Shown: positions 1 to 64,000, counted from the stretch's first letter. The stretch: DNA of 64,000 bases from Haloplanus vescus (GCF_900107665.1 NZ_FNQT01000003.1:248001-312000), one strand, 5' to 3'. Numbers and translations are program-made. The notes: generated by a model from the sequence alone, not told the origin.

Positions 1-281
1 CGCTGGCGTGGGAGAACAAGCGCCTCCTCCTCGGCGAGAGCGTACCCGCTGGCCGCGAAGCCGAGTTCGAGTCCATCATCGCCGACCACCCCGGCGTCGA
101 ACACGTCGACCGCTTCCGGACGATGTTCGTCGGCCCGACCGACATCCTCGTCACCGCCGACGTGAGCTTCGCCGCCGACCTCGACACCGGGGGCATCGAC
201 GACGACATCGCGCGCATCGACGAGAAACTCCGCGCCCACGACGAACGCGTGTCGTTCGTCTACATCGAACCGGAACTCTGA
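1..281 (+). CDS. Cation diffusion facilitator (CDF) transporter, C-terminal part
   Basis: This reading frame is open from the window edge and ends at TGA 279-281, so only about the last 92 residues are present. They match the cytoplasmic C-terminal domain of CDF metal exporters: an LLLGES segment, then an I-x-x-I helix, the FVGPTDILVTADVSF strand, and a final V-S-F-V-Y-I-E-P-E strand. In the family this domain dimerises and binds metal below the membrane part that exchanges divalent cations for protons. The membrane segments lie off the left edge, so the metal cannot be guessed. Confidence 0.8.
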   Translation, partial: LAWENKRLLLGESVPAGREAEFESIIADHPGVEHVDRFRTMFVGPTDILVTADVSFAADLDTGGIDDDIARIDEKLRAHDERVSFVYIEPEL

Positions 282-333
282 ACGGCAAGTTCCACTCCGA
301 AAGGCTTTGCCGCCCGCGCCGGAAGGCGGTCAC

Positions 334-1419
334 ATGGACCCGCGCATTCGCACGCACGCAGAGACCATCGTCGACCACTCGACGCGAATCGAGGCCGGCG
401 ACAACGTCGTCGTCACCATGCCGGCGGAGGCGGAGGACCTCGCCGTCGCGCTCCACGAAGCGCTCGGCGAGCGGGGCGCCAACCCCGTCTTCATGAACAA
501 CTCCGAGCGCGCCGCGCGGGCGTATCTCCGCGCGAGCGACGCGGACGATTTCGAGACGCCGAGTCACCAGCTTGCCCTCTTCGAGGAAGCGGACGCGTTC
601 GTCATCGCCCGCGGCGGCGCGAACGTCTCCGAGCAGAGCGACGTGTCCCCGGACACCAACGCCGCCTACCGCCGGGCGATGCGGCCCGTCCTCGACGAGC
701 GACTGGAGAAGCGGTGGTGTCTCACGCAGTACCCCTCGTCCGGCCACGCCCAACTCGCCGGGATGAGCACCGAGGCCTACGAGGAGTTCGTCTGGGACGC
801 TGTCACCCTCGACTGGGACGCCCAGCGTGAGCATCAGGCCCAGATGGTCGACATCCTCGACGGCGCCGACGAGGTGCGCATCAAGAGTGGCGACGAGACG
901 GACATCACCATGTCCGTCGCGGGCAACCCGACGCTCAACGACTACGGCGAACACAACCTGCCCGGCGGCGAGGTGTTCACCGCGCCGGTCAAGGAGTCCG
1001 TCGAGGGGTACGTCCACTTCGACCTGCCGCTCTACCGGAAGGGCAAGGAAATCGAGGACGCACGGCTCCGCTTCGAAGACGGCAAGGTCGTCGGTCACAG
1101 CGCCGAGCGCAACGAGGACGTGCTCACCGGAATTTTGGAGACTGACGAGGGCGCCCGCTACCTCGGCGAACTCGGCATCGGGATGAACCGCTCTATCGAC
1201 CAGTTCACGTACAACATGCTGTTCGACGAGAAGATGGGCGACACCGTCCACATGGCGGTCGGGAACGCCTACGCCGACACCGTCGGTGAGGGGAACGAGC
1301 GCAACGAGAGCGCCGAACACGTCGACATGATCGTCGACATGTCCGAGGAGTCGGTCATCGAAGTCGACGGTGAAGTCGTCCAGCGCGACGGCACCTTCGT
1401 GTTCGAAGACGGGTTCTAG
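334..1419 (+). CDS. Aminopeptidase, peptidase family M29
   Basis: A 361-residue protein of the M29 (aminopeptidase T/AmpS) family, cytoplasmic metallo-exopeptidases that release N-terminal amino acids. The C-terminal third carries the metal-binding pattern of the family: HMAVGNAYADTVGEGN followed by the N-x-S-x-x-H-x-D stretch ESAEHVDMIVDM. The start is placed at ATG 334 (MDPRIRTHAET), since an in-frame ATG at 307 would add a proline-rich tail not expected in the family. It stands alone between the CDF gene and T-rich terminator sequence. Its last codons are repeated 85 bp downstream, which hints at a lost tandem copy. Confidence 0.88.
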   Translation: MDPRIRTHAETIVDHSTRIEAGDNVVVTMPAEAEDLAVALHEALGERGANPVFMNNSERAARAYLRASDADDFETPSHQLALFEEADAFVIARGGANVSEQSDVSPDTNAAYRRAMRPVLDERLEKRWCLTQYPSSGHAQLAGMSTEAYEEFVWDAVTLDWDAQREHQAQMVDILDGADEVRIKSGDETDITMSVAGNPTLNDYGEHNLPGGEVFTAPVKESVEGYVHFDLPLYRKGKEIEDARLRFEDGKVVGHSAERNEDVLTGILETDEGARYLGELGIGMNRSIDQFTYNMLFDEKMGDTVHMAVGNAYADTVGEGNERNESAEHVDMIVDMSEESVIEVDGEVVQRDGTFVFEDGF

Positions 1420-1504
1420 GGTTTTTGGTCCAGTTTTTTGCCGCGAGCGTAGCAATGCGGGAAAAAGTGGGACGTGGACCTTCGTGTTCGAGGACGGGTT
1501 CTAG
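1393..1504. repeat. Duplicated 3' end of the M29 peptidase gene
   Basis: The last 27 bases of the peptidase gene including its stop (1393-1419) recur at 1478-1504 with one mismatch (GAA versus GAG), again ending in the gene's own TFVFEDGF-stop. The copy is not preceded by an open coding region, so it is a remnant, probably of a tandem duplicate that collapsed. Confidence 0.8.
1421..1439 (+). terminator. T-rich terminator after the M29 peptidase
   Basis: Two thymine runs (T5 at 1422-1426 and T6 at 1434-1439) start directly after the stop codon. Archaeal transcription commonly ends at such U-rich tracts without a hairpin. Prediction from sequence only. Confidence 0.45.
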
Positions 1505-1562
1505 CGTCGCCACTCGGCAGTCGTTGAATAGCTCGCCCCGGGTGCTCGCGGGGCGACGGTAG

Positions 1563-2036
1563 TTACTCCTCTTCGTCGACGTCGAGGTTGAACTGCTTGT
1601 TCTCGACGGCGGCGTTGAGGACGACGCTCGTGTTGGACTCGCGGATGTCGGCGTCGGTCAGCAGCGTCTTGATCTGCTGGTTCATGCCGTCGGTATCGAG
1701 GAACTTGCCGATGGCGATGACGTCGTAGTCGCCCGTGACCTCGTAGACACTAATCATCTGTTTCTGCTCGCGCAGGCTCTCGGTGACCGAGGGCAGGGCA
1801 CTCCCCTCCACCTTCAACTGGAGGATGGCCGTCACGTCGTAGCCGAGGGCGTCGTAGTTGACACGCGGCGTGTACCCTTCGATGACGCCCTCGTCCTCCA
1901 GGTCACGGAGGTGATTCGAGACGGTGGTGACGGACACGTCGAGTTCTTCGGCCAGGCTTCGAAGGCTCGCTCGACCGTCGCCGAGGAGTGCGTTAATCAG
2001 CTTGGCGTCGAGATTTTCGTACGTCATGGTAGTCAC
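1563..2036 (-). CDS. lrp: Lrp/AsnC-family transcriptional regulator
   Basis: A 157-residue regulator. Residues about 10-60 form the winged helix-turn-helix ([23 protein letters not shown], then [12 protein letters not shown]), and the rest is the RAM ligand-binding fold with the expected [13 protein letters not shown] motif. It is divergently transcribed from glutamine synthetase across 117 bp; in haloarchaea this pairing is commonly associated with nitrogen control, so regulation of glnA is likely but inferred. ATG 2036 is used; an ATG three codons later (2027) is an equal alternative. Confidence 0.9.
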
Positions 2037-2153
2037 ACACGGTTCGGGGGGTATAGAAGTTTACGAATATCCAATTCCGTTGCGAGCGTCGAGTAAATTG
2101 CACTCAACAAAAAGGGCTTAATACTAGGAGTATAGATTAACCCTGTCCAGAAC
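2037..2153. promoter_or_regulatory. Divergent lrp/glnA promoter region
   Basis: This A+T-rich gap holds the promoters of both genes. A TATA-like GCTTAATA at 2116-2123 lies about 30 bases before the glnA ATG, which predicts a very short leader. Just upstream, GAGT (2091-2094) and ACTC (2102-2105) form a small inverted repeat that could be an Lrp site. For the minus gene, A+T-rich sequence at 2050-2070 is the likely TATA region. Confidence 0.5.
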
Positions 2154-3527
2154 ATGACGGACGAAAATATGGCGACTGACGGCGGTCTGACGGAGACAGA
2201 ACAGGAAGTAATCGACGAAATCGAGGAAGAAAACGTCGACTTCCTCCGGATGCAGTTCACCGACATTCTCGGGACGGTCAAGAACGTCTCGGTGCCGGCG
2301 TCGCAGGCGGAGAAGGCGTTCACCGAGGGCATCTACTTCGACGGTTCCTCCATCGACGGCTTCGTCCGCATTCAGGAGTCCGACATGCGTCTCGACCCCG
2401 ACCCCGAGACGTTCGCTGTTCTGCCGTGGCGCGACGACGACGAGGGCGCGACCGCTCGGCTCATCTGTGACGTGATCGACACGTCCACCGGCGAGCCGTT
2501 CTCGGGCGACCCGCGTGGTGTCCTCAAAAGCGCCATCGAGCGCGCCAACGATATGGGCTATCAGGTCAACATGGCCCCCGAACCGGAGTTCTTCCTGTTC
2601 GAGGAAGACGAGGACGGTCGCGCGACGACCGTCACGAACGACGTTGGCGGCTACTTCGACCTCGCACCGAAAGACCTCGCGTCCGACGTGCGCCGTGACA
2701 TCATCTACGGCCTGGAGAGCATGGGCTTCGACATCGAGGCCAGCCACCACGAGGTCGCCGAGGGTCAGCACGAGATTAACTTCACGTACGACGACGCGCT
2801 GACGACGGCCGACAACGTCGCCACCTTCCGTGCGGTCGTTCGCGCCATCGCGGCGGAACACGACCTGCACGCGACGTTCATGCCCAAGCCCATCGCGCGA
2901 ATCAACGGCTCGGGGATGCACACCCACATGTCGCTGTTCACCGAGGACGGCGAGAACGCGTTCCACGACGAGGACGACGAGTTCAACCTCAGCGACACGG
3001 CCAAGAGCTACCTCGCCGGTGTCCTCGAACACGCCCCGGCCATCACGGCCATCGCCAACCCGACCGTCAACAGCTACAAGCGCCTGGTGCCGGGCTACGA
3101 GGCTCCCGTCTACGTCGCCTGGTCCGACCGCAACCGCTCGGCGCTCGTCCGCAAGCCCGCGGCCCGCGTGCCCGCCGCGTCGCGCATCGAACTGCGTTCG
3201 CCGGACCCGTCGTGTAACCCTTACCTCGCCTTCGCGGCCATGATTCACGCCGGTCTCGACGGCATCGAGAACGACCTCGACTGCCCCGACCCGGTCCGCG
3301 AGAACATCTACGAGTTCGACGCCGAGAAGCGCGACGAGTACGGCATCACGACGCTCCCGTCCAACCTCGGCGAGGCCGTCGAGGCCTTCGAGGACGACGA
3401 GCGTATCAAAAGCGCCATGGGCGAACACGTCTCCGAGAAGTTCATCGAGGCCAAGTCCCAGGAGTTCGGCGAGTACATCGTCGAAGTCTCCGACTGGGAA
3501 CTCGACCGCTACCTCGAGAAGTTCTAA
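2154..3527 (+). CDS. glnA: Glutamine synthetase, type I
   Basis: A 457-residue GS-I enzyme making glutamine from glutamate, ammonia and ATP in the cytoplasm. The N-terminal beta-grasp domain reads [21 protein letters not shown], followed by FDGSSIDGF, the metal and ammonium pocket motifs ([28 protein letters not shown]), the ATP-site [27 protein letters not shown] and the C-terminal helices. Length fits prokaryotic GS-I. The C-terminal region shows no recognisable adenylylation site, as expected in archaea. Divergent from an Lrp regulator, which probably controls it. Confidence 0.97.
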
Positions 3528-3543
3528 CGCCCCGTCTCCGACC

Positions 3544-3549
3544 TTTTTT
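3544..3549 (+). terminator. T6 terminator after glnA
   Basis: A run of six thymines 17 bases after the glnA stop, in otherwise G+C-rich sequence, suits archaeal U-tract termination. Confidence 0.4.
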
Positions 3550-3560
3550 CGCGACGCGAC

Positions 3561-4436
3561 TCAGGCCGCCGAGCGTTCGCTCCAGAGCGGTAGCCCCGGC
3601 AACGCGAGAATCAGCGCGACGACGCCCCCTGCCAGCGCCGCCGCCACGGGGAGCGAGACGCCCCCCTCGACGACGGTCCCAGCCGTAATCGCGACGACGG
3701 GGAGGAAGGCCAGCGAGGCGACGAGTCGTCGTGTCGACCCGGTCGCTTCGAGGGCGCGGTCACCGGCGAGTCGCCAGCCGAGCCACCCACCCGCCGCGGC
3801 GGCGACGGCGATGACCGTATCCAGCACCACGTCGATGCTCAGCGCCACCAGTCCGACGCCGACTGCGAGCGCGAACGTCCGCTGGACCGCGACGGATGTC
3901 ACGCGGTCCGGGGTCCAGCCGGGACCGACGCGGGTGGCGACGGCGAGGTACGCGACGCCGACGCCGACGCCGACGAATACGTCTACGAGGTAGTGGACGC
4001 CGATGACGACTCGCGACGCGGCGACGAGTGCGATGACCCCTGCAGCGCCCCAGTAGTGTCGCGACCTGATTCGACGCGGCGAGAGCAGGCCGACGAGGCC
4101 GCCGTAGACGACTGTCGCGCCGATGGCGTGGCCGCTCGGGAAGCCGTAGCCGTCGGTGCCTGCGCCCGGCGGCCGGGGGAGCGTGAAGGCGTGTTTGAGC
4201 GCGAGCGTCAGCGCGAAGCCGCCGAGTGCGATGGCGATGGCGGCGGCCATGCGCGGCGTCCCGATGTCGAGGTGGTCCGCCAGCAGGTAGCCGGCGGTGA
4301 CGAGTACCAACAGTCCAACGGGGTCGCCGAGGTAGGTGAGCGCGCCGAACAGGTCGACGAGCGCGTCCGGCGCCGTCTCGACGACGCTCGTTTCGCCGAT
4401 GCCGCGGTCGGCGGCCGCGGCGACGACGTGTCTCAT
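3561..4436 (-). CDS. PAP2-family membrane phosphatase
   Basis: A 291-residue polytopic membrane protein of the PAP2 (type 2 phosphatidic acid phosphatase) superfamily. All three signature blocks are visible: K-x6-R-P in KHAFTLPRPP, P-S-G-H in FPSGHAIG, and S-R-x5-H-x3-D in SRVVIGVHYLVDV. The catalytic histidines and arginines are therefore intact. The family hydrolyses lipid phosphates or polyprenyl pyrophosphates at the membrane; the substrate here is unknown. It is followed by the YihY-type gene on the same strand, with the phosphatase downstream. Confidence 0.9.
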   Translation of the reverse strand: MRHVVAAAADRGIGETSVVETAPDALVDLFGALTYLGDPVGLLVLVTAGYLLADHLDIGTPRMAAAIAIALGGFALTLALKHAFTLPRPPGAGTDGYGFPSGHAIGATVVYGGLVGLLSPRRIRSRHYWGAAGVIALVAASRVVIGVHYLVDVFVGVGVGVAYLAVATRVGPGWTPDRVTSVAVQRTFALAVGVGLVALSIDVVLDTVIAVAAAAGGWLGWRLAGDRALEATGSTRRLVASLAFLPVVAITAGTVVEGGVSLPVAAALAGGVVALILALPGLPLWSERSAA

Positions 4437-4478
4437 GCGCGAGACATACGCGCCGAGGAGTAAATACTCCGCGTTCCG

Positions 4479-5720
4479 TTAGCGACGGAAGCGGCGGACG
4501 AGCCGGACGGGCGACCCGAGCGCCGAGAGCCCCAGTCCGAACAGGACGAAGAGGACGTACAGCCCGAGCGTCGAGAGGAAGATGATTATCATGGCGACGA
4601 CGGCGAGCAGGTCGCTGTTGAGGAGGTAAAAGGCTCCCAGCGTCATGGCCGTCCCGTAGAGGAGCACGAGATAGGGGCCCCAACCCCGAGCGTGGCCGCG
4701 GCGCATCCGGTTGCGAACGTACGCCTTCAGCTCCGCTTCGAGGTCGGAGCGGTCGACCGTCCGCGCGTCGACGTCGCTCTCGAACTCGTCGAGGTCGGCG
4801 CGGACCTCGTCCAGCCGGTCTTCGAGGTCCTCGATGTCCGGGGCGGGGGAGGGCTCTGCGTCGTCTCGCGTGTCGTCGCCGGTCATTGCCGTCGTCTGCT
4901 GGTCTCGGTCTGGCGAGTGTTGTACCTGCCGATTCCGAGCCACCGTCGCCTCCGCGAGGACGGCGTTGAGCGTCGCGCCGACGAGCATGACCAGCCCCGC
5001 GAGATAGAACCACGTCACGAGCAGAAGGATGGCGCCGAGGACGCCGTAGAGCGCGAACCGCCCGCTCGTCGTCGCGACGGCCGCGTAGAGGGCGAACCCC
5101 GTCCCGAGGCCCGTCCACCCGACAGCACAGAAAATCGCGCCCGGAAGCGCCTTCCTGAGTGACAGCGCGGTCGACGGCGTCAGGTAGTACACCGGCAGCA
5201 GGGCGACGACGAGGACACAGAACAGGAGCAGGGGCACGAGCGCCGCGACTGGCGTCCGAAACAGGGTGAGGGCGCCGACGAGTGCGATGCCGCCGAGCGC
5301 GCCCGCGCCGACGGCGCCGAGGACGGTCACGCCGATTCGGAGGCTCCCGAGGAGCCCCCGGGACTCGGAGCCGTAGACGCGCGCGAACGCAGTATCGATG
5401 CCGCGGAAGAGCTTGAGCGAACTCCAGAGTAGGAGCGCGACGCCGACGACCGTCAGGCCACCCCGGCCGGTCGTGTTCGAGAGGGCCTCACCGACGACCC
5501 CCTGTCCCACCGGCAGGAGATACTGCCCGGCGAGGTCCAGCACCGCGGCCCGGAGTTCGGCGCCGCCGACCGCGGTGGCGACGACAGTCGTCAGGACGAG
5601 TAGCGGGAGCAGGGAGACGAACGCATAGTACGCGATACTGGCAGCCAATAGTGTGACGTCGCGTGCCTGCACCTCGCGGACGACGCGGCGGGCGAGCGCG
5701 AGTCGTGATCGAGCGGACAC
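4479..5720 (-). CDS. YihY/BrkB-family membrane protein
   Basis: A 413-residue protein. The N-terminal 260 residues have the YihY (formerly RNase BN-like) pattern: an amphipathic start RVVREVQARDVTLLAASIAYYAFVSLLPLL, then six hydrophobic helices with FRGIDTAFARVY between them. A charged, acidic middle segment (residues about 285-345, with SDLEAELKAYVRNRMRRG) leads to two more membrane helices at the C terminus. The family is a membrane protein of unsettled function; the old nuclease name is not supported. The extra C-terminal helices are an extension beyond the core domain. Confidence 0.85.
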   Translation of the reverse strand: MSARSRLALARRVVREVQARDVTLLAASIAYYAFVSLLPLLVLTTVVATAVGGAELRAAVLDLAGQYLLPVGQGVVGEALSNTTGRGGLTVVGVALLLWSSLKLFRGIDTAFARVYGSESRGLLGSLRIGVTVLGAVGAGALGGIALVGALTLFRTPVAALVPLLLFCVLVVALLPVYYLTPSTALSLRKALPGAIFCAVGWTGLGTGFALYAAVATTSGRFALYGVLGAILLLVTWFYLAGLVMLVGATLNAVLAEATVARNRQVQHSPDRDQQTTAMTGDDTRDDAEPSPAPDIEDLEDRLDEVRADLDEFESDVDARTVDRSDLEAELKAYVRNRMRRGHARGWGPYLVLLYGTAMTLGAFYLLNSDLLAVVAMIIIFLSTLGLYVLFVLFGLGLSALGSPVRLVRRFRR

Positions 5721-5757
5721 GTCGAGTCGGTTGGGTCGGCGCCGACAAAAGCCCCCG

Positions 5758-6438
5758 CTACGGAGCGACGCCGACCGTCAGGAGCGTCCCCCACGTCCGG
5801 TAGCGGTCGACCATCGCTTCGCGGGACTCCCAGTCCTCGGTCGGGAAGGCATCGGCGGGCGGAATGTCGATTTCGCGGTCCGGAATCGTGTCCTGTTCGG
5901 CCACGTGAAAGCCTGCCTCGCGGAAGGACTCGCGGTACTGCTGGCGGTCCCACAGTTGCATCTCGACGCCCACCGTGTCCTGCCACTCGTGGGTGTGGAC
6001 GCTCTCCTCGAAGAAGTTTACCGCACAGAAGAAGGTCCCACCCGGGCGGAGCACGCGCCGGAGCTCCGACAACACCGCTGCGGGGTCCTGCGCGTAGTAG
6101 AACGCCTCCATCGACCACGCGTGGTCGATGCTGTCCGCCGCGAAGGGAAGGTGTTCGAAGTCGCCGGCGAGGAACTCCAGCGTCGGGTCGTCGGTGTAAC
6201 TGCGGGCGTTGTCTACCATCGCCGTCGACGCGTCGAGGCCGACGCTCCGTCCTACGTCACGCGTCTCGCGGAGGGCGCGGAGCGCGTAGCCCGACCCGGT
6301 GCCCAAATCGAGCACCGTCTCGCCGGCTTCGACGGGCATCCGCGCGAGCGCTTCCTTGGCGGTGTGCCAGTGGCGCTCCTCCATTCCCTTGTCTTTCCCC
6401 GCCGCGGCCCACCTGTCGAACTCGGCTTGGACGCTCAT
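5758..6438 (-). CDS. Class I SAM-dependent methyltransferase
   Basis: A 226-residue methyltransferase. Motif I is VLDLGTGSGYALRAL, the acidic loop that binds the SAM ribose follows at GLDAS, and the segment FEHLPFAADSIDHAWSMEAFYYAQDP matches the UbiE/Methyltransf_11 clade, ending with LRRVLRPGGTFFCAVNFF. The substrate cannot be read from the sequence. It lies upstream of the YihY-type gene on the same strand with a 37-bp gap, so they may share a transcript. Confidence 0.85.
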   Translation of the reverse strand: MSVQAEFDRWAAAGKDKGMEERHWHTAKEALARMPVEAGETVLDLGTGSGYALRALRETRDVGRSVGLDASTAMVDNARSYTDDPTLEFLAGDFEHLPFAADSIDHAWSMEAFYYAQDPAAVLSELRRVLRPGGTFFCAVNFFEESVHTHEWQDTVGVEMQLWDRQQYRESFREAGFHVAEQDTIPDREIDIPPADAFPTEDWESREAMVDRYRTWGTLLTVGVAP

Positions 6439-6474
6439 GCCTGTCCACGACGGGCCCCGGTCACAAATCGCTAC

Positions 6475-7005
6475 TTATCTGAGGCCGTTGACGACGTTGA
6501 TTATCCCCCACGTCGCCTGCTTGACCGGATTTCCGTCTTCGCCGTTGATGACGATGCCGCGGACGATGCGCGGACCCTGCTTCTGGACGACGCGCCCGTC
6601 GTTGACGGCCTTGACGAACCGAGGCACCGGGTTGTCGGCGCTGACTAGACCCTCTGCCGTGTCACGCGTCATCTCCATCTTCAGGTCGGCGTCGTCACGG
6701 CCCGACTGCCGGAGGTCGGTGAGCGTGCCGTCGGGGCGCATGTAGAAGGAGAAGACCACGTCCGTCCCGACGAAGTAGACGTTGACGACGTTGCCGCTGA
6801 TTTGGTTGAACACCTGTCGTTCGCCGAAGCTCATGTTGGCCTCGGTGACGTTCCCGTTGTATCGGGGCTGCATGTCCTGTAAGTCGGTGAAGAGCTCGTC
6901 CGACCACGCCGGCTGTTCGGATTGCGCGGTCACGGGTGCCGCGCCAGCCGCGAACGAGAGCGTCACGAGAAGCGCCACCGCGACGCGGCCGAGTGTCGAT
7001 GTCAT
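6475..7005 (-). CDS. Exported hypothetical protein
   Basis: A 176-residue protein starting with a clear signal peptide (hydrophobic VAVALLVTLSFAAGAAP, probable cleavage after VTAQ). The mature part has no motif I recognise; it contains NVYFVGTDVVFSFYMRPDGTLTDL and ends with VKQATWGIINVVNGLR. It is likely secreted or on the cell surface. No lipobox cysteine is present, unlike several neighbouring exported proteins. Confidence 0.7.
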   Translation of the reverse strand: MTSTLGRVAVALLVTLSFAAGAAPVTAQSEQPAWSDELFTDLQDMQPRYNGNVTEANMSFGERQVFNQISGNVVNVYFVGTDVVFSFYMRPDGTLTDLRQSGRDDADLKMEMTRDTAEGLVSADNPVPRFVKAVNDGRVVQKQGPRIVRGIVINGEDGNPVKQATWGIINVVNGLR

Positions 7006-7067
7006 ACCACTCCGTTGGCGCCCTGCGTATTTGGGGTTTTGGGCGGCTCGCGGCCTCTCGAACGGAT

Positions 7068-7334
7068 TTACAGCGATCGCCCTTCGACGTCGGGGTCGAT
7101 GCCCGCCGCGTCGAGGTCGATTCGCACTCGCTCGCGGAGTGGGTCGGGGACCGTGTCCCGCCCCACCGGCACCGCCGTCTCGCCGTCGCCTTTCACCTTC
7201 CAGTAGAGCACGCAGTCGCTCGGCTCGTAGTATTCGACGGCGTAGCGGTCGCCCTCGCCCTTGTAGTGGACGCGGGCCGCGAATCCCTCGACGTGCCAGC
7301 CCTCCTGGTCGGCCAACGCGTCGAGCCCCGTCAT
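7068..7334 (-). CDS. Small conserved-looking hypothetical protein
   Basis: An 88-residue acidic soluble protein (MTGLDALADQEGWHVEGF...). Its ATG overlaps the TGA of the upstream DUF192 gene (ATGA), so the two are translationally coupled and this start is chosen over longer upstream readings. The sequence alternates strands such as RYAVEYYEPSDCVLYWKV, consistent with a small beta-rich domain. Function unknown. Confidence 0.72.
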   Translation of the reverse strand: MTGLDALADQEGWHVEGFAARVHYKGEGDRYAVEYYEPSDCVLYWKVKGDGETAVPVGRDTVPDPLRERVRIDLDAAGIDPDVEGRSL

Positions 7335-7888
7335 CGATCGATGTCGACCCGGTCGCCGACTTCGACGCCCGTCTCGTTGGTGTATCCGTACGGCACTTCG
7401 AGGACGTACTTCGAGCGCCCCGAATACTGGGTCAGGTCGTCGTCGTCGGATTCCAGCGGCGCGTGATGAATCGTCGTGATAGTGCCGTTCTCGGCGATAA
7501 AGACCATGTCGAGCGGGAAGTCCATGTTCCGCATCACGTAGGCGTGATTCCCCTCCTGCCCGTGGACGAACAGCATCCCCTGGCCCGGTTCGAGGGCTTC
7601 CGTCTCGCTCAGGCCGGTGTAGCGTTTGCCGAAGTCGTCCGCCACCCACGCCTCCACCGTCGCCACCTGCGTCCCGTTCTCGGCGCTGATGGTGACTGTC
7701 GCAGTGTCGTAGTCGCTGCCGGGCGTGGCGACCGGTTCGGGCGTCGCGGTGGGGGTCGCCGTCGTCGTCGCGTCGGCGGTCACGGGCGCCTGCGTGTCGG
7801 TCGCGGTGGGCGTCGACCCGACACCGGCACAGCCAGCGAGGCCGACGACGAGACAGCAGACGAGGGCGAGTCGAGTCGTGCGGCGCAT
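7331..7888 (-). CDS. DUF192 lipoprotein
   Basis: A 185-residue exported protein. Residues about 1-25 are a signal with lipobox (LVVGLAGCAG), so it is probably lipid-anchored outside the cell. A Thr/Ala/Pro-rich linker follows, then a DUF192 domain: W-V-A-D-D-F-G-K-R-Y-T-G-L, GMLFVHGQEGNHAYVMRNMDFPLDMVFI and the closing VLEVPYGYTNETGVEVGDRV. DUF192 has no established activity. It is coupled by a 4-bp overlap to the 88-residue gene downstream. Confidence 0.85.
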   Translation of the reverse strand: MRRTTRLALVCCLVVGLAGCAGVGSTPTATDTQAPVTADATTTATPTATPEPVATPGSDYDTATVTISAENGTQVATVEAWVADDFGKRYTGLSETEALEPGQGMLFVHGQEGNHAYVMRNMDFPLDMVFIAENGTITTIHHAPLESDDDDLTQYSGRSKYVLEVPYGYTNETGVEVGDRVDIDR

Positions 7889-7974
7889 ACTGCACGAATC
7901 GGACGCGCGACGGTAAGGGTTTCGCGGCGAGAGACAGAAACCGTTATTCGGCCCCGGGACCGACGGTGCGACGA

Positions 7975-8048
7975 GGGCTCGTGGTCTAGTTGGTTATGAC
8001 GCGGCCTTTACAAGGCCGAGACCGGTGGTTCGAATCCGCCCGAGCCCA
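7975..8048 (+). tRNA. tRNA-Val(UAC)
   Basis: A full cloverleaf: acceptor GGGCTCG pairs with CGAGCCC at 8041-8047, the anticodon stem CGGCC/GGCCG encloses loop TTTACAA with anticodon TAC, and the T arm is GGTGG-TTCGAAT-CCGCC. No intron and no encoded CCA. Its 3' half has been copied downstream more than once. Confidence 0.95.
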
Positions 8049-8253
8049 CTACAACCCGTGAGCGACAGCGAACGGGTTGTCGTCCCGAGGGCGGTTCGAA
8101 TCAGGGAACGAAGCGAGCGTGAGCGAGCGGAGTGACCGTGGTTCGAATCCGCCCGAGCCCACTCGGATTTTGTGACGTGAGAGCGATTCGAAGTAGACGA
8201 CGAGAGAGCATCGCGACCGAAGTCGGCGTGGTTCGAATCCGCCCGAGCCCCCT
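8025..8253. repeat. Tandem copies of the tRNA-Val 3' end (att-like)
   Basis: The 26-base tRNA tail at 8025-8050 recurs exactly at 8138-8163, and 23 bases recur at 8228-8250 followed by CCT instead of ACT. A partial copy of the T-arm core, GGTTCGAATC, sits at 8094-8103. Such 3'-end copies are what tRNA-targeting recombinases leave as attachment sites. No integrase lies between them, so they look like scars of past insertions and excisions. Confidence 0.85.
8051..8080. terminator. Hairpin after tRNA-Val
   Basis: A perfect 9-bp inverted repeat (ACAACCCGT at 8051-8059, ACGGGTTGT at 8072-8080) begins three bases after the tRNA. It could help tRNA 3' processing or termination, or belong to the repeat array that follows. 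Confidence 0.4.
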
Positions 8254-8596
8254 ACGCCGCCGTCGCCGTCGCGTTCATCTCTTCGGCGTCTTCCGGCACG
8301 TCGACGGAGAAGGTCACGCGCTTTCGCTCGTCGGCGTCGAACTCGACGGTCTGTGTCTCGTCGAGGAGCACCGTCCCCTCGCTGTCGAGGAGCTCGAGCG
8401 TCACGTCCACGTCGCCGGCGCCGCCGTCGTTCTGGACGACGACGTAGATGTCGGTGTCACCGAACAGGGAGTCGATGCCGCCGTCGACTTCGGTGTCGAC
8501 GACGGTCGGATCCGGGGAGTTGAGGGCGCTACAGCCGGCCAGTCCGGTCACGAAGGCGAGTCCGAGACCACCGATGACGTCACGTCTGGAGGACAT
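8252..8596 (-). CDS. Small lipoprotein, unknown function
   Basis: A 114-residue protein beginning MSSRRDVIGGLGLAFVTGLAGCSA: a twin-arginine-like start and lipobox, so probably Tat-exported and lipid-anchored as is common in haloarchaea. The mature domain is a short beta sandwich (DIYVVVQNDGGAGDVDVTLELLDSEGTVL...TFSVDVPEDAEEM) of the CARDB/FxLYD type found in extracellular haloarchaeal proteins. ATG 8596 is chosen because the signal begins there. Its stop codon abuts the last tRNA-Val repeat. Confidence 0.72.
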   Translation of the reverse strand: MSSRRDVIGGLGLAFVTGLAGCSALNSPDPTVVDTEVDGGIDSLFGDTDIYVVVQNDGGAGDVDVTLELLDSEGTVLLDETQTVEFDADERKRVTFSVDVPEDAEEMNATATAA

Positions 8597-8634
8597 ACAC
8601 TCTCTCTGGACGAGTACGACTAAGGGTTTTCCGG

Positions 8635-9600
8635 CTACACCAGCCGAACCAGCGAGCTCTCCACTTCGCCGCCGACGGCGACGATTCGACCCTCGCGTCG
8701 GAACTCCTCGATGGGCTGGCCGGCGTGTCGCGTCTCGATTTTGTCCTCGACGGCGGCCCGGTCGATAGTCGCGTCCGGCGGGAGGACGTACACCCGTTCG
8801 GTCCACGTCGTGTCGCCCTCGATATCGAGGCGCCGCCCCGTCGCGACGGCGTTACTGAGCGGATACGTGTCCTCTGCGGGTTCGAGTTCGTACCCCGTCG
8901 CGTAGTCCGCCGTCCCGAAGTAGTCGACCAGTGCGGCGAGCCCCGAATCATCGGCCGTGTGGACTTCGCCCGCCGCCTGCTGGTCGAGCGCCGTCGCGAG
9001 TGGGTCGGTCGTGGCGTCGGGGGCGCCGATAGTGAGGAAGACGTCTGGATGGAGGCCGACGACGCGCCGCACGCCGTCCTCGGTCCGCGTGAATCGCTGC
9101 ACGTCGTCGACGAAGCCGGTGGCGGTAAAGCCCGCCTCGGCGAGCGCACTCCGAAGGGCGTCGGGGTCGAACGACCCGCCAGCGACGCGATAGGACTCGT
9201 CGGGGTCGCCGGCGTGGTTCACCGTGAGGACGGCGTCGAGGGCGTCGACGGGGATGGGGACCCCGAAGTACGCCTCGCTTCGCTGGCGCCAGTAGGTGTC
9301 CAGCGATTCGGCGAACGACGGCGTGGCGTCGCGCCGGACCGCGGCCAGCGAGAGGTGCGTGAACTCGTAGGTGTGCGGCGTCACGGGCGTCGGCGCGACG
9401 AGCCACGAGCGATAGGGGTCGAGAGTTCGCGACGTCGGTTGGGGCGTCGACGTGGTGGTGGCCGTCGCAGTCGCGGTGGCCGGCGGCGTCTCGCTCCGCT
9501 CGCCCGTCGATGTCGTCTCGGTCGCCGAATCCGCACAGCCGGCGAGGCCGCTCCCGGCCGTCAGCGCACCCAGCGTGCGGAGGTAGTGACGCCGCTGCAT
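8635..9600 (-). CDS. Tat lipoprotein, unknown function
   Basis: A 321-residue exported protein with the start MQRRHYLRTLGALTAGSGLAGCAD (RR-type signal and lipobox), then a Thr/Ser/Pro-rich linker and a mature region without catalytic motifs that I recognise. The C terminus reads GQPIEEFRREGRIVAVGGEVESSLVRLV. The longer reading that starts upstream of 9600 is rejected because it hides the signal. It is divergent from srp54. Confidence 0.7.
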   Translation of the reverse strand: MQRRHYLRTLGALTAGSGLAGCADSATETTSTGERSETPPATATATATTTSTPQPTSRTLDPYRSWLVAPTPVTPHTYEFTHLSLAAVRRDATPSFAESLDTYWRQRSEAYFGVPIPVDALDAVLTVNHAGDPDESYRVAGGSFDPDALRSALAEAGFTATGFVDDVQRFTRTEDGVRRVVGLHPDVFLTIGAPDATTDPLATALDQQAAGEVHTADDSGLAALVDYFGTADYATGYELEPAEDTYPLSNAVATGRRLDIEGDTTWTERVYVLPPDATIDRAAVEDKIETRHAGQPIEEFRREGRIVAVGGEVESSLVRLV

Positions 9601-9685
9601 CGACTCGCGTTGGCCCCCGACCGACTTATAGGCGTCCCCGGCTCTCCCGGTGAACAAAGCCTTTACCGGCGCCAGCGCGTAGCGA

Positions 9686-11092
9686 ATGGTAATGGTACTC
9701 GACAATCTGGGGAGTTCCCTGCGCGGCACTCTCTCCAAACTTCAGGGGAAGTCCCGTCTCGACGAGGACGACGTCGAGGAGGTCGTCAAGGAGATTCAGC
9801 GCTCCTTGCTCCAGGCGGACGTCGACGTCGACCTCGTGATGGAGCTCTCGGACGCCATCGAGACGCGAGCGCTCGAAGAGGAACCACCGGGTGGCACCAG
9901 CGCCCGCGACCACGTCCTCAAAATCGTCTACGAAGAACTGGTCGACCTCATCGGCGACTCGACGGAGATTCCGCTCGAACCGCAGACCATCCTCCTCGCC
10001 GGCCTCCAGGGGTCGGGGAAGACCACCTCCGCGGCGAAGATGGCGTGGTGGTTCTCGAAGAAGGGACTCCGTCCCGCGGTCATCCAGACCGACACCTTCC
10101 GCCCCGGCGCGTACGAACAGGCCGAGCAGATGTCCGACCGTGCCGAGGTGGAGTTCTACGGCGACCCCGACTCGGACGACCCGGTCGAGATTGCCCGTGA
10201 AGGGTTGGAAGCGACTTCAGACGCCGACGTTCACATCGTCGACACGGCGGGTCGACACGCCCTCGAAGACGACCTCATCGACGAAATCGAGGAGATAGAT
10301 TCGACGGTCGACCCCGACCGCTCCTTGCTCGTCCTCGACGCCGCCATCGGACAGGGCGCCAAAGACCAAGCCCAGCAGTTCGACGACTCCATCGGCATCG
10401 ACGGCGTCGTCATCACGAAACTCGACGGGACAGCGAAAGGTGGCGGTGCGCTGACCGCCGTCAACGAGACGAATTCCTCTATCGCCTTCCTCGGGACCGG
10501 TGAGACGGTACAGGACATCGAGCGCTTCGAGCCCAACGGCTTCATCTCCCGACTGCTCGGGATGGGCGACCTCAAACAGCTCTCCGAGCGCGTCGAGCGC
10601 GCGATGGCCGAGACGGGCGACGAGGAGGACGACTGGGAGCCCCAAGACATCATGGAGGGGTCGTTCACCCTGAAGGACATGCAAAAGCAGATGGAGGCGA
10701 TGAACAACATGGGGCCGCTCGACCAGGTGATGGACATGATTCCCGGCATGGGCGGCGGGCTGATGGACCAGTTGCCCGACGACGCGATGGACGTGACTCA
10801 GGACCGGATGCGAACCTTCGACGTCGCCATGGACTCGATGACCGAGGACGAACTGGAGAACCCCCGAACCATCGGCCAAGAGCGCGTCGAGCGCATCGCC
10901 CGCGGCGCCGGCGTCGACGAGGAGTCCATCCGCGAACTCCTCGAACAGCACAAGATGATGGAGCGGACCATCAAACAGTTCCAGGGGATGGGCGACGGCG
11001 ACATGCAGCGCATGATGAAGAAGATGCAGCAAGGCGACGGCGGCGGTGGCGGCGGCATGGGCGGCATGGGCGGGATGGGTCCGTTCGGATAA
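9686..11092 (+). CDS. srp54: Signal recognition particle 54 kDa GTPase
   Basis: A 468-residue SRP54/Ffh protein that binds 7S RNA and signal sequences and directs ribosomes to FtsY at the membrane. The N domain helices come first, then the G domain: G1 [40 protein letters not shown] and the closing FLGTGE. The methionine-rich M domain follows ([17 protein letters not shown]..., [16 protein letters not shown]) with a Gly/Met tail. ATG 9686 (MVMVLDN) or ATG 9692 can serve as start. Its receptor FtsY is encoded at 49.1 kb. Confidence 0.97.
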
Positions 11093-11149
11093 CGCTCCCC
11101 ACACCGGATAGCCCGATACTTTTCATGCAGGGCTACGTCCCTCCCAACG

Positions 11150-11731
11150 ATGACCGTCCGCGAGGTTGCCGTCGAGGCCTATCGCGAGGCGCTCCCGGCA
11201 CTCGGCGCCAGCCTCGTCGGCGGCCTTCTCGCCGGCGTCGTCCTCGGCGGGATGCGCGCCGACCTTCGCTCGGTCCCCGGACTCCTCGTTCTCGTCCCGG
11301 CCCTCCTCGCGACCCGCGGGAACGTCTACGGGTCGCTCGGGGCACGCTTGGCGACCGGGCTCCATCAGGGGTTGATAGAGCCACGCGTCGCCGCCGGTGA
11401 CCGGCGCCTCCGGGCGGCGGTGGCGGCGGCCCTGGCCAACGGTATCGTCACGTCGCTGTTCGCCGCCGCCGCCGTCGTCGTCATCCTCACGACGCTCGGC
11501 AACCCCGTCGCGAGCCTCCCCCGAATGCTCGGCATCGCCCTCATTGCGGGTCTGCTCTCCGGCGTGACCCTCGTCGCCGTCGTCGTCACCGTCGTCTTCG
11601 CTGGCTACCGCCGCGGCCACAACCCCGACACGCTCGTCGGCCCCCTCGTCACGACGACGGGCGACGTCTTCGGTATCCTCTTTCTCCTAATCGCGGTCCG
11701 AACCGTCGCGCTCGTCGCGGGGGGTGGGTGA
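11150..11731 (+). CDS. SLC41/MgtE-type membrane half-transporter (first)
   Basis: A 193-residue membrane protein with five predicted hydrophobic segments. The stretch VPGLLVLVPALLATRGNVYGSLGARLATGLHQG is characteristic of the MgtE/SLC41 transmembrane domain, which conducts Mg2+ or other divalent cations. The cytoplasmic N and CBS domains of bacterial MgtE are absent. The next gene starts directly after its TGA and encodes a second such domain, so the two probably form a heteromeric channel equivalent to the two halves of animal SLC41. Confidence 0.82.
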   Translation: MTVREVAVEAYREALPALGASLVGGLLAGVVLGGMRADLRSVPGLLVLVPALLATRGNVYGSLGARLATGLHQGLIEPRVAAGDRRLRAAVAAALANGIVTSLFAAAAVVVILTTLGNPVASLPRMLGIALIAGLLSGVTLVAVVVTVVFAGYRRGHNPDTLVGPLVTTTGDVFGILFLLIAVRTVALVAGGG

Positions 11732-12289
11732 GTGAGCACCGCGTGGACCGTCCGCGCCATCTCGCGGGCCATGCTCCCCGTCCTCCTCGTGCTCACATTG
11801 GTCGAAATCGGGAGCGGGCTCGTCCTCGGCCGGTTCGAGACAACGCTGCTTCGCTACCCCTCCCTGCTCGTCCTCGTCCCCGTCACCATCGGCACGGCGG
11901 GCAACCTCGGGAGCGTCCTCGCCGCGCGCCTCTCGACGGCCTTCCACCTCGGGACGCTCTCGTTTTCCCCGGCCGACGAATCGCTCGCCGGCAACGCCGT
12001 CGCCACCGTTGCGCTCGCGGCCTCCATCTTCCCCGTCGTCGGACTGGGGGCGTGGGGCCTGACCGCGCTCACGGGGTCGACCGAACTCTCGCCGTGGACG
12101 GTCCTCGCCGTCTCGATATCGAGTGGGCTCTCGCTGGCCGTCCTCGCCGTCCTCGTCACCGTCGTCGCCACCTACGCCGCCTACCGGTTCGAACTCGACC
12201 CCGACGACGTGGTGATTCCCGTCGTCACCAACACCTGCGACGTTCTCGGCGTCGTCCTCCTCTATCTCGCCGTCCTCGTGTTCGTCTAG
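11732..12289 (+). CDS. SLC41/MgtE-type membrane half-transporter (second)
   Basis: A 185-residue membrane protein with GTG start immediately after the previous stop. It repeats the family signature (PSLLVLVPVTIGTAGNLGSVLAARLSTAFHLG) and the final helix VVIPVVTNTCDVLGVVLLYLAVLVFV containing an Asp typical of the pore. It is a diverged paralogue of its neighbour. Its stop overlaps the stop of the convergent yjbQ gene by the shared tetranucleotide CTAG. Confidence 0.82.
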   Translation: MSTAWTVRAISRAMLPVLLVLTLVEIGSGLVLGRFETTLLRYPSLLVLVPVTIGTAGNLGSVLAARLSTAFHLGTLSFSPADESLAGNAVATVALAASIFPVVGLGAWGLTALTGSTELSPWTVLAVSISSGLSLAVLAVLVTVVATYAAYRFELDPDDVVIPVVTNTCDVLGVVLLYLAVLVFV

Positions 12290-12666
12290 ACGACTCGGAC
12301 CGTCCGCTCCCGCGGCCCGTCGCACTCGACCAGCAGCATCGACTGCCACCGCCCGAGCGCCACCTCCCCGTCGTCGACCGGAACCGTCTCCGAGGCGCCG
12401 AGGACGAGTGTCCGGAGGTGGGAATCGGCGTTCCCGTCCAGCTCGTCGTGGCGCCACCCCTCGTCGGGGACCAACTCCGAGAGGAACGTTTCCACGTCGT
12501 CCAGCAGGCGCGGTTCGGCTTCGTTGACGACGACGCCCGCGGTGGTGTGTTCGACGAAGACCGTCGCTGTCGGTGCATTTCGCTCCCGCGCCGCTACTGC
12601 CGACTCGACGCGGTCGGTGATGTCGACGGCTTCGAGGCGCGTGTCGGTCGAGACGGTGAACTCCAT
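12286..12666 (-). CDS. YjbQ family protein (UPF0047)
   Basis: A 126-residue protein of the YjbQ/UPF0047 family. The metal-site pattern is present: VFVEHTTAGVVVNEAEPRLL, WRHDELDGNADSHLRTLVLGASETVPV, and W-Q-S-M-L-L-V-E-C-D-G-P-R-E-R-T. Some members have weak thiamine phosphate synthase activity in bacteria, but the true role is unsettled. Convergent with the transporter pair. Confidence 0.88.
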   Translation of the reverse strand: MEFTVSTDTRLEAVDITDRVESAVAARERNAPTATVFVEHTTAGVVVNEAEPRLLDDVETFLSELVPDEGWRHDELDGNADSHLRTLVLGASETVPVDDGEVALGRWQSMLLVECDGPRERTVRVV

Positions 12667-12695
12667 AGCCGACCGTCACCGCCGAGCGAGAAAAG

Positions 12696-13109
12696 TTACT
12701 CGTCGGGCTGAATCGGCTTGCCCTCTTCCGTCGGCGGCGCGACGTGGTCGATGACTGTCTCCACGTCGGGGTCGTGGACGGTCACCTGCACCTCGATGTC
12801 GCCGAGTTCGTCCGGATTGCCCACCGCGAAGTTGACGACGCCCTCGAACGCCGCCTGCTTTTTGAGTGCGAACGAGAAGCCGTCCTCGTCGGCGCTGCCG
12901 AGGAACTGGCGGCGCGCGGTGTCGAGAATCTCCTGTTCGTGCAGTCGCTCGGCGAAGTCGTCCATCGAATGCGCCTCGGCGACGATTCGCCCCGGTTCCT
13001 GTTCCGTCTCCGCGTTCGGGAACAGGTTCCGAACTGCGTCTACCACTCGGTCCGTCACTTCCGTATCTCGGACGGGTGCGACCACCCGCACGTCGATCTG
13101 ATAGATCAT
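12696..13109 (-). CDS. UPF0201 family RNA-binding-like protein
   Basis: A 137-residue protein starting MIYQIDVRVVAPVRDTEVTDRVVDAVRNLFPNAE, the pattern of archaeal UPF0201 proteins, which adopt a fold resembling ribosomal protein L5 and are presumed to bind RNA. Its ATG overlaps the TGA of the upstream UPF0200 kinase-like gene, so they are coupled; this gene pair is conserved in archaea, suggesting a shared role that remains undescribed. Confidence 0.85.
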   Translation of the reverse strand: MIYQIDVRVVAPVRDTEVTDRVVDAVRNLFPNAETEQEPGRIVAEAHSMDDFAERLHEQEILDTARRQFLGSADEDGFSFALKKQAAFEGVVNFAVGNPDELGDIEVQVTVHDPDVETVIDHVAPPTEEGKPIQPDE

Positions 13110-13651
13110 AAGTCGTCCTCCAGCAACTCGCGAATCCGCTCGCGGAACGATTCGAGCGACGCCGTGTTCTGTACCGTCACGTCCGCTCGGTCCATCACCT
13201 CGCCCATGCCGAACCCGAGTTCGCGCTCCTCGCGCGCCCGCAACGCCTCGCGGTTGAGGTCCGTGTCGTCGCGGCCGCGGTCGGCCAACCGCTCCGCGCG
13301 CGTCTCGAACGGCGCCTCGATGCTCACGAGGACGAACCCGTCCCCGAAGGCGTCCTCGAAGCGTTCGATTTCGGCGGGCGAGCGCAACCCGTCGACGAGC
13401 ACTGTCTCCGCCTCCTCCAGCGACGACTCGATGAGCGGAAGCGACCGCTCGGCGATGGCCGTCTCGCCCTCCTCCTCGCGGAGCGCCGTCGCGACCGACC
13501 CGTGGTGTTCCGCTGGGTCGAGCCCCCGGTCGCGACACGCCTCGCGGATGACGTCGCCCATCGTGACGACCGGGACGCCGGCCTCGCGGGCGACTGCCGC
13601 GGCCTCCCCCTTCCCGCTTCCGGGGAGCCCGACGGTTCCGAGTACCTTCAT
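13106..13651 (-). CDS. UPF0200 P-loop kinase-like protein
   Basis: A 181-residue P-loop NTPase. Walker A is GLPGSGKGEAA at residues about 7-17, followed by VTMGDVIREACRDRGL and LVDGLRSPAEIERFEDAFGDGFVLVSIEAPFETRAERL, which match the dephospho-CoA kinase/adenylate kinase-like UPF0200 family of archaea. The substrate is unknown. It overlaps by 4 bp (ATGA) with the downstream UPF0201 gene. Confidence 0.85.
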   Translation of the reverse strand: MKVLGTVGLPGSGKGEAAAVAREAGVPVVTMGDVIREACRDRGLDPAEHHGSVATALREEEGETAIAERSLPLIESSLEEAETVLVDGLRSPAEIERFEDAFGDGFVLVSIEAPFETRAERLADRGRDDTDLNREALRAREERELGFGMGEVMDRADVTVQNTASLESFRERIRELLEDDL

Positions 13652-13735
13652 CGAACACGACTACCCGCTTCGCAGGCTTATACTCTGCCTTCGCCGCCGC
13701 GCCAGCCTTTTGCCCGCTGTCACCCTCTGGAACGT

Positions 13736-14113
13736 ATGGCACAACGCTCCCTCCTCACGCGCGCCCTCTGGTTCGTCGTCGTCGGCTGGTGGGCCACGCC
13801 CGCCGTCGTCAACGCCGCGTGGTTCCTCTGTGCGACCGTCGTCGGCGCCCCCATCGGCATCAAACTCATAAATCTCATCCCCACCGTCCTGACGCTGAAA
13901 GAACCCCGCTCGCTTGACGCCCACGAGGATTCGACGGGCCAGCGTTCGCTCGCGCTCCGGGCCCTCTACTTCGTCCTCGTCGGCTGGTGGCTCGGCTGGA
14001 TATGGGCGAACGTCGCGAGCTTCCTCGCTATTACTATCGTCGGCTTGCCGCTCGCGGTTCCGATGTTCGACCGCCTGCCCTACGTCACGTCGCTGTACCG
14101 CTTCGATGGCTGA
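13736..14113 (+). CDS. YccF-domain membrane protein
   Basis: A 125-residue membrane protein made of two similar halves, each with W-F-V-V-V-G-W-W or Y-F-V-L-V-G-W-W followed by a hydrophobic helix and a short conserved end (GAPIGIKLINLIP; GLPLAVPMFDRLP). This is the duplicated YccF/DUF307 pattern. Function is unknown. ATG 13736 begins the first conserved block; the longer upstream reading is antisense to the UPF0200 gene. Confidence 0.78.
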   Translation: MAQRSLLTRALWFVVVGWWATPAVVNAAWFLCATVVGAPIGIKLINLIPTVLTLKEPRSLDAHEDSTGQRSLALRALYFVLVGWWLGWIWANVASFLAITIVGLPLAVPMFDRLPYVTSLYRFDG

Positions 14114-14129
14114 TGGGCGTTCCGAACCG

Positions 14130-14135
14130 TTTTTT
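14130..14135 (+). terminator. T6 tract between the YccF gene and tRNA-Arg
   Basis: Six thymines 17 bases after the YccF stop. It may end that transcript ahead of the tRNA, whose own promoter would then lie in the same short gap. Confidence 0.35.
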
Positions 14136-14160
14136 GACCGTCCCCCGTTCTCCCCGGTGA

Positions 14161-14264
14161 GGGCACGTAGCTCAGTCCGGATAGAGCGTCGGACTTCTAA
14201 CTCCGCGCGGTCGCGTGTGGGGGAAGGCATCCGACGGTCGTGGGTTCAAATCCCATCGTGCCCG
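14161..14264 (+). tRNA. tRNA-Arg(UCU) with intron
   Basis: The acceptor stem GGGCACG pairs with CGTGCCC (14257-14263), the anticodon stem is TCGGA/TCCGA and the anticodon TCT is at 14196-14198. A 29-base intron interrupts the loop one base after the anticodon. T arm is GTGGG-TTCAAAT-CCCAT. The mature tRNA is 75 bases. Confidence 0.93.
14200..14228 (+). other. tRNA intron with bulge-helix-bulge splice site
   Basis: The precursor folds into the archaeal endonuclease target: central 4-bp helix CTTC (14194-14197) with GAAG (14223-14226), 3-base bulges TAA (14198-14200) and GCA (14227-14229), the exon stem on one side and intron stem CTCC/GGGG on the other. Cutting after the second base of each bulge removes exactly 14200-14228, the canonical 37/38 position. 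Confidence 0.88.
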
Positions 14265-14307
14265 TAATGGCGTGGCCGAGCGTCAGCGAGGCCCGCCGAA
14301 CTCCTCG
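14255..14307. repeat. Left 53-bp direct repeat at tRNA-Arg
   Basis: These 53 bases begin in the last ten bases of tRNA-Arg and match 14942-14994 at 48 positions with no gap. The pair brackets the toxin-antitoxin genes, resembling attachment sites of a very small insertion. Confidence 0.75.
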
Positions 14308-14348
14308 CAGGACTCCCATGTGCCTATTCGGCCAACCACGATACCGTA

Positions 14349-14645
14349 TCAGTCGAATCCGTAGCGCTTGTGCGCCTCGTCGATGTCCATGATTTCGATG
14401 ACACGGACTTCCTCGTCCGCTTCGAGAACGTCGTAGAACGCGGTGTGGGTCCGACCGATATGCAGACGATAGAGCTCCGCCCCCTCGAGCACCAGCTTCT
14501 CTTTGTCACCGGCTCCCGAATCCGGTCTCGGATACGGATCGTCCGCTAAGTTCCGAAGGTTGTCCGTCACGATGCGGGTGCTCTTCTCATCTAGCGCGGC
14601 GACGTACTCACGGGCTTCCTCCGCGAGGAGGACCTCATAACTCAT
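14349..14645 (-). CDS. RelE/ParE-superfamily toxin
   Basis: A 98-residue protein with the RelE fold: an N-terminal strand and two helices (YEVLLAEEAREYVAALDEKSTRIVTDNLRNLADDPYP), then a beta sheet (LYRLHIGRTHTAFYDVLEADEEVRVIEIMDIDEAHKRYG). Family toxins cleave ribosome-bound mRNA or, in the ParE branch, poison gyrase. The gene overlaps the upstream antitoxin by 11 bases, as in typical modules. Confidence 0.82.
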   Translation of the reverse strand: MSYEVLLAEEAREYVAALDEKSTRIVTDNLRNLADDPYPRPDSGAGDKEKLVLEGAELYRLHIGRTHTAFYDVLEADEEVRVIEIMDIDEAHKRYGFD

Positions 14646-14832
14646 CGAGCGATGTCAGTTCGTCAGTGTCCGCTTCACGGACTTCCGTCGCTCGCTCGGC
14701 GAGTTGGCGGCGCTGGTGTTCTCGAATCAGTTCCCCCAGCAAGTCGTCGTACGTCTCGCCCGCCTCCTTGAGGTCGTTCAGTTCTTTCCACCGTTCTTCC
14801 GTGACCGGAATTCGCTTGCTGGCGTTGGACAT
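14635..14832 (-). CDS. Antitoxin of the RelE-type module
   Basis: A 65-residue protein: residues 1-40 (KRIPVTEERWKELNDLKEAGETYDDLLGELI) are like haloarchaeal VapB/CopG-type DNA-binding antitoxins and the acidic tail (VREADTDELTSLDEL) would wrap the toxin. ATG 14832 is preferred; a TTG at 14853 would add seven residues. It precedes and overlaps the toxin gene and probably represses the pair. Confidence 0.78.
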   Translation of the reverse strand: MSNASKRIPVTEERWKELNDLKEAGETYDDLLGELIREHQRRQLAERATEVREADTDELTSLDEL

Positions 14833-14941
14833 ACGTCTCGACTCCTCTGTCAATCCTTACAACGTTTACAGTCAAAAGGTTTCGGTGGAGGAACTGCATT
14901 CGTCACTATCGAGGTTGCACATCGCCGGAGAATCGGACTCT

Positions 14942-14994
14942 ATCGTGTCCGTAATGGCGTGGCCGAACGATAGCGAGGCTCGCCGAACTCCTCG
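14942..14994. repeat. Right 53-bp direct repeat
   Basis: Counterpart of 14255-14307 with five substitutions. It ends just before the DUF5518 gene and contains only the last few tRNA bases, so it is not a tRNA. Confidence 0.75.
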
Positions 14995-15009
14995 TACCTG
15001 CCACCGAAC

Positions 15010-15375
15010 TCAGATTTCGTCCACCAGATACGACCCCAGATACCCGCCGAGCGCGCTCAGTCCGACGGTGTAGGCGAGCGTAACCCCGCCGCCGACGAGG
15101 AGGAGGAGGAGTATCCCGAGGGCGCCGAACGCCATCCCCGGGTCTGCGACGCCGAGGAAGACGCCGAAGACGACGAACGCGAGGAGGCCGATGAGCACGA
15201 GCGGCACGGAGGCAATCAACCCCGAAATCGCGCCGAGGCGCGCACCTTCGGCGTGGTCGGCCTCGTCGAGATACGCGGCGACGACACCGCCGAAGACGGG
15301 CGAGAACGGGATGAACGAGAGCACGACGGTCACGGCGGCACCGAGGAGGGCGTTGAGGGTGGAATCGGAGACCAT
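15010..15375 (-). CDS. DUF5518 membrane protein
   Basis: A 121-residue membrane protein with four hydrophobic helices. The N-terminal A-x3-V-V-L-S-F-I-P-F-S-P-V-F-G-G-V-V-A-A-Y-L pattern followed by GARLGAISGLIA is that of DUF5518, a small haloarchaeal membrane family without known function. The C terminus is GALGGYLGSYLVDEI-like. Confidence 0.78.
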   Translation of the reverse strand: MVSDSTLNALLGAAVTVVLSFIPFSPVFGGVVAAYLDEADHAEGARLGAISGLIASVPLVLIGLLAFVVFGVFLGVADPGMAFGALGILLLLLVGGGVTLAYTVGLSALGGYLGSYLVDEI

Positions 15376-15415
15376 AGCGGGCAGTCGACGGCCGTCGAAA
15401 AAACTCTTCGGCCCG

Positions 15416-16000
15416 TTACAGGCTGCGGTCGATGACGCGTTTGGCCGCCGTCGCCTTCTCCTTCCAGCCGTACCCCGCCTCGTAGACGTGGCGTTTCTTC
15501 TCGACCAGCGCCTCGGGCGATGCCTCCTCGAAGCCGCCGCGGTCCCACGTTCCGCTCTCGCGGAGCCACTCGGTCACGTTCTGTTTCGTCTCCGCCCACG
15601 ACAGGCCGACCATCTCGTACCAGGCAATCATGGCGAAGACGGCGTTGTCGTGACAGCCGGGGACGCTCCCGCGCTCGTAGATGGTCTTGATGGGGTCGCG
15701 GGTGGGCACCGACACCGCCTCGCGGTACTCCTCAGCGGGCAGGAGACGCAGGCGGTCGTTGGTGTCGTCGATGCGGCCGTCGCGGCGGAGGCGTTCGACT
15801 GCGGCCTGCCGGAGCGGTCCCCACTCCGTGACGGCCTCGGGAAGCGCGTCGGCGTCGGTCACCCCGCCCGAGAGTACGGCCACCACGTCGACGTAGGCCG
15901 CCTCGATGTCGGCCCACGGCGTCCCCTCGAATCGGCAGTCGGCGTCGTGGAGGCTGTTGGTCGTCCGGCATTCCGGGCACGGGTACTCGAACGTCGGCAC
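15416..16000 (-). CDS. Zinc-finger protein beside priL, unknown function
   Basis: A 194-residue soluble protein. Residues 8-22 form a C-x2-C-x10-C knuckle (YPCPECRTTNSLHDADCRF). The middle (RRDGRIDDTNDRLRLLPAEEYREAV) looks like a winged helix. The C-terminal part GCHDNAVFAMIAWYEMVGLSWAETKQNVTEWL resembles the helical PriCT domain found in some primases; this is my inference from pattern only. It is divergent from the primase large-subunit gene with an 83-bp gap, which supports a replication-linked role. Confidence 0.7.
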   Translation of the reverse strand: MPTFEYPCPECRTTNSLHDADCRFEGTPWADIEAAYVDVVAVLSGGVTDADALPEAVTEWGPLRQAAVERLRRDGRIDDTNDRLRLLPAEEYREAVSVPTRDPIKTIYERGSVPGCHDNAVFAMIAWYEMVGLSWAETKQNVTEWLRESGTWDRGGFEEASPEALVEKKRHVYEAGYGWKEKATAAKRVIDRSL

Positions 16001-16083
16001 GACTACTCGCTGGGTGGACGCGAACTTAGGTCGTGTGGTTGTGACCGTCGCGCTTATCCACCCCGCTCTACAACCGTCGGTCG

Positions 16084-17133
16084 ATGCGTCCCGACCCGCT
16101 CTACGCCCGGTATCCGTTCTTTCGCGCTGCGCGCGAGGCGGTCCAGCGGGCCGATATCTCGCCGCCGCGACTGGTCACGCAGGGTGACCCCGCGGTCGAA
16201 CGCGCCCGCGAACGCGTCGAACGCGCGCTCATGTCGGGCACCGTCGAGTCGGAGACGCCCGAACGCTGGAGCGACCGCGACGAACTCCTCTCGTATCCCA
16301 TCGCGCGCATCCTCGTCTCGCTGGTCGATATGCGCGCCGCCGTCGAGAAGTACGCGGAAGCGGAGGCAGACACCGCCCACGAACGCCTCCAGGCCGACCT
16401 CAACGCGAGCGACGACGACCTACAGAGCGTCTCGCGCCCGCGGGCCGACCTCGACACCGTCCTCGCGGAGTTCGACCTCGCAGACGCCGTGACCCGCGAG
16501 GGCGACGACGCCCACCACCCCTGGTTTCGGGTCGACGTGGCCGCGTATCTCCGCCTCGTCGACACCGACTGGGGCGACGAGTGGCGTCTCGTCAACCGCG
16601 AACTGGCCGCCGGCGAGGTGCCCGTTCGTGGCGAGGAACTCCACCGACTGCTCCGCGAAGCGGTCCGCCGCCGGGTCGTCGACGGCCTCCCCTTCGACGT
16701 TCGGGGGAGCGCCGCCGGCGACGAACTCGCCGCGGCGTTGGACGACGACGTGACGACGCTCCGGGAGCGACTCGCGGACCGCGACCGCCTCCCCTCCGTC
16801 GACGTCGTCGCCCCCGAGCAGTTCCCGCCCTGTATGCAGGCGGCGCTCGACGGTGACGACCTCTCGGCACACGCGGCCTTCGCCGCCACCGCCTTCCTCG
16901 TCTCACTCGGCCTCGACGCCGACACCATCGCTCAGCGGTGGCCCGTCCTCGACGACGATTCGCTCGACTACCGAGTGGCGGTGCTCGAAGACAAAGACGG
17001 CAGTCAGTATCCGGCGCCCTCGTGTACGACGATGCAGACGTTCGACGCCTGCGTGAACCCCGACGAGCGCTGTGAGACTATCGACCATCCGCTCCGATAC
17101 TACGCGGCCGCCGTCGCCGAAGCCGACGACTGA
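16084..17133 (+). CDS. priL: DNA primase large subunit PriL
   Basis: A 349-residue archaeal primase regulatory subunit. The N-terminal part (DPLYARYPFFRAAREAV...) is the helical PriS-binding domain. The C-terminal domain holds the four conserved cysteines that bind a 4Fe-4S cluster: FPPCMQAAL, PSCTTMQTF, FDACVNPDERC and the closing DHPLRYY. It pairs with PriS, not in this window, to synthesise RNA primers. Confidence 0.94.
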   Translation: MRPDPLYARYPFFRAAREAVQRADISPPRLVTQGDPAVERARERVERALMSGTVESETPERWSDRDELLSYPIARILVSLVDMRAAVEKYAEAEADTAHERLQADLNASDDDLQSVSRPRADLDTVLAEFDLADAVTREGDDAHHPWFRVDVAAYLRLVDTDWGDEWRLVNRELAAGEVPVRGEELHRLLREAVRRRVVDGLPFDVRGSAAGDELAAALDDDVTTLRERLADRDRLPSVDVVAPEQFPPCMQAALDGDDLSAHAAFAATAFLVSLGLDADTIAQRWPVLDDDSLDYRVAVLEDKDGSQYPAPSCTTMQTFDACVNPDERCETIDHPLRYYAAAVAEADD

Positions 17134-17136
17134 GCC

Positions 17137-17334
17137 TCAGTCCGCGAGGAAGATACCGACGCCCGCCATCACGAGGATGAACACGACGATAGTGCCGACC
17201 AGCGCCAGTCCGCCCGTCGACCCAATCCCACCGTCGCTGAACGTTATGCCGATTCCGGCGACGAGTGCGACGAAGAGGCCGACGGCGCCGACGGAGATGG
17301 CGATTTTCCGAACCATCCCCTCTTCGAGTTCCAT
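17137..17334 (-). CDS. Two-helix small membrane protein
   Basis: A 65-residue protein with two transmembrane segments (ISVGAVGLFVALVAGIGI and GLALVGTIVVFILVMAGVGIF), separated by a Gly/Ser loop. ATG 17334 (MELEEGMV) follows an A+T-poor short leader and is preferred over the longer readings. Function unknown; convergent to priL with a 3-bp gap. Confidence 0.68.
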   Translation of the reverse strand: MELEEGMVRKIAISVGAVGLFVALVAGIGITFSDGGIGSTGGLALVGTIVVFILVMAGVGIFLAD

Positions 17335-17483
17335 ACTCGGGAATCCGCCGGCCCCGGCAAAAGCCCTTCGATGCCGACGGAATCCCTGACTGCCGCGTAG
17401 CCCACCCACAGCCCGTCGGAACGAGGGTTTAGGTGTGTCGAGCGCCTACTGTTGGTAACGGAGCGACGGTCGCTCCCCCCACC

Positions 17484-18164
17484 ATGACGCACCCAGAACA
17501 CACACCCGCGTCACTGCCGGCTACCCGCTCGAAGACCACCCGCCCGCCCGCGGACACCACGGGTCGCGCCCGCCGCGCCCGCACCGACCCCATGGCGGTC
17601 CGTCCGCTTCGCGACGGCCGCTACGCCGTTGAGACGGACGGCGGCACGTACGTCGTCGACCTCGACGCCCGGTCCTGCACCTGCCCCGACGCCCAGATTC
17701 GGGACGCCAGATGCAAACACCGCCGACGGGTCGCCCTCGACGTGACCGACGGACTCGTCCCGCCGCCCGGACAGCGGACCGCCGTCTGTGCGGTCTGTGG
17801 CGGGCGGACGTTCGTCCCGACGGGCGACGACGCGCCCGCACTCTGTGCGCGCCACGCCATCGACCCCGGGACCCTCGTCAGTGACCGCGAAACCGGCGAC
17901 CGACTCGTCGTCGTCGCCGCGACCGGTGACCGAGCCGACAGCGTCGCCACCGACGAAGGTCGCCTCGTCGCCGACTACCCCTCGAACGCCGACTACGGGC
18001 GTCACGAACCCGTCTTCCGGGCGGTCTATCTCGACGCCCTCCGTCGCGGCGGCGACGTGACTCACTACGCGTTCCCGGCGTCGCGACTCCGTCCCGTGAC
18101 GGACCGCGACGCTGGCCCCTCACCCACCGACGGCATCGATGCCGCCGGCCCGACGACCGCTTAG
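17484..18164 (+). CDS. SWIM zinc-finger protein
   Basis: A 226-residue protein. After a basic, proline-rich 35-residue leader comes a SWIM domain: a beta hairpin ([15 protein letters not shown]) and the zinc motif C-x-C-x9-C-x-H in [16 protein letters not shown] second pair of knuckles follows (CAVCGGRTF ... CARH). SWIM domains bind DNA or protein partners. The stop codon overlaps that of the convergent hjc gene (TTAG). Confidence 0.8.
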
Positions 18165-18583
18165 GTGTCGTCGAGGCGCGCCTGCGTCGAGTGGCCGACG
18201 AGGCCGTCGAGGTCCGTGCCGTCTTGGAGCGCCGTCTCCTTTTTCACGCGGTAGTTGCCACCGTCGGTGACGTGCAGGTCGCCGGGGTGGAAGAAGTACC
18301 AGTCCTCGCGGTCGAAGCGAACGGCGATGCGGGCGTTGGCGCCGAAGTTGCGCGCGAAGTAGATGAGTGACTCGACCTCTTCGCCCGTGAGATAGATGGG
18401 GTCGCCGGCGCTCGATTTCGCCTCGATGGCGTAGAACTGCTCACCGTCGCCGGCGAGGACGTCCGGCAGGTCACGCTCCGTCGCGCTTCCGCTCGCGGGC
18501 GCGCGCATGACGGCGAAGCCCGCCGCGTCGAGTTCGTTGACGAGTTCGCGCTCCCGGCGGTCGCCCTTGCGGTTCGCGGACAT
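18161..18583 (-). CDS. hjc: Holliday junction resolvase Hjc
   Basis: A 140-residue endonuclease of the archaeal Hjc family, which cuts four-way junctions symmetrically. The start [28 protein letters not shown] includes the catalytic Glu and the Ser loop, and the metal site is D-x-n-E-x-K in [21 protein letters not shown]. The length is right for the family. Convergent overlap of stop codons with the SWIM gene. Confidence 0.93.
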
Positions 18584-18620
18584 ACGCCCGACTGGGCGGC
18601 GGTGCCTGATAAAGTGCCCG

Positions 18621-19898
18621 TCAGGTCCCGTGGTCCCAGGAGTCCATGTATTCGCGCTGTTCGTCGCTGAGGGTGTCGATGTCGATGTCCTCGGCGTCGA
18701 GTTTCACCTCCGCCACCTCGCGGTCGAGGCGGTCCGGCACCTCGTGGACGCCGGCGTCGTAGGCGTCGGGGTTGGCGGCGAGTTCGCGCACGCAGACCGC
18801 CTGCACGCCGAAGCTCTGGTCCATCACTTCGACGGGGTGACCCATCGACAGCGGGCCGGCGAGGTTCACCAGTCGCCCCTCAGCGAGGACGTTCACGCGC
18901 CGGCCGTCGGGCAGGGCGTACTCCTCGACGCCGTCGCGCACCTCTCGGCGCGTCTCGGCCAAGTCGTCGAGTTCGGCGAGATTGATTTCCACGTCGAAGT
19001 GCCCGGCGTTCGCGAGGACGACGCCGTCGGCCATCTGCTCGAAGTCCTCGCGCGTAATCACGTCGCGGTTGCCCGTCGTCGTCACGAAGATGTCGCCCTC
19101 GGCGGCCGCCTCGTTCATCGGTAGCACTTCGTGGCCCTCCATGTGGGCTTCGAGCGCGCGCCGGGGGTCGACTTCCGTGACGACGACGTCGGCGTTCATG
19201 CCGGACGCCTTCTTCGCGACGCCCCGGCCGCAGTAGCCGTAGCCGGCGACGACGACTGTCTTGCCGGCGACGGCGAGGTTCGTCGTCATCGCGATGTTGG
19301 CCATCGCGGACTCGCCGGTGCCGTGGACGTTGTCGAACAGCGTCTTCATCGGCGTGTCGTTGACGGCGAACATCGGGTAGTCGAGCGCGCCGTCGTCGGC
19401 CATCGACCGCAGGCGGTGGACGCCGGTCGTCGTCTCCTCGCATCCGCCCTTGAGCTGGGGAATCAGCTCCGGATGCTCGTCGTGGATGTGCGTCACCATG
19501 TCGGCGCCGTCGTCGACGGTGATGGTCGGGTCCACGTCGACGACGGCCTCGATAGCGTCGTAATACTCCTCGGTGTCGACGCCGTGGGCGGCGTAGGAGG
19601 TGACGCCGTCGACGGCGTGGAGCGCCGCGCTCACGTCGTCCTGCGTCGAGAGGGGGTTACAGCCGGTGATGGCTACCTCTGCGCCGCCGATGGCGAGGAG
19701 TTCGACGAGGACGGCCGTCTTCGCCTCGACGTGCATCGCCATCGCGATTCGCTCGCCGTCGAGTGGCTGTTCCGCCGCGAACGACTCGCGAAGTTCCGCC
19801 AGGATGGGCATGTGCGCCTCCGCCCAGTCCATCTTCCGGCGGCCCTCGGCCTGTGCGGCCTCGGGGTCGTCGAGTCGCTCGGCTATCGTGCGGGTCAT
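18621..19898 (-). CDS. ahcY: Adenosylhomocysteinase
   Basis: A 425-residue NAD-dependent enzyme that splits S-adenosylhomocysteine to adenosine and homocysteine. Visible are the substrate domain ([35 protein letters not shown]), the NAD Rossmann motif [44 protein letters not shown] and the C-terminal [22 protein letters not shown]. The gene upstream on the same strand is an MTA/SAH deaminase, so adjacent genes handle by-products of SAM use. Confidence 0.96.
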
Positions 19899-19940
19899 AC
19901 GCTCCGTAGCGCGAGGCGGGGCAAAACGCTACCGTCTTCG

Positions 19941-21230
19941 TCACTCCGCCCGCTCGACCAACGCTCGCGCCCGCTCGGCCGCGCGCTCCACCACGGCTTC
20001 CTCGTCCAGCGTCAGCACCTCGCGGTCCCGCATGAGAATGTCGCCGTCACACACCGTGTGGCGAACGTCGGAGCCCCGGACGGCGTACGCGAGGTGGCTC
20101 ACCAGGTCATGGCCCGGCGTCAGGTGCGGCGCGTCGAAGTCGACCACCGCAATGTCCGCCGCCGCGCCGGGTTCGAGACGCCCGGTGTCCAGCCCCAACA
20201 CGTCGGCGCCGCCGGCCGTCGCCATCCGCACCGCGTCGGGCGCTGCGACGGCGCTCGCGTCGTCGGCCGCGAGCTTGCCGAGCATCGCCGCGTCTCGCAT
20301 CTCGTCGAAGAGGTCGAGGTCGTTGTTCGAGGCGGCGCCGTCGGTGCCCAAACCGACCGTCGCGCCCGCGTCGAGCAATCGCTGGACCGGGGCCATCCCC
20401 GACGCGAGTTTCATGTTCGAGGCCGGGCAGTGGACGACGCCCGTCCCCGTCTCGGCCAGCAGGTCGATTTCGCTGTCGTCCAGGTGGACGCCGTGGGCGA
20501 AGAAGTCGTCGTTGCCACACAGGCCGAGGTCACGCGCCCACGCCAGCGGTCGCTGGTCCCGTTCGTCCACGATGGGGTCGACCTCGTCCCGCGTCTCGTT
20601 GGCGTGGTAGTGGACGGGGACGCCCTTCTCGTGGGCTCGCTCGGCGGCGAATTCCAGCAACTCGGGCGTGACCGTCGTGAGGCTATGAGGCATCACCGCG
20701 CCCGACACCCGGCCGTCGGCGGCGCCGTCGACCTGTGCCGCCATCGCGACGCTCTCCTCGATGTCGGCGCGGGCCGCCTCGTCGTCTTTCCCCGCCGAGA
20801 TGGCGCCGTGACCGAGGACGGCCCGGGTCCCCGCGCGGTCGACGGCCGCCGCCGTGCGGTCAATTTCGAAGTACATGTCCGCGAAGGCCGTCGTCCCCGA
20901 CCGAATCATCTCCACCATGCCGAGCTCGGCGCCCGCCTCGATGTCTGCGGGTTCGAGCGCCGCCTCGACGGGCCAGATGTCCTCGCGGAGCCACGTCTCC
21001 AGCGGTTTGTCGTCGGCGTAGCCCCGGAGGAGCGTCATGGCGACGTGGGTGTGGGCGTTCACCAGACCGGGCATCACCAGACCGTCCGTGGCGTCCAGCG
21101 TCTCGTCGCCGTCGAGGTCCGGGCCAATCTCCACGATGTCGCCGCCCTCGCGGTCGACGAGTACGTCCGCCTCGGTGACGGTCATGTCCGGTCGGAGGAC
21201 GCGACCGCCGCGAATCGCGAGCGTCTGCAT
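19941..21230 (-). CDS. 5'-methylthioadenosine/S-adenosylhomocysteine deaminase
   Basis: A 429-residue amidohydrolase. The metal ligands are in NAHTHVAMTLLRGYADD, VHYHANET, FFAHGVHL and GTDGAASNNDLDLF; the segment PLETWLREDIWPVEA is typical of the MtaD/DadD group, which deaminates MTA, SAH, 5'-deoxyadenosine or adenosine to inosine forms. The exact substrate cannot be fixed. It lies 42 bp upstream of ahcY in the same direction, a sensible partner in nucleoside recycling. Confidence 0.88.
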   Translation of the reverse strand: MQTLAIRGGRVLRPDMTVTEADVLVDREGGDIVEIGPDLDGDETLDATDGLVMPGLVNAHTHVAMTLLRGYADDKPLETWLREDIWPVEAALEPADIEAGAELGMVEMIRSGTTAFADMYFEIDRTAAAVDRAGTRAVLGHGAISAGKDDEAARADIEESVAMAAQVDGAADGRVSGAVMPHSLTTVTPELLEFAAERAHEKGVPVHYHANETRDEVDPIVDERDQRPLAWARDLGLCGNDDFFAHGVHLDDSEIDLLAETGTGVVHCPASNMKLASGMAPVQRLLDAGATVGLGTDGAASNNDLDLFDEMRDAAMLGKLAADDASAVAAPDAVRMATAGGADVLGLDTGRLEPGAAADIAVVDFDAPHLTPGHDLVSHLAYAVRGSDVRHTVCDGDILMRDREVLTLDEEAVVERAAERARALVERAE

Positions 21231-21311
21231 ACCGCCATCTCAGACGCCGCCGGGTTAAGGCCCCGGGGTTTGGACGGAAAGCATTTGGTCGTCGCGGCGG
21301 GAGACCGGACG

Positions 21312-21938
21312 ATGCCCTCCACGACACGCCGAACCGCCCTGTCCGTAGCGGCGGCACTCCTCACGGGCGCCGCCGGCTGTTCCGGCGAGACTTCCTCGGA
21401 GTCGAGCTATCCCTCCGAATCGACCGGCAACATCGCCATGGACCCCGAATGGCGTCGCCTGCGACGCTCCGACCGCGGGCCCCTCCTCTGGACGGGCGAG
21501 CGACCGACGACGACCGACGGCGAGGTACGCATCCACACACGCGGCAACTTCTTCGTCACCAGCGCCGACGAGGTGGCAAACGTCGGCATCGCGGCCGTCG
21601 ACGGCGCCGACACCGCCCGCGCCTTCCTCGAGGAGACGGACTACGACTCCGCGACGGTGTACGTCGAGCACTCGAGCATCCGCGAGTGTTTCACGACGGA
21701 CCTCTGTCACGTCGAGTGGTCCGAGTCGGACATCAAGACGAGCTACGCCCGCGAGTACCGCGACGCCGACGTGGCCTGTGAAACCGACGCTCGCGACACC
21801 CTCGCGACGCTGATTCGCATTCCGGCCGCGTTCGATCCGACCGACATCAACGGCTACGGGTCGAGTCGTGGCTCGGCGTCCTGTGCGGTCCGCAACGACC
21901 ACCTCCGCCAGCGCCGAAACGAGAGTGAGCGCCGATGA
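21312..21938 (+). CDS. Exported lipoprotein, unknown function
   Basis: A 208-residue protein starting MPSTTRRTALSVAAALLTGAAGCSG, an RR-type signal with lipobox. The mature part contains four spaced cysteines (CFTTDLCHVEW, VACETD, ASCAV) that could form disulfides outside the cell. No family recognised. A much longer upstream reading frame is antisense to the deaminase and rejected. It overlaps the next lipoprotein gene by ATGA. Confidence 0.72.
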   Translation: MPSTTRRTALSVAAALLTGAAGCSGETSSESSYPSESTGNIAMDPEWRRLRRSDRGPLLWTGERPTTTDGEVRIHTRGNFFVTSADEVANVGIAAVDGADTARAFLEETDYDSATVYVEHSSIRECFTTDLCHVEWSESDIKTSYAREYRDADVACETDARDTLATLIRIPAAFDPTDINGYGSSRGSASCAVRNDHLRQRRNESERR

Positions 21939-23224
21939 CGGGACTCACACGCCGCCGGGCGCTCGCCCTCGCCGGCGCCGTCGCGACTGCCGGTTGTGGT
22001 GCCCTCTCGAACGGCGACGATACGACGACCCTCGACGGGGCGGCACTCCGCGAACTCGTCGCCGACGGCTCGCCGACGGTCCCCGAGCGCATCCCCGTCA
22101 ACATCTCGATGACGCACTTCGAAGCGACCGAAACGCGGGCGCGGGACCTCCTCGACGAGGTGCCCGCGAACCTCGGCCCCGACGCGATTCCCAACGGCGC
22201 CATCCGAGAGCGAGTGAGCCACGCCCGCGAGCACGCCGTCGAGGCCGTCGAACGCGCCGCGAACGCGCCGAGCGACTACGAGCGACTCGACGGCTTCGCG
22301 GACGCACGGCCCGAGGCGCGCTTCGCCGCCGCGTCGTGGCGCGCCATCGACGACGGCCTGACCCGCGACGACCTCCACTCGGACGCGACTATCGTCCGCG
22401 AGGACCGGCAGGCGCTCCGCGAGCGCCACGAGTATCTCGGCGCCGACCCCGTGACCGCGCTCGTGGTTCACGCCGCCATCGAGCGACGACTCGACACGCA
22501 TATCGACACGAACCGCCCGAGACGCTACCGCCCAGGCAACCCGCTCGGCGTTGGCGAACTCGCCGAGGACATCGAGCGCGCTCGCGTCGCCGTCGACGAC
22601 GCCGAACACCTCTACGACCGACACGTCGCGTCGCTCGACGACTCGCCGACGCTCCGCTCGCGCTATCGCGCCGCCCGCGAGACGCTCCGGGATGATTTCG
22701 AGTCAGAGCGCGCGGACCTGCCGTCGGTGGACTCGGAGCGCCCGTGGCAGGTCGAGGGCGTCGACGTGAGCGAGACGCCGGCGGCCGAGGCGCTAGAAGA
22801 GCTCTACCGGCCTCTCGACCCCGAGTACGAACTCGACTGGGCCGAGGGGTCGCTGGCGCGGTCGCTGGTGCGGGCACACCGCGCAGTCGTCGACCTGCGG
22901 GCCTTCGAATCGCTCCGCGCCCGCGTCGCCGACGGGGAGCGATTCGCCATCGAGTCGGTCGACGACGTGTCGGCGATTCGGAGCGAGGCGCTGAGGGCCG
23001 TGCAGTCGGCGAACGCAGACCCGTCGGTGCCCGTACTGACTCGTTCGATACTGGCCGACGAGACGGACCGACTGGCCGGTGTCGACGCCGAACTCGCCGA
23101 CGCGGACGACGAGGAGCGAGCGACCTCGCTTCGATACCCCGTCTCGACGTATCTCACGGTGATGGCGCGGGCGCGAGAGCTACCCTCAGCGAGCGAGCAC
23201 GTCGCGTCGACGCTGCGGACCTGA
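21935..23224 (+). CDS. Large lipoprotein, unknown function
   Basis: A 429-residue protein with the start [24 protein letters not shown] (RR signal and lipobox). The rest is charged and predicted mostly helical, rich in Glu/Arg/Ala with repeated R-E-R and A-R-E stretches and no hydrophobic segment, so it should be an extracellular helical domain. Translationally coupled to the preceding lipoprotein, which suggests that they act together. Confidence 0.72.
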
Positions 23225-23276
23225 ACGTTCGACGGCACCGCAAGGCAATTGCCCCGTCGGCGCGAGAACTGAGCCA

Positions 23277-24122
23277 ATGCGTCTCGCCGTCCCCAACAAG
23301 GGCCGCCTGCACGACCCGTCGATCGACCTGCTGGAACGCGCCGGCCTGCATCTCGAAGGCGGCGCCGACCGCAAGCTCTACGCCGATACCGTCGATCCCG
23401 ACGTGACCGCGCTGTTCGCTCGCGCCGCCGACATCCCCGAGTACGTCGCTGACGGCGCCGCCGCCGTCGGCATCACCGGTCTCGACCAGGTCCGCGAGTC
23501 GGGCCACGACCTCGTCGACCTCCTCGATCTGGAGTTCGGGCGCTGTCGCCTCGTCGTCGCGGCCCCCGAGGACGGCGATATCGAAACCGTCGCGGACCTC
23601 GCCGGCGGCACCGTCGCCACCGAGTTCCCGCGCATCACGCGCGACTTTTTCGCCGAGCGCGGCGTCGACGCCGAGGTGGTCGAGGTGACGGGCGCCACCG
23701 AGCTCACCCCACACGTCGACATGGCCGACGCCATCGTCGACATCACGTCGACGGGGACGACCCTCCGCGTGAACCGCCTCGCCGAAATCGAGGAGGTGCT
23801 CGCCAGTTCCGTCCGCCTGTTCGCCCGGCCGGACGTCGTCGACGACCAGAAGGTCCAGCAGTTGGTCACCGCCTTCGAGTCCGTCCTCGCCGCCGAGGAC
23901 CGCCGCTACGTGATGCTGAACGTCCCCGAGGAGCAACTCGACGACGTGCGCGACGTGTTGCCGGGGATGGGCGGCCCGACGGTGATGGACGTGGCCGGCT
24001 CCGACGACGTGGCCGTCCACGCCGTCGTCGAGGAGCGCGCGGTGTTCGGCGTCATCAACGACCTCAAGGAGATGGGCGCGAGCGACGTTCTCGTCACCGA
24101 AATCGAGCGGCTCGTCGAGTAA
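23277..24122 (+). CDS. hisG: ATP phosphoribosyltransferase, long form
   Basis: A 281-residue enzyme for the first step of histidine biosynthesis, joining ATP and PRPP. Diagnostic segments are [23 protein letters not shown], the E-F-P-R-I-T-R-D stretch, the PRPP loop in [19 protein letters not shown], and the C-terminal HisG_C regulatory domain ([32 protein letters not shown]). The extra C-terminal domain is the histidine feedback site, and its presence explains why no HisZ is needed. Confidence 0.95.
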
Positions 24123-25136
24123 TCACGGCTCGTCCGGCGTCGGTTCCCAGCGGTCGGCGTCTCGTTCTCTGTTTCGTACCTCCGGTAGCGTTATCGACGA
24201 CGCGAGTCCGGCGTCGCCGGTCCGCCAGCGCACCCACCCGGCGATGGCGAGGGTGCCGACGGCCATCGCACCGAGGCCGACCAGTCCCGCCTCGGGGCCG
24301 AAGTCGCCCCCGGTGAGGAGGCGCGGGCCGCTCTGTTCGACGGCGACGACGCTCGCCCCGACGCCGATGCCGGAGACGTTGAAGCCGTAGACGCCGCCCT
24401 GAAACAGGTTCCACGTCGTGTGCAGGCCGACCGGAATCGCGAGCTCGCCGGTCAGGACGTACCCCGTCGCCAGCATCCCGCCCGCGAGGACGATGGCAAC
24501 CGTGCTCACGAGCGTCGCGTTCGGGTTGCTGCCGTGGGCGACGCCGAACAGGAGCGAGGAGAAAGCAGTCGCCGAGGCGATGGCCCCGCGGTCACCGAGG
24601 CGGCCGGCCAGCCCTTCCGCGGCGTTCGTCAGGACGTACCCCCGCAGGAGGAGCTCCTCGTAGAGGCCGACGGCGACGAACGCGACGACGAGGCCGCCGA
24701 AGCGAACGAGGAAGCCGCCCCGCGGCTGGAGGGTTCCAGTAATGTGGACCCACCCCGCCGCGAGTTCGACGGCGAAGACCAGCGTCATCAACGTGGCGCC
24801 GAGCGCGAGGCCGAACCCGTAGTCCAGCCACCAGTCGCGGTCGATTCGGAAGCCGAAATCGCGCAGTCGTCGCCGGTCGACGTACCGGCCGGTGAGGACG
24901 ACGGCGAGGGTGAGCGCCACGCCCGAGACGACGACGCTCGCGACGCTGCCGACGGTCTGGGCCGCGGCGTCGCCCACCGTCGCCGTCAGCCACGCCCCGA
25001 CGCCGGAGGCGGCGACTCGCGCGACGAGGTCCGTTCCGACGACGAGTGCGACGGCGACGACGACCAGCACACAGAGTCGGACTGGTGCGCGCGGACGACG
25101 CTCCGCCGCGTTCCACACGACTGCTCGGAGTCCCAT
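24123..25136 (-). CDS. CPBP-family intramembrane metalloprotease
   Basis: A 337-residue membrane protein with about eight hydrophobic helices. The CPBP/Abi motifs are intact: E-E-x3-R in YEELLLRGYVLT, F-x3-H in FGVAHGSNPNAT, and the last H in GLHTTWNLFQGGVYGF. The family includes the Rce1 CAAX proteases and proteases involved in bacteriocin immunity; the archaeal substrate is unknown. It starts directly at the hisG stop on the other strand. Confidence 0.87.
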   Translation of the reverse strand: MGLRAVVWNAAERRPRAPVRLCVLVVVAVALVVGTDLVARVAASGVGAWLTATVGDAAAQTVGSVASVVVSGVALTLAVVLTGRYVDRRRLRDFGFRIDRDWWLDYGFGLALGATLMTLVFAVELAAGWVHITGTLQPRGGFLVRFGGLVVAFVAVGLYEELLLRGYVLTNAAEGLAGRLGDRGAIASATAFSSLLFGVAHGSNPNATLVSTVAIVLAGGMLATGYVLTGELAIPVGLHTTWNLFQGGVYGFNVSGIGVGASVVAVEQSGPRLLTGGDFGPEAGLVGLGAMAVGTLAIAGWVRWRTGDAGLASSITLPEVRNRERDADRWEPTPDEP

Positions 25137-25312
25137 GCCCCACCCGTGCGTCGGTGGCGGTTTATCGTTGGCTGTCCCCGAATCGAGCGGTTCGGCTCGC
25201 CCCGTATCGGCGTCCAGATTCGTTCCATCGCCCGCAACGCTCGATATTTTAACTAAGGTATGTAATGAACGTATACGAAAATTATGTGGTAATAGGGACC
25301 AAAGAGTGTGGT

Positions 25313-25567
25313 ATGAGTACCCGCACTCTCGGACTGGGGCTGACCCTCGATTCGCCGCTCGCAGCCGCCGATACCGTGCTCACCGCTGGGAGCGGACTCG
25401 GCCTCGTACTCTACGTCGTCGCGCTGTTTGCGGGCGACGCCGGCGCTGCGACGAGTGGTGTCGTCCTCGGCGTCGCCTGTGTCCTCGGGACGCTCACCGT
25501 CCGGAGCGTGCGCGACGCCCTCGATGTAGTTAGCCCGGTGCCGACAGCGCGAGAACGTAGAGACTGA
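25313..25567 (+). CDS. Small membrane protein
   Basis: An 84-residue protein with two hydrophobic segments (LTAGSGLGLVLYVVALFAG and ATSGVVLGVACVLGTLTV) and a basic tail. ATG 25313 is chosen since the hydrophobic domain follows; an ATG at 25265 lies in the A+T-rich promoter-like leader. Its 3' end overlaps the convergent gene by 38 bases. Function unknown. Confidence 0.6.
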   Translation: MSTRTLGLGLTLDSPLAAADTVLTAGSGLGLVLYVVALFAGDAGAATSGVVLGVACVLGTLTVRSVRDALDVVSPVPTARERRD

Positions 25568-25913
25568 AGAGGATGCTCCCGAGGATGACGCTGACGACGG
25601 CGTGGATGAGGGTGACGCCGGCCGTCAGGCGTCGGTCGAGGTCGTAGACGGTCCGGACGAGGAGCGCGTCGACGGCGAGAGCGAGGGCGACGGCGGGCAG
25701 CGACGGGAGTTCGAGGGCGGCGGCGACGACGGCGATAGCGGCGGGAAGCGGGCCCACGAGGAAGGCGTCGCGAACGGGGACGTCACCGAGAACGTTTCGC
25801 GCCGCGAGGTGTGCGGTCAGGGAGAGAAAGAGCGCGAACAGCGCCGCGGTGCCGGCGACGGCGAGGGGAGTCGCCGTGCCGACGGACGTCTGTAATGCGA
25901 GCGAGGGGACCAT
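25530..25913 (-). CDS. Four-helix membrane protein, unknown function
   Basis: A 127-residue hydrophobic protein (LAVAGTAALFALFLSLTAHLAA, LVGPLPAAIAVVAAAL, LALAVDALLVRTVYDL, HAVVSVILGSILFSLYVLAL). The start MVPSLALQTSVG lies 9 bases downstream of the tbp stop, so it is probably the second gene of the tbp transcript. The last helix is followed by only a few residues. Confidence 0.65.
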   Translation of the reverse strand: MVPSLALQTSVGTATPLAVAGTAALFALFLSLTAHLAARNVLGDVPVRDAFLVGPLPAAIAVVAAALELPSLPAVALALAVDALLVRTVYDLDRRLTAGVTLIHAVVSVILGSILFSLYVLALSAPG

Positions 25914-25922
25914 CCGCGTCGA

Positions 25923-26483
25923 CTATCCCAAGAGGCCGAGCTCTTCGAGTCGAGAGACGATGACGTCGACCGCTTCCTTGGCGTCGTCGGGCTGTTTCCC
26001 GCCCGTGATGACGAGCTTGCCCGAGCCAAAGAGGAGTGCGACCACGTCGGGTTCGTCGAGTCGATAGACCAGTCCCGGGAACTGCTCGGGTTCGTACTCG
26101 ATGTTCTCCAGACCGAGGCCGATGGCGATGGCGTTCAGATTGAGGTTGCGCCCCAAGTCGGCGCTCGTGACGATGTTCTGGACGACGATATCCGGGTCGT
26201 CGTCGACGGGGATGTGGAGTTCGCGGAGCTTGTCGAAGACGATGTGGAGGCTCTCGTGTACGTCGGCCGTCGACTTCGCGCCCGTGCAGACGATTTTCCC
26301 GGAGCGAAAGATCAGCGCGGCGGATTTCGGCTCCTGCGTTCGGTACACCAGCCCCGGAAACTGCTCGGGGTCGTAATCCGCGCCTTCGAGGTCCATCGCG
26401 ACGCTCTGGAGGTCGAGTTCCTGTCCAATACCGGTAGAAGCAACCACGTTCTCGATGTTGATCGTCTCCTTGGGATCGGTCAT
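25923..26483 (-). CDS. tbp: TATA-box-binding protein
   Basis: A 186-residue basal transcription factor that binds the TATA box and recruits TFB. It is made of two direct repeats, visible as DYDPEQFPGLVYRTQEPKSAALIFRSGKIVCTGAK and EYEPEQFPGLVYRLDEPDVVALLFGSGKLVITGGK. The length is standard for archaea. Haloarchaea often carry several TBPs; this one sits in core chromosome context. The region in front contains A+T-rich promoter elements. Confidence 0.97.
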   Translation of the reverse strand: MTDPKETINIENVVASTGIGQELDLQSVAMDLEGADYDPEQFPGLVYRTQEPKSAALIFRSGKIVCTGAKSTADVHESLHIVFDKLRELHIPVDDDPDIVVQNIVTSADLGRNLNLNAIAIGLGLENIEYEPEQFPGLVYRLDEPDVVALLFGSGKLVITGGKQPDDAKEAVDVIVSRLEELGLLG

Positions 26484-26579
26484 GAGACGACTTAAGTGTC
26501 GTATTTAAGGTTTAAAAAGATTGGTGGCGGGGTTCGGCCCACGGCTATTTACCCGGTCGGGCACTCCACCCACCTAGTC
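26484..26579. promoter_or_regulatory. Divergent promoter of tbp and the 26.6-kb membrane gene
   Basis: This gap has strong A+T tracts in a G+C-rich background: TTTAAAAA at 26511-26518 is 28-35 bases before the tbp start and is its likely TATA element (read TTTTTAAA on the minus strand). An ACTTAAGT palindrome lies at about 26490-26497, close to the predicted tbp transcript start. Confidence 0.5.
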
Positions 26580-27149
26580 ATGTCAGCAAACGATACCGTC
26601 AGCGACTCACTGCCGCTCGCAGCGGGGGCCCTGTCCGGGGTCGCCGCGTGGGTGCTCGGCTACGTCTTCACCTATCTCCTCGTGGCGCCCGACATTCGCG
26701 AGTCTGCGCTGCAACGGGTCATCGAGGCGTTCGGGGACGGTTCGGCCACCTACGAGCTGGTGGGCTGGGTGTTTTTCAACGCTCACTTCGTCGACACCGT
26801 CTTCCAGAACATCCCCTTCCTCGGCAGTCGGACGACCAGCTTCGTCGGCGGCGAGCAGGGATTCACCGTCCTCCTCTACGTGATTCCGGTCGGCCTGCTT
26901 CTCGCCGCCGGCGTCGCACTCGCCCGGTATCGCGGCGCCACGACGCCGACCGACGGGGTGCGCGTCGGCCTGACCGCGCTCCCGACGTATCTCCTCTTGT
27001 CGATAGTCGGTACGTTCCTGTTCGAGGTGACCGTCGGCGACGTTAGCGGCGGGCCGGACCTGCTTCTGGCCGTCGTCCTCGCCGGCCTCGTCTATCCCGC
27101 ACTGTTCGCCGGCGGTGGTGGCGCGCTCGTCGGGATGGTCGCCGAGTAG
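26580..27149 (+). CDS. Membrane protein, unknown function
   Basis: A 189-residue protein with five hydrophobic helices (for example AAGALSGVAAWVLGYVFTYLLV and LLYVIPVGLLLAAGVALAR) and a periplasm-side-like loop DIRESALQRVIEAFGDGSATYELVGWVFFNAHFVDT. The overall pattern recurs in haloarchaeal membrane proteins near transcription genes, but no function is known. ATG 26580 begins the MSANDTVSD leader. Confidence 0.7.
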   Translation: MSANDTVSDSLPLAAGALSGVAAWVLGYVFTYLLVAPDIRESALQRVIEAFGDGSATYELVGWVFFNAHFVDTVFQNIPFLGSRTTSFVGGEQGFTVLLYVIPVGLLLAAGVALARYRGATTPTDGVRVGLTALPTYLLLSIVGTFLFEVTVGDVSGGPDLLLAVVLAGLVYPALFAGGGGALVGMVAE

Positions 27150-27164
27150 CGGTTCGGTAGCCTC

Positions 27165-28163
27165 ATGCCGTCGGCGGGCCGACGGGTGAGCGTGTACGGT
27201 CTCGAACTCGCCGGCGAGGAGGACGCCTTCGCCGCCCGCGAAGCCGCCTGCGCCGCCTCGGCCGTCGAGGTGGTCGCGCCCGGCCTCGCGACGGCCCGCG
27301 GCGTCGACGCCGACCGCCTCCGGACGCTCGCCTACACGCACCGCGCCAGCCGCCTCCTCGGGCGCTGCGAGGCAAGCGTCGCCGCCGCCCGGACGCTCCT
27401 CGACGCCGCCACCCTCGACCGCTCGGGCACCGTCGCCGTCCGCGCACGCGACGTGCGTTCGACGGCCGGCGTCGACACCCGCCGCGCGGAACGCGAACTC
27501 GGGTCGGCGCTCGTCGACCGCGGCTTCGCCGTCGACCTCGACGACCCCGACCACGAACTCCGGGCGTGTTTCGCGGGCGACACCTGCCTCCTCGGGTGGC
27601 TGGTCGCCGAGAGCGCCCGCGACTACGGCGACCGTCGCCCCACCGACCGCCCCTTCTTCCAACCGGGGAGCATGGCCCCACTCGACGCCCGTGCCTTCGC
27701 CAACCTCGCGGGCGCCGCCCCGGGTGCGACCCTGCTCGACCCCATGTGTGGCACCGGCGGGACGCTCATCGAGGCGGGACTGGTCGGCGCCCGCGCCGTC
27801 GGCGTCGACGCCCAGCAGAAGATGGTCCGTGGCGCCCGCCAGAACTGCCGGGCGTATCTCGACGACACGCCGTTTCACTGCCTCCGCGGCGATGCGACTG
27901 CGCTCCCCCTCGCGGACGATGCCGTCGACGGCGTCGTCTTCGATGCTCCCTACGGTCGGCAGTCGAAGATAGCGCGCCACACGCTCGAAGACCTCGTTTC
28001 CGGTGCGCTCGCGGAGGCGGCGCGGGTCGCCCCGCGGGCCGTCGTCGTCGCCGACCGCTCGTGGGCCGAGACGGCCCACGACGCCGGCTGGACCGTCGAG
28101 ACGACGTTCGAGCGGCGCGTCCACCGCTCGCTCACGCGCCACGTCCACCTCCTCGACCGGTAG
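27165..28163 (+). CDS. Trm11/Trm-G10-type tRNA guanine-N2 methyltransferase
   Basis: A 332-residue protein with an N-terminal THUMP-like RNA-binding region and a C-terminal Rossmann methyltransferase. Motif I is LLDPMCGTGGTLIEAGL and the catalytic motif is DAPYGRQS (D-P-P-Y class), with FQPGSMAPLDARAFANLA in front, all typical of archaeal tRNA (guanine10-N2)-dimethyltransferases. It should methylate G10 of tRNAs. The N-terminal part is shorter than a full THUMP pair. Confidence 0.88.
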   Translation: MPSAGRRVSVYGLELAGEEDAFAAREAACAASAVEVVAPGLATARGVDADRLRTLAYTHRASRLLGRCEASVAAARTLLDAATLDRSGTVAVRARDVRSTAGVDTRRAERELGSALVDRGFAVDLDDPDHELRACFAGDTCLLGWLVAESARDYGDRRPTDRPFFQPGSMAPLDARAFANLAGAAPGATLLDPMCGTGGTLIEAGLVGARAVGVDAQQKMVRGARQNCRAYLDDTPFHCLRGDATALPLADDAVDGVVFDAPYGRQSKIARHTLEDLVSGALAEAARVAPRAVVVADRSWAETAHDAGWTVETTFERRVHRSLTRHVHLLDR

Positions 28164-30890
28164 TTACGCCGCCTCTGCCGCGGAGTCCGCGGTCGGCTCA
28201 CTCGGCCCCGTCTCTCGCCGTCGGTTACCGAGGAGCAACGCGACGAAGAGCGCGAGCCCCACGCCGCGGAGCGCGAGTTCGACGCCGAGCGACACCGGGT
28301 CGCCGCCCCCGCTTCCGATGCCGACGACGCCGAGTACGTCGAGGACGCCCCGGACGCCGAGGCCGGGCGCCATCAGGAGCAGGGAACTCACCGCAAAGGC
28401 GACGCGTTCGGCGCGGGACACCGGCGCGTAGACGTAGCCGATGACCGTCGCCGCCAGCGCGACGACGCCGAGGAAGAGACCGACGACCGGGATGAGTACC
28501 TCGGGCACGACGTAGGCCACGTCGAACAGGTCCGCGGTGCCGAGGACGCGATACTTCTCGCCGATTTCGAGCTCCGCGGAGTTGGGGTTCTCGCGCAGGA
28601 GGACGAGGCCCGGCGTGAGGACGAACGCGAAGGGGACGATGGCCTTGTTCAGCGAGAGCGAGAAGGCCTCGATGCCCGTCTGGAAGGCGTCGGATTTGGC
28701 GACGCCAGCCGCAGCATAGGCTGCGACGGCCACCGGCGGCGTGATGTCGGCGATGACGCCGAAGTAGAGGATGAACAGGTGTGCGGCGAGTTCGGGCACG
28801 CCGAAGGCCGTCAGCGCCGGCGCCAACAGCGAGACGAGGATGATGTACGTCACCGTCGTCGGCATCCCCATCCCGAGGAGGATGGAGGAGACGGCGGTAA
28901 CGAGGAGGAGGAGGACGAGCGACCCGCCCGCGACGGCTTCGATGAGGGCGACGAGGTTCGGCCCGAGTCCCGAGACGCTGATGACGCCGGGGATGATGCC
29001 CGCGGCGGCGACGGCGATGACGACGGGCACGGCCGTCCGCGCCCCGCTCTCCATCGACTTGCCCGCGAAGACGCCCAGCCGATGCAGGCCGTTCCCGGCG
29101 AGTTGCGGGTTCCCTATCGCCGTGGCCGTCGTCCGCGCTGCGTCGTCGACGGCGTCGTCGAACTCCAGCAACGGCGCGTCGACGAAGGGATGCGTCGCCA
29201 GCGTGAGGACGCCCGCGACGATGCTGATACCGCCGAGGCGGCCGAGCGCCGCCATGAACGCCGCGCCGATGGGTTGCCCACCGACGCCCGCGCCCGCGAC
29301 GGCGGCGATGGGGCCGACGCCCGCGACGTAGTGCGAGAGCACGTTCGCGAGGAAGAGGCCGGCAACGAGCGCGCCGAGTCGCCCCCGCGTCTCGTCGCTG
29401 TACGCCGCCACGAGTGCGATGAGCGCGCCGACGGCGATGAGGGTGAACCACGCCGACCGGGCGACCGACAGGCGCTCGACGATGAGGTAGTAGAGCAACA
29501 GGCCGATGGGGACGAGGTAGAACCACCCGCTCTGGAGGTGCGAGCGAATGTCGACGAGGTCCTCCGCGTCGAGGCCGCCGATGCCCAGCCGTGACGCCTC
29601 GAAGTGGACCATCACCCACACGCCGAAGAAGAAGACGATGGCGGGGATGGTGGCAGCGACGATGACGTTGGCGAATGGTGTCGCCGTGTATTGGACGATG
29701 AGAAACGCCGCCGCGCCCATGACCGGCGGGAGAATCTGACCGCCGGAGGAGGCGGAGGCCTCGACGCCGCCCGCGAACTCGGGGCTGTACCCCGACTTCT
29801 TCATGAGGGGGATGGTGAACGCGCCCGTCGTCACCGTGTTCGCAATCGAGGACCCGGAGATGGTACCCATGAAGCCGGAGGCGAGAATCGACGCTTTGGC
29901 CGGGCCGCCACGGCGCGTCCCCGTCGCCGCGTACGCGAGGTCGATGAACCACTTGCCCGCGCCAGACATCTCGAGGAACGCGCCGAAGAGGATGAAGATG
30001 TAGATGAACTGCACGGAGACGGTCACGGGGATGCCGAACACCCCGTTTTCCGTGTTGTACCAGAGGTTCTGGATTATCGACGGCCACGACAGTTCGGGGA
30101 TGGAGAGGACGCCCACGTAGGCGGCGTCCTGCGGGATGAGCACGCCGAAGCGCGCGTAGACGATGAACGCGGCGACGATGAGCATCAACCAGAGGCTGAT
30201 CGCCCGCCGCGTCGCTTCGAGGACGAGGAGGACGCCCACCACGCCGAGCACCATCGCGTAGGACGTGTCGGCCAGCGGACCGAGCAGTCCGGAAATGGGG
30301 TCGAGGAACGTGAACACCTCGTGAATCGGCCGGCCGGCTTCGAGGCCGAGCGCCCGCATCCGCTGAATCTCCTCGAAGTCGGTGACGAAGTAGGCCGCCG
30401 ACAGGACGGCGACGGGAATCAGTGCGAGGTCGAACGGCGTCACGCGGTCAAGGTCGGGGTCGACGAACGCCCACCGGAGCGCGCCGCCGACAGCGTGGAC
30501 GGCCCTCGAAAGCGGGTGGTCACGCCCCAGTCGGTCGTCGACGGCGCCGCCGAGCGCGATACAGCGTGACGCGATGGGGCCGCCGCCGGTGCTCGACGGA
30601 TAGAGCAGGAAGGCGAGGACGAGCCCGAACGCGACGTGGATGGCGTTGATTTGGAGGAGTTGGAGCGAGACGAACTCGATCCGGCCGAGGACGGGCACGT
30701 CGAGTGCGAGGACGAACCCCTTCGCAGCGAGCCACATCTGGAAGACGGAGAAGGCGATGCCGATCGCGGCGACGGCGACTGTCGCCCACCCGGTCAGCGA
30801 GCGTTTGCGCTCTATCTCTTGGATAATCGCGTCGGCGTCCTCGGCTGTCTGCTCGTCAGTCGGATCGTCGGGTTCGTCGGTAGTGGTCAT
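28164..30890 (-). CDS. TRAP transporter, fused permease (4TM + 12TM)
   Basis: A 908-residue membrane protein combining the small DctQ-like and large DctM-like subunits of a TAXI-type TRAP transporter. The large-subunit signatures are present (FLEMSGAGKWFIDLAYAATG, GFMGTISGSSIANTVTTGAFTIPLMKK, SASSGGQILPPVMGAAAFLI, GMGMPTTVTYIILVSLLAPAL, FILYFGVIADITPPVAVAAYAAAG). It imports a carboxylate-type solute with Na+ or H+. It directly follows the DUF1850 gene without a gap, and the binding protein is encoded first in the unit. Confidence 0.95.
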   Translation of the reverse strand: MTTTDEPDDPTDEQTAEDADAIIQEIERKRSLTGWATVAVAAIGIAFSVFQMWLAAKGFVLALDVPVLGRIEFVSLQLLQINAIHVAFGLVLAFLLYPSSTGGGPIASRCIALGGAVDDRLGRDHPLSRAVHAVGGALRWAFVDPDLDRVTPFDLALIPVAVLSAAYFVTDFEEIQRMRALGLEAGRPIHEVFTFLDPISGLLGPLADTSYAMVLGVVGVLLVLEATRRAISLWLMLIVAAFIVYARFGVLIPQDAAYVGVLSIPELSWPSIIQNLWYNTENGVFGIPVTVSVQFIYIFILFGAFLEMSGAGKWFIDLAYAATGTRRGGPAKASILASGFMGTISGSSIANTVTTGAFTIPLMKKSGYSPEFAGGVEASASSGGQILPPVMGAAAFLIVQYTATPFANVIVAATIPAIVFFFGVWVMVHFEASRLGIGGLDAEDLVDIRSHLQSGWFYLVPIGLLLYYLIVERLSVARSAWFTLIAVGALIALVAAYSDETRGRLGALVAGLFLANVLSHYVAGVGPIAAVAGAGVGGQPIGAAFMAALGRLGGISIVAGVLTLATHPFVDAPLLEFDDAVDDAARTTATAIGNPQLAGNGLHRLGVFAGKSMESGARTAVPVVIAVAAAGIIPGVISVSGLGPNLVALIEAVAGGSLVLLLLVTAVSSILLGMGMPTTVTYIILVSLLAPALTAFGVPELAAHLFILYFGVIADITPPVAVAAYAAAGVAKSDAFQTGIEAFSLSLNKAIVPFAFVLTPGLVLLRENPNSAELEIGEKYRVLGTADLFDVAYVVPEVLIPVVGLFLGVVALAATVIGYVYAPVSRAERVAFAVSSLLLMAPGLGVRGVLDVLGVVGIGSGGGDPVSLGVELALRGVGLALFVALLLGNRRRETGPSEPTADSAAEAA

Positions 30891-31373
30891 TTATTTGCTC
30901 CAGAGGAGGGCCGTGAGCCCGGACCGGTGCTGTATCGAGAACGTCACCGACCGACCGTCCGAGACGGCGACGAGGTCGTAGGTCCGGTCGTCGACGTAGA
31001 GCGTGTGCCCAGCGACCCGTCCGGGCGCGACCGTCAGTCGCTCGTAACTCCCCGGTGGGTCGTAGATAAAGGTCCCGTTCTCACGCGTGACGTTCGCACG
31101 GCTCGGAAGCCCCCAGCCGTACGATTCGAACTCCATGCGGGTCATTTCGAGGCTGTCGCCCCGGACCGTGTACTCGTCGTAGACGCGGGTCTTCTCGACG
31201 CTGTGGTTGTACTCGATGGCGACGACGGTGCCGTTCTCGACGGGCACGTCGAGATACGTCTCACCTGTCTCTGCGTCCTCGACGACGAGCACTCGCTGCT
31301 CGGTTGCGGCGGCGCTCCCGAGAGCGACGGCGGCCAACACGACCAGCAACGCGACGACGTAGCGTCGGTTCAT
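30891..31373 (-). CDS. DUF1850 protein of the TRAP unit
   Basis: A 160-residue protein with one N-terminal hydrophobic segment (YVVALLVVLAAVALGSAAA), then a beta-rich domain with the DUF1850 pattern: VAIEYNHSVEKTRVYDEYTVRGDSLEMTRMEFESYGWGLPS. DUF1850 is commonly encoded between the TAXI binding protein and the fused permease of TRAP systems. It is presumably exported or membrane-anchored and could be an accessory subunit, but its role is unknown. Confidence 0.88.
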   Translation of the reverse strand: MNRRYVVALLVVLAAVALGSAAATEQRVLVVEDAETGETYLDVPVENGTVVAIEYNHSVEKTRVYDEYTVRGDSLEMTRMEFESYGWGLPSRANVTRENGTFIYDPPGSYERLTVAPGRVAGHTLYVDDRTYDLVAVSDGRSVTFSIQHRSGLTALLWSK

Positions 31374-31400
31374 GCGCTCGACGAGTGGGGGGTAGCCGGA

Positions 31401-32357
31401 TTAGGCCTCGAAGTACGCGGCGGCGCCGGGGTGGAGTTCGATGGACATGCCGTCCTGAGCCGAGTCTCGGCTGATGAAGTCCGTCTTGATGGAGAGGTCG
31501 CTCACGTTGTCGAAGATGGCGGCGGTCACTTCCTCGACCGTCGCCTCGGGGACGCCCGACCGCGTGGCGATCATCGCCTGCACGGCCACCGTGTTGACGG
31601 CTTCCTCGACGCCGGAGTAGGTGCCCGCGGGGATGGTGTCGTCCGCGAACCAGGAGGCGGCGTCTTTCACTGCCTGCCGGTTCTCGCCCGTGATGGGGAC
31701 GATCTGCAGGTCGTTGGTCGTCGCGAGGTCCTCGATGGCGCCGACGGGCCAGCCACCGACGACGAACGCCGCGTCGATGTCGCCGTTTCGGAGCTGGTCT
31801 GCGGCCTGCGAGAAGGATGCGTTCTGCTCCTCGAAGTCGGTGATGCCCACCGCGTCGAGAATCTGGAGCGCGTTGACCTGCGTCCCGGAGCCGAGGTCAC
31901 CGGTGTTGATGGTCGCGCCCGACAGGTCGGACAGCTGCGTGATGTCCGTGTCCGCCAGCGTGACGACGGTGATGGTCTCGGGGTAGAGCGTCGCGACGCC
32001 TTGCAAGTTCTCGACGGCGTTCCCCTGGAACGCCTCGATGCCCGTGCCGTTCTTGGCGAAGTACGCGATGTCGTTCTGAATCAGGGCAAAGTCCGCGTCG
32101 CCGCTCGACAGACTGCCGACGTTCTCCACGCTCGCGCCCGTCGACTGGACGTTCAGCGTGAAGTCCGAGTTCGCCTCGACGACCGACTTGAACTCGTTCG
32201 AGAGCGGGAAGTACGTCCCGCCGGTCCCGCCAGCGTGCCACGAGAGTCGGGTATCGGCGCTTCCGTCGTCACCGCCACCGCTACAGCCAGCGAGTGCCGC
32301 AACGCCGGTTACACCAGCCGCACGCAGGAATCGCCGTCGAGTCGAGTTGTCTGACAT
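31401..32357 (-). CDS. TAXI-family TRAP solute-binding lipoprotein
   Basis: A 318-residue substrate-binding protein. It starts MSDNSTRRRFLRAAGVTGVAALAGCSG (twin-arginine signal and lipobox). The mature domain shows the TAXI pattern: RLSWHAGGTGGTYFPLSNEFKSVV, STGASVENVGSLSSGDADFALIQNDIAYFA, SGATINTGDLGSGTQVNALQIL and HPGAAAYF at the end. It captures the solute outside the membrane and hands it to the fused permease encoded two genes on. Confidence 0.93.
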   Translation of the reverse strand: MSDNSTRRRFLRAAGVTGVAALAGCSGGGDDGSADTRLSWHAGGTGGTYFPLSNEFKSVVEANSDFTLNVQSTGASVENVGSLSSGDADFALIQNDIAYFAKNGTGIEAFQGNAVENLQGVATLYPETITVVTLADTDITQLSDLSGATINTGDLGSGTQVNALQILDAVGITDFEEQNASFSQAADQLRNGDIDAAFVVGGWPVGAIEDLATTNDLQIVPITGENRQAVKDAASWFADDTIPAGTYSGVEEAVNTVAVQAMIATRSGVPEATVEEVTAAIFDNVSDLSIKTDFISRDSAQDGMSIELHPGAAAYFEA

Positions 32358-32435
32358 ACTTTTGATACTGGGGGGCGGCGCATTTAACGTTATCCAATGC
32401 CCCGGTTGCGGCGGTCGTTCGTACGAACGCACCGC

Positions 32436-33035
32436 TTACGCCGATTCGAGCGCCACGACCGTCTCGCCCGCCCGGACTCGCTCCCCCGTCTCGACGAGCA
32501 CGTCTTCCCGGTCGTACGACGGCGGCAAGAGCACGTCCGCACGGCTCCCGAAGGCGATGTGGCCGATTCGGTCGCCGCGCTCGACGTCGTCGCTTGCGGT
32601 CACGTAGGGGTAGATGCGCCGGGCGAACCACCCCGCTATCATCGACACGTCGTGGCTGTCGAGGGCCACGTCAACTCGCTCGTTGCGCTCTGAGTCCTTG
32701 GTGAACGCGGGGCGGTGCGCGCCGGGGCGGTGCGTGGCCGACTCGACGTGCCCCGCCAGCGGCGCCCGGAGGACGTGCACGTCGGTGACGTTCATGAACA
32801 CGCCGACGCGGATGCGTCCCTCCTCCTCGCGGACGACGGAGACGCGGCCGTCGGCGGGCGAGACGACGCCGTTCGGTGGCGGTGACCGCTCGGGGTCGCG
32901 GAAGAAGTAGAGTACGAACCCGCCGAGCGCGAGCGCCAGCGCCCCCAGCGGCGGCGACACGACGGCGAGGGGGAGCGCCGCCACCAGCGGCGGGAGGGCG
33001 AACCGTCGCGTTCCGGGGGCGAGTGCGGGGAGCAT
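32436..33035 (-). CDS. asd: Archaetidylserine/phosphatidylserine decarboxylase-related protein
   Basis: A 199-residue pyruvoyl enzyme of the short PSD-A type, which converts archaetidylserine to archaetidylethanolamine in the membrane. Two N-terminal helices precede FVLYFFRDPERSPP, VSPADGRVSVVREEE, FMNVTDVHVLRAPLAGHVE, HRPGAHRPAFTKDSERNER and the self-cleavage region GHIAFGSRADVLLP with the G-S pair. ATG 33035 overlaps the stop of the RFC-like gene (TGATG). A longer reading start at 33059 is less likely. Confidence 0.88.
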   Translation of the reverse strand: MLPALAPGTRRFALPPLVAALPLAVVSPPLGALALALGGFVLYFFRDPERSPPPNGVVSPADGRVSVVREEEGRIRVGVFMNVTDVHVLRAPLAGHVESATHRPGAHRPAFTKDSERNERVDVALDSHDVSMIAGWFARRIYPYVTASDDVERGDRIGHIAFGSRADVLLPPSYDREDVLVETGERVRAGETVVALESA

Positions 33036-34042
33036 CAGGCCTCCGCGCGCTGGGCCCACGTCGCCAGCAGATGCGTGAGGTGGAGGCGGTCGTCGGACCC
33101 CGTCACCAGGTCGTGGTCGATATCGCCCGCGAGGCGGTGGAGTCGAGCGAGTGTGTCACCGTCGTAGCGCTTCTGGGCCGTCTCGAGCAAGTCCACGAGC
33201 AGGGATTGGCCGTCGTACCCCTCGTCGTCAAGCAGCGTCTCGACCGTCTTGCGGGCGTCGGTTACCTCGCCGGCGGCCGTTGCGTCCCAGACCTCGGCGA
33301 GGGCGTCGTCGTGACCCACGTCCGCGAGCGTCTCGTGGACCGTCGTCATCGTGACTTCCGCCGTCTCCATCGCCGTCGTCTGCGCGCCCAGAATCGCCTT
33401 CCGGAGGTCGCCGTCGGCGTAGCCAGCCACGAACTCCACGCCGTCGTCGTCGTAGTCGACGCCCTCGGCGTCGAGAATCCGTTCGAGCACCGTCTCGATT
33501 TCGGCGGCGGTCGGCGCCCGAACGGGCACCGGGAAACACCGCGAACGGATGGGGGCGATGAGCGTCGAGGGCTGGCGGGTGACGAGGACGAACTGCGTCG
33601 TCCGGTGGTGTTGCTCCATCACGCGCCGGAGCGCCTGTTGGAAGTCCTCGCGAATCGCCTCCGCGTTGTCGAGGACGATGGTCTTGTAGTCGCCCGAGAC
33701 GGGGGCGTAACTCGCCGACTCCTTCAGCACGCGGTTTATCATGTCGCGTTTCGCCATCCGCGAGCGCCCGGAGAGGAACTGGGCGAAGCGGGGGTCCTCG
33801 CGAATCTCCTTTTTGGTCCGGTCGAAGAAGTCCGCGACGTTGATTTCGACGAGGTCGTTCGCGTCGTCGTGGGCCGTGTCGGCGAGTGCCCGGACCGCGG
33901 CGGTTTTGCCCGACCCCGGCGGTCCCTGCACGACGAGGTTCATCGGTTCGTCGACCGCTCGCTCGAGGCGGTCACGGACCGAGTCCTGTGGCAGGTCCCC
34001 GAGCGACGGGGTGTGTGTCTCCGTCCACAACGGCGCGTCCAT
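33035..34042 (-). CDS. Replication factor C small-subunit-like AAA+ ATPase (RfcC type)
   Basis: A 335-residue clamp-loader protein. Walker A is VVQGPPGSGKTAAVRAL, the RFC helix FDRTKKEIREDPRFAQFL follows, and the arginine-finger S-R-C motif is intact in PIRSRCFPVPVRAP. The Walker B region reads IVLDNAEAIREDFQQALRRVME, where the usual D-E-A-D is changed to D-N-A-E, so ATP hydrolysis may be weak. This matches the third RFC subunit known in haloarchaea. Coupled with asd by overlap. Confidence 0.85.
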   Translation of the reverse strand: MDAPLWTETHTPSLGDLPQDSVRDRLERAVDEPMNLVVQGPPGSGKTAAVRALADTAHDDANDLVEINVADFFDRTKKEIREDPRFAQFLSGRSRMAKRDMINRVLKESASYAPVSGDYKTIVLDNAEAIREDFQQALRRVMEQHHRTTQFVLVTRQPSTLIAPIRSRCFPVPVRAPTAAEIETVLERILDAEGVDYDDDGVEFVAGYADGDLRKAILGAQTTAMETAEVTMTTVHETLADVGHDDALAEVWDATAAGEVTDARKTVETLLDDEGYDGQSLLVDLLETAQKRYDGDTLARLHRLAGDIDHDLVTGSDDRLHLTHLLATWAQRAEA

Positions 34043-34132
34043 TACGCGCCCCTAGCCGACCGCCGGGTACAAAGCTTGCTGTCCCGGCCGCGCATCGACA
34101 CGGGTTTACCGTCCCCGCCCCCACCTCGGCGT

Positions 34133-35056
34133 ATGTCGATGCGCGTGACGTTTCTGGGTACCAGCGGGGCCATCCCGACGACCCAGCGAGCCCCGAGTGC
34201 CGTCCTCGTGAACCGCGAGGGCGAACGCCTCCTGTTCGACTGCGGCGAGGGAACCCAGCGCCAGATGATGCGCTACGGAACTGGGTTCGACATCTCGCAC
34301 ATTTTCGTCACGCACCTCCACGGCGACCACATCCTCGGCCTGCCGGGGCTGGTTCAGTCCCTCGATTTCAACGACCGCACCGACGCGCTGGCGATTCACG
34401 TCCCACCACGTTCGCGCGAGGATATCCGTGACCTCGTCCACGCGGGCGGCCACCAACCCGGCTTCCCCGTCCGGATTCACGAGGTGTCGCCGGGGTCGGT
34501 GGCCTACGCCGGCGACGACTTCGAAGTGCGGACCGTCCAGACGGACCACCGCACTCGCTCGATGGGATTCGCGCTGGTCGAGGACGACCGACCCGGCCGG
34601 TTCGACCGGGAACACGCCGAGGAACTCGGCGTCCCCGTCGGGCCGAAGTTCGGCCGCCTCCACGAGGGGGAGTCGGTCGAACTCGACGACGGCCGAGTCG
34701 TCCACCCCGAACAGGTGGTGGGTGACTCCCGCCCCGGCCGTCGACTGGTCTACACCGGCGACACCCGCCCCGTCGACGCGGTGGAAGACGCGGCCGCCGA
34801 CGCGAACCTCCTGATTCACGACGCGACGTTCGCGGACGACGAGGACGCACGCGCCCGCCAGACGGGGCACTCGACCGCTCGTGAAGCGGGGCGACTCGCT
34901 GCCCGCGCTGGCGTCGACCGCCTCGCACTCACGCACGTCTCCTCGCGCTACGCCGCCGACTGGAAGCGCCTCGAACGCGAGGCCCGAGAGGTGTTCGACG
35001 GCGACTGTTTCGTCGCCAGCGACGGGCAGACCATCGATATCCCAGTGCCGGAATGA
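34133..35056 (+). CDS. rnz: Ribonuclease Z
   Basis: A 307-residue metallo-beta-lactamase nuclease that cuts the 3' trailer from tRNA precursors. Metal ligands are in THLHGDHILGLPGL (H-x-H-x-D-H), YTGDTRPV and LTHVSSRY; the N-terminal VTFLGTSGAIPTTQRAPSAVLV and the exosite-like region are as expected. ATG 34133 or ATG 34139 can serve as start. Long readings beginning far upstream are antisense to rfcC. In archaea without encoded CCA, as here, this enzyme makes the tRNA 3' end. Confidence 0.95.
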   Translation: MSMRVTFLGTSGAIPTTQRAPSAVLVNREGERLLFDCGEGTQRQMMRYGTGFDISHIFVTHLHGDHILGLPGLVQSLDFNDRTDALAIHVPPRSREDIRDLVHAGGHQPGFPVRIHEVSPGSVAYAGDDFEVRTVQTDHRTRSMGFALVEDDRPGRFDREHAEELGVPVGPKFGRLHEGESVELDDGRVVHPEQVVGDSRPGRRLVYTGDTRPVDAVEDAAADANLLIHDATFADDEDARARQTGHSTAREAGRLAARAGVDRLALTHVSSRYAADWKRLEREAREVFDGDCFVASDGQTIDIPVPE

Positions 35057-35090
35057 GAACACACAACTGATTCGGCGCCCTCGTATCGCT

Positions 35091-35468
35091 GTGAGCTACC
35101 AGCCCGCCCAGTGCAACATCGGTCGGCGCCAACGCTTCCAGCGGGCCGCCTACGCCGCCGTCGCCGTCCTCGTCGCCGTCGGGATGGTCGTCGCGTATCT
35201 CCTCGACGCTTTCCCGCGACTCCTGTTGGTCGGCGTCTTCGCCCCGCTCGCGCTGGCGTTCGAGTTCGCGTTGCAGGCCTACGAGTCGTTCTGCGTCTCG
35301 CTCGCGCTCCTCGGCAAGTACGACTTCTCGGGCGAGAGCGGGGGGACCAAAGGGACGGTGAGCGACCCCGCTGACCACCACGACGACCAGCTCTACGCCC
35401 TCCGCATCACCGTCGTGAGCGTCGCCCTCGCGGCAGTCGTGACCGTCGGCCTCGTCGCCGTCGTCTGA
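35091..35468 (+). CDS. Three-helix membrane protein, unknown function
   Basis: A 125-residue protein with GTG start (SYQPAQCNIGRRQRFQRAAY). Hydrophobic segments are YAAVAVLVAVGMVVAYLL, LLLVGVFAPLALAFEFAL and ITVVSVALAAVVTVGLVAVV; an acidic loop with DHHDDQ lies between the last two. No family recognised. It runs with rnz, 34 bp downstream. Confidence 0.62.
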   Translation: MSYQPAQCNIGRRQRFQRAAYAAVAVLVAVGMVVAYLLDAFPRLLLVGVFAPLALAFEFALQAYESFCVSLALLGKYDFSGESGGTKGTVSDPADHHDDQLYALRITVVSVALAAVVTVGLVAVV

Positions 35469-35514
35469 ACCCCCGCGCCGTGGAGTATTTATTTCGCGGC
35501 CCCCAATTTCGCGT

Positions 35515-37482
35515 GTGAACCCCCGGACGAGTGCGCTCGACGCGCTAGTGTTCGGTGTCGACGTTCAGAGCGGCGACGTCCGCGGTGACGCCCCCTCCTA
35601 CGCCGTCGTCGCCTACGACGGCGAGAACGTCGACCGAGACGTGGTGTCGTTCCGGAAACTCCGGCGACTCGTCGACCGGGAGGAACCGGCCATTCTCGCC
35701 ACGGACAACGTCTACGAACTCGCCACCGACCACGACGACCTGGTGCGATTCCTGCGGTGGCTCCCCGACGGCACTCGGTTGGTGCAGGTGACGGGCGCGG
35801 AACGCCCGGAGCCGCTCTCTCGTGTCGCCTCCAGACACGGCGTCCCCTACGGCAAGAAGCCGATGAAGGAGGCGGAGGCGGCGGCCCGCCTCGCGGCGGC
35901 GAACGTCGGCCACGAGGTGACGGCCTTCGCCGACACGACGACGGTCAAGGTATCACGGGGGCGCTCGACGGGGAAGGGCGGCTGGAGTCAGGACCGCTAC
36001 ACGCGGCGCATCCACGGCAACGTCAAGAGCCGCGCCCGCGACGTGGAGGCCGCACTCGACGAGGCGAACTTGGCGTACGAACGCGACGTGACCGAGAAGT
36101 ACGGCGGCTACGCCAACGCCGTCTTCACCGTCGAAGCGGCGCCGGAAGACCTCCCGGTGTCGCGGGAGCGCGCGGGCGACACGCGAATCGAAATCGAGCG
36201 CGAGCGCCGCGACGGCATCGAGTTCGAACCGCTGGTGAAGCGGCGTGACCGCGTCATCGTCGGCATCGACCCCGGGACGACGACGGCCGCCGCCGTCGTC
36301 TCCCTTGATGGCGAGGTGCTCGACGTGTATTCGACCCGCACCGCCGACACCGCGGGCGTCATCGAGTGGTTGGTCGAACGCGGGCGCCCCGTCGTCGTCG
36401 CCGCGGACGTGGAACCGATGCCCGAGACGGTCGAGAAGTTCCGGCGGAGCTTCGACGCCGACGGCTGGGAGCCGGATTCTGACCTCCCCGTCGACGAGAA
36501 ACTCCACCGCACCCGCGAGCACACCTACGACAACGACCACCAGCGAGACGCTCTCGCGGCGGCGCTGTTCGCGTTCGATGCCTACGAGGACCGGTTCGAG
36601 CGCATCACGCAGAAGGTGCCCCCGCAGTTCGACCGCGGCGAAGTCATCGACCGCGTCGTCTCCGGCGACGCCTCTGTCGAAGCCGTCTTGGAGGAGCTGC
36701 GCGGCGACGACGAGAGCGAGGAGGAAGAGTCAACCCACGAACCGCGCGAACTCACGCCCGAGGAGCGCCGCATCAAGCGCCTCGAACGGCAGGTCGAGCG
36801 TCTGGAATCGCAGGTCGAGGACCTCGAAGCGACGGTTCAGCAGAAAGACGAGCGCATCGCGGAGTTCGAGGAGGAGCTCTCCGAGGCGCGGCGCGAGGAG
36901 CGCCGCGAGGCGCGCGAACGGCGCGAAGTCAACCGCCTCGAACGCGAGACGGAGCGTCTGGAGCGCGAACTCGACGACGAGCGCGAACGCGCCGACGAAC
37001 TCGAATCGAAGTTGGAGCGCCTGAAGACGCTGTGGAAACTCGACCACTCCAACTTCACCGACGTGTCCGAGGGGCGTGACCTCGTGCCGGTGAAGGTCAT
37101 CGAGCAGTTCACCCGGGACGCCATCGCGGCGGCCGACGAGGCCTACGGGCTGGCGGCGGGCGACGTGGTGTATCTCCGAGACGCGAGCGGCGCCGGGCGC
37201 TCCACCGCACAGCGACTCGCGGAGACGGCGCCGCGAATCGTCCTCCGCGACGGCAACCTCTCCGACGTTGCCGACCAGGTCCTTTTCGACCACGACATCC
37301 CCGTCGCGCCCGCGTCGGACGTGACGATTCAGGAGGTGGACGAGCTCGCTGTCGCCCGCGAGAGCGAGGTGGTGGCGGCCATCGACGACTGGGAGCGCCG
37401 GGCCGACGAGCGCTCTCGCGAGCAGAAATCGGAGATGGTCGACCAGATAATCAGCGAACACCGGGCCGAAAGCGGCGACTGA
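35515..37482 (+). CDS. DUF460 RNase H-like protein
   Basis: A 655-residue protein starting at GTG 35515. The N-terminal half has a RuvC/RNase H-like fold (ALVFGVDVQSGDVRG, IVGIDPGTTTAAAVVSLDGEVLDVYSTRTADTAGVIEWL, with conserved H-x-R-D-A-x-A in DNDHQRDALAAALFAFDAYE). A long coiled coil fills residues about 405-505 (alternating Glu/Arg heptads), followed by a globular C-terminal domain. This is the archaeal DUF460 family, predicted to be a nuclease; the target is unknown. Confidence 0.87.
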   Translation: MNPRTSALDALVFGVDVQSGDVRGDAPSYAVVAYDGENVDRDVVSFRKLRRLVDREEPAILATDNVYELATDHDDLVRFLRWLPDGTRLVQVTGAERPEPLSRVASRHGVPYGKKPMKEAEAAARLAAANVGHEVTAFADTTTVKVSRGRSTGKGGWSQDRYTRRIHGNVKSRARDVEAALDEANLAYERDVTEKYGGYANAVFTVEAAPEDLPVSRERAGDTRIEIERERRDGIEFEPLVKRRDRVIVGIDPGTTTAAAVVSLDGEVLDVYSTRTADTAGVIEWLVERGRPVVVAADVEPMPETVEKFRRSFDADGWEPDSDLPVDEKLHRTREHTYDNDHQRDALAAALFAFDAYEDRFERITQKVPPQFDRGEVIDRVVSGDASVEAVLEELRGDDESEEEESTHEPRELTPEERRIKRLERQVERLESQVEDLEATVQQKDERIAEFEEELSEARREERREARERREVNRLERETERLERELDDERERADELESKLERLKTLWKLDHSNFTDVSEGRDLVPVKVIEQFTRDAIAAADEAYGLAAGDVVYLRDASGAGRSTAQRLAETAPRIVLRDGNLSDVADQVLFDHDIPVAPASDVTIQEVDELAVARESEVVAAIDDWERRADERSREQKSEMVDQIISEHRAESGD

Positions 37483-37521
37483 GCCCCCACGGCTTTGGGC
37501 CTCGGGTGTCACGGAACGGGT

Positions 37522-38100
37522 ATGAGTGAGGTGGAGGCCGAATCAGACGTCGACGAGGACCCCGATATGGGCGACCTGTTCGACGAACTCGAGGAACTCG
37601 AAGACATCGTTCAGGACGACGCGTCGCGGCAACAGGTCCGGGAGACGATGCGGGTCGCGATGGCCGCGAGCACGGCGCTGAGCCCGTTCGGGCGCGTGAT
37701 TCGGGGCTACGACCGCGCCGACCTCGCCGAGGCGCTCCTCGGGAGCCTGCTGTTCGGGATTCCGATGGCCGTCGAGGGCGGCACGCAGGAGGTGGGGGCC
37801 TTCCTCGCCCCCCGCCCGCTCTTGCTCGTCGGGTCGGTGGTGTTCGCCATCGGCCTCGTCATCGGCATCATCTACGTCGCCGACTTTCAGGACGTGCGCG
37901 TCCACCACCCAATTCTCGGTCTCATTCCCCGGCGCTTGGCGGGTGTCCTCGGCGTGTCGGCGGTGATGGCGACGCTCCTCCTGACGGGGTGGGGACGGAT
38001 TGATTGGGCGGAGCCGTGGCTCGCACTCGCGAACGTCGTCGTCGCGTTCGTCCCGATGAGCATCGGGGCGGCGCTCGGTGACATCCTGCCCGGCTCGTAG
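37522..38100 (+). CDS. DUF2391-type membrane protein
   Basis: A 192-residue protein with an acidic N-terminal tail (SEVEAESDVDEDPDMGDLFDELEELEDIV) and about five membrane helices. The blocks RGYDRADLAEALLGSLLFGIPMAVEGGTQEVG and DFQDVRVHHPILGLIPRRLAGVLGVSAVMATLLLTGWG agree with the DUF2391 family of archaeal and bacterial integral membrane proteins. ATG 37522 begins the acidic tail. Function unknown. Confidence 0.78.
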   Translation: MSEVEAESDVDEDPDMGDLFDELEELEDIVQDDASRQQVRETMRVAMAASTALSPFGRVIRGYDRADLAEALLGSLLFGIPMAVEGGTQEVGAFLAPRPLLLVGSVVFAIGLVIGIIYVADFQDVRVHHPILGLIPRRLAGVLGVSAVMATLLLTGWGRIDWAEPWLALANVVVAFVPMSIGAALGDILPGS

Positions 38101-38175
38101 GCGGGCGAGATGTCGCTCGTCGCCCGCCACGGGCGATAGCAGAAGCCATATTTCCCTGCTCCCGCGGTATAGGGT

Positions 38176-39162
38176 ATGGACGTCTACGAGCAGATCACTC
38201 GGAACGCGACCGAGGTGGTCACCGAGGCGGAGGGACGCGAACTCGCCGACGACCCCGAGGGGAAACGCGCGTACGTCGGCTACGAGCCGTCGGGCGTGCT
38301 CCACATCGGTCACATGCTCACCGCGACGAAGCTGATGGACCTGCAGGACGCCGGCTTCGAGGTGACGGTCCTGCTCGCGGACGTCCACGCCTATCTCAAC
38401 GGCAAGGGGACCTTCGAGGAGATTCGCGAGACGGCCGAGCGGATGAAAGAGCAGTTCCTCGCGTACGGCCTCGACGAGGAGCAGACGGAGTTCCTCTACG
38501 GCTCGGAGTTCGAGTTCGACCGCGAGTACGCCCTCGACCTGCACGCGCTGGAACTGGAAACGTCGATTTCGCGGGCCGAGCGCGCGATGTCCGAAATCAA
38601 GAGCGGCGACACGGTGACGGTGTCGCAGGCGGTCTACCCGCTGATGCAGGCGCTCGACATCGTCTACCTCGACGTCGACCTCGCGGTCGGCGGGATGGAA
38701 CAGCGCAAGGTCCACATGCTCGCTCGCGACACCCTGCCGAAGATCGGCGAGGAGGCGCCTACCTGTCTGCACACGCCGCTCATCGCCGACCTCCAGAGCG
38801 GCGTCGGGAAGATGTCCTCCAGCGAGGGCGTCTCCATCTCCATGGAGGACTCGCCCGAGGACATCGAGGAGAAGGTGAACGCGGCGTTCTGTCCGCCGAG
38901 TCGCGACCCCGAACCGGACGAGGACGGAAACGAACGGGAGAATCCGGTCTTGCAGATTTTCGAGTACCACGTCTTCCCTCGCTTCGACACGGTGGTCGTC
39001 GAACGCCCGGACGAGTACGGCGGCGACCTGGAGTACGAGGACTACGAGTCGCTGGCGGCGGACCTGGACGGGGGCGAGCTGCATCCCGCGGACGCCAAGA
39101 GCGCGCTGGCGACGTACCTCGATGAACTCATCGCGCCCGGGCGTGAAAAGCTCCAAGCGTAG
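38176..39162 (+). CDS. tyrS: Tyrosyl-tRNA synthetase
   Basis: A 328-residue class I synthetase of the archaeal/eukaryotic TyrRS type. The HIGH motif is in [15 protein letters not shown], the KMSKS loop is [15 protein letters not shown], and the tyrosine pocket and tRNA-binding segments ([40 protein letters not shown]) are intact. It charges tRNA-Tyr. Length is normal for the archaeal form, which lacks the bacterial S4 domain. Confidence 0.96.
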
Positions 39163-39218
39163 TCCGGCCGCGACGCGTCCTCGCAGAAGTTAAACCGCAC
39201 GCTCTCGAAACACCGCCC

Positions 39219-39509
39219 ATGAGCGAGAACGAGAACGGCGGGCGCACGGACCTGCGGATGCCCGACGACGACGAGGTGTTCGCCGTCGTGACAGACATGC
39301 TCGGTGCGAATCGAGTGAAGGTGCGCTGTGCAGACGGCACGGAGCGCACCGCTCGCATCCCCGGTCGGATGCAAAAGCGCATCTGGATCCGTGAGGACGA
39401 CGTGGTGCTGGTCGAACCCTGGGACTGGCAAGACGAGAAGGCCGATATCGCGTGGCGCTACGAGAAATCGGAGGCAGACCAGCTGCGCCGTGAAGGCCAC
39501 ATCGAGTAA
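39219..39509 (+). CDS. eif1A: Translation initiation factor aIF1A
   Basis: A 96-residue OB-fold factor. The core [61 protein letters not shown] is diagnostic. It binds the ribosomal A site during start-codon selection. It heads a conserved archaeal trio with the RIO1 kinase and the KH protein that follow at 37- and 24-bp gaps, linking initiation and small-subunit maturation. Confidence 0.97.
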
Positions 39510-39546
39510 CACCCCTTTTCCCGCTCGCTTGCGTACGTACGTGTAG

Positions 39547-40425
39547 ATGACAGAGGAGTACGGCCTGCTCGACCCGGCGGAAGGCGAGGGCGAGGACTTC
39601 GGCGACGAGTGGGAAGAAATCGACGTCTCCGATACCGAAGCCGACCGCATCGCTCGGAAACGGGACCGCAAGTTTGCCGAATTTCGCAAGCGGCTGAAAG
39701 ACGCCGACCAGTTCAAAGTCGAGCAGTCGGTGTTCGACGACGCCACCTTCGCGGCCATCTACAAACTCGTTCAGGACGGCTACATCGACGCCTTCGGCGG
39801 GCCGATTTCGACCGGGAAGGAGGCCAACGTCTACGAGGCGCTTGGCGCCGAGGACACCGACGTAGCGGTGAAAATCTACCGCATCAACGCCTCCAACTTC
39901 CAGCACATGCGCGAGTACCTCGAGGGCGACCCGCGCTTCGAGGGCATCGGCTCCAACAAGAAGGAAGTCGTCCTCGCGTGGACGAAAAAGGAGTTCGCCA
40001 ACCTGCGCCGGGCCCGGAAGGCGGGCGTTCGCGTCCCCGAACCCATCGCTGTCGAGCGAAACGTCCTCGTGATGGAACTCGTCGGATTGGTGGAGGACCG
40101 CGCCCGCCGACTCGCCGAGGTGTCGGTTGAGAACCCCGAGACGGCCTTCGAGGTGGTCCGGGAGTACATGCGGCGCCTGTACGACGCCGGCCTCGTTCAC
40201 GGCGACCTCTCGGAGTACAACCTGATAATCCACGACGGCGAGCTGGTCGTCATCGATATGGGGCAGGCGGCGACGGTCCACCACCCCAACGCCGACGACT
40301 TCCTCGACCGAGACTGTCGCAACGTGGCGAGTTTCTTCACGCGACAGGGACTCGATGTCGACCCCGACGACCTCCGCGCGTTCGTGACGGGCGAGGCGTC
40401 GGAATCCGCGAGCGAGAACGCTTAA
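39547..40425 (+). CDS. rio1: RIO-type serine protein kinase (Rio1)
   Basis: A 292-residue atypical kinase. The RIO signature is FGGPISTGKEANVYEAL with Lys in VAVKIYRI, the hinge LVMELV, the catalytic loop LVHGDLSEYNLII and the metal-loop VVIDMGQAATVHHPNADDFLDRDCRNVASFF. RIO1 acts in late maturation of the small ribosomal subunit. It lies between eif1A and the KH protein gene. Confidence 0.95.
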   Translation: MTEEYGLLDPAEGEGEDFGDEWEEIDVSDTEADRIARKRDRKFAEFRKRLKDADQFKVEQSVFDDATFAAIYKLVQDGYIDAFGGPISTGKEANVYEALGAEDTDVAVKIYRINASNFQHMREYLEGDPRFEGIGSNKKEVVLAWTKKEFANLRRARKAGVRVPEPIAVERNVLVMELVGLVEDRARRLAEVSVENPETAFEVVREYMRRLYDAGLVHGDLSEYNLIIHDGELVVIDMGQAATVHHPNADDFLDRDCRNVASFFTRQGLDVDPDDLRAFVTGEASESASENA

Positions 40426-40449
40426 ATCGCTCCGCCCGATAGGTCACCT

Positions 40450-40992
40450 ATGCAGCACGTAAAGGTCCCACAGGACCGTCTCGGCGTCCTCATCGGCGAG
40501 GGTGGCGAGACGATGCGCGAAATCGAGCGACGCGCCGAGGTCCGCCTCGACATCGACTCCGAGAGCGGGAGCGTCGCCATCGACGCCACGGGTGACCCCG
40601 TCACCGCGATGGTCGCGCCCGACATCGTACGCGCCATCGGCCGCGGGTTCCGCCCCGACGCAGCGCTCTCCCTGCTCGACGACGAGATGCGGATGTTCGA
40701 CCTCATCGACATCGACGACGCGACGCGAAACAAAAACGACCTCCAGCGCAAGAAGGGTCGCCTCATCGGCGAGGACGGCCGGACGCGCGAACTGATGGAG
40801 GAACTGTCGGGCGCCGAAGTGGTCATCTACGGGACGACCCTCGGCGTCATCGGCCAACCGGAGGAGGTACAGGCCGTCCGCCGGGCCGCCGAGATGTTGC
40901 TCGACGGCGCGCCCCACGGCGCAGTCTACGGCTACCTCGAACGCAAGCACAACGAACTCACGCGCAACGCAGACCTCCAGCCCTCGAACTGA
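40450..40992 (+). CDS. KH-domain protein, Pno1/Dim2-like ribosome assembly factor
   Basis: A 180-residue RNA-binding protein with two KH domains: the first has VPQDRLGVLIGEGGETMREIERRAEVRLDID, the second KNDLQRKKGRLIGEDGRTRELMEELSGAEVVIYG with G-x2-G loops GEGG and GEDG. The ending AVRRAAEMLLDGAPHGAVYGYLERK is that of archaeal Dim2/Pno1 homologues that assist 16S rRNA 3'-end processing. Its place after rio1 agrees with this. Confidence 0.9.
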   Translation: MQHVKVPQDRLGVLIGEGGETMREIERRAEVRLDIDSESGSVAIDATGDPVTAMVAPDIVRAIGRGFRPDAALSLLDDEMRMFDLIDIDDATRNKNDLQRKKGRLIGEDGRTRELMEELSGAEVVIYGTTLGVIGQPEEVQAVRRAAEMLLDGAPHGAVYGYLERKHNELTRNADLQPSN

Positions 40993-41001
40993 CGCCGCCG
41001 A

Positions 41002-41006
41002 TTTTT
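41002..41006 (+). terminator. T5 tract after the KH gene
   Basis: Five thymines ten bases after the stop codon, a plausible end of the eif1A-rio1-KH transcript. Confidence 0.3.
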
Positions 41007-41033
41007 CCGCCCGTCGCGCGACCGTCGAGCCTT

Positions 41034-41160
41034 GGTACCACGTACCGCTTGGTACGGTATACCGCAACGATATCCCCCCGGTCTACGCATCACCCCCGAA
41101 TTTGGATAATCGCATGACTGCGTGAGGGTGCTGCACACACTGTAGCGTAACATTTTTATA
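41034..41160. promoter_or_regulatory. Thermosome promoter with upstream palindromes
   Basis: The TATA element TTTTTATA (41153-41160) is 27 bases before the ATG, predicting a leaderless or nearly leaderless mRNA. Further upstream three palindromes are clustered: GGTACC (41034-41039), a 6-bp hairpin CGTACC-GCTT-GGTACG (41041-41056) and GGTATACC (41056-41063). They may bind a heat-shock regulator or act on the end of the KH transcript. Confidence 0.55.
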
Positions 41161-41186
41161 GAATCACAATCAATCAATGAGTGATT

Positions 41187-42869
41187 ATGTCTCAGCGAAT
41201 GCAGCAGGGTCAGCCGATGATCATTCTCGGCGAGGACTCGCAGCGAACACAGGGCAAGGACGCCCAGACGATGAACATCACGGCCGGCAAGGCCGTGGCC
41301 GAATCTGTACGGACCACGCTCGGTCCGAAAGGGATGGACAAGATGCTCGTCGACTCCGGCGGGAGCGTCGTCGTCACGAACGACGGCGTCACGATTCTGA
41401 AGGAGATGGACATCGACCACCCCGCCGCGAACATGATCGTCGAAGTCTCCGAGACTCAGGAGGACGAGGTCGGCGACGGCACCACGACGGCCGTCGTCGT
41501 TGCAGGCGAACTCCTCGACGAGGCCGAGGAGCTCATCGACCAGGACATTCACCCGACGACCCTGGCCCAAGGGTATCGCAGCGCCGCTGAGAAGGCAAAG
41601 GAAATTCTCGAAGCCAACGCCATCGACGTCTCGCCGGACGACCGCGAGACGCTCGTCAAAATCGCGTCGACCGCGATGACGGGCAAGGGCGCCGAGAACG
41701 CGAAGGACACGCTCGCCGACCTGCTCGTCGACGCCGTGCTCGCCGTGCGCGACGACGACAGTGTCGACACGGACAACATCTCCATCGAGAAGGTCGTCGG
41801 TGGCTCCATCGACAACTCCGAGCTCATCGAGGGCGTCATCGTCGACAAGACGCGCGTCAGCGACAGCATGCCCTACGCCGTCGAGGACGCCGACATCGCG
41901 CTGATCGACGGCGCGCTCGAAGTCAAGGAGACCGAAATCGACGCCGAGGTCAACGTCACCGACCCCGACCAGCTCCAGCAGTTCCTCGACCAGGAGGAGA
42001 AGCAGCTGCGAGAGATGGTCGACCACCTCAAGGACATCGGCACCGACGTCGTCTTCGTCGGTAGCGGCATCGACGACATGGCCCAGCACTACCTGGCCCA
42101 GGAGGGCATCCTCGCCGTCCGCCGCGCGAAGGACAGCGACCTCACCAGCCTCGCTCGCTCCACCGGCGGCACGGTCGTCGGCTCCGTCGACGACCTGACC
42201 GAGGACGACCTCGGCTTCGCCGGCTCCGTCGCCCAGAAGGACATCGGTGGCGACGAGCGCATCTTCGTCGAGGACACCCCCGACGCCAAGTCCGTCACGC
42301 TCGTCCTCCGCGGTGGGACCGAGCACGTCGTCGACGAAGTCGAGCGCGCAGTCGACGACTCGCTCGGCGTCGTTCGCACGACCCTCGAAGACGGCAAGGT
42401 CCTGCCCGGCGGCGGTGCCCCCGAGGCAGAACTCGCTCTCGGTCTGCGAGACTACGCCGACGACGTCGACGGCCGCGAGGCCCTCGCCGTCGAGGCGTTC
42501 GCCGAGGCCGTGGACGTCATCCCGCGCACGCTCGCTGAGAACGCCGGTCTCGACCCCATCGACTCGCTGGTCGAACTCCGCGCGAGCCACAGCGAGGGTA
42601 ACCTCTCGGCCGGCCTCGACGCCTACACCGGCGACGTGGTCGACATGGAGGAAGACGGTGTCGTCGAACCCCTCCGCGTCAAGACCCAGGCCATCGAGAG
42701 CGCCACCGAGGCCGCTGTCATGATCCTTCGCATCGACGACGTCATCGCTGCTGGCGACCTCAAGGGCGGCGGCAGCGACGACGACGGCGACGAGGGCGGC
42801 CCCGCCGGCGGTATGGGCGGCGGCATGGGCGGCATGGGCGGTATGGGTGGCATGGGCGGCGCGATGTAA
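41187..42869 (+). CDS. Thermosome subunit (group II chaperonin)
   Basis: A 560-residue ATP-driven chaperonin subunit. Family motifs are [63 protein letters not shown] and [15 protein letters not shown]. The C-terminal tail is Gly/Met-rich (GGMGG repeats) and projects into the folding cavity. ATG 41187 is chosen; a GTG six bases earlier is in the leader. A strong TATA box stands 27 bases before it. Haloarchaea have two or three paralogous subunits; only one is in the window. Confidence 0.97.
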
Positions 42870-42934
42870 GTTCGGCGCGCGCCTCACCACCTCACCGACT
42901 TCCCCCACCGCATCGCCCCGATTCGACCGACTCG

Positions 42935-42940
42935 TTTTTT
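42935..42940 (+). terminator. T6 terminator after the thermosome gene
   Basis: Six thymines 66 bases after the stop codon. This T-run is the strongest in the gap between the convergent thermosome and sufS genes. Confidence 0.4.
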
Positions 42941-43014
42941 CGACCGCTACGCCGCCAGCGACAGCGCCGTCGCTCGCCGTCGCGGAGTGACTGAGAAAAA
43001 TCGAATCGCGCCAG

Positions 43015-44292
43015 TTACGCGAACAGCTCGAGTGCGTCGTCGACGGCATCGACGAGTGCGTCGACTTCCTCGCGCGTGTTGTAGATATAGAAGGAGGCAC
43101 GCGCGGAGGCGGGGATGCCGAGCTTGTCGTGGAGCGGTTGCGTACAGTGGTCGCCGGCGCGGATGGCGACGCCGTGTTCGTTGACGATGCTGGAGAGGTC
43201 GTGAGCGTGGACGCCGTCGACGTTGAACGCGACGAGGCCGCCCCGGTCGTCGCCCGGCGGGCCGTAGATGGTCACTTCGTCGAACTCGGTCAGGCGGTCG
43301 TAGGCGTACTCCGCGAGGAGCTCCTCGTGGGCCCGGACGTTCGCCATCCCGATGTCGTCGACGTACTCCACCGCGGCGGCGAAGGCGATGCCCTGCGCGA
43401 TGGAGGGGGTGCCCGCCTCGAACTTCCACGGCAGGTCCTCCCACGTCGAGTCCTCGTAGGTGACGCGGCGAATCATGTCGCCGCCGTAGAGATACGGCTC
43501 CATCTCCTCCAGAATCGCTTCCTTGCCGTAGAGGGCGCCGATACCCGTCGGGCCGCACATCTTGTGCCCCGAGAACGCGAAGAAGTCGGCGTCGATGGCC
43601 TTCACGTCGACCGGGTGGGTGGGCGCGGACTGCGCGCCGTCGACGAAGATGTAGGCGTCGTGGTCGTGGGCCATGTCGGCAAGGTCGGCCACCGGGTTGA
43701 CCGTCCCGAGCGTGTTCGAGATGTGGACGACCGACACCAGCTTCGTCGAGTCGTCGATGAGTTCGGCCGCGTGGTCCATGTCGAGGTAGCCCTCGTCGTC
43801 CACGCGGATGTAGCGCACCTCGGCGCCGGTTTTCTTGGCTATCTGTTGCCACGTCACCAGCGACGCGTGGTGTTCCATCTCGCTCAGGACGACAGAGTCG
43901 CCCGGACCGAGTTCGTTCAAGCCCCACGCGTAGGCGACGAGGTTCTCGGCTTCGGTCGTGTTCTTCGTGAAGACGATTTCCTCGCGCCCGTCGGCGCCGA
44001 TGAAGTCGGCGACGGTGTCGTGGGCCTCCTCGTAGGCCACCGACGCCTCCTGGCTCAACTGGTGGATGCCGCGGTGGACGTTGGCGTTGTAGCCGCGGTA
44101 GTACTCGCTGATGGTGTCGACTACCTGGTCCGGCGTCTGACTCGTCGCGGCGTTGTCCAGATAGTACAGCGGCGTGTCGTCGTCGGCCCCTTCACCGGGC
44201 GTTTCGGGGTCGCCCCCCACCTGTCGATTCAGGATGGGAAAGTCGGCCCGGATGGCCTCCACGTCGATCGGATACGATTCCTGCACTCCCAT
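43015..44292 (-). CDS. sufS: Cysteine desulfurase, SufS type
   Basis: A 425-residue PLP enzyme that mobilises sulfur from cysteine. Motifs include YYLDNAATSQTPDQVVD, NTTEAENLVAYAWG, VHISNTLGTVNPV, the PLP lysine in FFAFSGHKMCGPTGIGALYGKE, and the active-site cysteine loop IRAGDHCTQPLHDKLGIPASARASFYIYNT. The R-A-G-H-H-C motif of SufS is present in the form R-A-G-D-H-C. No SufE/IscU gene is next to it. A perfect inverted repeat overlaps its predicted TATA region. Confidence 0.95.
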   Translation of the reverse strand: MGVQESYPIDVEAIRADFPILNRQVGGDPETPGEGADDDTPLYYLDNAATSQTPDQVVDTISEYYRGYNANVHRGIHQLSQEASVAYEEAHDTVADFIGADGREEIVFTKNTTEAENLVAYAWGLNELGPGDSVVLSEMEHHASLVTWQQIAKKTGAEVRYIRVDDEGYLDMDHAAELIDDSTKLVSVVHISNTLGTVNPVADLADMAHDHDAYIFVDGAQSAPTHPVDVKAIDADFFAFSGHKMCGPTGIGALYGKEAILEEMEPYLYGGDMIRRVTYEDSTWEDLPWKFEAGTPSIAQGIAFAAAVEYVDDIGMANVRAHEELLAEYAYDRLTEFDEVTIYGPPGDDRGGLVAFNVDGVHAHDLSSIVNEHGVAIRAGDHCTQPLHDKLGIPASARASFYIYNTREEVDALVDAVDDALELFA

Positions 44293-44308
44293 TGGGCGCG
44301 GCTACGGC

Positions 44309-44331
44309 CCGAAGGGATAACACCCCTTCGG
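44309..44331. promoter_or_regulatory. 23-bp palindrome in the sufS promoter
   Basis: CCGAAGGG (44309-44316) and CCCTTCGG (44324-44331) are a perfect 8-bp inverted repeat around the 7-base spacer ATAACAC. It lies 17-39 bases before the sufS ATG, over the position expected for the TATA box (GTGTTAT on the minus strand), as a repressor operator would. It could also fold as an RNA hairpin. Confidence 0.5.
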
Positions 44332-44388
44332 TGTTTCATCTTTCCACACCTCCGACATTTTATTTATAATGCTCGCTAGTGTCGGTGC

Positions 44389-45057
44389 ATGGAACGTCGA
44401 CGACTACTGACAGCGTGTGGAACCGCGTTCGCCGGCCTGCTGGCCGGGTGTGGTGGGGGCGGCGGCGACGCGACCGCGGAGCCGACTGCGAAGGCTACCG
44501 CCACCGAAACCGCGACGGCAACGGCGACAGCGACCGAGGCACCGACCGCGACGGACACCGCGACGGCGACGGCGACGCCCGGCCCCGACGGGCCGACCCA
44601 CGAGGTGGGTGAGTCGTTCACCGTCGGGGCCGAGGGGTCACAGATTGGGTACCGCATCACCAACCTGTTCCGGACGCCTCGCATCGGTGGACAGGCAAAC
44701 TACGCCACCGCCGACGGCAGCTTCCTCATCGTCGTCCTCGAACTTTCGAACCCGCAGGACGACTCTATCTCCTTCCCGAACAACCGGTTCATCGCGTGGA
44801 ACGAGACACAGATTCGCTACCTCGACGACGAGGCGTCGCCGATGGTCGCCGACGACGACCGCATCGACGTGCAGTCCATCGCCACGACGACTGTCTTGTC
44901 CGACAGTTCGAAAAGTGGCTCCGTCGTCTTCGACCTCGACCTCGACCAGTCGTACTGGCTCCGCATCGAACCGACCGGCGACGGCGGTGAGACGCATTAC
45001 GTCCGCGTCGGCCCGCTCTCGGACGTCGAAGAACTCGAAGGCTCGATTACGGGCTAG
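44389..45057 (+). CDS. DUF4352-type lipoprotein
   Basis: A 222-residue exported protein: signal and lipobox MERRRLLTACGTAFAGLLAGCGG, then a low-complexity Thr/Ala linker of about 35 residues, then an immunoglobulin-like DUF4352 domain (SQIGYRITNLFRTP, FLIVVLELSNPQDDSISFPNNRFIAW, SGSVVFDLDLDQSYWLRIEP). Surface-anchored; binding partner unknown. A TATA element TATTTATAAT at 44361-44370 precedes it. Its stop shares CTAG with the stop of the convergent DUF424 gene. Confidence 0.82.
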   Translation: MERRRLLTACGTAFAGLLAGCGGGGGDATAEPTAKATATETATATATATEAPTATDTATATATPGPDGPTHEVGESFTVGAEGSQIGYRITNLFRTPRIGGQANYATADGSFLIVVLELSNPQDDSISFPNNRFIAWNETQIRYLDDEASPMVADDDRIDVQSIATTTVLSDSSKSGSVVFDLDLDQSYWLRIEPTGDGGETHYVRVGPLSDVEELEGSITG

Positions 45058-45344
45058 AGCCAGAGCAACTGGGCGTGGAGCGCCTCGCCCAGATCCAGCA
45101 CACGCTCCTCGTCGACCAGTCCCGCCTCGATGGCGACGGTCACGCACTCCTCGCCGACGAGGTTGGCGACCGACGCGCGCGTGAGCGAGTCCACGACTTC
45201 GTCGGCGTCGCTCTCTTCGCCGCCGTAGAACTCCTCGGTGACCGTCAGCGACACGTCGCCGTCGTCGTAGGTTTCGCCGAGACACTCCTCGTCGCAGACG
45301 GCGACGAGCAGTCCCTCCGGTGTCTCACGCTCGCGGACCAGCAT
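45054..45344 (-). CDS. DUF424 protein
   Basis: A 96-residue archaeal protein: MLVRERETPEGLLVAVCDEECLGETYDDGDVSLTVTEEFYGGE, then ANLVGEECVTVAIEAGLVDEERVLDLG. This is the DUF424 pattern, linked in family descriptions with translation but not characterised. Its start overlaps the end of the TPR gene upstream by 20 bases, so the two are one transcription unit. Confidence 0.87.
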   Translation of the reverse strand: MLVRERETPEGLLVAVCDEECLGETYDDGDVSLTVTEEFYGGEESDADEVVDSLTRASVANLVGEECVTVAIEAGLVDEERVLDLGEALHAQLLWL

Positions 45345-46083
45345 CCGCGTCTCCGTGCTCCTCGATCAGCTCGCGTTCGACTTCCTCGCGCAGTTCCTCG
45401 GCCCGCTCTTGGACGCGTTCAGCCTCTTCGGTCTGGCCGGCTTCCTCCAGTGCCCGGGCTTTCTCCTCCAAGACCGCCGCGTTCTGCATCCCGAGGCGCA
45501 TGGCGTTGTCGAAGCAGTCGATGGATTCCTCGTGGAGGCCGCGCTCCGCGAGGAAGAACCCGCGATTGTACCACGCCTGCGCGAAGCGGGGGTCGACCTC
45601 GACGGCTCGCTCGGCGTGTTCGAGTGCGGCCTCGGTCCGTCCCCACTCCCAGAGTGCGTACGCGAGGTTCGTGTGCGCCGACGCGGCGTGTTCGGTGTCG
45701 TCGCCGATGGCGAGTGCCTCTTCGTAGGCGCCGACCGCCTCGTCGTACTCCTCCAACTCGGCGTGTGCGGCGCCCTTGTTGACCCACGCTTCCTGCTCGC
45801 TGGCGTCGTCGGTCGCGAACTGGGCCGCTCGCTCGAACGTCTCGGTCGCCTCCTCGAAGCGATTGATGCCCATATACGAGAGGCCGACGTCGATGAGTTC
45901 CTCGGTGTCGACCTGGTCCGCGCCGATGTTGCGCTCGTCGAGCATGTCGGTCAACACCCGCGAGTCGACGGGGTCGACCTGCGACGGGTCGACCGAGAGT
46001 TCGGGCGGGTCGAGCGAGAACTCTTCGTAGTCCTCGTCGAACCCTTGCCCCTCGGAGAACTGGTGAGGGCGTTCGTCGTCCAT
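45325..46083 (-). CDS. Tetratricopeptide-repeat protein
   Basis: A 252-residue acidic soluble protein with about four TPR units between residues 65 and 210, visible as A-x2-N-L-A-Y-A-L-W-E-W-G, A-L-E-H-A-E-R-A-V-E-V-D-P-R-F-A-Q-A-W-Y-N-R-G and the following E-S-I-D-C-F-D-N-A. The N-terminal 60 residues are disordered-looking and acidic; the C terminus is a charged helix. TPRs mediate protein contacts; the partner is unknown. Overlaps DUF424. Confidence 0.87.
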   Translation of the reverse strand: MDDERPHQFSEGQGFDEDYEEFSLDPPELSVDPSQVDPVDSRVLTDMLDERNIGADQVDTEELIDVGLSYMGINRFEEATETFERAAQFATDDASEQEAWVNKGAAHAELEEYDEAVGAYEEALAIGDDTEHAASAHTNLAYALWEWGRTEAALEHAERAVEVDPRFAQAWYNRGFFLAERGLHEESIDCFDNAMRLGMQNAAVLEEKARALEEAGQTEEAERVQERAEELREEVERELIEEHGDADAGPRA

Positions 46084-46157
46084 AGTCTGACTTCGGTGTC
46101 AGGTCGGTTAAGCCCTGCGTCACAGCAACTTAGGCCGCGCGCGGACTCAGTTCGCCC

Positions 46158-46715
46158 ATGCGCCTGTTCGTCAGCGTCGACCTCGACGGCCTCGCGGACG
46201 GCGTGGCCGACGCCCAAGCCCGTCTGCCCGACGCCGAGAGTCTGCGCTTCGTCGCCCCCGAGAACGCCCACGTCACCCTCAAGTTCCTCGGCGACACCGA
46301 CCCGGACCGCCTCGACGAGATACAGGCGGCGCTCATGACGGCGGTCACCGACGCCGACGTCGACCCGTTCACCGCGACGGTCGGTGGCTTCGGCGTCTTC
46401 CCCTCGCCCGACTACATCAGCGTGGTCTGGGCCGGCGTCCGCGAGGGCGGCCCCGAACTCGCTCGCCTCCACGAGGCGATCGAACGCGAACTGACGGCGC
46501 TCGGCTTCGACCCCGCGGACCACGACTTCACGCCCCACGTCACGCTGGCGCGGATGAGCGACGCCCGCGGGAAAGACGCCGTCACGCGCGTCGTCCGCGA
46601 CGCCGACCCCACCGTCGGTCGCCTCGATGTTTCGGAACTCCGTCTCACCGAGAGTACGCTCACCGACGACGGACCGTCCTACCGCACCGTGGCGCGGATT
46701 CCGCTCGGCACGTAG
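46158..46715 (+). CDS. thpR: RNA 2',3'-cyclic phosphodiesterase (2H family)
   Basis: A 185-residue 2H phosphoesterase. Both H-x-T motifs are present: ENAHVTLKFLGDT and FTPHVTLARMSD. The family opens 2',3'-cyclic phosphates in RNA and was first known as 2'-5' RNA ligase. Length and start (MRLFVSVDLDG) are standard. Divergent from the TPR gene. Confidence 0.93.
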   Translation: MRLFVSVDLDGLADGVADAQARLPDAESLRFVAPENAHVTLKFLGDTDPDRLDEIQAALMTAVTDADVDPFTATVGGFGVFPSPDYISVVWAGVREGGPELARLHEAIERELTALGFDPADHDFTPHVTLARMSDARGKDAVTRVVRDADPTVGRLDVSELRLTESTLTDDGPSYRTVARIPLGT

Positions 46716-47310
46716 TGTCGCCGTCGCTTCTCGTTCGTCCCGAGTATTCTCTCGACCGCCGAATTCGGTATAGCGACATGTGGTTTATAGAGGGTGGTCT
46801 GGCCGATTTTACGACTCACGGATACTTGCCGGGAGACGGAGTCTCGACCGTGAAACCCGGGGAGTCGCGTGTGCCGTCGCCGCGGACGCGTCGATTCGGC
46901 GGTCACCACCGGTGTCGCTGGCGTCGAGAGTCCGAGTGTGGCGTACCGCGAACGAGTCGATCCCGCAAGCGTCGTGTCCGCGTCGGCACCGGCTTCGACT
47001 GCGGGGGTCTGGCGGGCGTCGCGTTACGAACACTTCGGCTGGTGCCGTTCGCGCGTCGCCGCGCCGTAGACAACCTCGACCGCGTGAGCGTTTCTCGTGG
47101 GACGGTTTCGACTGAACGACCGAATTCGACCGTTGTAGCTCTGTTCGGACGCGAAATCTGTCGCCCAGTCGTTCGACCAATCTGCGGTGATAAATCTCAT
47201 TTCGCTATATCGAATCGCCGTCCGGTCGTCGCTCCCCGATTTCGCGCCAATCGCCCCGGCACCGGCGAACAAACAAGATTTTATGCGCCGGTCGGGTAGA
47301 GATGGCCACT
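46716..47310. other. 595-bp gap without a convincing gene, with inverted repeats
   Basis: Several overlapping reading frames are open here, as usual in G+C-rich DNA, but none shows a recognisable product or haloarchaeal codon pattern. The main structure is an imperfect inverted repeat near its ends (46763-46790 and 47187-47214). The right end holds the rpl39e promoter, with TTTTATG at 47279-47285 about 30 bases before the ATG. Confidence 0.6.
46763..47214. repeat. Imperfect inverted repeat pair flanking about 400 bp
   Basis: The 28 bases at 46763-46790 (core TATAGCGAC-ATG-TGGTTTAT) match the reverse complement of 47187-47214 (core TATAGCGAA-ATG-AGATTTAT) at most positions; similarity fades into short GACC-containing outer sequence. 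The arrangement resembles terminal repeats of a small non-autonomous element or two promoters facing inward. Confidence 0.6.
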
Positions 47311-47463
47311 ATGGGTAAGAAATCGAAGGCGAAGAAGAAGCGTCTCGCCAAGCTCGAGCGACAGAACAGCCGCGTTCCCGCCTGGGTCATGCTCAAGACG
47401 GACCGACAGGTGACGCGAAACCCCAAGCGGCGCAACTGGCGCCGTAACAACACGGACGAATAA
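47311..47463 (+). CDS. rpl39e: Ribosomal protein L39e (eL39)
   Basis: A 50-residue basic protein ([18 protein letters not shown]...[14 protein letters not shown]) that lines the ribosome exit tunnel. It is the first gene of the conserved L39e-L31e-eIF6-LX-prefoldin-FtsY cluster. TAA at 47461-47463 is directly followed by the ATG of rpl31e. It is strikingly basic next to the acidic neighbours, as expected for a protein that contacts rRNA. Confidence 0.97.
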
Positions 47464-47742
47464 ATGAGCGCCAACGACTTCGAGGAGCGCGTCGTCACCG
47501 TCCCGCTCCGCGACGCCAAGGCGGCACCGTCGAACAAGCGTGCCGACCGCGCCATGACGCTCGTCCGCGAGCACCTCGCGAAGCACTTCAAGGTCGACGA
47601 GGACGACGTTCGCCTCGACACCGACATCAACGAGGCGGTCTGGGAGCAGGGCCGGAGCAACCCGCCGAGCAAGCTCCGCGTCCGCGCCGCGCGCTTCGCC
47701 GAGGACGGGGAACCGATCGTCGAAGCCGAGATCGCAGACTAA
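47464..47742 (+). CDS. rpl31e: Ribosomal protein L31e (eL31)
   Basis: A 92-residue protein with the L31e fold: [56 protein letters not shown]. It sits near the exit tunnel where SRP and other factors dock, which suits an operon that also encodes FtsY. It begins at the base after the rpl39e stop. Confidence 0.96.
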
Positions 47743-47743
47743 C

Positions 47744-48415
47744 GTGTTACGCGCCTCCTTCGCCGGCTCGTCGTACGTCGGGGTGTTCGCCCGGGCGACC
47801 AACGACTGCCTGCTCGTTCGCTCCGACGCCGACGCCGACACCGTCGCCGACATCGCGGCGGAACTCGACGTCGAACCAGTGACGACGACGGTCGGCGGCT
47901 CCGGCACCATCGGCGCACTCGCCACCGGCAACGAGCACGGTATCCTCGTCTCCGGTCGCGCGACCGACCGCGAGATGGACGCCATTGAGGAGGCGACGGG
48001 ACTGCCCGTGACGCCACTCCCCGGCCGCATCAACGCCGCCGGCAACGTGGTTCTCGCCAACGACTACGGCGCGTACGTCCACCCGGACCTCGGGCGCGAG
48101 GCCGTCCAGGCTGTCAAATCGGCACTCGACGTCCCCGTCGAGCGCGGCGACCTCGCCGACGTGCGTACCGTCGGCACCGCGGCCGTCGCGACCAACGAGG
48201 GCGTCCTCTGTCACCCCAAATCCCGCGAACCGGAACTGGAGGCTGTCGAGGACACCCTCGACGTGCCCGCCGACATCGGCACCGTCAACTACGGCGCGCC
48301 GCTCGTCGGCTCCGGCCTCGTCGCCAACGATTCGGGGTACGTCGTCGGGACGGATACCACCGGCCCGGAGCTCGGTCGCATCGAGCAGACGCTCGGCTAC
48401 GTCGACCGCCAGTAG
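47744..48415 (+). CDS. eif6: Translation initiation factor 6 (aIF6)
   Basis: A 223-residue anti-association factor with five-fold pentein symmetry, seen as repeated G-T-V/G-T-A and N-x-x-G/N-D strands ([65 protein letters not shown]). It binds the 50S subunit and blocks premature joining. Starts with GTG one base after the rpl31e stop. Confidence 0.95.
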
Positions 48416-48451
48416 GAAGATACTTCCCGCTTCCTCACGACCTTCCATTAC

Positions 48452-48628
48452 ATGAGTCAATTCGCCGTCAGCGGGCGCTTTCAGGACCGCACCGGTCACC
48501 GTGACTTCGAGAAGACTATCGACGCCCCCAACGAGAACGTCGCACGCGAGCGAACGTTCACGCAGCTCGGGAGCGAGCACGGCCTCAAGCGCACCCAGAT
48601 CGATATTAGCGAGGTGAGCGCCGCATGA
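48452..48628 (+). CDS. rpl18a: Ribosomal protein LX (eL20, L18a)
   Basis: A 58-residue protein (MSQFAVSGRFQDRTGH...ENVARERTFTQLGSEHGLKRTQIDISEV), the archaeal LX/L18Ae family. Too short for simple ORF filters but well supported by its place between eif6 and pfdA in the conserved cluster. TGA overlaps the ATG of pfdA. Confidence 0.93.
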   Translation: MSQFAVSGRFQDRTGHRDFEKTIDAPNENVARERTFTQLGSEHGLKRTQIDISEVSAA

Positions 48629-49083
48629 TGGGTGGTGGCGGTCAGCAGCAACTCCAGCAGCTCTCTCAGGAGCTCGAAGCCATCGAAGAGGAAATCGAAG
48701 AGCTGGAAGACGAAATCGAGGGCTACCGCGACGAGCAGGCCGAAATCGACGAAGCCGTCGAAGCCATCGAGACGCTCGATAGCGGCTCGACCGTGCAGGT
48801 GCCCCTCGGTGGCGGCGCCTACCTCCGCGCGGAGATTCAGGACATCGACGAGGTCATCGTCGACCTCGGCGGTGGCTACGCCGCAGAACAGGACGAGGAC
48901 GACGCCGTCGACGCCCTCGAACGCAAACGCGACCTGCTCGACGACCGCGTCGACGATGTCCAGGACGAGATTTCCGAGCTCGAATCCGAGAGCGAGGAGA
49001 TCGAACAGCAGGCCCAGCAGATGCAACAGCAGATGCAGCAACAGCAGATGCAGCAGATGCAGCAACAGCAGGACGACGAATAG
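48625..49083 (+). CDS. pfdA: Prefoldin alpha subunit
   Basis: A 152-residue coiled-coil chaperone subunit. Two long helices (QQLQQLSQELEAIEEEIEELEDEIE and the C-terminal LLDDRVDDVQDEISELESESEEIEQQAQ) flank the beta hairpins with TVQVPLGGGAYLRAEI. Prefoldin captures unfolded proteins and passes them to the thermosome. The extreme C terminus is a run of Gln and Met of about 25 residues. Starts by ATGA overlap with rpl18a. Confidence 0.95.
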   Translation: MMGGGGQQQLQQLSQELEAIEEEIEELEDEIEGYRDEQAEIDEAVEAIETLDSGSTVQVPLGGGAYLRAEIQDIDEVIVDLGGGYAAEQDEDDAVDALERKRDLLDDRVDDVQDEISELESESEEIEQQAQQMQQQMQQQQMQQMQQQQDDE

Positions 49084-49089
49084 CGGGCG

Positions 49090-50175
49090 ATGTTCGACGG
49101 ACTGAAGGACAAACTGGACAGCTTCCGAAGCGACGTCGAAGAGAGTGCAGACGCCGAGGAAGCCGACGTCGATGCCGAAGCCGAAGTCGACGAGACCGAG
49201 GCAGAAATCGACGCCGAACCAGCCGAACCGACGACCGAGGACGAGGCGGCGTCGGACTCCGAGCAGACCAGCGACGACGACTCGGAAGATAGCCCCAGCC
49301 GACTCCAGCGAGCCAAGGCATTCGCCACCGGCAAGGTCGTCCTCGAAGAGGAGGACCTCGAAGAGCCACTCTGGAACCTCGAGATGGCGTTGCTGGAAAG
49401 CGACGTGGAGATGGGTGTCGCCGAGGCTATCCTCGACAACGTCCGCTCGAATCTGGTCGGCGAGACCAAATCCCAGATGGCGAGCACGGGCAATCTCGTC
49501 CAGGACGCGCTTCGCGACGCGCTGGTCGAAGTCATCAGCGTCGGCCAGTTCGACTTCGAGGAGCGCATCGCCGAGGCGGACAAACCCGTCACCATCGTCT
49601 TCACCGGCGTCAACGGCGTCGGCAAGACGACGACCATCGCGAAGATGGCGCGCTACCTCGAAGAGCGGGGCTACTCGTCGGTGCTCGCGAACGGCGACAC
49701 CTATCGCGCGGGTGCCAACGAACAGATTCGCGAACACGCCGAGGCGCTCGGCAAGCGCCTCATCGCTCACGAACAGGGCGGCGACCCCGCCGCCGTCATC
49801 TACGACGGCGTCGAGTACGCCGAGGCCAACGACATCGACGTCGTCCTCGGCGACACCGCCGGCCGACTCCACACGTCGAGCGACCTGATGGCCCAGTTGG
49901 AGAAAATCGACCGCGTGGTCGACCCCGACCTCACGCTCTTCGTCGACGAGGCCGTCGCCGGACAGGACGCGGTCGAACGCGCCCAGCAGTTCGACGACGC
50001 CGCCGAAATCGACGGCGCAGTGTTGACGAAGGCGGACGCCGACTCGCAGGGCGGCGCCGCCATCTCCGTCGCGCACGTGACCGGCAAGCCCGTTCTCTTC
50101 CTCGGCACCGGGCAGACCTACTCGGACCTCGAACGGTTCGACCCCGAGGCGCTCGTCGCCGACCTCGTCGACTAG
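49090..50175 (+). CDS. ftsY: Signal recognition particle receptor FtsY
   Basis: A 361-residue SRP GTPase. A very acidic A domain of about 70 residues (poly Asp/Glu) precedes the NG domain: TGVNGVGKTTTIAKMA, DTYRAGANEQIREHAEALG, GDTAGRLH, TKADADSQGGAAIS and FLGTGQTYSDLERF. It receives SRP-ribosome complexes at the membrane and is the partner of srp54 at 9.7 kb. Last gene of the ribosomal/prefoldin cluster. Confidence 0.97.
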   Translation: MFDGLKDKLDSFRSDVEESADAEEADVDAEAEVDETEAEIDAEPAEPTTEDEAASDSEQTSDDDSEDSPSRLQRAKAFATGKVVLEEEDLEEPLWNLEMALLESDVEMGVAEAILDNVRSNLVGETKSQMASTGNLVQDALRDALVEVISVGQFDFEERIAEADKPVTIVFTGVNGVGKTTTIAKMARYLEERGYSSVLANGDTYRAGANEQIREHAEALGKRLIAHEQGGDPAAVIYDGVEYAEANDIDVVLGDTAGRLHTSSDLMAQLEKIDRVVDPDLTLFVDEAVAGQDAVERAQQFDDAAEIDGAVLTKADADSQGGAAISVAHVTGKPVLFLGTGQTYSDLERFDPEALVADLVD

Positions 50176-50213
50176 GCGACACGCCTACTTCCCTTCGGCC
50201 GTGACCCTCTCGC

Positions 50214-50753
50214 ATGAGCACCGTTCTCGGCCTCGCGTGTGTCGACGGCGTCGTTCTCGCGGGTGACCGACTGCACGCGACCGACGGCCACGTCCGCGGC
50301 ACGCGCCGCCACGTCTTCGAGTTCGATAGCGTCGGCGTCGCCGCCGTCGGCGACGACGTGGACGGGTTCGTCGACCGCTTGGAGGCCGAATGTCGGTCGT
50401 ATCGCACCGACCGCGGTGCGGTTCGAATCGTCCCATTCGCGCGGATGGCGAGCGACCTCGCCGCCGAGTTCGGCGTGTCTGCGCTCGTCGCCGCACCCGA
50501 CGAGGCCGGGACGCCGCGCCTCCGCGCCGTCGCCTCCGACGGGAGCGTCACGGACGACGACGTGGCGGCGTTCGGTAGCGGGGCGTCGCTCGCGTTGGGC
50601 GCCCTCGAAGCGAGTCACGACCCCGAGTCGACGCTCGACGCCGCGGTGACGCTCGCCCGCGACGCTCTCGACAGCGCGGCGACACGAGACGCCGGCACCG
50701 GCGACGAGGTGGACCTCCTCCGCCTGCCCGCGGACAGCTCCGCTGTGCCGTAG
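50214..50753 (+). CDS. Divergent proteasome beta-like protein
   Basis: A 179-residue protein with a proteasome beta fold pattern: LGLACVDGVVLAGDRLHATDGHV matches the T-V-G-x-x-x-x-D-G-V-V-L-A-A-D start of beta subunits, VGVAAVGDDVDGFVDRLEAECRSY matches the next block, and FGSGASLALGALEASH matches G-S-G-x3-A-x-G-V-L-E. There is no processed threonine after a propeptide and no Lys at the expected site, so it may be inactive. It is separated from true 20S subunits of haloarchaea. Confidence 0.75.
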   Translation: MSTVLGLACVDGVVLAGDRLHATDGHVRGTRRHVFEFDSVGVAAVGDDVDGFVDRLEAECRSYRTDRGAVRIVPFARMASDLAAEFGVSALVAAPDEAGTPRLRAVASDGSVTDDDVAAFGSGASLALGALEASHDPESTLDAAVTLARDALDSAATRDAGTGDEVDLLRLPADSSAVP

Positions 50754-50799
50754 TTCGAAACGAAATCCTTTTGGCTTCCATTCTCCTCGTCGCAAGTGC

Positions 50800-50873
50800 G
50801 CCGCCTTAGCTCAGACTGGGAGAGCACTCGACTGAAGATCGAGCTGTCCCCCGTTCAAATCGGGGAGGCGGCA
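50800..50873 (+). tRNA. tRNA-Phe(GAA), integration target
   Basis: Acceptor GCCGCCT pairs with AGGCGGC (50866-50872), anticodon stem CTCGA/TCGAG encloses loop CTGAAGA with anticodon GAA, and the T arm is CCCCG-TTCAAAT-CGGGG. The gene is complete because the inserted element restores its 3' end; the displaced original 3' end is at 59107-59134. Confidence 0.96.
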
Positions 50874-50874
50874 T
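50847..50874. repeat. attL: left 28-bp attachment repeat
   Basis: Covers the T arm and 3' acceptor strand of tRNA-Phe plus the discriminator A and one T. Identical to 59107-59134; the flanking bases on both sides differ, so the repeat ends here. Confidence 0.92.
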
Positions 50875-51367
50875 ACTTGTTGCGGGTCGAACCACAATCA
50901 CTCCACAGCGTTGCGATTGACCCAACTTCGACGGGAAATTGCCGGGAGATTTGCCCCCGTCACAGCACGCGACCTCGCGCTTGCTTGCGTTTCGTGAGAT
51001 TCGACGTAGGCCAGTATGGTATAATTCCGGAACCGAGTGAATGTGAAGCGTGCGTCTATTCGTCTGGTCAAACCATGTCAACCCAACCGTCAGGGTATCG
51101 GCAGATGTTGATTACGACTTTGCCACCCATGGAGAGGTTAATCTTGCGCCGCATACTCGTCGCTAAGATGCTGACGCATATGAACGATAGGACAAACTGA
51201 ACCGGACGTCCTCAAACGGGTACGATGGTCGCCTACCGGACACGCATATAGACGACACTGCCGAAGGAAAGATATCCGTGTCTTATGACGACGAACACTA
51301 TAGCGCCTCACAGTGATGGAGAACTACTGCTTAACTCTTATTGATGTACTCCTCGTACTAGAAGTCA
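50875..51367. other. Left end of the element, 493 bp without a firm gene
   Basis: A short reading frame at 51075-51200 (41 codons, MSTQPSGYRQMLITTLPP...) is possible but has no support. Other open frames here run through the tRNA. The last 60 bases before 51368 contain CTTAACTCTTA (about 51330-51340), a plausible TATA region for the zinc-finger gene. Confidence 0.5.
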
Positions 51368-51661
51368 ATGAGTAATGAACCGGATTGGAAACAATGTCCT
51401 ACGTGTAGTGGGAACGGTACCGTCGTTACTGATGAGAGAGGTGTTCAAAATTGTCCGACCTGTGGTGGGAGTGGACGTGTTGAGAAAGAGTTCCACGAGA
51501 AGTTATCGAAAGAAGAGAAACAGACAATGGGAGGGGCAGGTGGGGCGCTTTTCGGTGCAGCCGTTGGAGGTCCTGTAGGGGCAGTTATCGGTGGCGTACT
51601 TGGTGCAGCATTAGCGGGTGCTGATGATGAGGACGACGATGATGAGATAGAACACGTGTAA
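51368..51661 (+). CDS. DnaJ-like double zinc-finger with glycine zipper
   Basis: A 97-residue protein. Residues 9-36 hold two C-x2-C-x-G-x-G knuckles (CPTCSGNGTV and CPTCGGSGRV), as in one zinc centre of DnaJ. A charged helix follows (KEFHEKLSKEEKQTMGG), then a Gly/Ala-rich segment GGALFGAAVGGPVGAVIGGVLGAALAG like glycine-zipper membrane segments, and an acidic tail. It could bind a partner and insert in the membrane. The next gene follows after 3 bases. Confidence 0.72.
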   Translation: MSNEPDWKQCPTCSGNGTVVTDERGVQNCPTCGGSGRVEKEFHEKLSKEEKQTMGGAGGALFGAAVGGPVGAVIGGVLGAALAGADDEDDDDEIEHV

Positions 51662-51664
51662 CCT

Positions 51665-52159
51665 ATGATTGACATATCTCTTCTTGTTGAAGTATTCGCT
51701 CTTCCCCTTACCACTCTCGGCGTGCTAATTGGGTTTCGGTATGAAATATACGATGGTATACAGAATTACGCCGACCGCCTCGTCAATTTTGTGACTGCAC
51801 AAGTTGAAAGTGCAGATACGGCAACTCCAGCCGATGTTCACGACTGGTCAAGCACATTGAGAGCCGCCAAACTGTATCATCGTTCTTGCGATGCGGCGAT
51901 GTACTTTGGGTATGGAAGTATTGTGAGTTGGGGTATGAGTATGTGGCTCTTCCGTGTTAATCTATTTCAACTTGGTAGCACAACTCTGCCAATAGTTAAC
52001 GCTACAATCGCTACAATGGCGGCGATTTTTTCTTTCGGACTTTTCAGTCTTCTTCTCTTTACTGTCTGTTCTCTATTCTATATTGACCATACTCGAGCGT
52101 CTACCTCCACATCTGAGTCACAAAGCGGTGCTCAAACTGGAACGGATAGCAATCCCTGA
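51665..52159 (+). CDS. Membrane protein of the element
   Basis: A 164-residue protein with an N-terminal hydrophobic segment (LLVEVFALPLTTLGVLIGF), a soluble helical middle with YADRLVNFVTAQVESADTA, two further strongly hydrophobic helices (YGSIVSWGMSMWLFRVNLF; IATMAAIFSFGLFSLLLFTVCSLFYI) and a Ser/Thr-rich tail. A+T-rich codon use unlike the host. Probably co-transcribed with the preceding zinc-finger gene. Function unknown. Confidence 0.65.
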   Translation: MIDISLLVEVFALPLTTLGVLIGFRYEIYDGIQNYADRLVNFVTAQVESADTATPADVHDWSSTLRAAKLYHRSCDAAMYFGYGSIVSWGMSMWLFRVNLFQLGSTTLPIVNATIATMAAIFSFGLFSLLLFTVCSLFYIDHTRASTSTSESQSGAQTGTDSNP

Positions 52160-52375
52160 GTCGAGCCTCGCCGGGAATGTGTATTGCTCGCATATACTAC
52201 TTGAAATATGTGATGCGGCCGGTGTTCAACATTCCAAAGTCATCGGGATGCCTGCTTTCGCGTCTCTGCAAAGACACGACGGTCTCTCCCTGTTCGTCTC
52301 ACCGGCACCCACGATGTATCCGATAAAACCTGCCTCCCGAGAACAACGAGTCTGCTGTCGTCTCTACGCTCGGAA

Positions 52376-52759
52376 TTATCCCTGCTTCAAGAATCCGAGC
52401 ACGTTATCAGAGACGTGCAGTAGCACCCACAGTGGGAACCCGAAGAAGATGATACCGAACCAGAACAGGAACAACGCGATAGGTAGAGGTTCGGGAAGTA
52501 CGGTGATTGGATACCCGAGCGCATTACCTACCACTGCGAAGAGGAAGGTCACAACACCGAGTAGATTGACCGTCCCGAGAGCGCGACGAGGCGACTGAAA
52601 CGGTCCGTAGGGGTCAGACCAGTCCCACGAATCGTTCTCTATCGAGGTCGCGTTATCGGTCGTCTCGTAGTCGTCCCCGACTGCGGTCCCACATTCAGGA
52701 CAGTACGAGGTATCGTCGTCAAGCTCTGCACCACATTGTTGGCAATATCTGACTGACAC
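52376..52759 (-). CDS. Zinc-ribbon membrane protein
   Basis: A 127-residue protein. From GTG 52759 it reads (M)SVRYCQQCGAELDDDTSYCPECGTAV, a C-x2-C...C-x2-C zinc ribbon of a kind very common at haloarchaeal membrane protein starts. A disordered acidic linker precedes two hydrophobic helices (LGVVTFLFAVVGNALGY, LPIALFLFWFGIIFFGFPLWVLL). An ATG at 52873 would add 38 basic residues; I prefer the GTG because the ribbon usually begins the protein. Confidence 0.65.
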   Translation of the reverse strand: MSVRYCQQCGAELDDDTSYCPECGTAVGDDYETTDNATSIENDSWDWSDPYGPFQSPRRALGTVNLLGVVTFLFAVVGNALGYPITVLPEPLPIALFLFWFGIIFFGFPLWVLLHVSDNVLGFLKQG

Positions 52760-53145
52760 GTCACGACGCTCGGAGGAGTCGCTGGTAGGTTTGGTGGAGA
52801 ATTTTCTATTCCGAAATCCGATGAATTGTCGATATAGATATTCTCTTTCTTTCTTCGTGACCTGTCTCTGCACTAGTCCAAGTTGTTGACTCTGTGTTCA
52901 CTTCGGCGAGACCAAAGAGCGAGGGGTATGCTCGCGTTCATTACAATTGTCCCTGTCTTCCTGCCGTTGTGGTCCTTCGGGCGCAGAGACGTGAATCTAC
53001 GACACGAGACAGTCCTATAAGATATTTACCTACGGTTGTGCTGACTCAGGCTTGCTATCTTGTACCACGACACATGTGTATCCAGAGAACACCCCTATTT
53101 TAGAACCGGTGCTACAGGCGGGTCTAATTCGTATAATGCTATGCA

Positions 53146-53280
53146 ATGGAACGAACCACCATTGCGCTCGAATCGAAGACGCGCGACAACCTTCGAGCGT
53201 TGAAGACAGGCGGACAGACCTACGACGACGTGCTCCGCGACCTGATGGAGCAGTACCGACAGGAGCACCTGGAGGAGTAA
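53146..53280 (+). CDS. 44-residue ribbon-helix-helix-like protein
   Basis: ATG 53146 to TAA 53280 encodes a 44-residue protein: a strand TTIALESKTRDNLRALK then GGQTYDDVLRDLMEQYRQEHLEE. The pattern (basic strand, K-T-G-x-T-Y-D-D-V-L) is that of haloarchaeal CopG/VapB-type DNA-binding antitoxins, and resembles the antitoxin at 14.7 kb. No toxin is adjacent. Three bases later a 26-codon gene begins, then the ATPase, so it probably regulates this unit. Confidence 0.7.
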   Translation: MERTTIALESKTRDNLRALKTGGQTYDDVLRDLMEQYRQEHLEE

Positions 53281-53283
53281 ACA

Positions 53284-53364
53284 ATGGAGAGAACCGGGTA
53301 TGCACACGACGTTTCGAGTTCAATTCACCTAGGCCTTGTCGTCAACGGAGGTGAATCGCTATGA
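53284..53364 (+). CDS. Possible 26-residue leader peptide
   Basis: ATG 53284 to TGA 53362-53364: a small peptide (MERTGYAHDVSSSIHLGLVV...), whose TGA overlaps the ATG of the ATPase gene (ATGA). A GGAGGTGA ribosome-binding site (53348-53355) sits in its end, in front of the ATPase. It may be translated to couple ATPase expression, or be fortuitous. Confidence 0.35.
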   Translation: MERTGYAHDVSSSIHLGLVVNGGESL

Positions 53365-54584
53365 CGTGGGGACTGTCGGACGAAGAGACCACGACGAGTA
53401 CCGGTCCTGAAGTGGACATAGACGAGTACGGTGTTCGTAGTACCGTACTTGACAACTTCGACGAACGGATGTGGCACGTAATCGAGGCCGTGATGTCCGT
53501 TCATGCGACCCTGTTCATAGACGGTATCGAGAGTTGTTTCGGGTTGATTATCGAAGGCCCGTCAGGAGCAGGAAAGAGTACGGCATTACGCCCATTTGAA
53601 GGTGTAAACTCGCAATTCTATCGGTCGGACGACGTTACCCCTGCTTCGTTCGTGAGTCACGACGCCTCGAGAGACGAAGATGAGTTATCGCAAGACGACC
53701 TTCTGCCTCGAATCAAGCACAAAACGCTACTGAACCCCGAAATGGCGAACTGGTTCGGGGGCGACTGGGGCGTCAGGAAGGAGAAGATGGCACGGCTGGT
53801 TCGTGTAATGGACGGACAGGGATTCACGAGCGATTCAGGAACGCATGGTCGCCGTGGATATGAAGGTGATTACCGATTCAATTTCATCGGGGCAACTACT
53901 CCTCTCAAGCAGAAGGACTGGGAAATGATGGGCCACACCGGAAATCGGTTCATGTTTATTGAAATGCCGAGCAGCGACAACCGTGAAGAGGTCTATCGTG
54001 ATATTATCTTCAGTGAACGTGAGTACGGACAAAAAGTGAATGAGATTACACAATCGGTTCAAAATTTCCTCACCGACCTATGGAACGATAACAGGGGTGC
54101 GAATGGCGTCAAGTGGGCTGCGACTCCGCGAGAGGAAGTCGGTGAGGGGTTAATATATCTATCGAGGCTCATTCTTCACGCTCGCGCTCCCCTAGGGGAG
54201 ACTTCTGAACCGGAGGCTCCCGGGCGTGTAACGGATATGGTGAAGAATATTGCGAGAGGGCACGCACTTCTGCACGGTCGAGACCATGTCACTACTGACG
54301 ACTTAGATATTTGCGCGCGGATTGCGTTGAGTACCGTTCCGAAAAAGCGTCGTTGCCTCTTACGCGAACTTCTACAATTAGGGCCGAGCGGGCGTATGCG
54401 AACACGAGAGGTGCAGAATCGACTTAATGTCGCACACGAGACGGCGACAGACCGAATGAAGACGTTAGATTCGCTCGGTGTTGCACGTCAATACAACGAA
54501 ACCGTACAGGGAGGACAAGCAGAATTTATCGAACTTGACTCCGAGTTCGCTTGGCCGGAGAACCTCGCCTTTCCTGACCAGTGA
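53361..54584 (+). CDS. AAA+ ATPase with C-terminal winged helix
   Basis: A 407-residue protein. Walker A is EGPSGAGKST (residues 65-74); a Walker B-like KTLLNPEMA lies at 121-129; FNFIGATTP (173-181) suits sensor 1; GNRFMFIEM (195-202) suits the arginine region; and the helix VTDMVKNIARGHALLHGRDHVTTDDLDICARIAL resembles sensor 2 of the MCM/MoxR branch. Residues 335-385 are a winged helix (GRMRTREVQNRLNVAHETATDRMKTLDSLGV). I infer a replication initiator or helicase for the element; a defence ATPase is possible. Preceded by a clear GGAGGTGA site. Confidence 0.75.
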   Translation: MTWGLSDEETTTSTGPEVDIDEYGVRSTVLDNFDERMWHVIEAVMSVHATLFIDGIESCFGLIIEGPSGAGKSTALRPFEGVNSQFYRSDDVTPASFVSHDASRDEDELSQDDLLPRIKHKTLLNPEMANWFGGDWGVRKEKMARLVRVMDGQGFTSDSGTHGRRGYEGDYRFNFIGATTPLKQKDWEMMGHTGNRFMFIEMPSSDNREEVYRDIIFSEREYGQKVNEITQSVQNFLTDLWNDNRGANGVKWAATPREEVGEGLIYLSRLILHARAPLGETSEPEAPGRVTDMVKNIARGHALLHGRDHVTTDDLDICARIALSTVPKKRRCLLRELLQLGPSGRMRTREVQNRLNVAHETATDRMKTLDSLGVARQYNETVQGGQAEFIELDSEFAWPENLAFPDQ

Positions 54585-54603
54585 TATGAAGTGTAGTATT
54601 TTT

Positions 54604-54766
54604 AAAGTTTAGACCGGCAGCGGGTACGTGCGTTCACAAAACAGTCAAACGTGTAGCATAGGACACTACTCTGGATATATAACTAACAGATAGAGACGGG
54701 TTCAACGGTTGCTGACCTTGTTCCAACGATACTGACTGACGTGTACCTGCGACCAGTCTAAACTTT
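54604..54766. repeat. Inverted repeat in the convergent gap after the ATPase
   Basis: AAAGTTTAGAC at 54604-54614 is repeated inverted as GTCTAAACTTT at 54756-54766 (11 of 11; 13 of 14 with flanking bases), with 141 bases between. The 209-bp gap lies between the stops of the ATPase and the repressor, where neither gene needs a promoter. Confidence 0.65.
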
Positions 54767-54793
54767 CCATTATTGATATTTCGACCATCCCTC

Positions 54794-55045
54794 TCATTCG
54801 ACCTCTTCGGCATCAACTTCGCCGTCAAGAAACCGTCGTCCGAGGTCAGTAAGTCGGTAGTTTGAGGGGTCAATCCGTTGTAGAAGGCCCGAATTAGCGA
54901 GTTTTCGGCATCGACGCGAAATGTATTCAGCGGTGTAATCGATATTCGCGGCAATCACGGTCGGCGAGGCGACAATATCCTTCTCGTGTAAAAACTCAAG
55001 AACACGCTCGTCTGCCTGTGTCATCCAGTCAACCCGTGGTCGCAT
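54794..55045 (-). CDS. phiH1-repressor-like winged-helix protein
   Basis: An 83-residue regulator: WMTQADERVLEFLHEKDIVASPTVIAANIDYTAEYISRRCRKLANSGLLQRIDPSNYRLTDLGRRFLDGE. This is the compact winged helix of haloarchaeal virus phiH1 repressor-like proteins, common on proviruses and plasmids. It is transcribed away from the HhH gene; the 132-bp gap between the starts is A+T rich and would hold both promoters, so the gene probably controls the switch of the element. Confidence 0.82.
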   Translation of the reverse strand: MRPRVDWMTQADERVLEFLHEKDIVASPTVIAANIDYTAEYISRRCRKLANSGLLQRIDPSNYRLTDLGRRFLDGEVDAEEVE

Positions 55046-55177
55046 TTAATAGCGATAGTACGGGTTTAGGATGCATGAGGGAGTGTCAAAATGTGGTTAT
55101 AGACACGAGAAATAATTTTGATAGATACGAATTTTTGTGGTTAACACTAAGTGAATAGAGAGATTCAGTAGGAGGTA

Positions 55178-55732
55178 ATGGATTTAGGTCGGCGCATACT
55201 CGAACAGAAGGAGGTGTTGTACGCAGAGACCGAGGATTTGTACGAAGATGAAGTTGCTCAACTCGAATCGTTGCCTACTGCGTTCAAGGAAGGAACGTGG
55301 TCGCAAGAAGACATAGAGTGGATAATTGAGTGGAAAGTCGGTAAAGCGTTCGAGAAACCCGTTCTCCGTTACTTCCGCAACAACGACGACGCAGTCATTC
55401 GAGACAATATCGAACGAGCAGTTCACGAGTCGAACATCCGAACCAAGGTCGAGTCACTCACGTCGTTGAGCGGGGTCGGTGTCCCCGTCGCGTCAGCGAT
55501 TCTCTTGTTCATCAATCCGGACCGGTTTACCGTGATTGACGAGCGGGCATGGCGCGTACTGTACGAGACGGGGTATCTCACGCAGGAACTCTCAGATGAC
55601 CCGACCGTCGAGGAGTACTTGATATACCTCGGAGCGTGTTGGGCACTCTCAAACGAGTACGACGTAAGTCTCCGTGCGCTCGACATGGCGCTGTGGGCGT
55701 TTGATACAGAGGATACCATCACCAGCGACTAA
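55178..55732 (+). CDS. Helix-hairpin-helix protein resembling DNA glycosylases
   Basis: A 184-residue protein, mostly helical. Residues about 93-130 read VESLTSLSGVGVPVASAILLFINPDRFTVIDERAWRVLYETGYL: a hairpin L-x-G-V-G-x2-x-A-S, then a hydrophobic helix and an Asp (VIDERAW) placed like the catalytic Asp of the HhH-GPD superfamily (V-D-T/x-V-x-R). The flanking helices fit that fold, but full enzyme length is lacking. DNA base removal or structure binding is inferred, not shown. Confidence 0.68.
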   Translation: MDLGRRILEQKEVLYAETEDLYEDEVAQLESLPTAFKEGTWSQEDIEWIIEWKVGKAFEKPVLRYFRNNDDAVIRDNIERAVHESNIRTKVESLTSLSGVGVPVASAILLFINPDRFTVIDERAWRVLYETGYLTQELSDDPTVEEYLIYLGACWALSNEYDVSLRALDMALWAFDTEDTITSD

Positions 55733-55759
55733 ATCCAGTCAGGAGAAATACTACAACGC

Positions 55760-56221
55760 ATGGACGACTCAGAACGGCCCGAACGTCCCGGTCCCGATGC
55801 TGACGCCGCTGAGATAGCGGAGTGGATGGAGAAGGATTTCGGGCGGGCCGTGGCTGAGGGAATGGCAAACGCTGGCAACGAGGATGACTCCGATGACGAG
55901 CAGGAGGTCGTTGAGGTCGAGATACTCAATCACGAGCGCGGTGAAGTCGTCGGGACGATAGACACGAACGGAAACTTGGACACGGAGAGCGAGGTGCTGA
56001 GAAACGTCTCGCAGGAATATCTTGAGGAGGGCATCCCCGTGCTCGTCCCTACGATTTACGAGAACGAGGACGGCGAGACAGTTCACGCCGACGCCGAGGT
56101 AATGGTCGAACCGGGAACTACGGGATTCGTGCGAGCCTTCGTTGACGAACTCCCGAGTCCGTTCGACTATGATACGGAGGTTCTCGGTGAACTGCCGGTA
56201 TACGCGAACGATGTCTCCTGA
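55760..56221 (+). CDS. Acidic hypothetical protein
   Basis: A 153-residue protein with a disordered acidic N terminus (DADAAEIAEWMEKDFGRAVAEGMANAG, then Asp/Glu run) and a beta-rich C-terminal domain (VVEVEILNHERGEVVGTIDTNGNLDT...IPVLVPTIYENEDGETV). It follows the HhH gene by 27 bases on the same strand, so they may be co-transcribed. No family recognised. Confidence 0.62.
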   Translation: MDDSERPERPGPDADAAEIAEWMEKDFGRAVAEGMANAGNEDDSDDEQEVVEVEILNHERGEVVGTIDTNGNLDTESEVLRNVSQEYLEEGIPVLVPTIYENEDGETVHADAEVMVEPGTTGFVRAFVDELPSPFDYDTEVLGELPVYANDVS

Positions 56222-56254
56222 CTGCAAAAAATCGAAACGGAGGCCCGTGTGGGC

Positions 56255-56830
56255 CTACTCCTCGTCGTCCGACGCCTTGTTCTTCTCAGCCACGAGCGAG
56301 TACGTTTCCTTCGTGAAACGGTACTTGCTCGGGTCGGCGTACGGCTGGAGGACTGTCCGTCCCACAGCCTCGTTCACCTTGTGCTTGACCTCGTTGAAGT
56401 CGTAGGGATTCCCGACTTCATCGAGTAGGTCACGTGTGATTCCTTCGCGGTCACACACTTGGGCCACCAGCGTGTGAAGGGCGCTGGTGTTACCCCACGG
56501 AGCGGCGTTCCGCGTGTCGCGCTCCGAGTCGTACTCGATGTCCAGAATGATGGGGTTCGTCCCACCCTGGAACTCCTTCACGAGGTATCCGTCCTCGACG
56601 AGGTCGTTTAGGAGACGAGTGTACTTCAACGAAGTGAGAACCCGCTCCTTATCGTCGATGACGTCCTCGATGGTATCGGAACCCTCCACGTCTTCGCGGA
56701 GGTCGGGACGGTTGAACGTCTGGGGCCCGTGAACGTGGGCGATTGTCTGTGCTACTCGCTGTCGTGCCGTGGTGAGTTCGTCCCACGGTGTGTGTTCGTC
56801 GTCGGAACGTGAGTCGGTAACCGAGCTCAT
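56255..56830 (-). CDS. Hypothetical protein with helical DNA-binding look
   Basis: A 191-residue charged soluble protein. Segments EDVIDDKERVLTSLKYTRLLNDLVEDGYLVKEFQGGTNPIILDI look like a winged helix (recognition helix then wing), and the second half (DFNEVKHKVNEAVGRTVLQPYADPSKYRFTKETYSLV) is helical with a strand end. Perhaps a transcription factor or replication accessory. Faces the preceding gene tail to tail. Confidence 0.6.
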   Translation of the reverse strand: MSSVTDSRSDDEHTPWDELTTARQRVAQTIAHVHGPQTFNRPDLREDVEGSDTIEDVIDDKERVLTSLKYTRLLNDLVEDGYLVKEFQGGTNPIILDIEYDSERDTRNAAPWGNTSALHTLVAQVCDREGITRDLLDEVGNPYDFNEVKHKVNEAVGRTVLQPYADPSKYRFTKETYSLVAEKNKASDDEE

Positions 56831-57359
56831 GTGATGGGGCGCTCGGCCGTCTGCGACAAGAGAAAACTATTTCGTCAGGGCGGCCAAAGACTGGCATAAG
56901 CCCCGATAGCCTCCCTTGTCGCGGGGGCCCCGAATCCTTGCGGCCGAACGGGGGCGTTGGTGGGGCTGTCCTCCTCTCGGCCCGCGGAACCTGCCAGGGA
57001 ACCGCGCGGGCCGAATCGTACTTCGTTTGACCTATCGTCGACCGGGAAGTCCGGCGTTCGGTCACAAAGTGGGACCCCCGGCATATAAGCATTTCCCCGC
57101 ACGCTCCGCAAAATTGAGAAGTTCTAGGTTAACCCAAACCTTTCTGCTCACGTTTGAAATGCAAATATCGTGAATCTGGATATCCGACTGATGTTCTTTG
57201 AAACGGGAGAATGTGCCTGAAACGCCCGATAGACAGCATTTCAGCCTATATTTCCACAATCGACGGGTTCTATGACCACATTTGACGTTTCAAATTTCCC
57301 GAGGAAGCAGGAATATAGAATATCTCTGCAAAGAATTTATGCTCGGAGCGTTCCACAGG
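56831..57359. other. 529-bp non-coding region inside the element
   Basis: Two parts. 56880-57110 is unusually G+C rich for this element and forms several possible hairpins, ending in a TATA-like CATATAAGC at about 57081-57089. 57120-57300 is A+T rich and repeats TTTGAAACG (57197-57205; inverted at 57286-57294) with near copies at 57153-57161 and 57217-57224. It could be an origin, operator cluster or an untranslated RNA; I see no gene. Confidence 0.55.
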
Positions 57360-58025
57360 ATGAATCAGACTATGGAAACAACTGTCACATTCGAGTATGG
57401 TCCGCTAACCGTCGAAATACACGCTCGAGACGACGAGAATTACCAGGATGAGATACTAGACCTTCTTCGATTTCTTGAAAACCATCAAGAGCAATTTGAG
57501 GAGATAGGTGTCGAATCAGAGGTTGCGGAGATGAAATCAGACAAAACTGGAACCGTTTCTTTGGACCAATTCGAGGATGGAGAGAGAAACGAAGAGGATG
57601 AAGAGGAACCCGACTCAACTGCGCTCGGTTCAATTGCTTCGGAATTACAGCTCTCGGTTACTAATCTGAAGGACTTCTTATATGTCGATTCTGACGGCGA
57701 TGATTTCCCGGTTATATATGTTGATGAGTTTGAGGATATCGGCGAAAGGCAGACCGACCGACAACGAGTCGCTTCGTTAATTCTTCTCTATTTGTGGCAC
57801 GAATGCTATGATAAAGACCGCGTGAAATCTGGGGTTTTGAAGGATGCTCTTGAACTCTCGAATGTTTCTTCGTCTGGGATGGCAAATATGTATCAGGGTG
57901 AGGGGGACCGTTATTTCGACCGTCGAGGTCGAGGACCAACTGCTACGGTTGCATTGACACCCCCCGGGAAACGACAAGCACGCAAGGTTCTTCGACGGCT
58001 CGCCAACGAAAAGAAGGAGTCCTGA
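57360..58025 (+). CDS. Hypothetical protein, two-part
   Basis: A 221-residue acidic protein. From ATG 57360 (or ATG 57372) an N-terminal domain TTVTFEYGPLTVEIHARDDENYQDEILDLLRFLENHQEQFEEIGVE looks like a beta hairpin plus helix. A Glu/Asp linker leads to a helical C-terminal region (DRQRVASLILLYLWHECYDKDRVKSGVLKDALELSNVSSSGMANMYQGEGDRYF...RRGRGPTATVALTPPGKRQARKVL) that resembles a winged helix with a basic end. A DNA- or RNA-binding role is possible but not shown. Confidence 0.62.
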   Translation: MNQTMETTVTFEYGPLTVEIHARDDENYQDEILDLLRFLENHQEQFEEIGVESEVAEMKSDKTGTVSLDQFEDGERNEEDEEEPDSTALGSIASELQLSVTNLKDFLYVDSDGDDFPVIYVDEFEDIGERQTDRQRVASLILLYLWHECYDKDRVKSGVLKDALELSNVSSSGMANMYQGEGDRYFDRRGRGPTATVALTPPGKRQARKVLRRLANEKKES

Positions 58026-58029
58026 GGAA

Positions 58030-59052
58030 TTACGAATCTTCAAGATATCCCCGACGCTGTTCCATTTTCACCTGCTCTGAACGCTTATCGTAGTGTTTGT
58101 CCAGCACGTCCATGCCCACGTTCATTCGGTCACTCACGACCTTTTCAGGGACATCCTCAGACAAGTGGTGTGTGATAGACCCGCGACGTATATCATGAGG
58201 ACTCACGTTCGGAGGGCACTTACTATAGTGTCCGTAGTCAGTTGCTTCGCACTCGTTGGGGTCACGACCGACAGGACAATCAGCATCGTAGAAGCACGGA
58301 CGAGTGACGAAGTACACTGCATCGCGAATTGATGACGCCTGCATCCGACCATTCTCCGTCGTCAGTATCGGTTCACGCCCGTAGTCGTCGGTCACGTCGT
58401 GACGATGGTGGTCAATCCAGTCATCGATTACGCGGCACGTCTCCGCGGTCAACGCGACGAGACGTTCCCCTTCCTCGCCGTTCTTCAGGGGCGTACCCAT
58501 ATCGGGACGGTGTTCGAGGAGGAGTGATTTGTTTTCGCCGTCGTAGTCGTCAACGTCAATGGATTTCAGTGCCCCGAGACGCATCCCCGTCTGCCAGAGA
58601 ATTTCGAGAATAACGTGCGGACGAGAGGCGTACTTGAAGCGTCGCAGGTATGGGAGGAGTTCGTCAGCATCGTCACCGTCGAGAATGCCGTTCGCCTGTT
58701 CGTCGTGTTTCTTTAACGCCGGCATCACGATTTTATCGTGTAATCCCTCGGTGACGGCATCGATGGATTCGCACCATCGAATGAAGACACGAAGGGCGTC
58801 GAGGTTGCCTTCGAGCGTGATGGGTTTGAGGTCGCCGTCGTCACGACGCCACGTTTTGAACTGTTGCAGTTTCCGTCCCGTGAGGTCGTTCATGTTGTCG
58901 AGGCCTTCGACGTTCTCACACCATCGGATGAAGTGTTTGAGTCGGTAGTGATACCCGTCGAGAGTCGATTGCGATACTTCGTGCTTCCGCGCGTTGAGGT
59001 ACATCTCCTTTGCCTCAGCGGGTGAGATGGGTTCGAGCGTTTCGTACGTCAT
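58030..59052 (-). CDS. Tyrosine recombinase (integrase)
   Basis: A 340-residue site-specific recombinase. N-terminal SAM-like domain (residues 10-115) is followed by the catalytic domain with R158 (ILWQTGMRLGALKSID), H286-x-x-R289 (SPHDIRRGSITHHL) and the nucleophile Y321 (DKHYDKR). A Cys-rich insert with four Cys (residues 253-279) may bind zinc. ATG 59052 is chosen over longer readings, which run through the attachment repeat. It ends 4 bases after the preceding gene, tail to tail. Confidence 0.92.
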   Translation of the reverse strand: MTYETLEPISPAEAKEMYLNARKHEVSQSTLDGYHYRLKHFIRWCENVEGLDNMNDLTGRKLQQFKTWRRDDGDLKPITLEGNLDALRVFIRWCESIDAVTEGLHDKIVMPALKKHDEQANGILDGDDADELLPYLRRFKYASRPHVILEILWQTGMRLGALKSIDVDDYDGENKSLLLEHRPDMGTPLKNGEEGERLVALTAETCRVIDDWIDHHRHDVTDDYGREPILTTENGRMQASSIRDAVYFVTRPCFYDADCPVGRDPNECEATDYGHYSKCPPNVSPHDIRRGSITHHLSEDVPEKVVSDRMNVGMDVLDKHYDKRSEQVKMEQRRGYLEDS

Positions 59053-59106
59053 GTGTTGACTCCGAAACGCAAACGAAGCACGAAATCGGCCGACTGTGGT
59101 CGATTC

Positions 59107-59134
59107 TCCCCCGTTCAAATCGGGGAGGCGGCAT
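59107..59134. repeat. attR: right 28-bp attachment repeat
   Basis: The displaced 3' end of tRNA-Phe, identical to attL. Only the T arm and 3' acceptor strand are present, so this is not a tRNA gene. The integrase start is 55 bases to the left. Confidence 0.92.
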
Positions 59135-59165
59135 GCTTCCACTTTTTACTTCGTCGGGTTTCCTC

Positions 59166-59246
59166 GCTCACTTCGTTCGCTGCGGGAACCACTCCTCGCA
59201 AAAAGGTGGGGAAAAACACCTGCTGGCTCACTTCGTTCGCCAGCAG
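59166..59246. repeat. Paired CGTTCGC-type motifs and hairpin after attR
   Basis: The 15-mer GCTCACTTCGTTCGC occurs at 59166-59180 and 59226-59240. The second lies in a perfect 8-bp hairpin (CTGCTGGC 59220-59227 with GCCAGCAG 59239-59246). This would be the original tRNA-Phe downstream region; similar short sequences occur after tRNA genes in haloarchaea. Confidence 0.55.
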
Positions 59247-59261
59247 TGAAACTGCGCTGGG

Positions 59262-59795
59262 CTACGCGTCCAGTCGCTGCCCGGATTCGAACCGCTCGTC
59301 GGTGAGAATCACGTCGCCGTCGCGGACGGTCACGTCGATGGGGGTGAGCGACCGGCCGCGGCAGGGGCCGCGCGTGCAGAACCCGTCGTCACAGTTGAAC
59401 CGCGCACCGTGCTCGTGACAGACGAGCTGGTCGCCGTCAACGAGGGCGCCCAAGCCGCGGTCGAGCTGGACCTCCGGCTTGTGTGGGCAGGAGTTCTCCC
59501 ACGCCATCACGCCTTCGTCGGTCCGCTGGAGGATGCCGTCAACTCCCCGGCGCCCGGCGCGTGCCTCGAACCGGAGCGTCCCGTCGCTGGGCACGTCGTC
59601 GACGGGGGCGACGTGTCGCCGTGTCGCCTCGTCGGCCGTCGCCTCGGCGGTCGAATCCTCGGGATCCGGCGCCGTCCCGCCCACGTCGAAGCGGAACGTC
59701 GCGTCGCCGGCCTCGACGGCGCCCTCGGTGTCGTCGATGCGCACCACTTCGTCTTCGTCCCCGTCCGTGACCGTGACCCGCACCGGCTCGTCCAT
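59262..59795 (-). CDS. Rieske [2Fe-2S] domain protein
   Basis: A 177-residue soluble protein. After an N-terminal beta-rich domain of about 60 residues, the Rieske domain shows C-x-H in SCPHKPEVQLDRG and C-x2-H in VCHEHGARFNCDDGFC, the four cluster ligands, then the closing LTPIDVTVRDGDVILTDE. Similar stand-alone Rieske proteins act as electron carriers or regulatory ferredoxins. Upstream, an iron-box-like palindrome suggests iron control. Confidence 0.85.
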   Translation of the reverse strand: MDEPVRVTVTDGDEDEVVRIDDTEGAVEAGDATFRFDVGGTAPDPEDSTAEATADEATRRHVAPVDDVPSDGTLRFEARAGRRGVDGILQRTDEGVMAWENSCPHKPEVQLDRGLGALVDGDQLVCHEHGARFNCDDGFCTRGPCRGRSLTPIDVTVRDGDVILTDERFESGQRLDA

Positions 59796-59804
59796 ACCGG
59801 CGAA

Positions 59805-59818
59805 TTAGGTGAGCCTAA
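59805..59818. promoter_or_regulatory. DtxR-type iron-box-like operator
   Basis: TTAGGTGAGCCTAA, an imperfect palindrome (12 of 14 symmetrical), has the TTAGG...CCTAA arms of sites bound by DtxR/IdeR-type iron repressors. It ends 10 bases before the Rieske ATG and is next to the A+T-rich TATA-like sequence, which fits repression of an iron-sulfur gene. Confidence 0.55.
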
Positions 59819-59837
59819 GAATAAGCCTCTCGCTTCC

Positions 59838-59990
59838 TCAGCGCTTCTCGATTTCCGCTTCGACTTCGATGCTGAGGCCTTCGGCGTCCAGTTCGGCTTC
59901 GACTTCGCGGCGGTCGTCCGCTTCGAACTCGAGTTCCTCGCTGTCGATTTCCACGTCCACTTCGATTTCGACGCTCACGTCGTCGGACAT
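59838..59990 (-). CDS. 50-residue highly acidic protein
   Basis: ATG 59990 to TGA 59838-59840 encodes 50 residues of alternating acidic and hydrophobic positions (VSVEIEVDVEIDSEELEFEA, then RREVEAELDAEGLSIEVEAEI). Nearly half are Glu or Asp. The alternating pattern suggests beta strands. Codon use is that of the host, which supports a real gene although no family is recognised. Located between pfkB-type kinase and the Rieske gene, same strand. Confidence 0.55.
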   Translation of the reverse strand: MSDDVSVEIEVDVEIDSEELEFEADDRREVEAELDAEGLSIEVEAEIEKR

Positions 59991-60021
59991 ACTCGCTCTC
60001 GGTGCTCCGTACGCATAGGTC

Positions 60022-60957
60022 TCACTCCTCGCGAATCTCCTCTACGTCGCGGCGCGACCCGACGACGGCGTCGCCGACGACGGTGCGCTTGAGCGCCGCG
60101 GTGGCCGCGCCGTCGCGCAACGCCTCGCGGACGTTCGCGCCGCGGTGGCGGCCGGCGAGAAAGCCGCCGACGAACGCGTCGTGGACGCCAGCCGGGTCGC
60201 GCGTCTGGCTCTCGAACGGCGGCACCTCGTATATCGACTCGCCCGCGACGCCGACGGTGGGGTGGTCCGTGCCGTCGCGGGTGATTACCACCGTCTCACA
60301 GTCGTAGCGCGTCCGCAGGCTGTGTGCCGCCGGTACCACGTCGCCGTCGAGGCCGAACACCGCGTCGGCGTCCGACTCGTCGACGACCAAGACCTCCACG
60401 TCCTCGAGCAGTCGGTCGTACACGTCTCGGGCCGCGTCGGGTTTGAGGTCGGTCGCCCCGAATCGGGTGTCGAACGCCCGCGTCGTGTCTGCGTCGCCCG
60501 CCACGTCGAGGAGTCGCGCCGTCGTCTCGAAGAGGGCTTCGGAGCGCGTGGGGGTGGCACCGCTGACGAACAGCGTCTCGGCCTCGCGGGCCACGCCCAG
60601 CGGGACGTCCGCGGGCGTCATGCTCGTGACGGCGGCGTCCTCGCGGTCCGCGACGGTCGTCCCCCCGGCCGTCGCCCCGCGTTCGACGAAGGCCGTCGAG
60701 GTCCGCCCTTCCTCGGTCCACGCGACGCCCGTCCGGACGCCGTGGCGGCGCAGGTCACCGACGACGCGTTGACCGAGCGCGGTGTCGGGCAGTTTCGAGA
60801 GCCACGCGGCGTCGAGGCCAAGCGTCGCTGCCGCCGCCGCGACGTTGCTCTCCGGCCCGTCGACGTGGGCTGCGAACTCCCGTGCGGTCTGGATGCGCTC
60901 GCCCCGCGGCGGCGAGAACCGAAGCGTCGCTTCGCCGACGGTCACCAAATCGGTCAC
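60022..60957 (-). CDS. PfkB-family sugar or nucleoside kinase
   Basis: A 311-residue ribokinase-fold kinase from GTG 60957. The first segment VTVGEATLRFSPPRGER and FAAHVDGPESNVAAAAATLGLDAAWLSKLPDTALGQRVV have the PfkB start. The second signature reads DPAGVHDAFVGGFLAG; the usual form is D-T-x-G-A-G-D, so the anion-hole residues A-G are V-H here, while the catalytic Asp is kept. The substrate is unknown; 2-keto-3-deoxygluconate is possible since such kinases occur in haloarchaea. Confidence 0.78.
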   Translation of the reverse strand: MTDLVTVGEATLRFSPPRGERIQTAREFAAHVDGPESNVAAAAATLGLDAAWLSKLPDTALGQRVVGDLRRHGVRTGVAWTEEGRTSTAFVERGATAGGTTVADREDAAVTSMTPADVPLGVAREAETLFVSGATPTRSEALFETTARLLDVAGDADTTRAFDTRFGATDLKPDAARDVYDRLLEDVEVLVVDESDADAVFGLDGDVVPAAHSLRTRYDCETVVITRDGTDHPTVGVAGESIYEVPPFESQTRDPAGVHDAFVGGFLAGRHRGANVREALRDGAATAALKRTVVGDAVVGSRRDVEEIREE

Positions 60958-61000
60958 GGTCGCCGTTCGTCCGACCGGCGCAAAAAGGTGCGCCTCCGGG

Positions 61001-63121
61001 TCACTCGGCCCGTCGCCCGGCGTGCCCGGGGTAGTCGCGCTCGAACCGGTCGGCGATTTCGTCGCGGTCGAAAGCGACGACGACCGGGCGCCCGTGCGGG
61101 CAGGCGAAGGGATTCTCGCAGTCGTCGAGGGCGTCCAGCAGGTCGACGACCGACCCCTCAGTGAGCGACGTGTTGCCCGTAATCGACGGGTAACAGGCGA
61201 GGTCCGCGAGGAGTTCGTCGGCGACGGCGTCGACCGTCTCGCCGGCCGCACCCTCCGCGAACTCCGTCAGCGCGTCGCGAAGCAGCGACGGGTCGAGCGT
61301 CGCGTCGAACACCGTCGGCACCGTCCGCACCTCGACGGTCCGGTCGTCGATTCGGTCGGCGTGAAAGCCCAGTTCGGCCAGCGCGTCGCGGAAGCGGTCG
61401 AACAGCGCCCCCTCCCGCGCGGTGAGTTCGATTTCGACCGGCTCCGCCAGCGCTTGGGTCGGCGTATCGCCGCTCATCGCCTCGCGCAATCGCTCGTAGT
61501 TGATTCGCTCGTCCGCCGCGTGCTGGTCGACCAACACGAGGCCCTCGGGCGTCTCCGCGACGACGTAGGTGTCGTCGAACTGGCCGAGCACCCGCATCGA
61601 GGGCAGGCGGTCGAAGCCGCGGTCCGGCGTCGCCGTCTCGCCGTCGAGCGTCCGCTGGTCCGTCGGGCCGGTGACGCTGCCGGCGTGCCAGTCCTCGGCA
61701 GTCGCGTCCGCGTCGCGTTCGATTGCGCTTATCTCGCTTCCGTCCCCGCTCGTATCGCTCTCACTCGCCGACCGAACTCGCTCGGCCGTCGTCGACACCT
61801 CTGGCCCGGTATCGACCGTCGGCGACGCGTCCGACTCGCCGACTGCCTCGTCCAGCGTCTGTGTCGTCGATTCGCTCGCCGACGCGTCGGCGCTCGTCGC
61901 CGTCGGTCGGGTCGTCGAATCGTCATCCTCGCTGTCTTCGCTGGTTCCGTTTTCGTCAGTTGCGTCCCTGCTGGTTTCGCTCTCGTCGTCCACATCCCTC
62001 TCCTCGTCGACGCTCACGCCCTCGCCGCCCACCGCTTCCCGTGCCGGCGTCTCGGGGTCGATTTCCGTCTCCGCGGGTGCGGACCGCCCGCGCGGGGCCG
62101 AGGAGCGAACCAGTCCGTCGTCGAGGAGCGCCGACCGCACCGCGTCGGTGAGGGCCGATTTGACTCCCGATTCGTCGTCGAAGCGCACCTCCATCTTCCG
62201 GGGGTGGACGTTCACGTCGACGGCGTCTGGCGGCACCTCGACGAAGAGGACGGCGAAGGGGTAGCGGTCCGGCGCGAGTTGGCCGCCGTAGGCGTCGAGC
62301 ACCGCCTCGCGGAGCGTCCCCGCCGTGACGTAGCGCCCGTTGACGAACGTCGAGAGGTACTCCCGGCCCGCGCGCGTCGTCTCGGGGTGGCTCACCAGCC
62401 CCGAAATCGACGTGACTGGTCCGGCCGCATCGTCGGCGTCCACTTCGACCATCGAGGACGCCACTTCGCGGCCGTAGACGGCGAGCACGGTCGATTGGAG
62501 GTCGCCGGTCCCCTCCGTGGCGAACACCTCGCGGCCGTCGTGTTCGAGCGTCGTCGCCACGTCGGGGTTGGCGAGGGCGTACTGCGTGACCACGCGGTTG
62601 ACGTGGTCGAACTCCGTCGCCGGCGTCTTGAGAAACTTTTCGCGGGCCGGCGTGTTGTAGAACAGGTCCGTCACCTCGACGACGGTCCCGGGCGGACACC
62701 CCGAGGGCGTCACTTCGCCCGCGTCGCCGCCCTCGACGGTGAGTTCGTGGCCCCGTCCACCGTCGCGGGGGCGCGACCGGATGGTCATGTGGGACACCGC
62801 GCTGATGGTGTGGAGCGCCTCGCCTCGGAAGCCGAGGGTGCCAACCGCCGCCAAGTCGTCGCCAGAACTGATCTTGCTCGTGGTGTGTTCCTCGACGGCG
62901 CGTTCGAGGTCGTCGGCCGTCATGCCCACCCCGTCGTCGCGGACGCGAATCCCCTCGATGCCGCCGCCCTCGACGGCGACGGTGACGCGGGAGGCGTCGG
63001 CGTCGAGACTGTTCTCGAGGAGTTCCTTCACGACGCTGGCGGGGCGTTCGACCACCTCACCGGCGGCGATTCGGCGGACCGTCGCGTCGTCTAAGGCGTG
63101 GATGGTCGGCGTCTCGCTCAC
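61001..63121 (-). CDS. mutL: DNA mismatch repair protein MutL
   Basis: A 706-residue GHKL ATPase. Motifs are IAAGEVVERPASVVKELLENSLDADASRV, VRDDGVGM, SSGDDLAAVGTLGFRGEALHTIS and NTPAREKFLK in the N-terminal half. Residues about 355-480 form a disordered Asp/Ser/Thr linker. The C-terminal dimer domain includes FDDTYVVAETPEGLVLVDQHAADERINYERL (Q-H-A-x2-E-R) and the conserved ACYPS and CPHGRP region (FACPHGRPVVVAFDRDEI). MutS is not in the window. Confidence 0.95.
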   Translation of the reverse strand: MSETPTIHALDDATVRRIAAGEVVERPASVVKELLENSLDADASRVTVAVEGGGIEGIRVRDDGVGMTADDLERAVEEHTTSKISSGDDLAAVGTLGFRGEALHTISAVSHMTIRSRPRDGGRGHELTVEGGDAGEVTPSGCPPGTVVEVTDLFYNTPAREKFLKTPATEFDHVNRVVTQYALANPDVATTLEHDGREVFATEGTGDLQSTVLAVYGREVASSMVEVDADDAAGPVTSISGLVSHPETTRAGREYLSTFVNGRYVTAGTLREAVLDAYGGQLAPDRYPFAVLFVEVPPDAVDVNVHPRKMEVRFDDESGVKSALTDAVRSALLDDGLVRSSAPRGRSAPAETEIDPETPAREAVGGEGVSVDEERDVDDESETSRDATDENGTSEDSEDDDSTTRPTATSADASASESTTQTLDEAVGESDASPTVDTGPEVSTTAERVRSASESDTSGDGSEISAIERDADATAEDWHAGSVTGPTDQRTLDGETATPDRGFDRLPSMRVLGQFDDTYVVAETPEGLVLVDQHAADERINYERLREAMSGDTPTQALAEPVEIELTAREGALFDRFRDALAELGFHADRIDDRTVEVRTVPTVFDATLDPSLLRDALTEFAEGAAGETVDAVADELLADLACYPSITGNTSLTEGSVVDLLDALDDCENPFACPHGRPVVVAFDRDEIADRFERDYPGHAGRRAE

Positions 63122-63167
63122 GACTCACACGATGACGGGACCCACCATCAACGCCACGGTCGGGTCG

Positions 63168-63635
63168 CTACTCGATGTCGTGGACTTCGATGTCGAACGT
63201 CAGCGTCTCGCCAGCCAGCGGGTGTTCGAAGTCGACTTCGACCGTGTCGTCGCTCACGCTCACGACGGTGCCCGACGCGCCGCCCTGCGCTCGAACCTGC
63301 ATCCCTTCGGCGGGCTCCTGCCCGACCATCTCCTCGAAGTCGCTACGCGGGAACTCGCGGACTCGGTCGCCTTCCGCCTCGCCATAGGCCTCCTCCGGCG
63401 GGATGGTGACCGTCTTCTCCTCGTCTACGTCCATCCCGATGAGCGCCGCCTCGAACCCTTCGATGAGGTTGCCCGCGCCCACCTCGATCTGCATGGGCTC
63501 GAACTCGCGCTCGGGCTGCTCCTCCAGCATCCCCGCTTCTTCGGCGACGGACTCCTCCGTGGTGTCGAAGACGGTTCCGTCGTCGAGTCGACCGGTGTAC
63601 GTGATGGTGACGGTGTCACCTTCAGTAATAGCCAT
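63168..63635 (-). CDS. FKBP-type peptidyl-prolyl isomerase (SlyD-like)
   Basis: A 155-residue isomerase. The FKBP core reads VTITYTGRLDDGTVFDTTEE, EPMQIEVGAGNLIEGFEAALIGMDVDEEKTVTIPPEEAYGE, and the insert-in-flap domain follows (FEEMVGQEPAEGMQVRAQGGASGTVVSVSDDTVEVDFEHPLAGETLTFDIEV). It should catalyse proline isomerisation and chaperone folding in the cytoplasm. It belongs to the archaeal long-IF type without a C-terminal metal-binding tail. Confidence 0.92.
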   Translation of the reverse strand: MAITEGDTVTITYTGRLDDGTVFDTTEESVAEEAGMLEEQPEREFEPMQIEVGAGNLIEGFEAALIGMDVDEEKTVTIPPEEAYGEAEGDRVREFPRSDFEEMVGQEPAEGMQVRAQGGASGTVVSVSDDTVEVDFEHPLAGETLTFDIEVHDIE

Positions 63636-63680
63636 GTCTGTTTGTCGGCTGTTAAAGGGAAAAGGGCTGGGATGGCGCGG

Positions 63681-64000
63681 TCAGTCCTCGGGTTCGTACG
63701 CCTCGTAGATGCGGTCCATCCGGGCCGCCATCACGAAGTCCGTCTTGTGGAGGCCGTCGATTTTGTGGGTCCACATCCGTATCTCCACCGCGCCCCACGA
63801 GAGCTCGATATCGGGGTGGTGCCACTCCTCTTCGGCGAGTTCGCCCACTTCGTAGGTGAACTCCAACGCATCCCGGAAGTCGTCGAACTCGTAGTTGCCG
63901 GTCAGGTGGTGGGCATCGACGACCTGCCACACGTCCGAGCGCACGTCGGCCAGATACGGTTCGTACTCCTCGGGCGTGAGCGGGTCGTCGTCGCTCGAAC
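63681..64000 (-). CDS. 4a-hydroxytetrahydrobiopterin dehydratase (PCD), start off the window
   Basis: The reading frame continues past the right edge, so the N terminus is missing; an ATG/GTG at 63944 is possible but the frame stays open with a TPEEYEP stretch typical of PCD starts. The core is [42 protein letters not shown] with the three catalytic His (H-H-P...T-H). The enzyme dehydrates carbinolamine pterins; archaeal members may act in pterin recycling. Immediately downstream of it, on the same strand, is the FKBP gene. Confidence 0.88.

Follow-up and report, generated by a model that had tools for sequence, protein, structure and literature searches.

An A+T-rich stretch that follows a tRNA-Phe gene of Haloplanus vescus, within the 64,000-nucleotide window (the whole stretch of DNA that was analysed), raises the question of whether it constitutes a discrete mobile element and, if so, of what kind. 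The original prediction, drawn from the sequence of the window, was an integrated element of 8.26 kb bounded by a perfect repeat of the tRNA-Phe 3′ end, and its limits are borne out here (Table 1). Exactly two copies of the 28-mer TCCCCCGTTCAAATCGGGGAGGCGGCAT are present in the window, at an offset of 8,260 bp, and the repeat extends beyond this 28-bp core at 31/32 match. The core comprises the final 27 bases of tRNA-Phe and one further base, and the tRNA gene is intact, as anticipated for an insertion that restores its target. Chance is not a credible origin for an exact 28-mer matching a tRNA 3′ end. The predicted A+T richness is equally evident, with a G+C content of 0.522 inside the element and of 0.662 and 0.688 in its flanks (52% across the 8,260 bp, against 66–69% for the genome), and a search of the host's own genome finds the element once.

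Table 1. Features of the tRNA-Phe element of Haloplanus vescus, in window coordinates.
Feature	Position	Strand	Assignment	Evidence or remark
tRNA-Phe (gaa)	50800..50873	+	Integration target, gene intact	ARAGORN, Rfam tRNA
attL	50847..50874	+	28-bp core, tRNA-Phe 3′ end	Exact repeat
Left end	50875..51050	no strand	Conserved left end	87–92% identity in four siblings
gA	51368..51661	+	97 aa, CxxC zinc motifs and Gly-zipper-like segment, accessory	Weak Pfam matches only; absent from siblings compared
gB	51665..52159	+	164 aa, hydrophobic, probably membrane protein, orphan	No Pfam family
gC	52376..52873	-	165 aa, zinc ribbon, hydrophobic C-terminus	Pfam PF13240, 3.4e-8; sibling copies 57–66% identical
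gK	53146..53280	+	44 aa, putative RHH/CopG-like protein, by motif	Directly ahead of replication gene
gD	53361..54584	+	407 aa, AAA+ ATPase, C-terminal winged helix, MCM-like fold; probable replicative helicase/initiator	
gE	54794..55045	-	Winged-helix repressor, phiH1 type	PHROG 2440, 1.2e-30
gF	55178..55732	+	HhH (DNA-glycosylase-like) protein	NCBIfam N-glycosylase/DNA lyase, 6.6e-5; Pfam HHH, 0.02
gG	55760..56221	+	153 aa	Residues 51–151 match N-terminal domain of Druskaviridae Mu-gpF-like head protein
gH	56255..56830	-	Cargo, 191 aa, divergent from gI	Pair with gI conserved at five further loci
gI	57282..58025	+	Cargo, divergent from gH; 247 aa as listed, with translation probably starting further downstream	
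gJ	58030..59052	-	SNJ2-type tyrosine integrase, 340 aa from ATG at 59052	Pfam PF00589, 4.1e-9
attR	59107..59134	+	Second 28-bp core	Exact repeat

The search for an empty site that had been proposed with the prediction was carried out in silico: the window's two flanks were joined and the product was compared with same-genus genomes. Four of these carry the uninterrupted site, in which tRNA-Phe is directly joined to the window's right flank, with identities of 93.9% over 198 bp (L049 and L050), 87.9% over 199 bp (L034) and 86.9% (L052). Two observations named beforehand as counting against an integrated element, related strains carrying these genes without the repeats and repeats that are unrelated chromosomal copies, did not appear in any genome examined. 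It is these empty sites, together with the sibling elements found at the same tRNA, that establish the term integrative element. The island in tRNA-Phe is hence real and well bounded, and it is probably mobile, even if it could be fixed and silent in this host.

The element holds eleven genes, which occupy approximately 76% of its length. As foreseen, many of its products are orphans and virion genes are wanting, with no convincing virion structural family recognized by Pfam or PHROGs among the ten larger proteins; the weak tape-measure matches of gA are due to its Gly-rich segment. The compact set of functions originally described, comprising an integrase, a phiH1-like repressor (gE) and a replication-type AAA+ ATPase (gD), is confirmed, and the predicted HhH protein, gF, retains its label as a weak sequence assignment. 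The small gK gene had been overlooked in the first reading.

The integrase gene lies just inside attR, as predicted, with the N-terminus of its product toward the right repeat, and gJ combines SAM-like (PF02899) and PF00589 domains in Pfam, with the R, HxxR and Y residues kept in order (R...HxxR...Y). It shows 45.7% identity to the SNJ2 integrase over 90% of the query and 42–45% identity to the integrases of HHPV4, HRPV9, Halfgib1 and Harhisp1 (42–46% to pleolipovirus integrases overall). When the IntSNJ2 family is defined by at least 30% identity over 60% of length to known members, in addition to SAM-like and Phage_integrase domains, gJ falls within it, as does the element by its insertion at a tRNA 3′ end with a restored tRNA gene. 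The family has been described as confined to Halobacteria (PMC8371274), and strong relatives of its SNJ2-type integrases (E <= 1e-100) are present in 209 of the 392 sampled genomes of the order. Closer to gJ, a clade of integrases with about 69–95% identity is tied to tRNA-Phe: of 17 delimited elements with an integrase of about 67% identity or more, which span 2.7–16.9 kb, 16 reside in tRNA-Phe and one in tRNA-Pro, and six more loci with clade integrases, some at contig ends or beside tRNA-Leu, were left undelimited. The element adds a new member to the SNJ2-type integrative elements and may also belong to a haloarchaeal satellite group that has yet to be described.

An integrase family common to pleolipoviruses, and a phiH1-type repressor that these viruses also carry (PMC8371274), would be compatible with a pleolipovirus provirus reduced to a remnant by loss of its virion genes. 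This origin appears very improbable, however, in view of the intact, undecayed look of both ends and genes, of the wide distribution of SNJ2-type integrases in the order (209/392 genomes) and of sibling elements that have the same backbone and no recognized pleolipovirus structural gene. Among the scanned proteins of the window element itself, neither the spike nor the membrane protein genes of pleolipoviruses were detected. A simple decayed provirus was also considered and dropped, given that no structural gene was recognized in the siblings.

Four siblings of the element occupy tRNA-Phe in hosts from other families of the order (L101, 11.2 kb; L102, 10.6 kb; L106, 8.9 kb; L035, 5.6 kb). Their integrases are 83–92% identical to gJ and their left ends retain 87–92% identity over some 200–250 bp, tRNA included. 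The genes gE, gF and gG follow the same order in L101, L102 and L106, with gG present also in L035, and gF usually adjoins gG in relatives. All four siblings share gK, which is conserved although the gene downstream of it differs: the AAA+ gene gD follows in the window and in L035, and a D5_N/DUF5906 helicase follows in L101, L102 and L106. The strongest indication that gD is the replication gene comes from this exchange at one position behind gK. Judged by sequence comparison, the window element and its siblings are mosaics with swappable replication and cargo modules, and across related elements MCM-like, D5-type and primase-polymerase replication modules have been exchanged.

Structural comparison points in the same direction. 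The AlphaFold2 model of gD (pLDDT 87) has MCM AAA+ domains as its best PDB matches (top Z 17.7, 4.1 Å, 295 residues), with the C-terminal winged helix included in many of them. The predicted AAA+ ATPase is real. An AAA+ fold and a C-terminal winged helix are common to gD and the MCM helicases, but gD has no N-terminal MCM domain, is only about 14% identical to them and, up to an E of 0.1, is not matched by the Pfam MCM family; its sequence gives essentially P-loop matches alone against solved structures. It is therefore MCM-like in fold, and not a family member by sequence, and probably acts as a replicative helicase or initiator. Relatives of gD occur in 13 of the 392 genomes, and a pattern scan places them in Halogranum rubrum, Haloferax profundi, Halovenus carboxidivorans and Halostella pelagica, with distant bacterial ones too. 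Many haloarchaeal copies are enclosed, along with an SNJ2-type integrase, by tRNA-derived repeats (tRNA-Phe, -Lys, -Arg, -Thr and -Val), and in several elements the gD-type AAA+ protein is fused to, or adjoins, a primase-polymerase-like protein, which in L043 carries the NrS-1 HBD domain (PF22763, 2.3e-12). No primase was found in the window element. The replication control of its own that had been ascribed to the element can be inferred from the MCM-like AAA+ protein and the RHH-like gene that precedes it, in the slot where siblings have a D5-type helicase.

A second site of exchange lies between gG and the integrase. It holds a type II restriction endonuclease, a methyltransferase and a TBP gene in L101, two methyltransferases in L102, orphans in L106 and the gH-gI pair in the window. 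More distant members carry further defence cargo, including type IIG enzymes (L043, L154), GmrSD/HEC-05 (L038), a DrmC-like PLD protein (L042) and an RT_UG21 reverse transcriptase (L158). The divergent gH-gI pair recurs in five further loci (gH 59–82% and gI 48–61% identity), three of which adjoin integrases of the same clade, and comparison with known defence families yielded no convincing match. Its position in this slot suggests that gH-gI may be a defence system.

Taken together, these features invite comparison with phage-inducible chromosomal islands (PICIs), in which a lone small terminase accompanied by an integrase, replication genes and defence cargo is a recognized pattern (PMC6092414). 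Under such a reading the element would be a satellite of tailed haloviruses that excises and replicates on helper infection, uses the helper capsid through mimicry by gG and interferes with the helper, a possibility that is on balance less likely than not. The first reading had offered a satellite as an alternative label, a guess that gains indirect support from sister elements with a lone small terminase and from the head-protein domain of gG. The main evidence comes from a sister branch of the integrase tree, where eight elements of 7–17 kb encode a tailed-virus small terminase (TerS; PHROG terminase small subunit, best 1.4e-27) whose closest named virus protein, a homolog, is HGTV-1 gp3, encoded upstream of the large terminase gene. 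No large terminase, portal or capsid gene was found in these elements among those large ORFs that were scanned; L154 (16.9 kb, in tRNA-Phe), with its ORFs scanned in part, carries a tape-measure gene, an observation that bears on whether proviruses may use this attachment site too. A packaging gene without a virus shell suggests that the element family includes parasites of viruses. The gH-gI cargo connects both clades, and defence cargo and element size are compatible with a satellite.

In the window element, the corresponding link to tailed viruses would be gG. Its residues 51–151 align at 47% identity with the first 101 residues of the HCTV-16 Mu-gpF-like head protein (43% for HVTV-1), a domain otherwise seen only in Druskaviridae head proteins, and a structure search of a viral library with gG returned HCTV-1 R4TI14 as its sole significant match (1.7e-9); against solved structures, the gG model (pLDDT 66) gave no match above Z 3.8. 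A search of the host's own genome for the Mu gpF family was negative, as was a search of the genus with TerS. In IMG/VR, single sequences of gF and gG match nothing, and the gG alignment matches only two contigs, whose lengths are those of the Druskaviridae isolates HCTV-1 and HVTV-1. Since gG and TerS were never found together in the loci read, one might suppose that each replaces the other. The integrase tree nonetheless assigns a single origin to each, in sister clades, so that their exclusivity is a single event and amounts to one contrast rather than to a statistical pattern; repeated independent replacement of one by the other was dropped on these grounds.

Other observations weigh against a satellite. 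The window element has no TerS in an HMM scan, and gG is present outside this integrase clade as well. In IMG/VR, viral contigs have no match to the integrase clade or to TerS, and the alignment of gD finds one distant relative at 30% identity. That the tRNA-Phe islands of the clade are PICI-like satellites of haloarchaeal tailed viruses, one branch redirecting packaging through TerS and that of the window through gG, both with swappable anti-virus cargo of which gH-gI would be a new two-gene system, is a broader and rather unlikely reading.

The same elements can be read as self-sufficient integrative plasmids with defence-type cargo, which spread through vesicles, cell fusion or transformation, gG being a general plasmid-borne domain that was acquired by a virus; we regard this proposition as evenly balanced. 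It accommodates an element that has its own replication-type ATPase and RHH-like control gene and no virion or packaging gene, relatives that pair a primase-polymerase with AAA+, and the occurrence of relatives of gF, gH and gI on haloarchaeal megaplasmids. It is harder to reconcile with 72,556 plasmid records that contain no relative of gD (whose single sequence likewise finds no match among plasmids, phages and IMG/VR), and the lone small terminases of the sister clade are difficult to account for in these terms.

Irrespective of the route between cells, it is quite likely that the element is one of a haloarchaeal family of integrated mobile islands whose SNJ2-type tyrosine integrase targets the 3′ end of tRNA-Phe, and that it excises, is silenced, replicates as a circle and accepts cargo as proposed below. 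The exact site and core, the empty site, the siblings with conserved ends and the exchange of replication and cargo modules emerge from sequence comparison. In the proposed cycle, gJ would recombine attL with attR over the 28-bp core, releasing a circle of about 8.26 kb and leaving the tRNA gene intact, and the gE repressor would otherwise silence the element. Replication of the circle would be driven and limited by the RHH-like gK together with the MCM-like ATPase gD, and the gG-integrase region would serve as a cargo slot, filled by gH-gI here and by restriction-modification or other defence genes in siblings. The conserved left end would come to lie just upstream of the integrase gene, where it may contain integrase arm sites or the int promoter and thereby promote or regulate int; in SNJ2, an operon has been demonstrated that comes together only after the circle is excised (PMC13107129), providing a precedent for such an arrangement within the same integrase family. 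Exit from the cell could then proceed through capture by a helper tailed virus or through plain plasmid movement, both of which are compatible with this scheme.

In bacteria, the satellites of tailed phages influence the arms race between viruses and their hosts and bring defence genes with them. The literature searched, which left most subscription journals outside its scope, attributes the archaeal satellites that it names to spindle-shaped viruses and yielded no report of haloarchaeal PICI-like satellites. If the satellite reading is true, tRNA-Phe islands with a lone TerS, defence cargo and a head-protein-like domain would represent the matching haloarchaeal system, in a form amenable to laboratory tests.

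Comparison with known systems situates the element as follows. With the temperate pleolipoviruses SNJ2, HHPV4 and HRPV9 it shares the integrase family (42–46% identity), a tRNA 3′-end target and a phiH1-type repressor (PMC8371274), but it differs from them in having no pleolipovirus virion genes, in its tRNA-Phe target and in carrying an AAA+ ATPase where SNJ2 has a Rep-Arvir endonuclease (PMC13107129). Elements of Halogranum rubrum, Haloferax profundi, Halovenus carboxidivorans, Haloglomus halophilum, Halobellus sp. and Halostella pelagica likewise enclose an integrase and an AAA+ gene between tRNA-derived repeats, over 7–13 kb; unlike the window element, they mostly use other tRNAs, often encode a primase-polymerase and carry other cargo, and their AAA+ proteins are 38–49% identical to gD. 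Lastly, the element differs from PICIs in being archaeal, in sharing no PICI-specific genes as far as seen and in having no TerS of its own, yet it resembles them as a compact island with an integrase, a repressor, a putative replication module that has an AAA+ helicase-like protein but in which no primase was found (relatives having both), no phage structural or lytic genes and a slot for defence cargo, with terS present in the sister clade (PMC6092414).

The genes for the HhH protein (gF) and the Druskaviridae head-protein-like domain (gG) recur as a unit beyond tRNA-Phe islands (L100, L103, L104, L105, and L108), usually accompanied by the phiH1-type repressor gene gE and flanked by varying genes. 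The divergent pair gH-gI, a candidate two-gene cargo system, is kept in six genomes (that of the window, L134, L135, L136, L137, and L138), and in three of the loci it adjoins integrases of the same clade. In the cargo region of L101, a close sibling in tRNA-Phe, a TATA-binding-protein (TBP) gene (PF00352, 1.5e-42) adjoins a restriction-modification system, and TBP-like ORFs judged by eye to resemble it are present in L108, L110, L111, and L154.

Coordinates of features discussed in the text
Locus	Position	Feature
Window	56255-58025	gH-gI
L101	9340-9888	TBP gene
L046	around 9206-9730	Integrase and AAA+ remnants
L049	2018-2784 (oriented)	Tandem partial tRNA-Phe copies

In L047, L048, L051, L053, L054, and L026, and likewise at the right ends of the siblings L102 and L106, the 3' end of tRNA-Phe recurs as a second, partial copy approximately 120-180 bp downstream of the tRNA. 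The interval contains a conserved segment (CCGATTTGAGC...) whose predicted pairing partner is the T-arm-like copy (z of -5.1 and -4.4 in two cases); it has no match in Rfam, and an att-site scar, a mini-element, and an RNA are candidate readings. Separately, L049, a same-genus genome, and L025 have tandem partial tRNA-Phe copies with a hairpin-like insert of about 58 nt ahead of the T-arm, and L049 shows an exact tandem duplication of 288 bp.

Near tRNA-Lys in another same-genus genome (L046), integrase and AAA+ gene remnants lie side by side and represent a decayed element of the window island's kind. A relative of the AAA+ gene is also encoded by L064, a bacterial Dehalococcoidales MAG contig of 7,242 bp with an ORF where the integrase would sit, another ORF resembling a DNA methylase, and a tRNA-Met repeat of 45 bp whose copies lie 7,029 bp apart; this bacterial anatomy resembles that of the island, or else the contig is circular.

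Eight small islands integrated in tRNA-Phe, or in one case tRNA-Pro, encode a tailed-virus small terminase (L150, L152, L154, L157, L158, L164, L165, and L166). Their scanned ORFs include no large terminase, portal, or capsid gene, and L154 has a tape-measure gene. These eight islands are candidate haloarchaeal PICI-like satellites.
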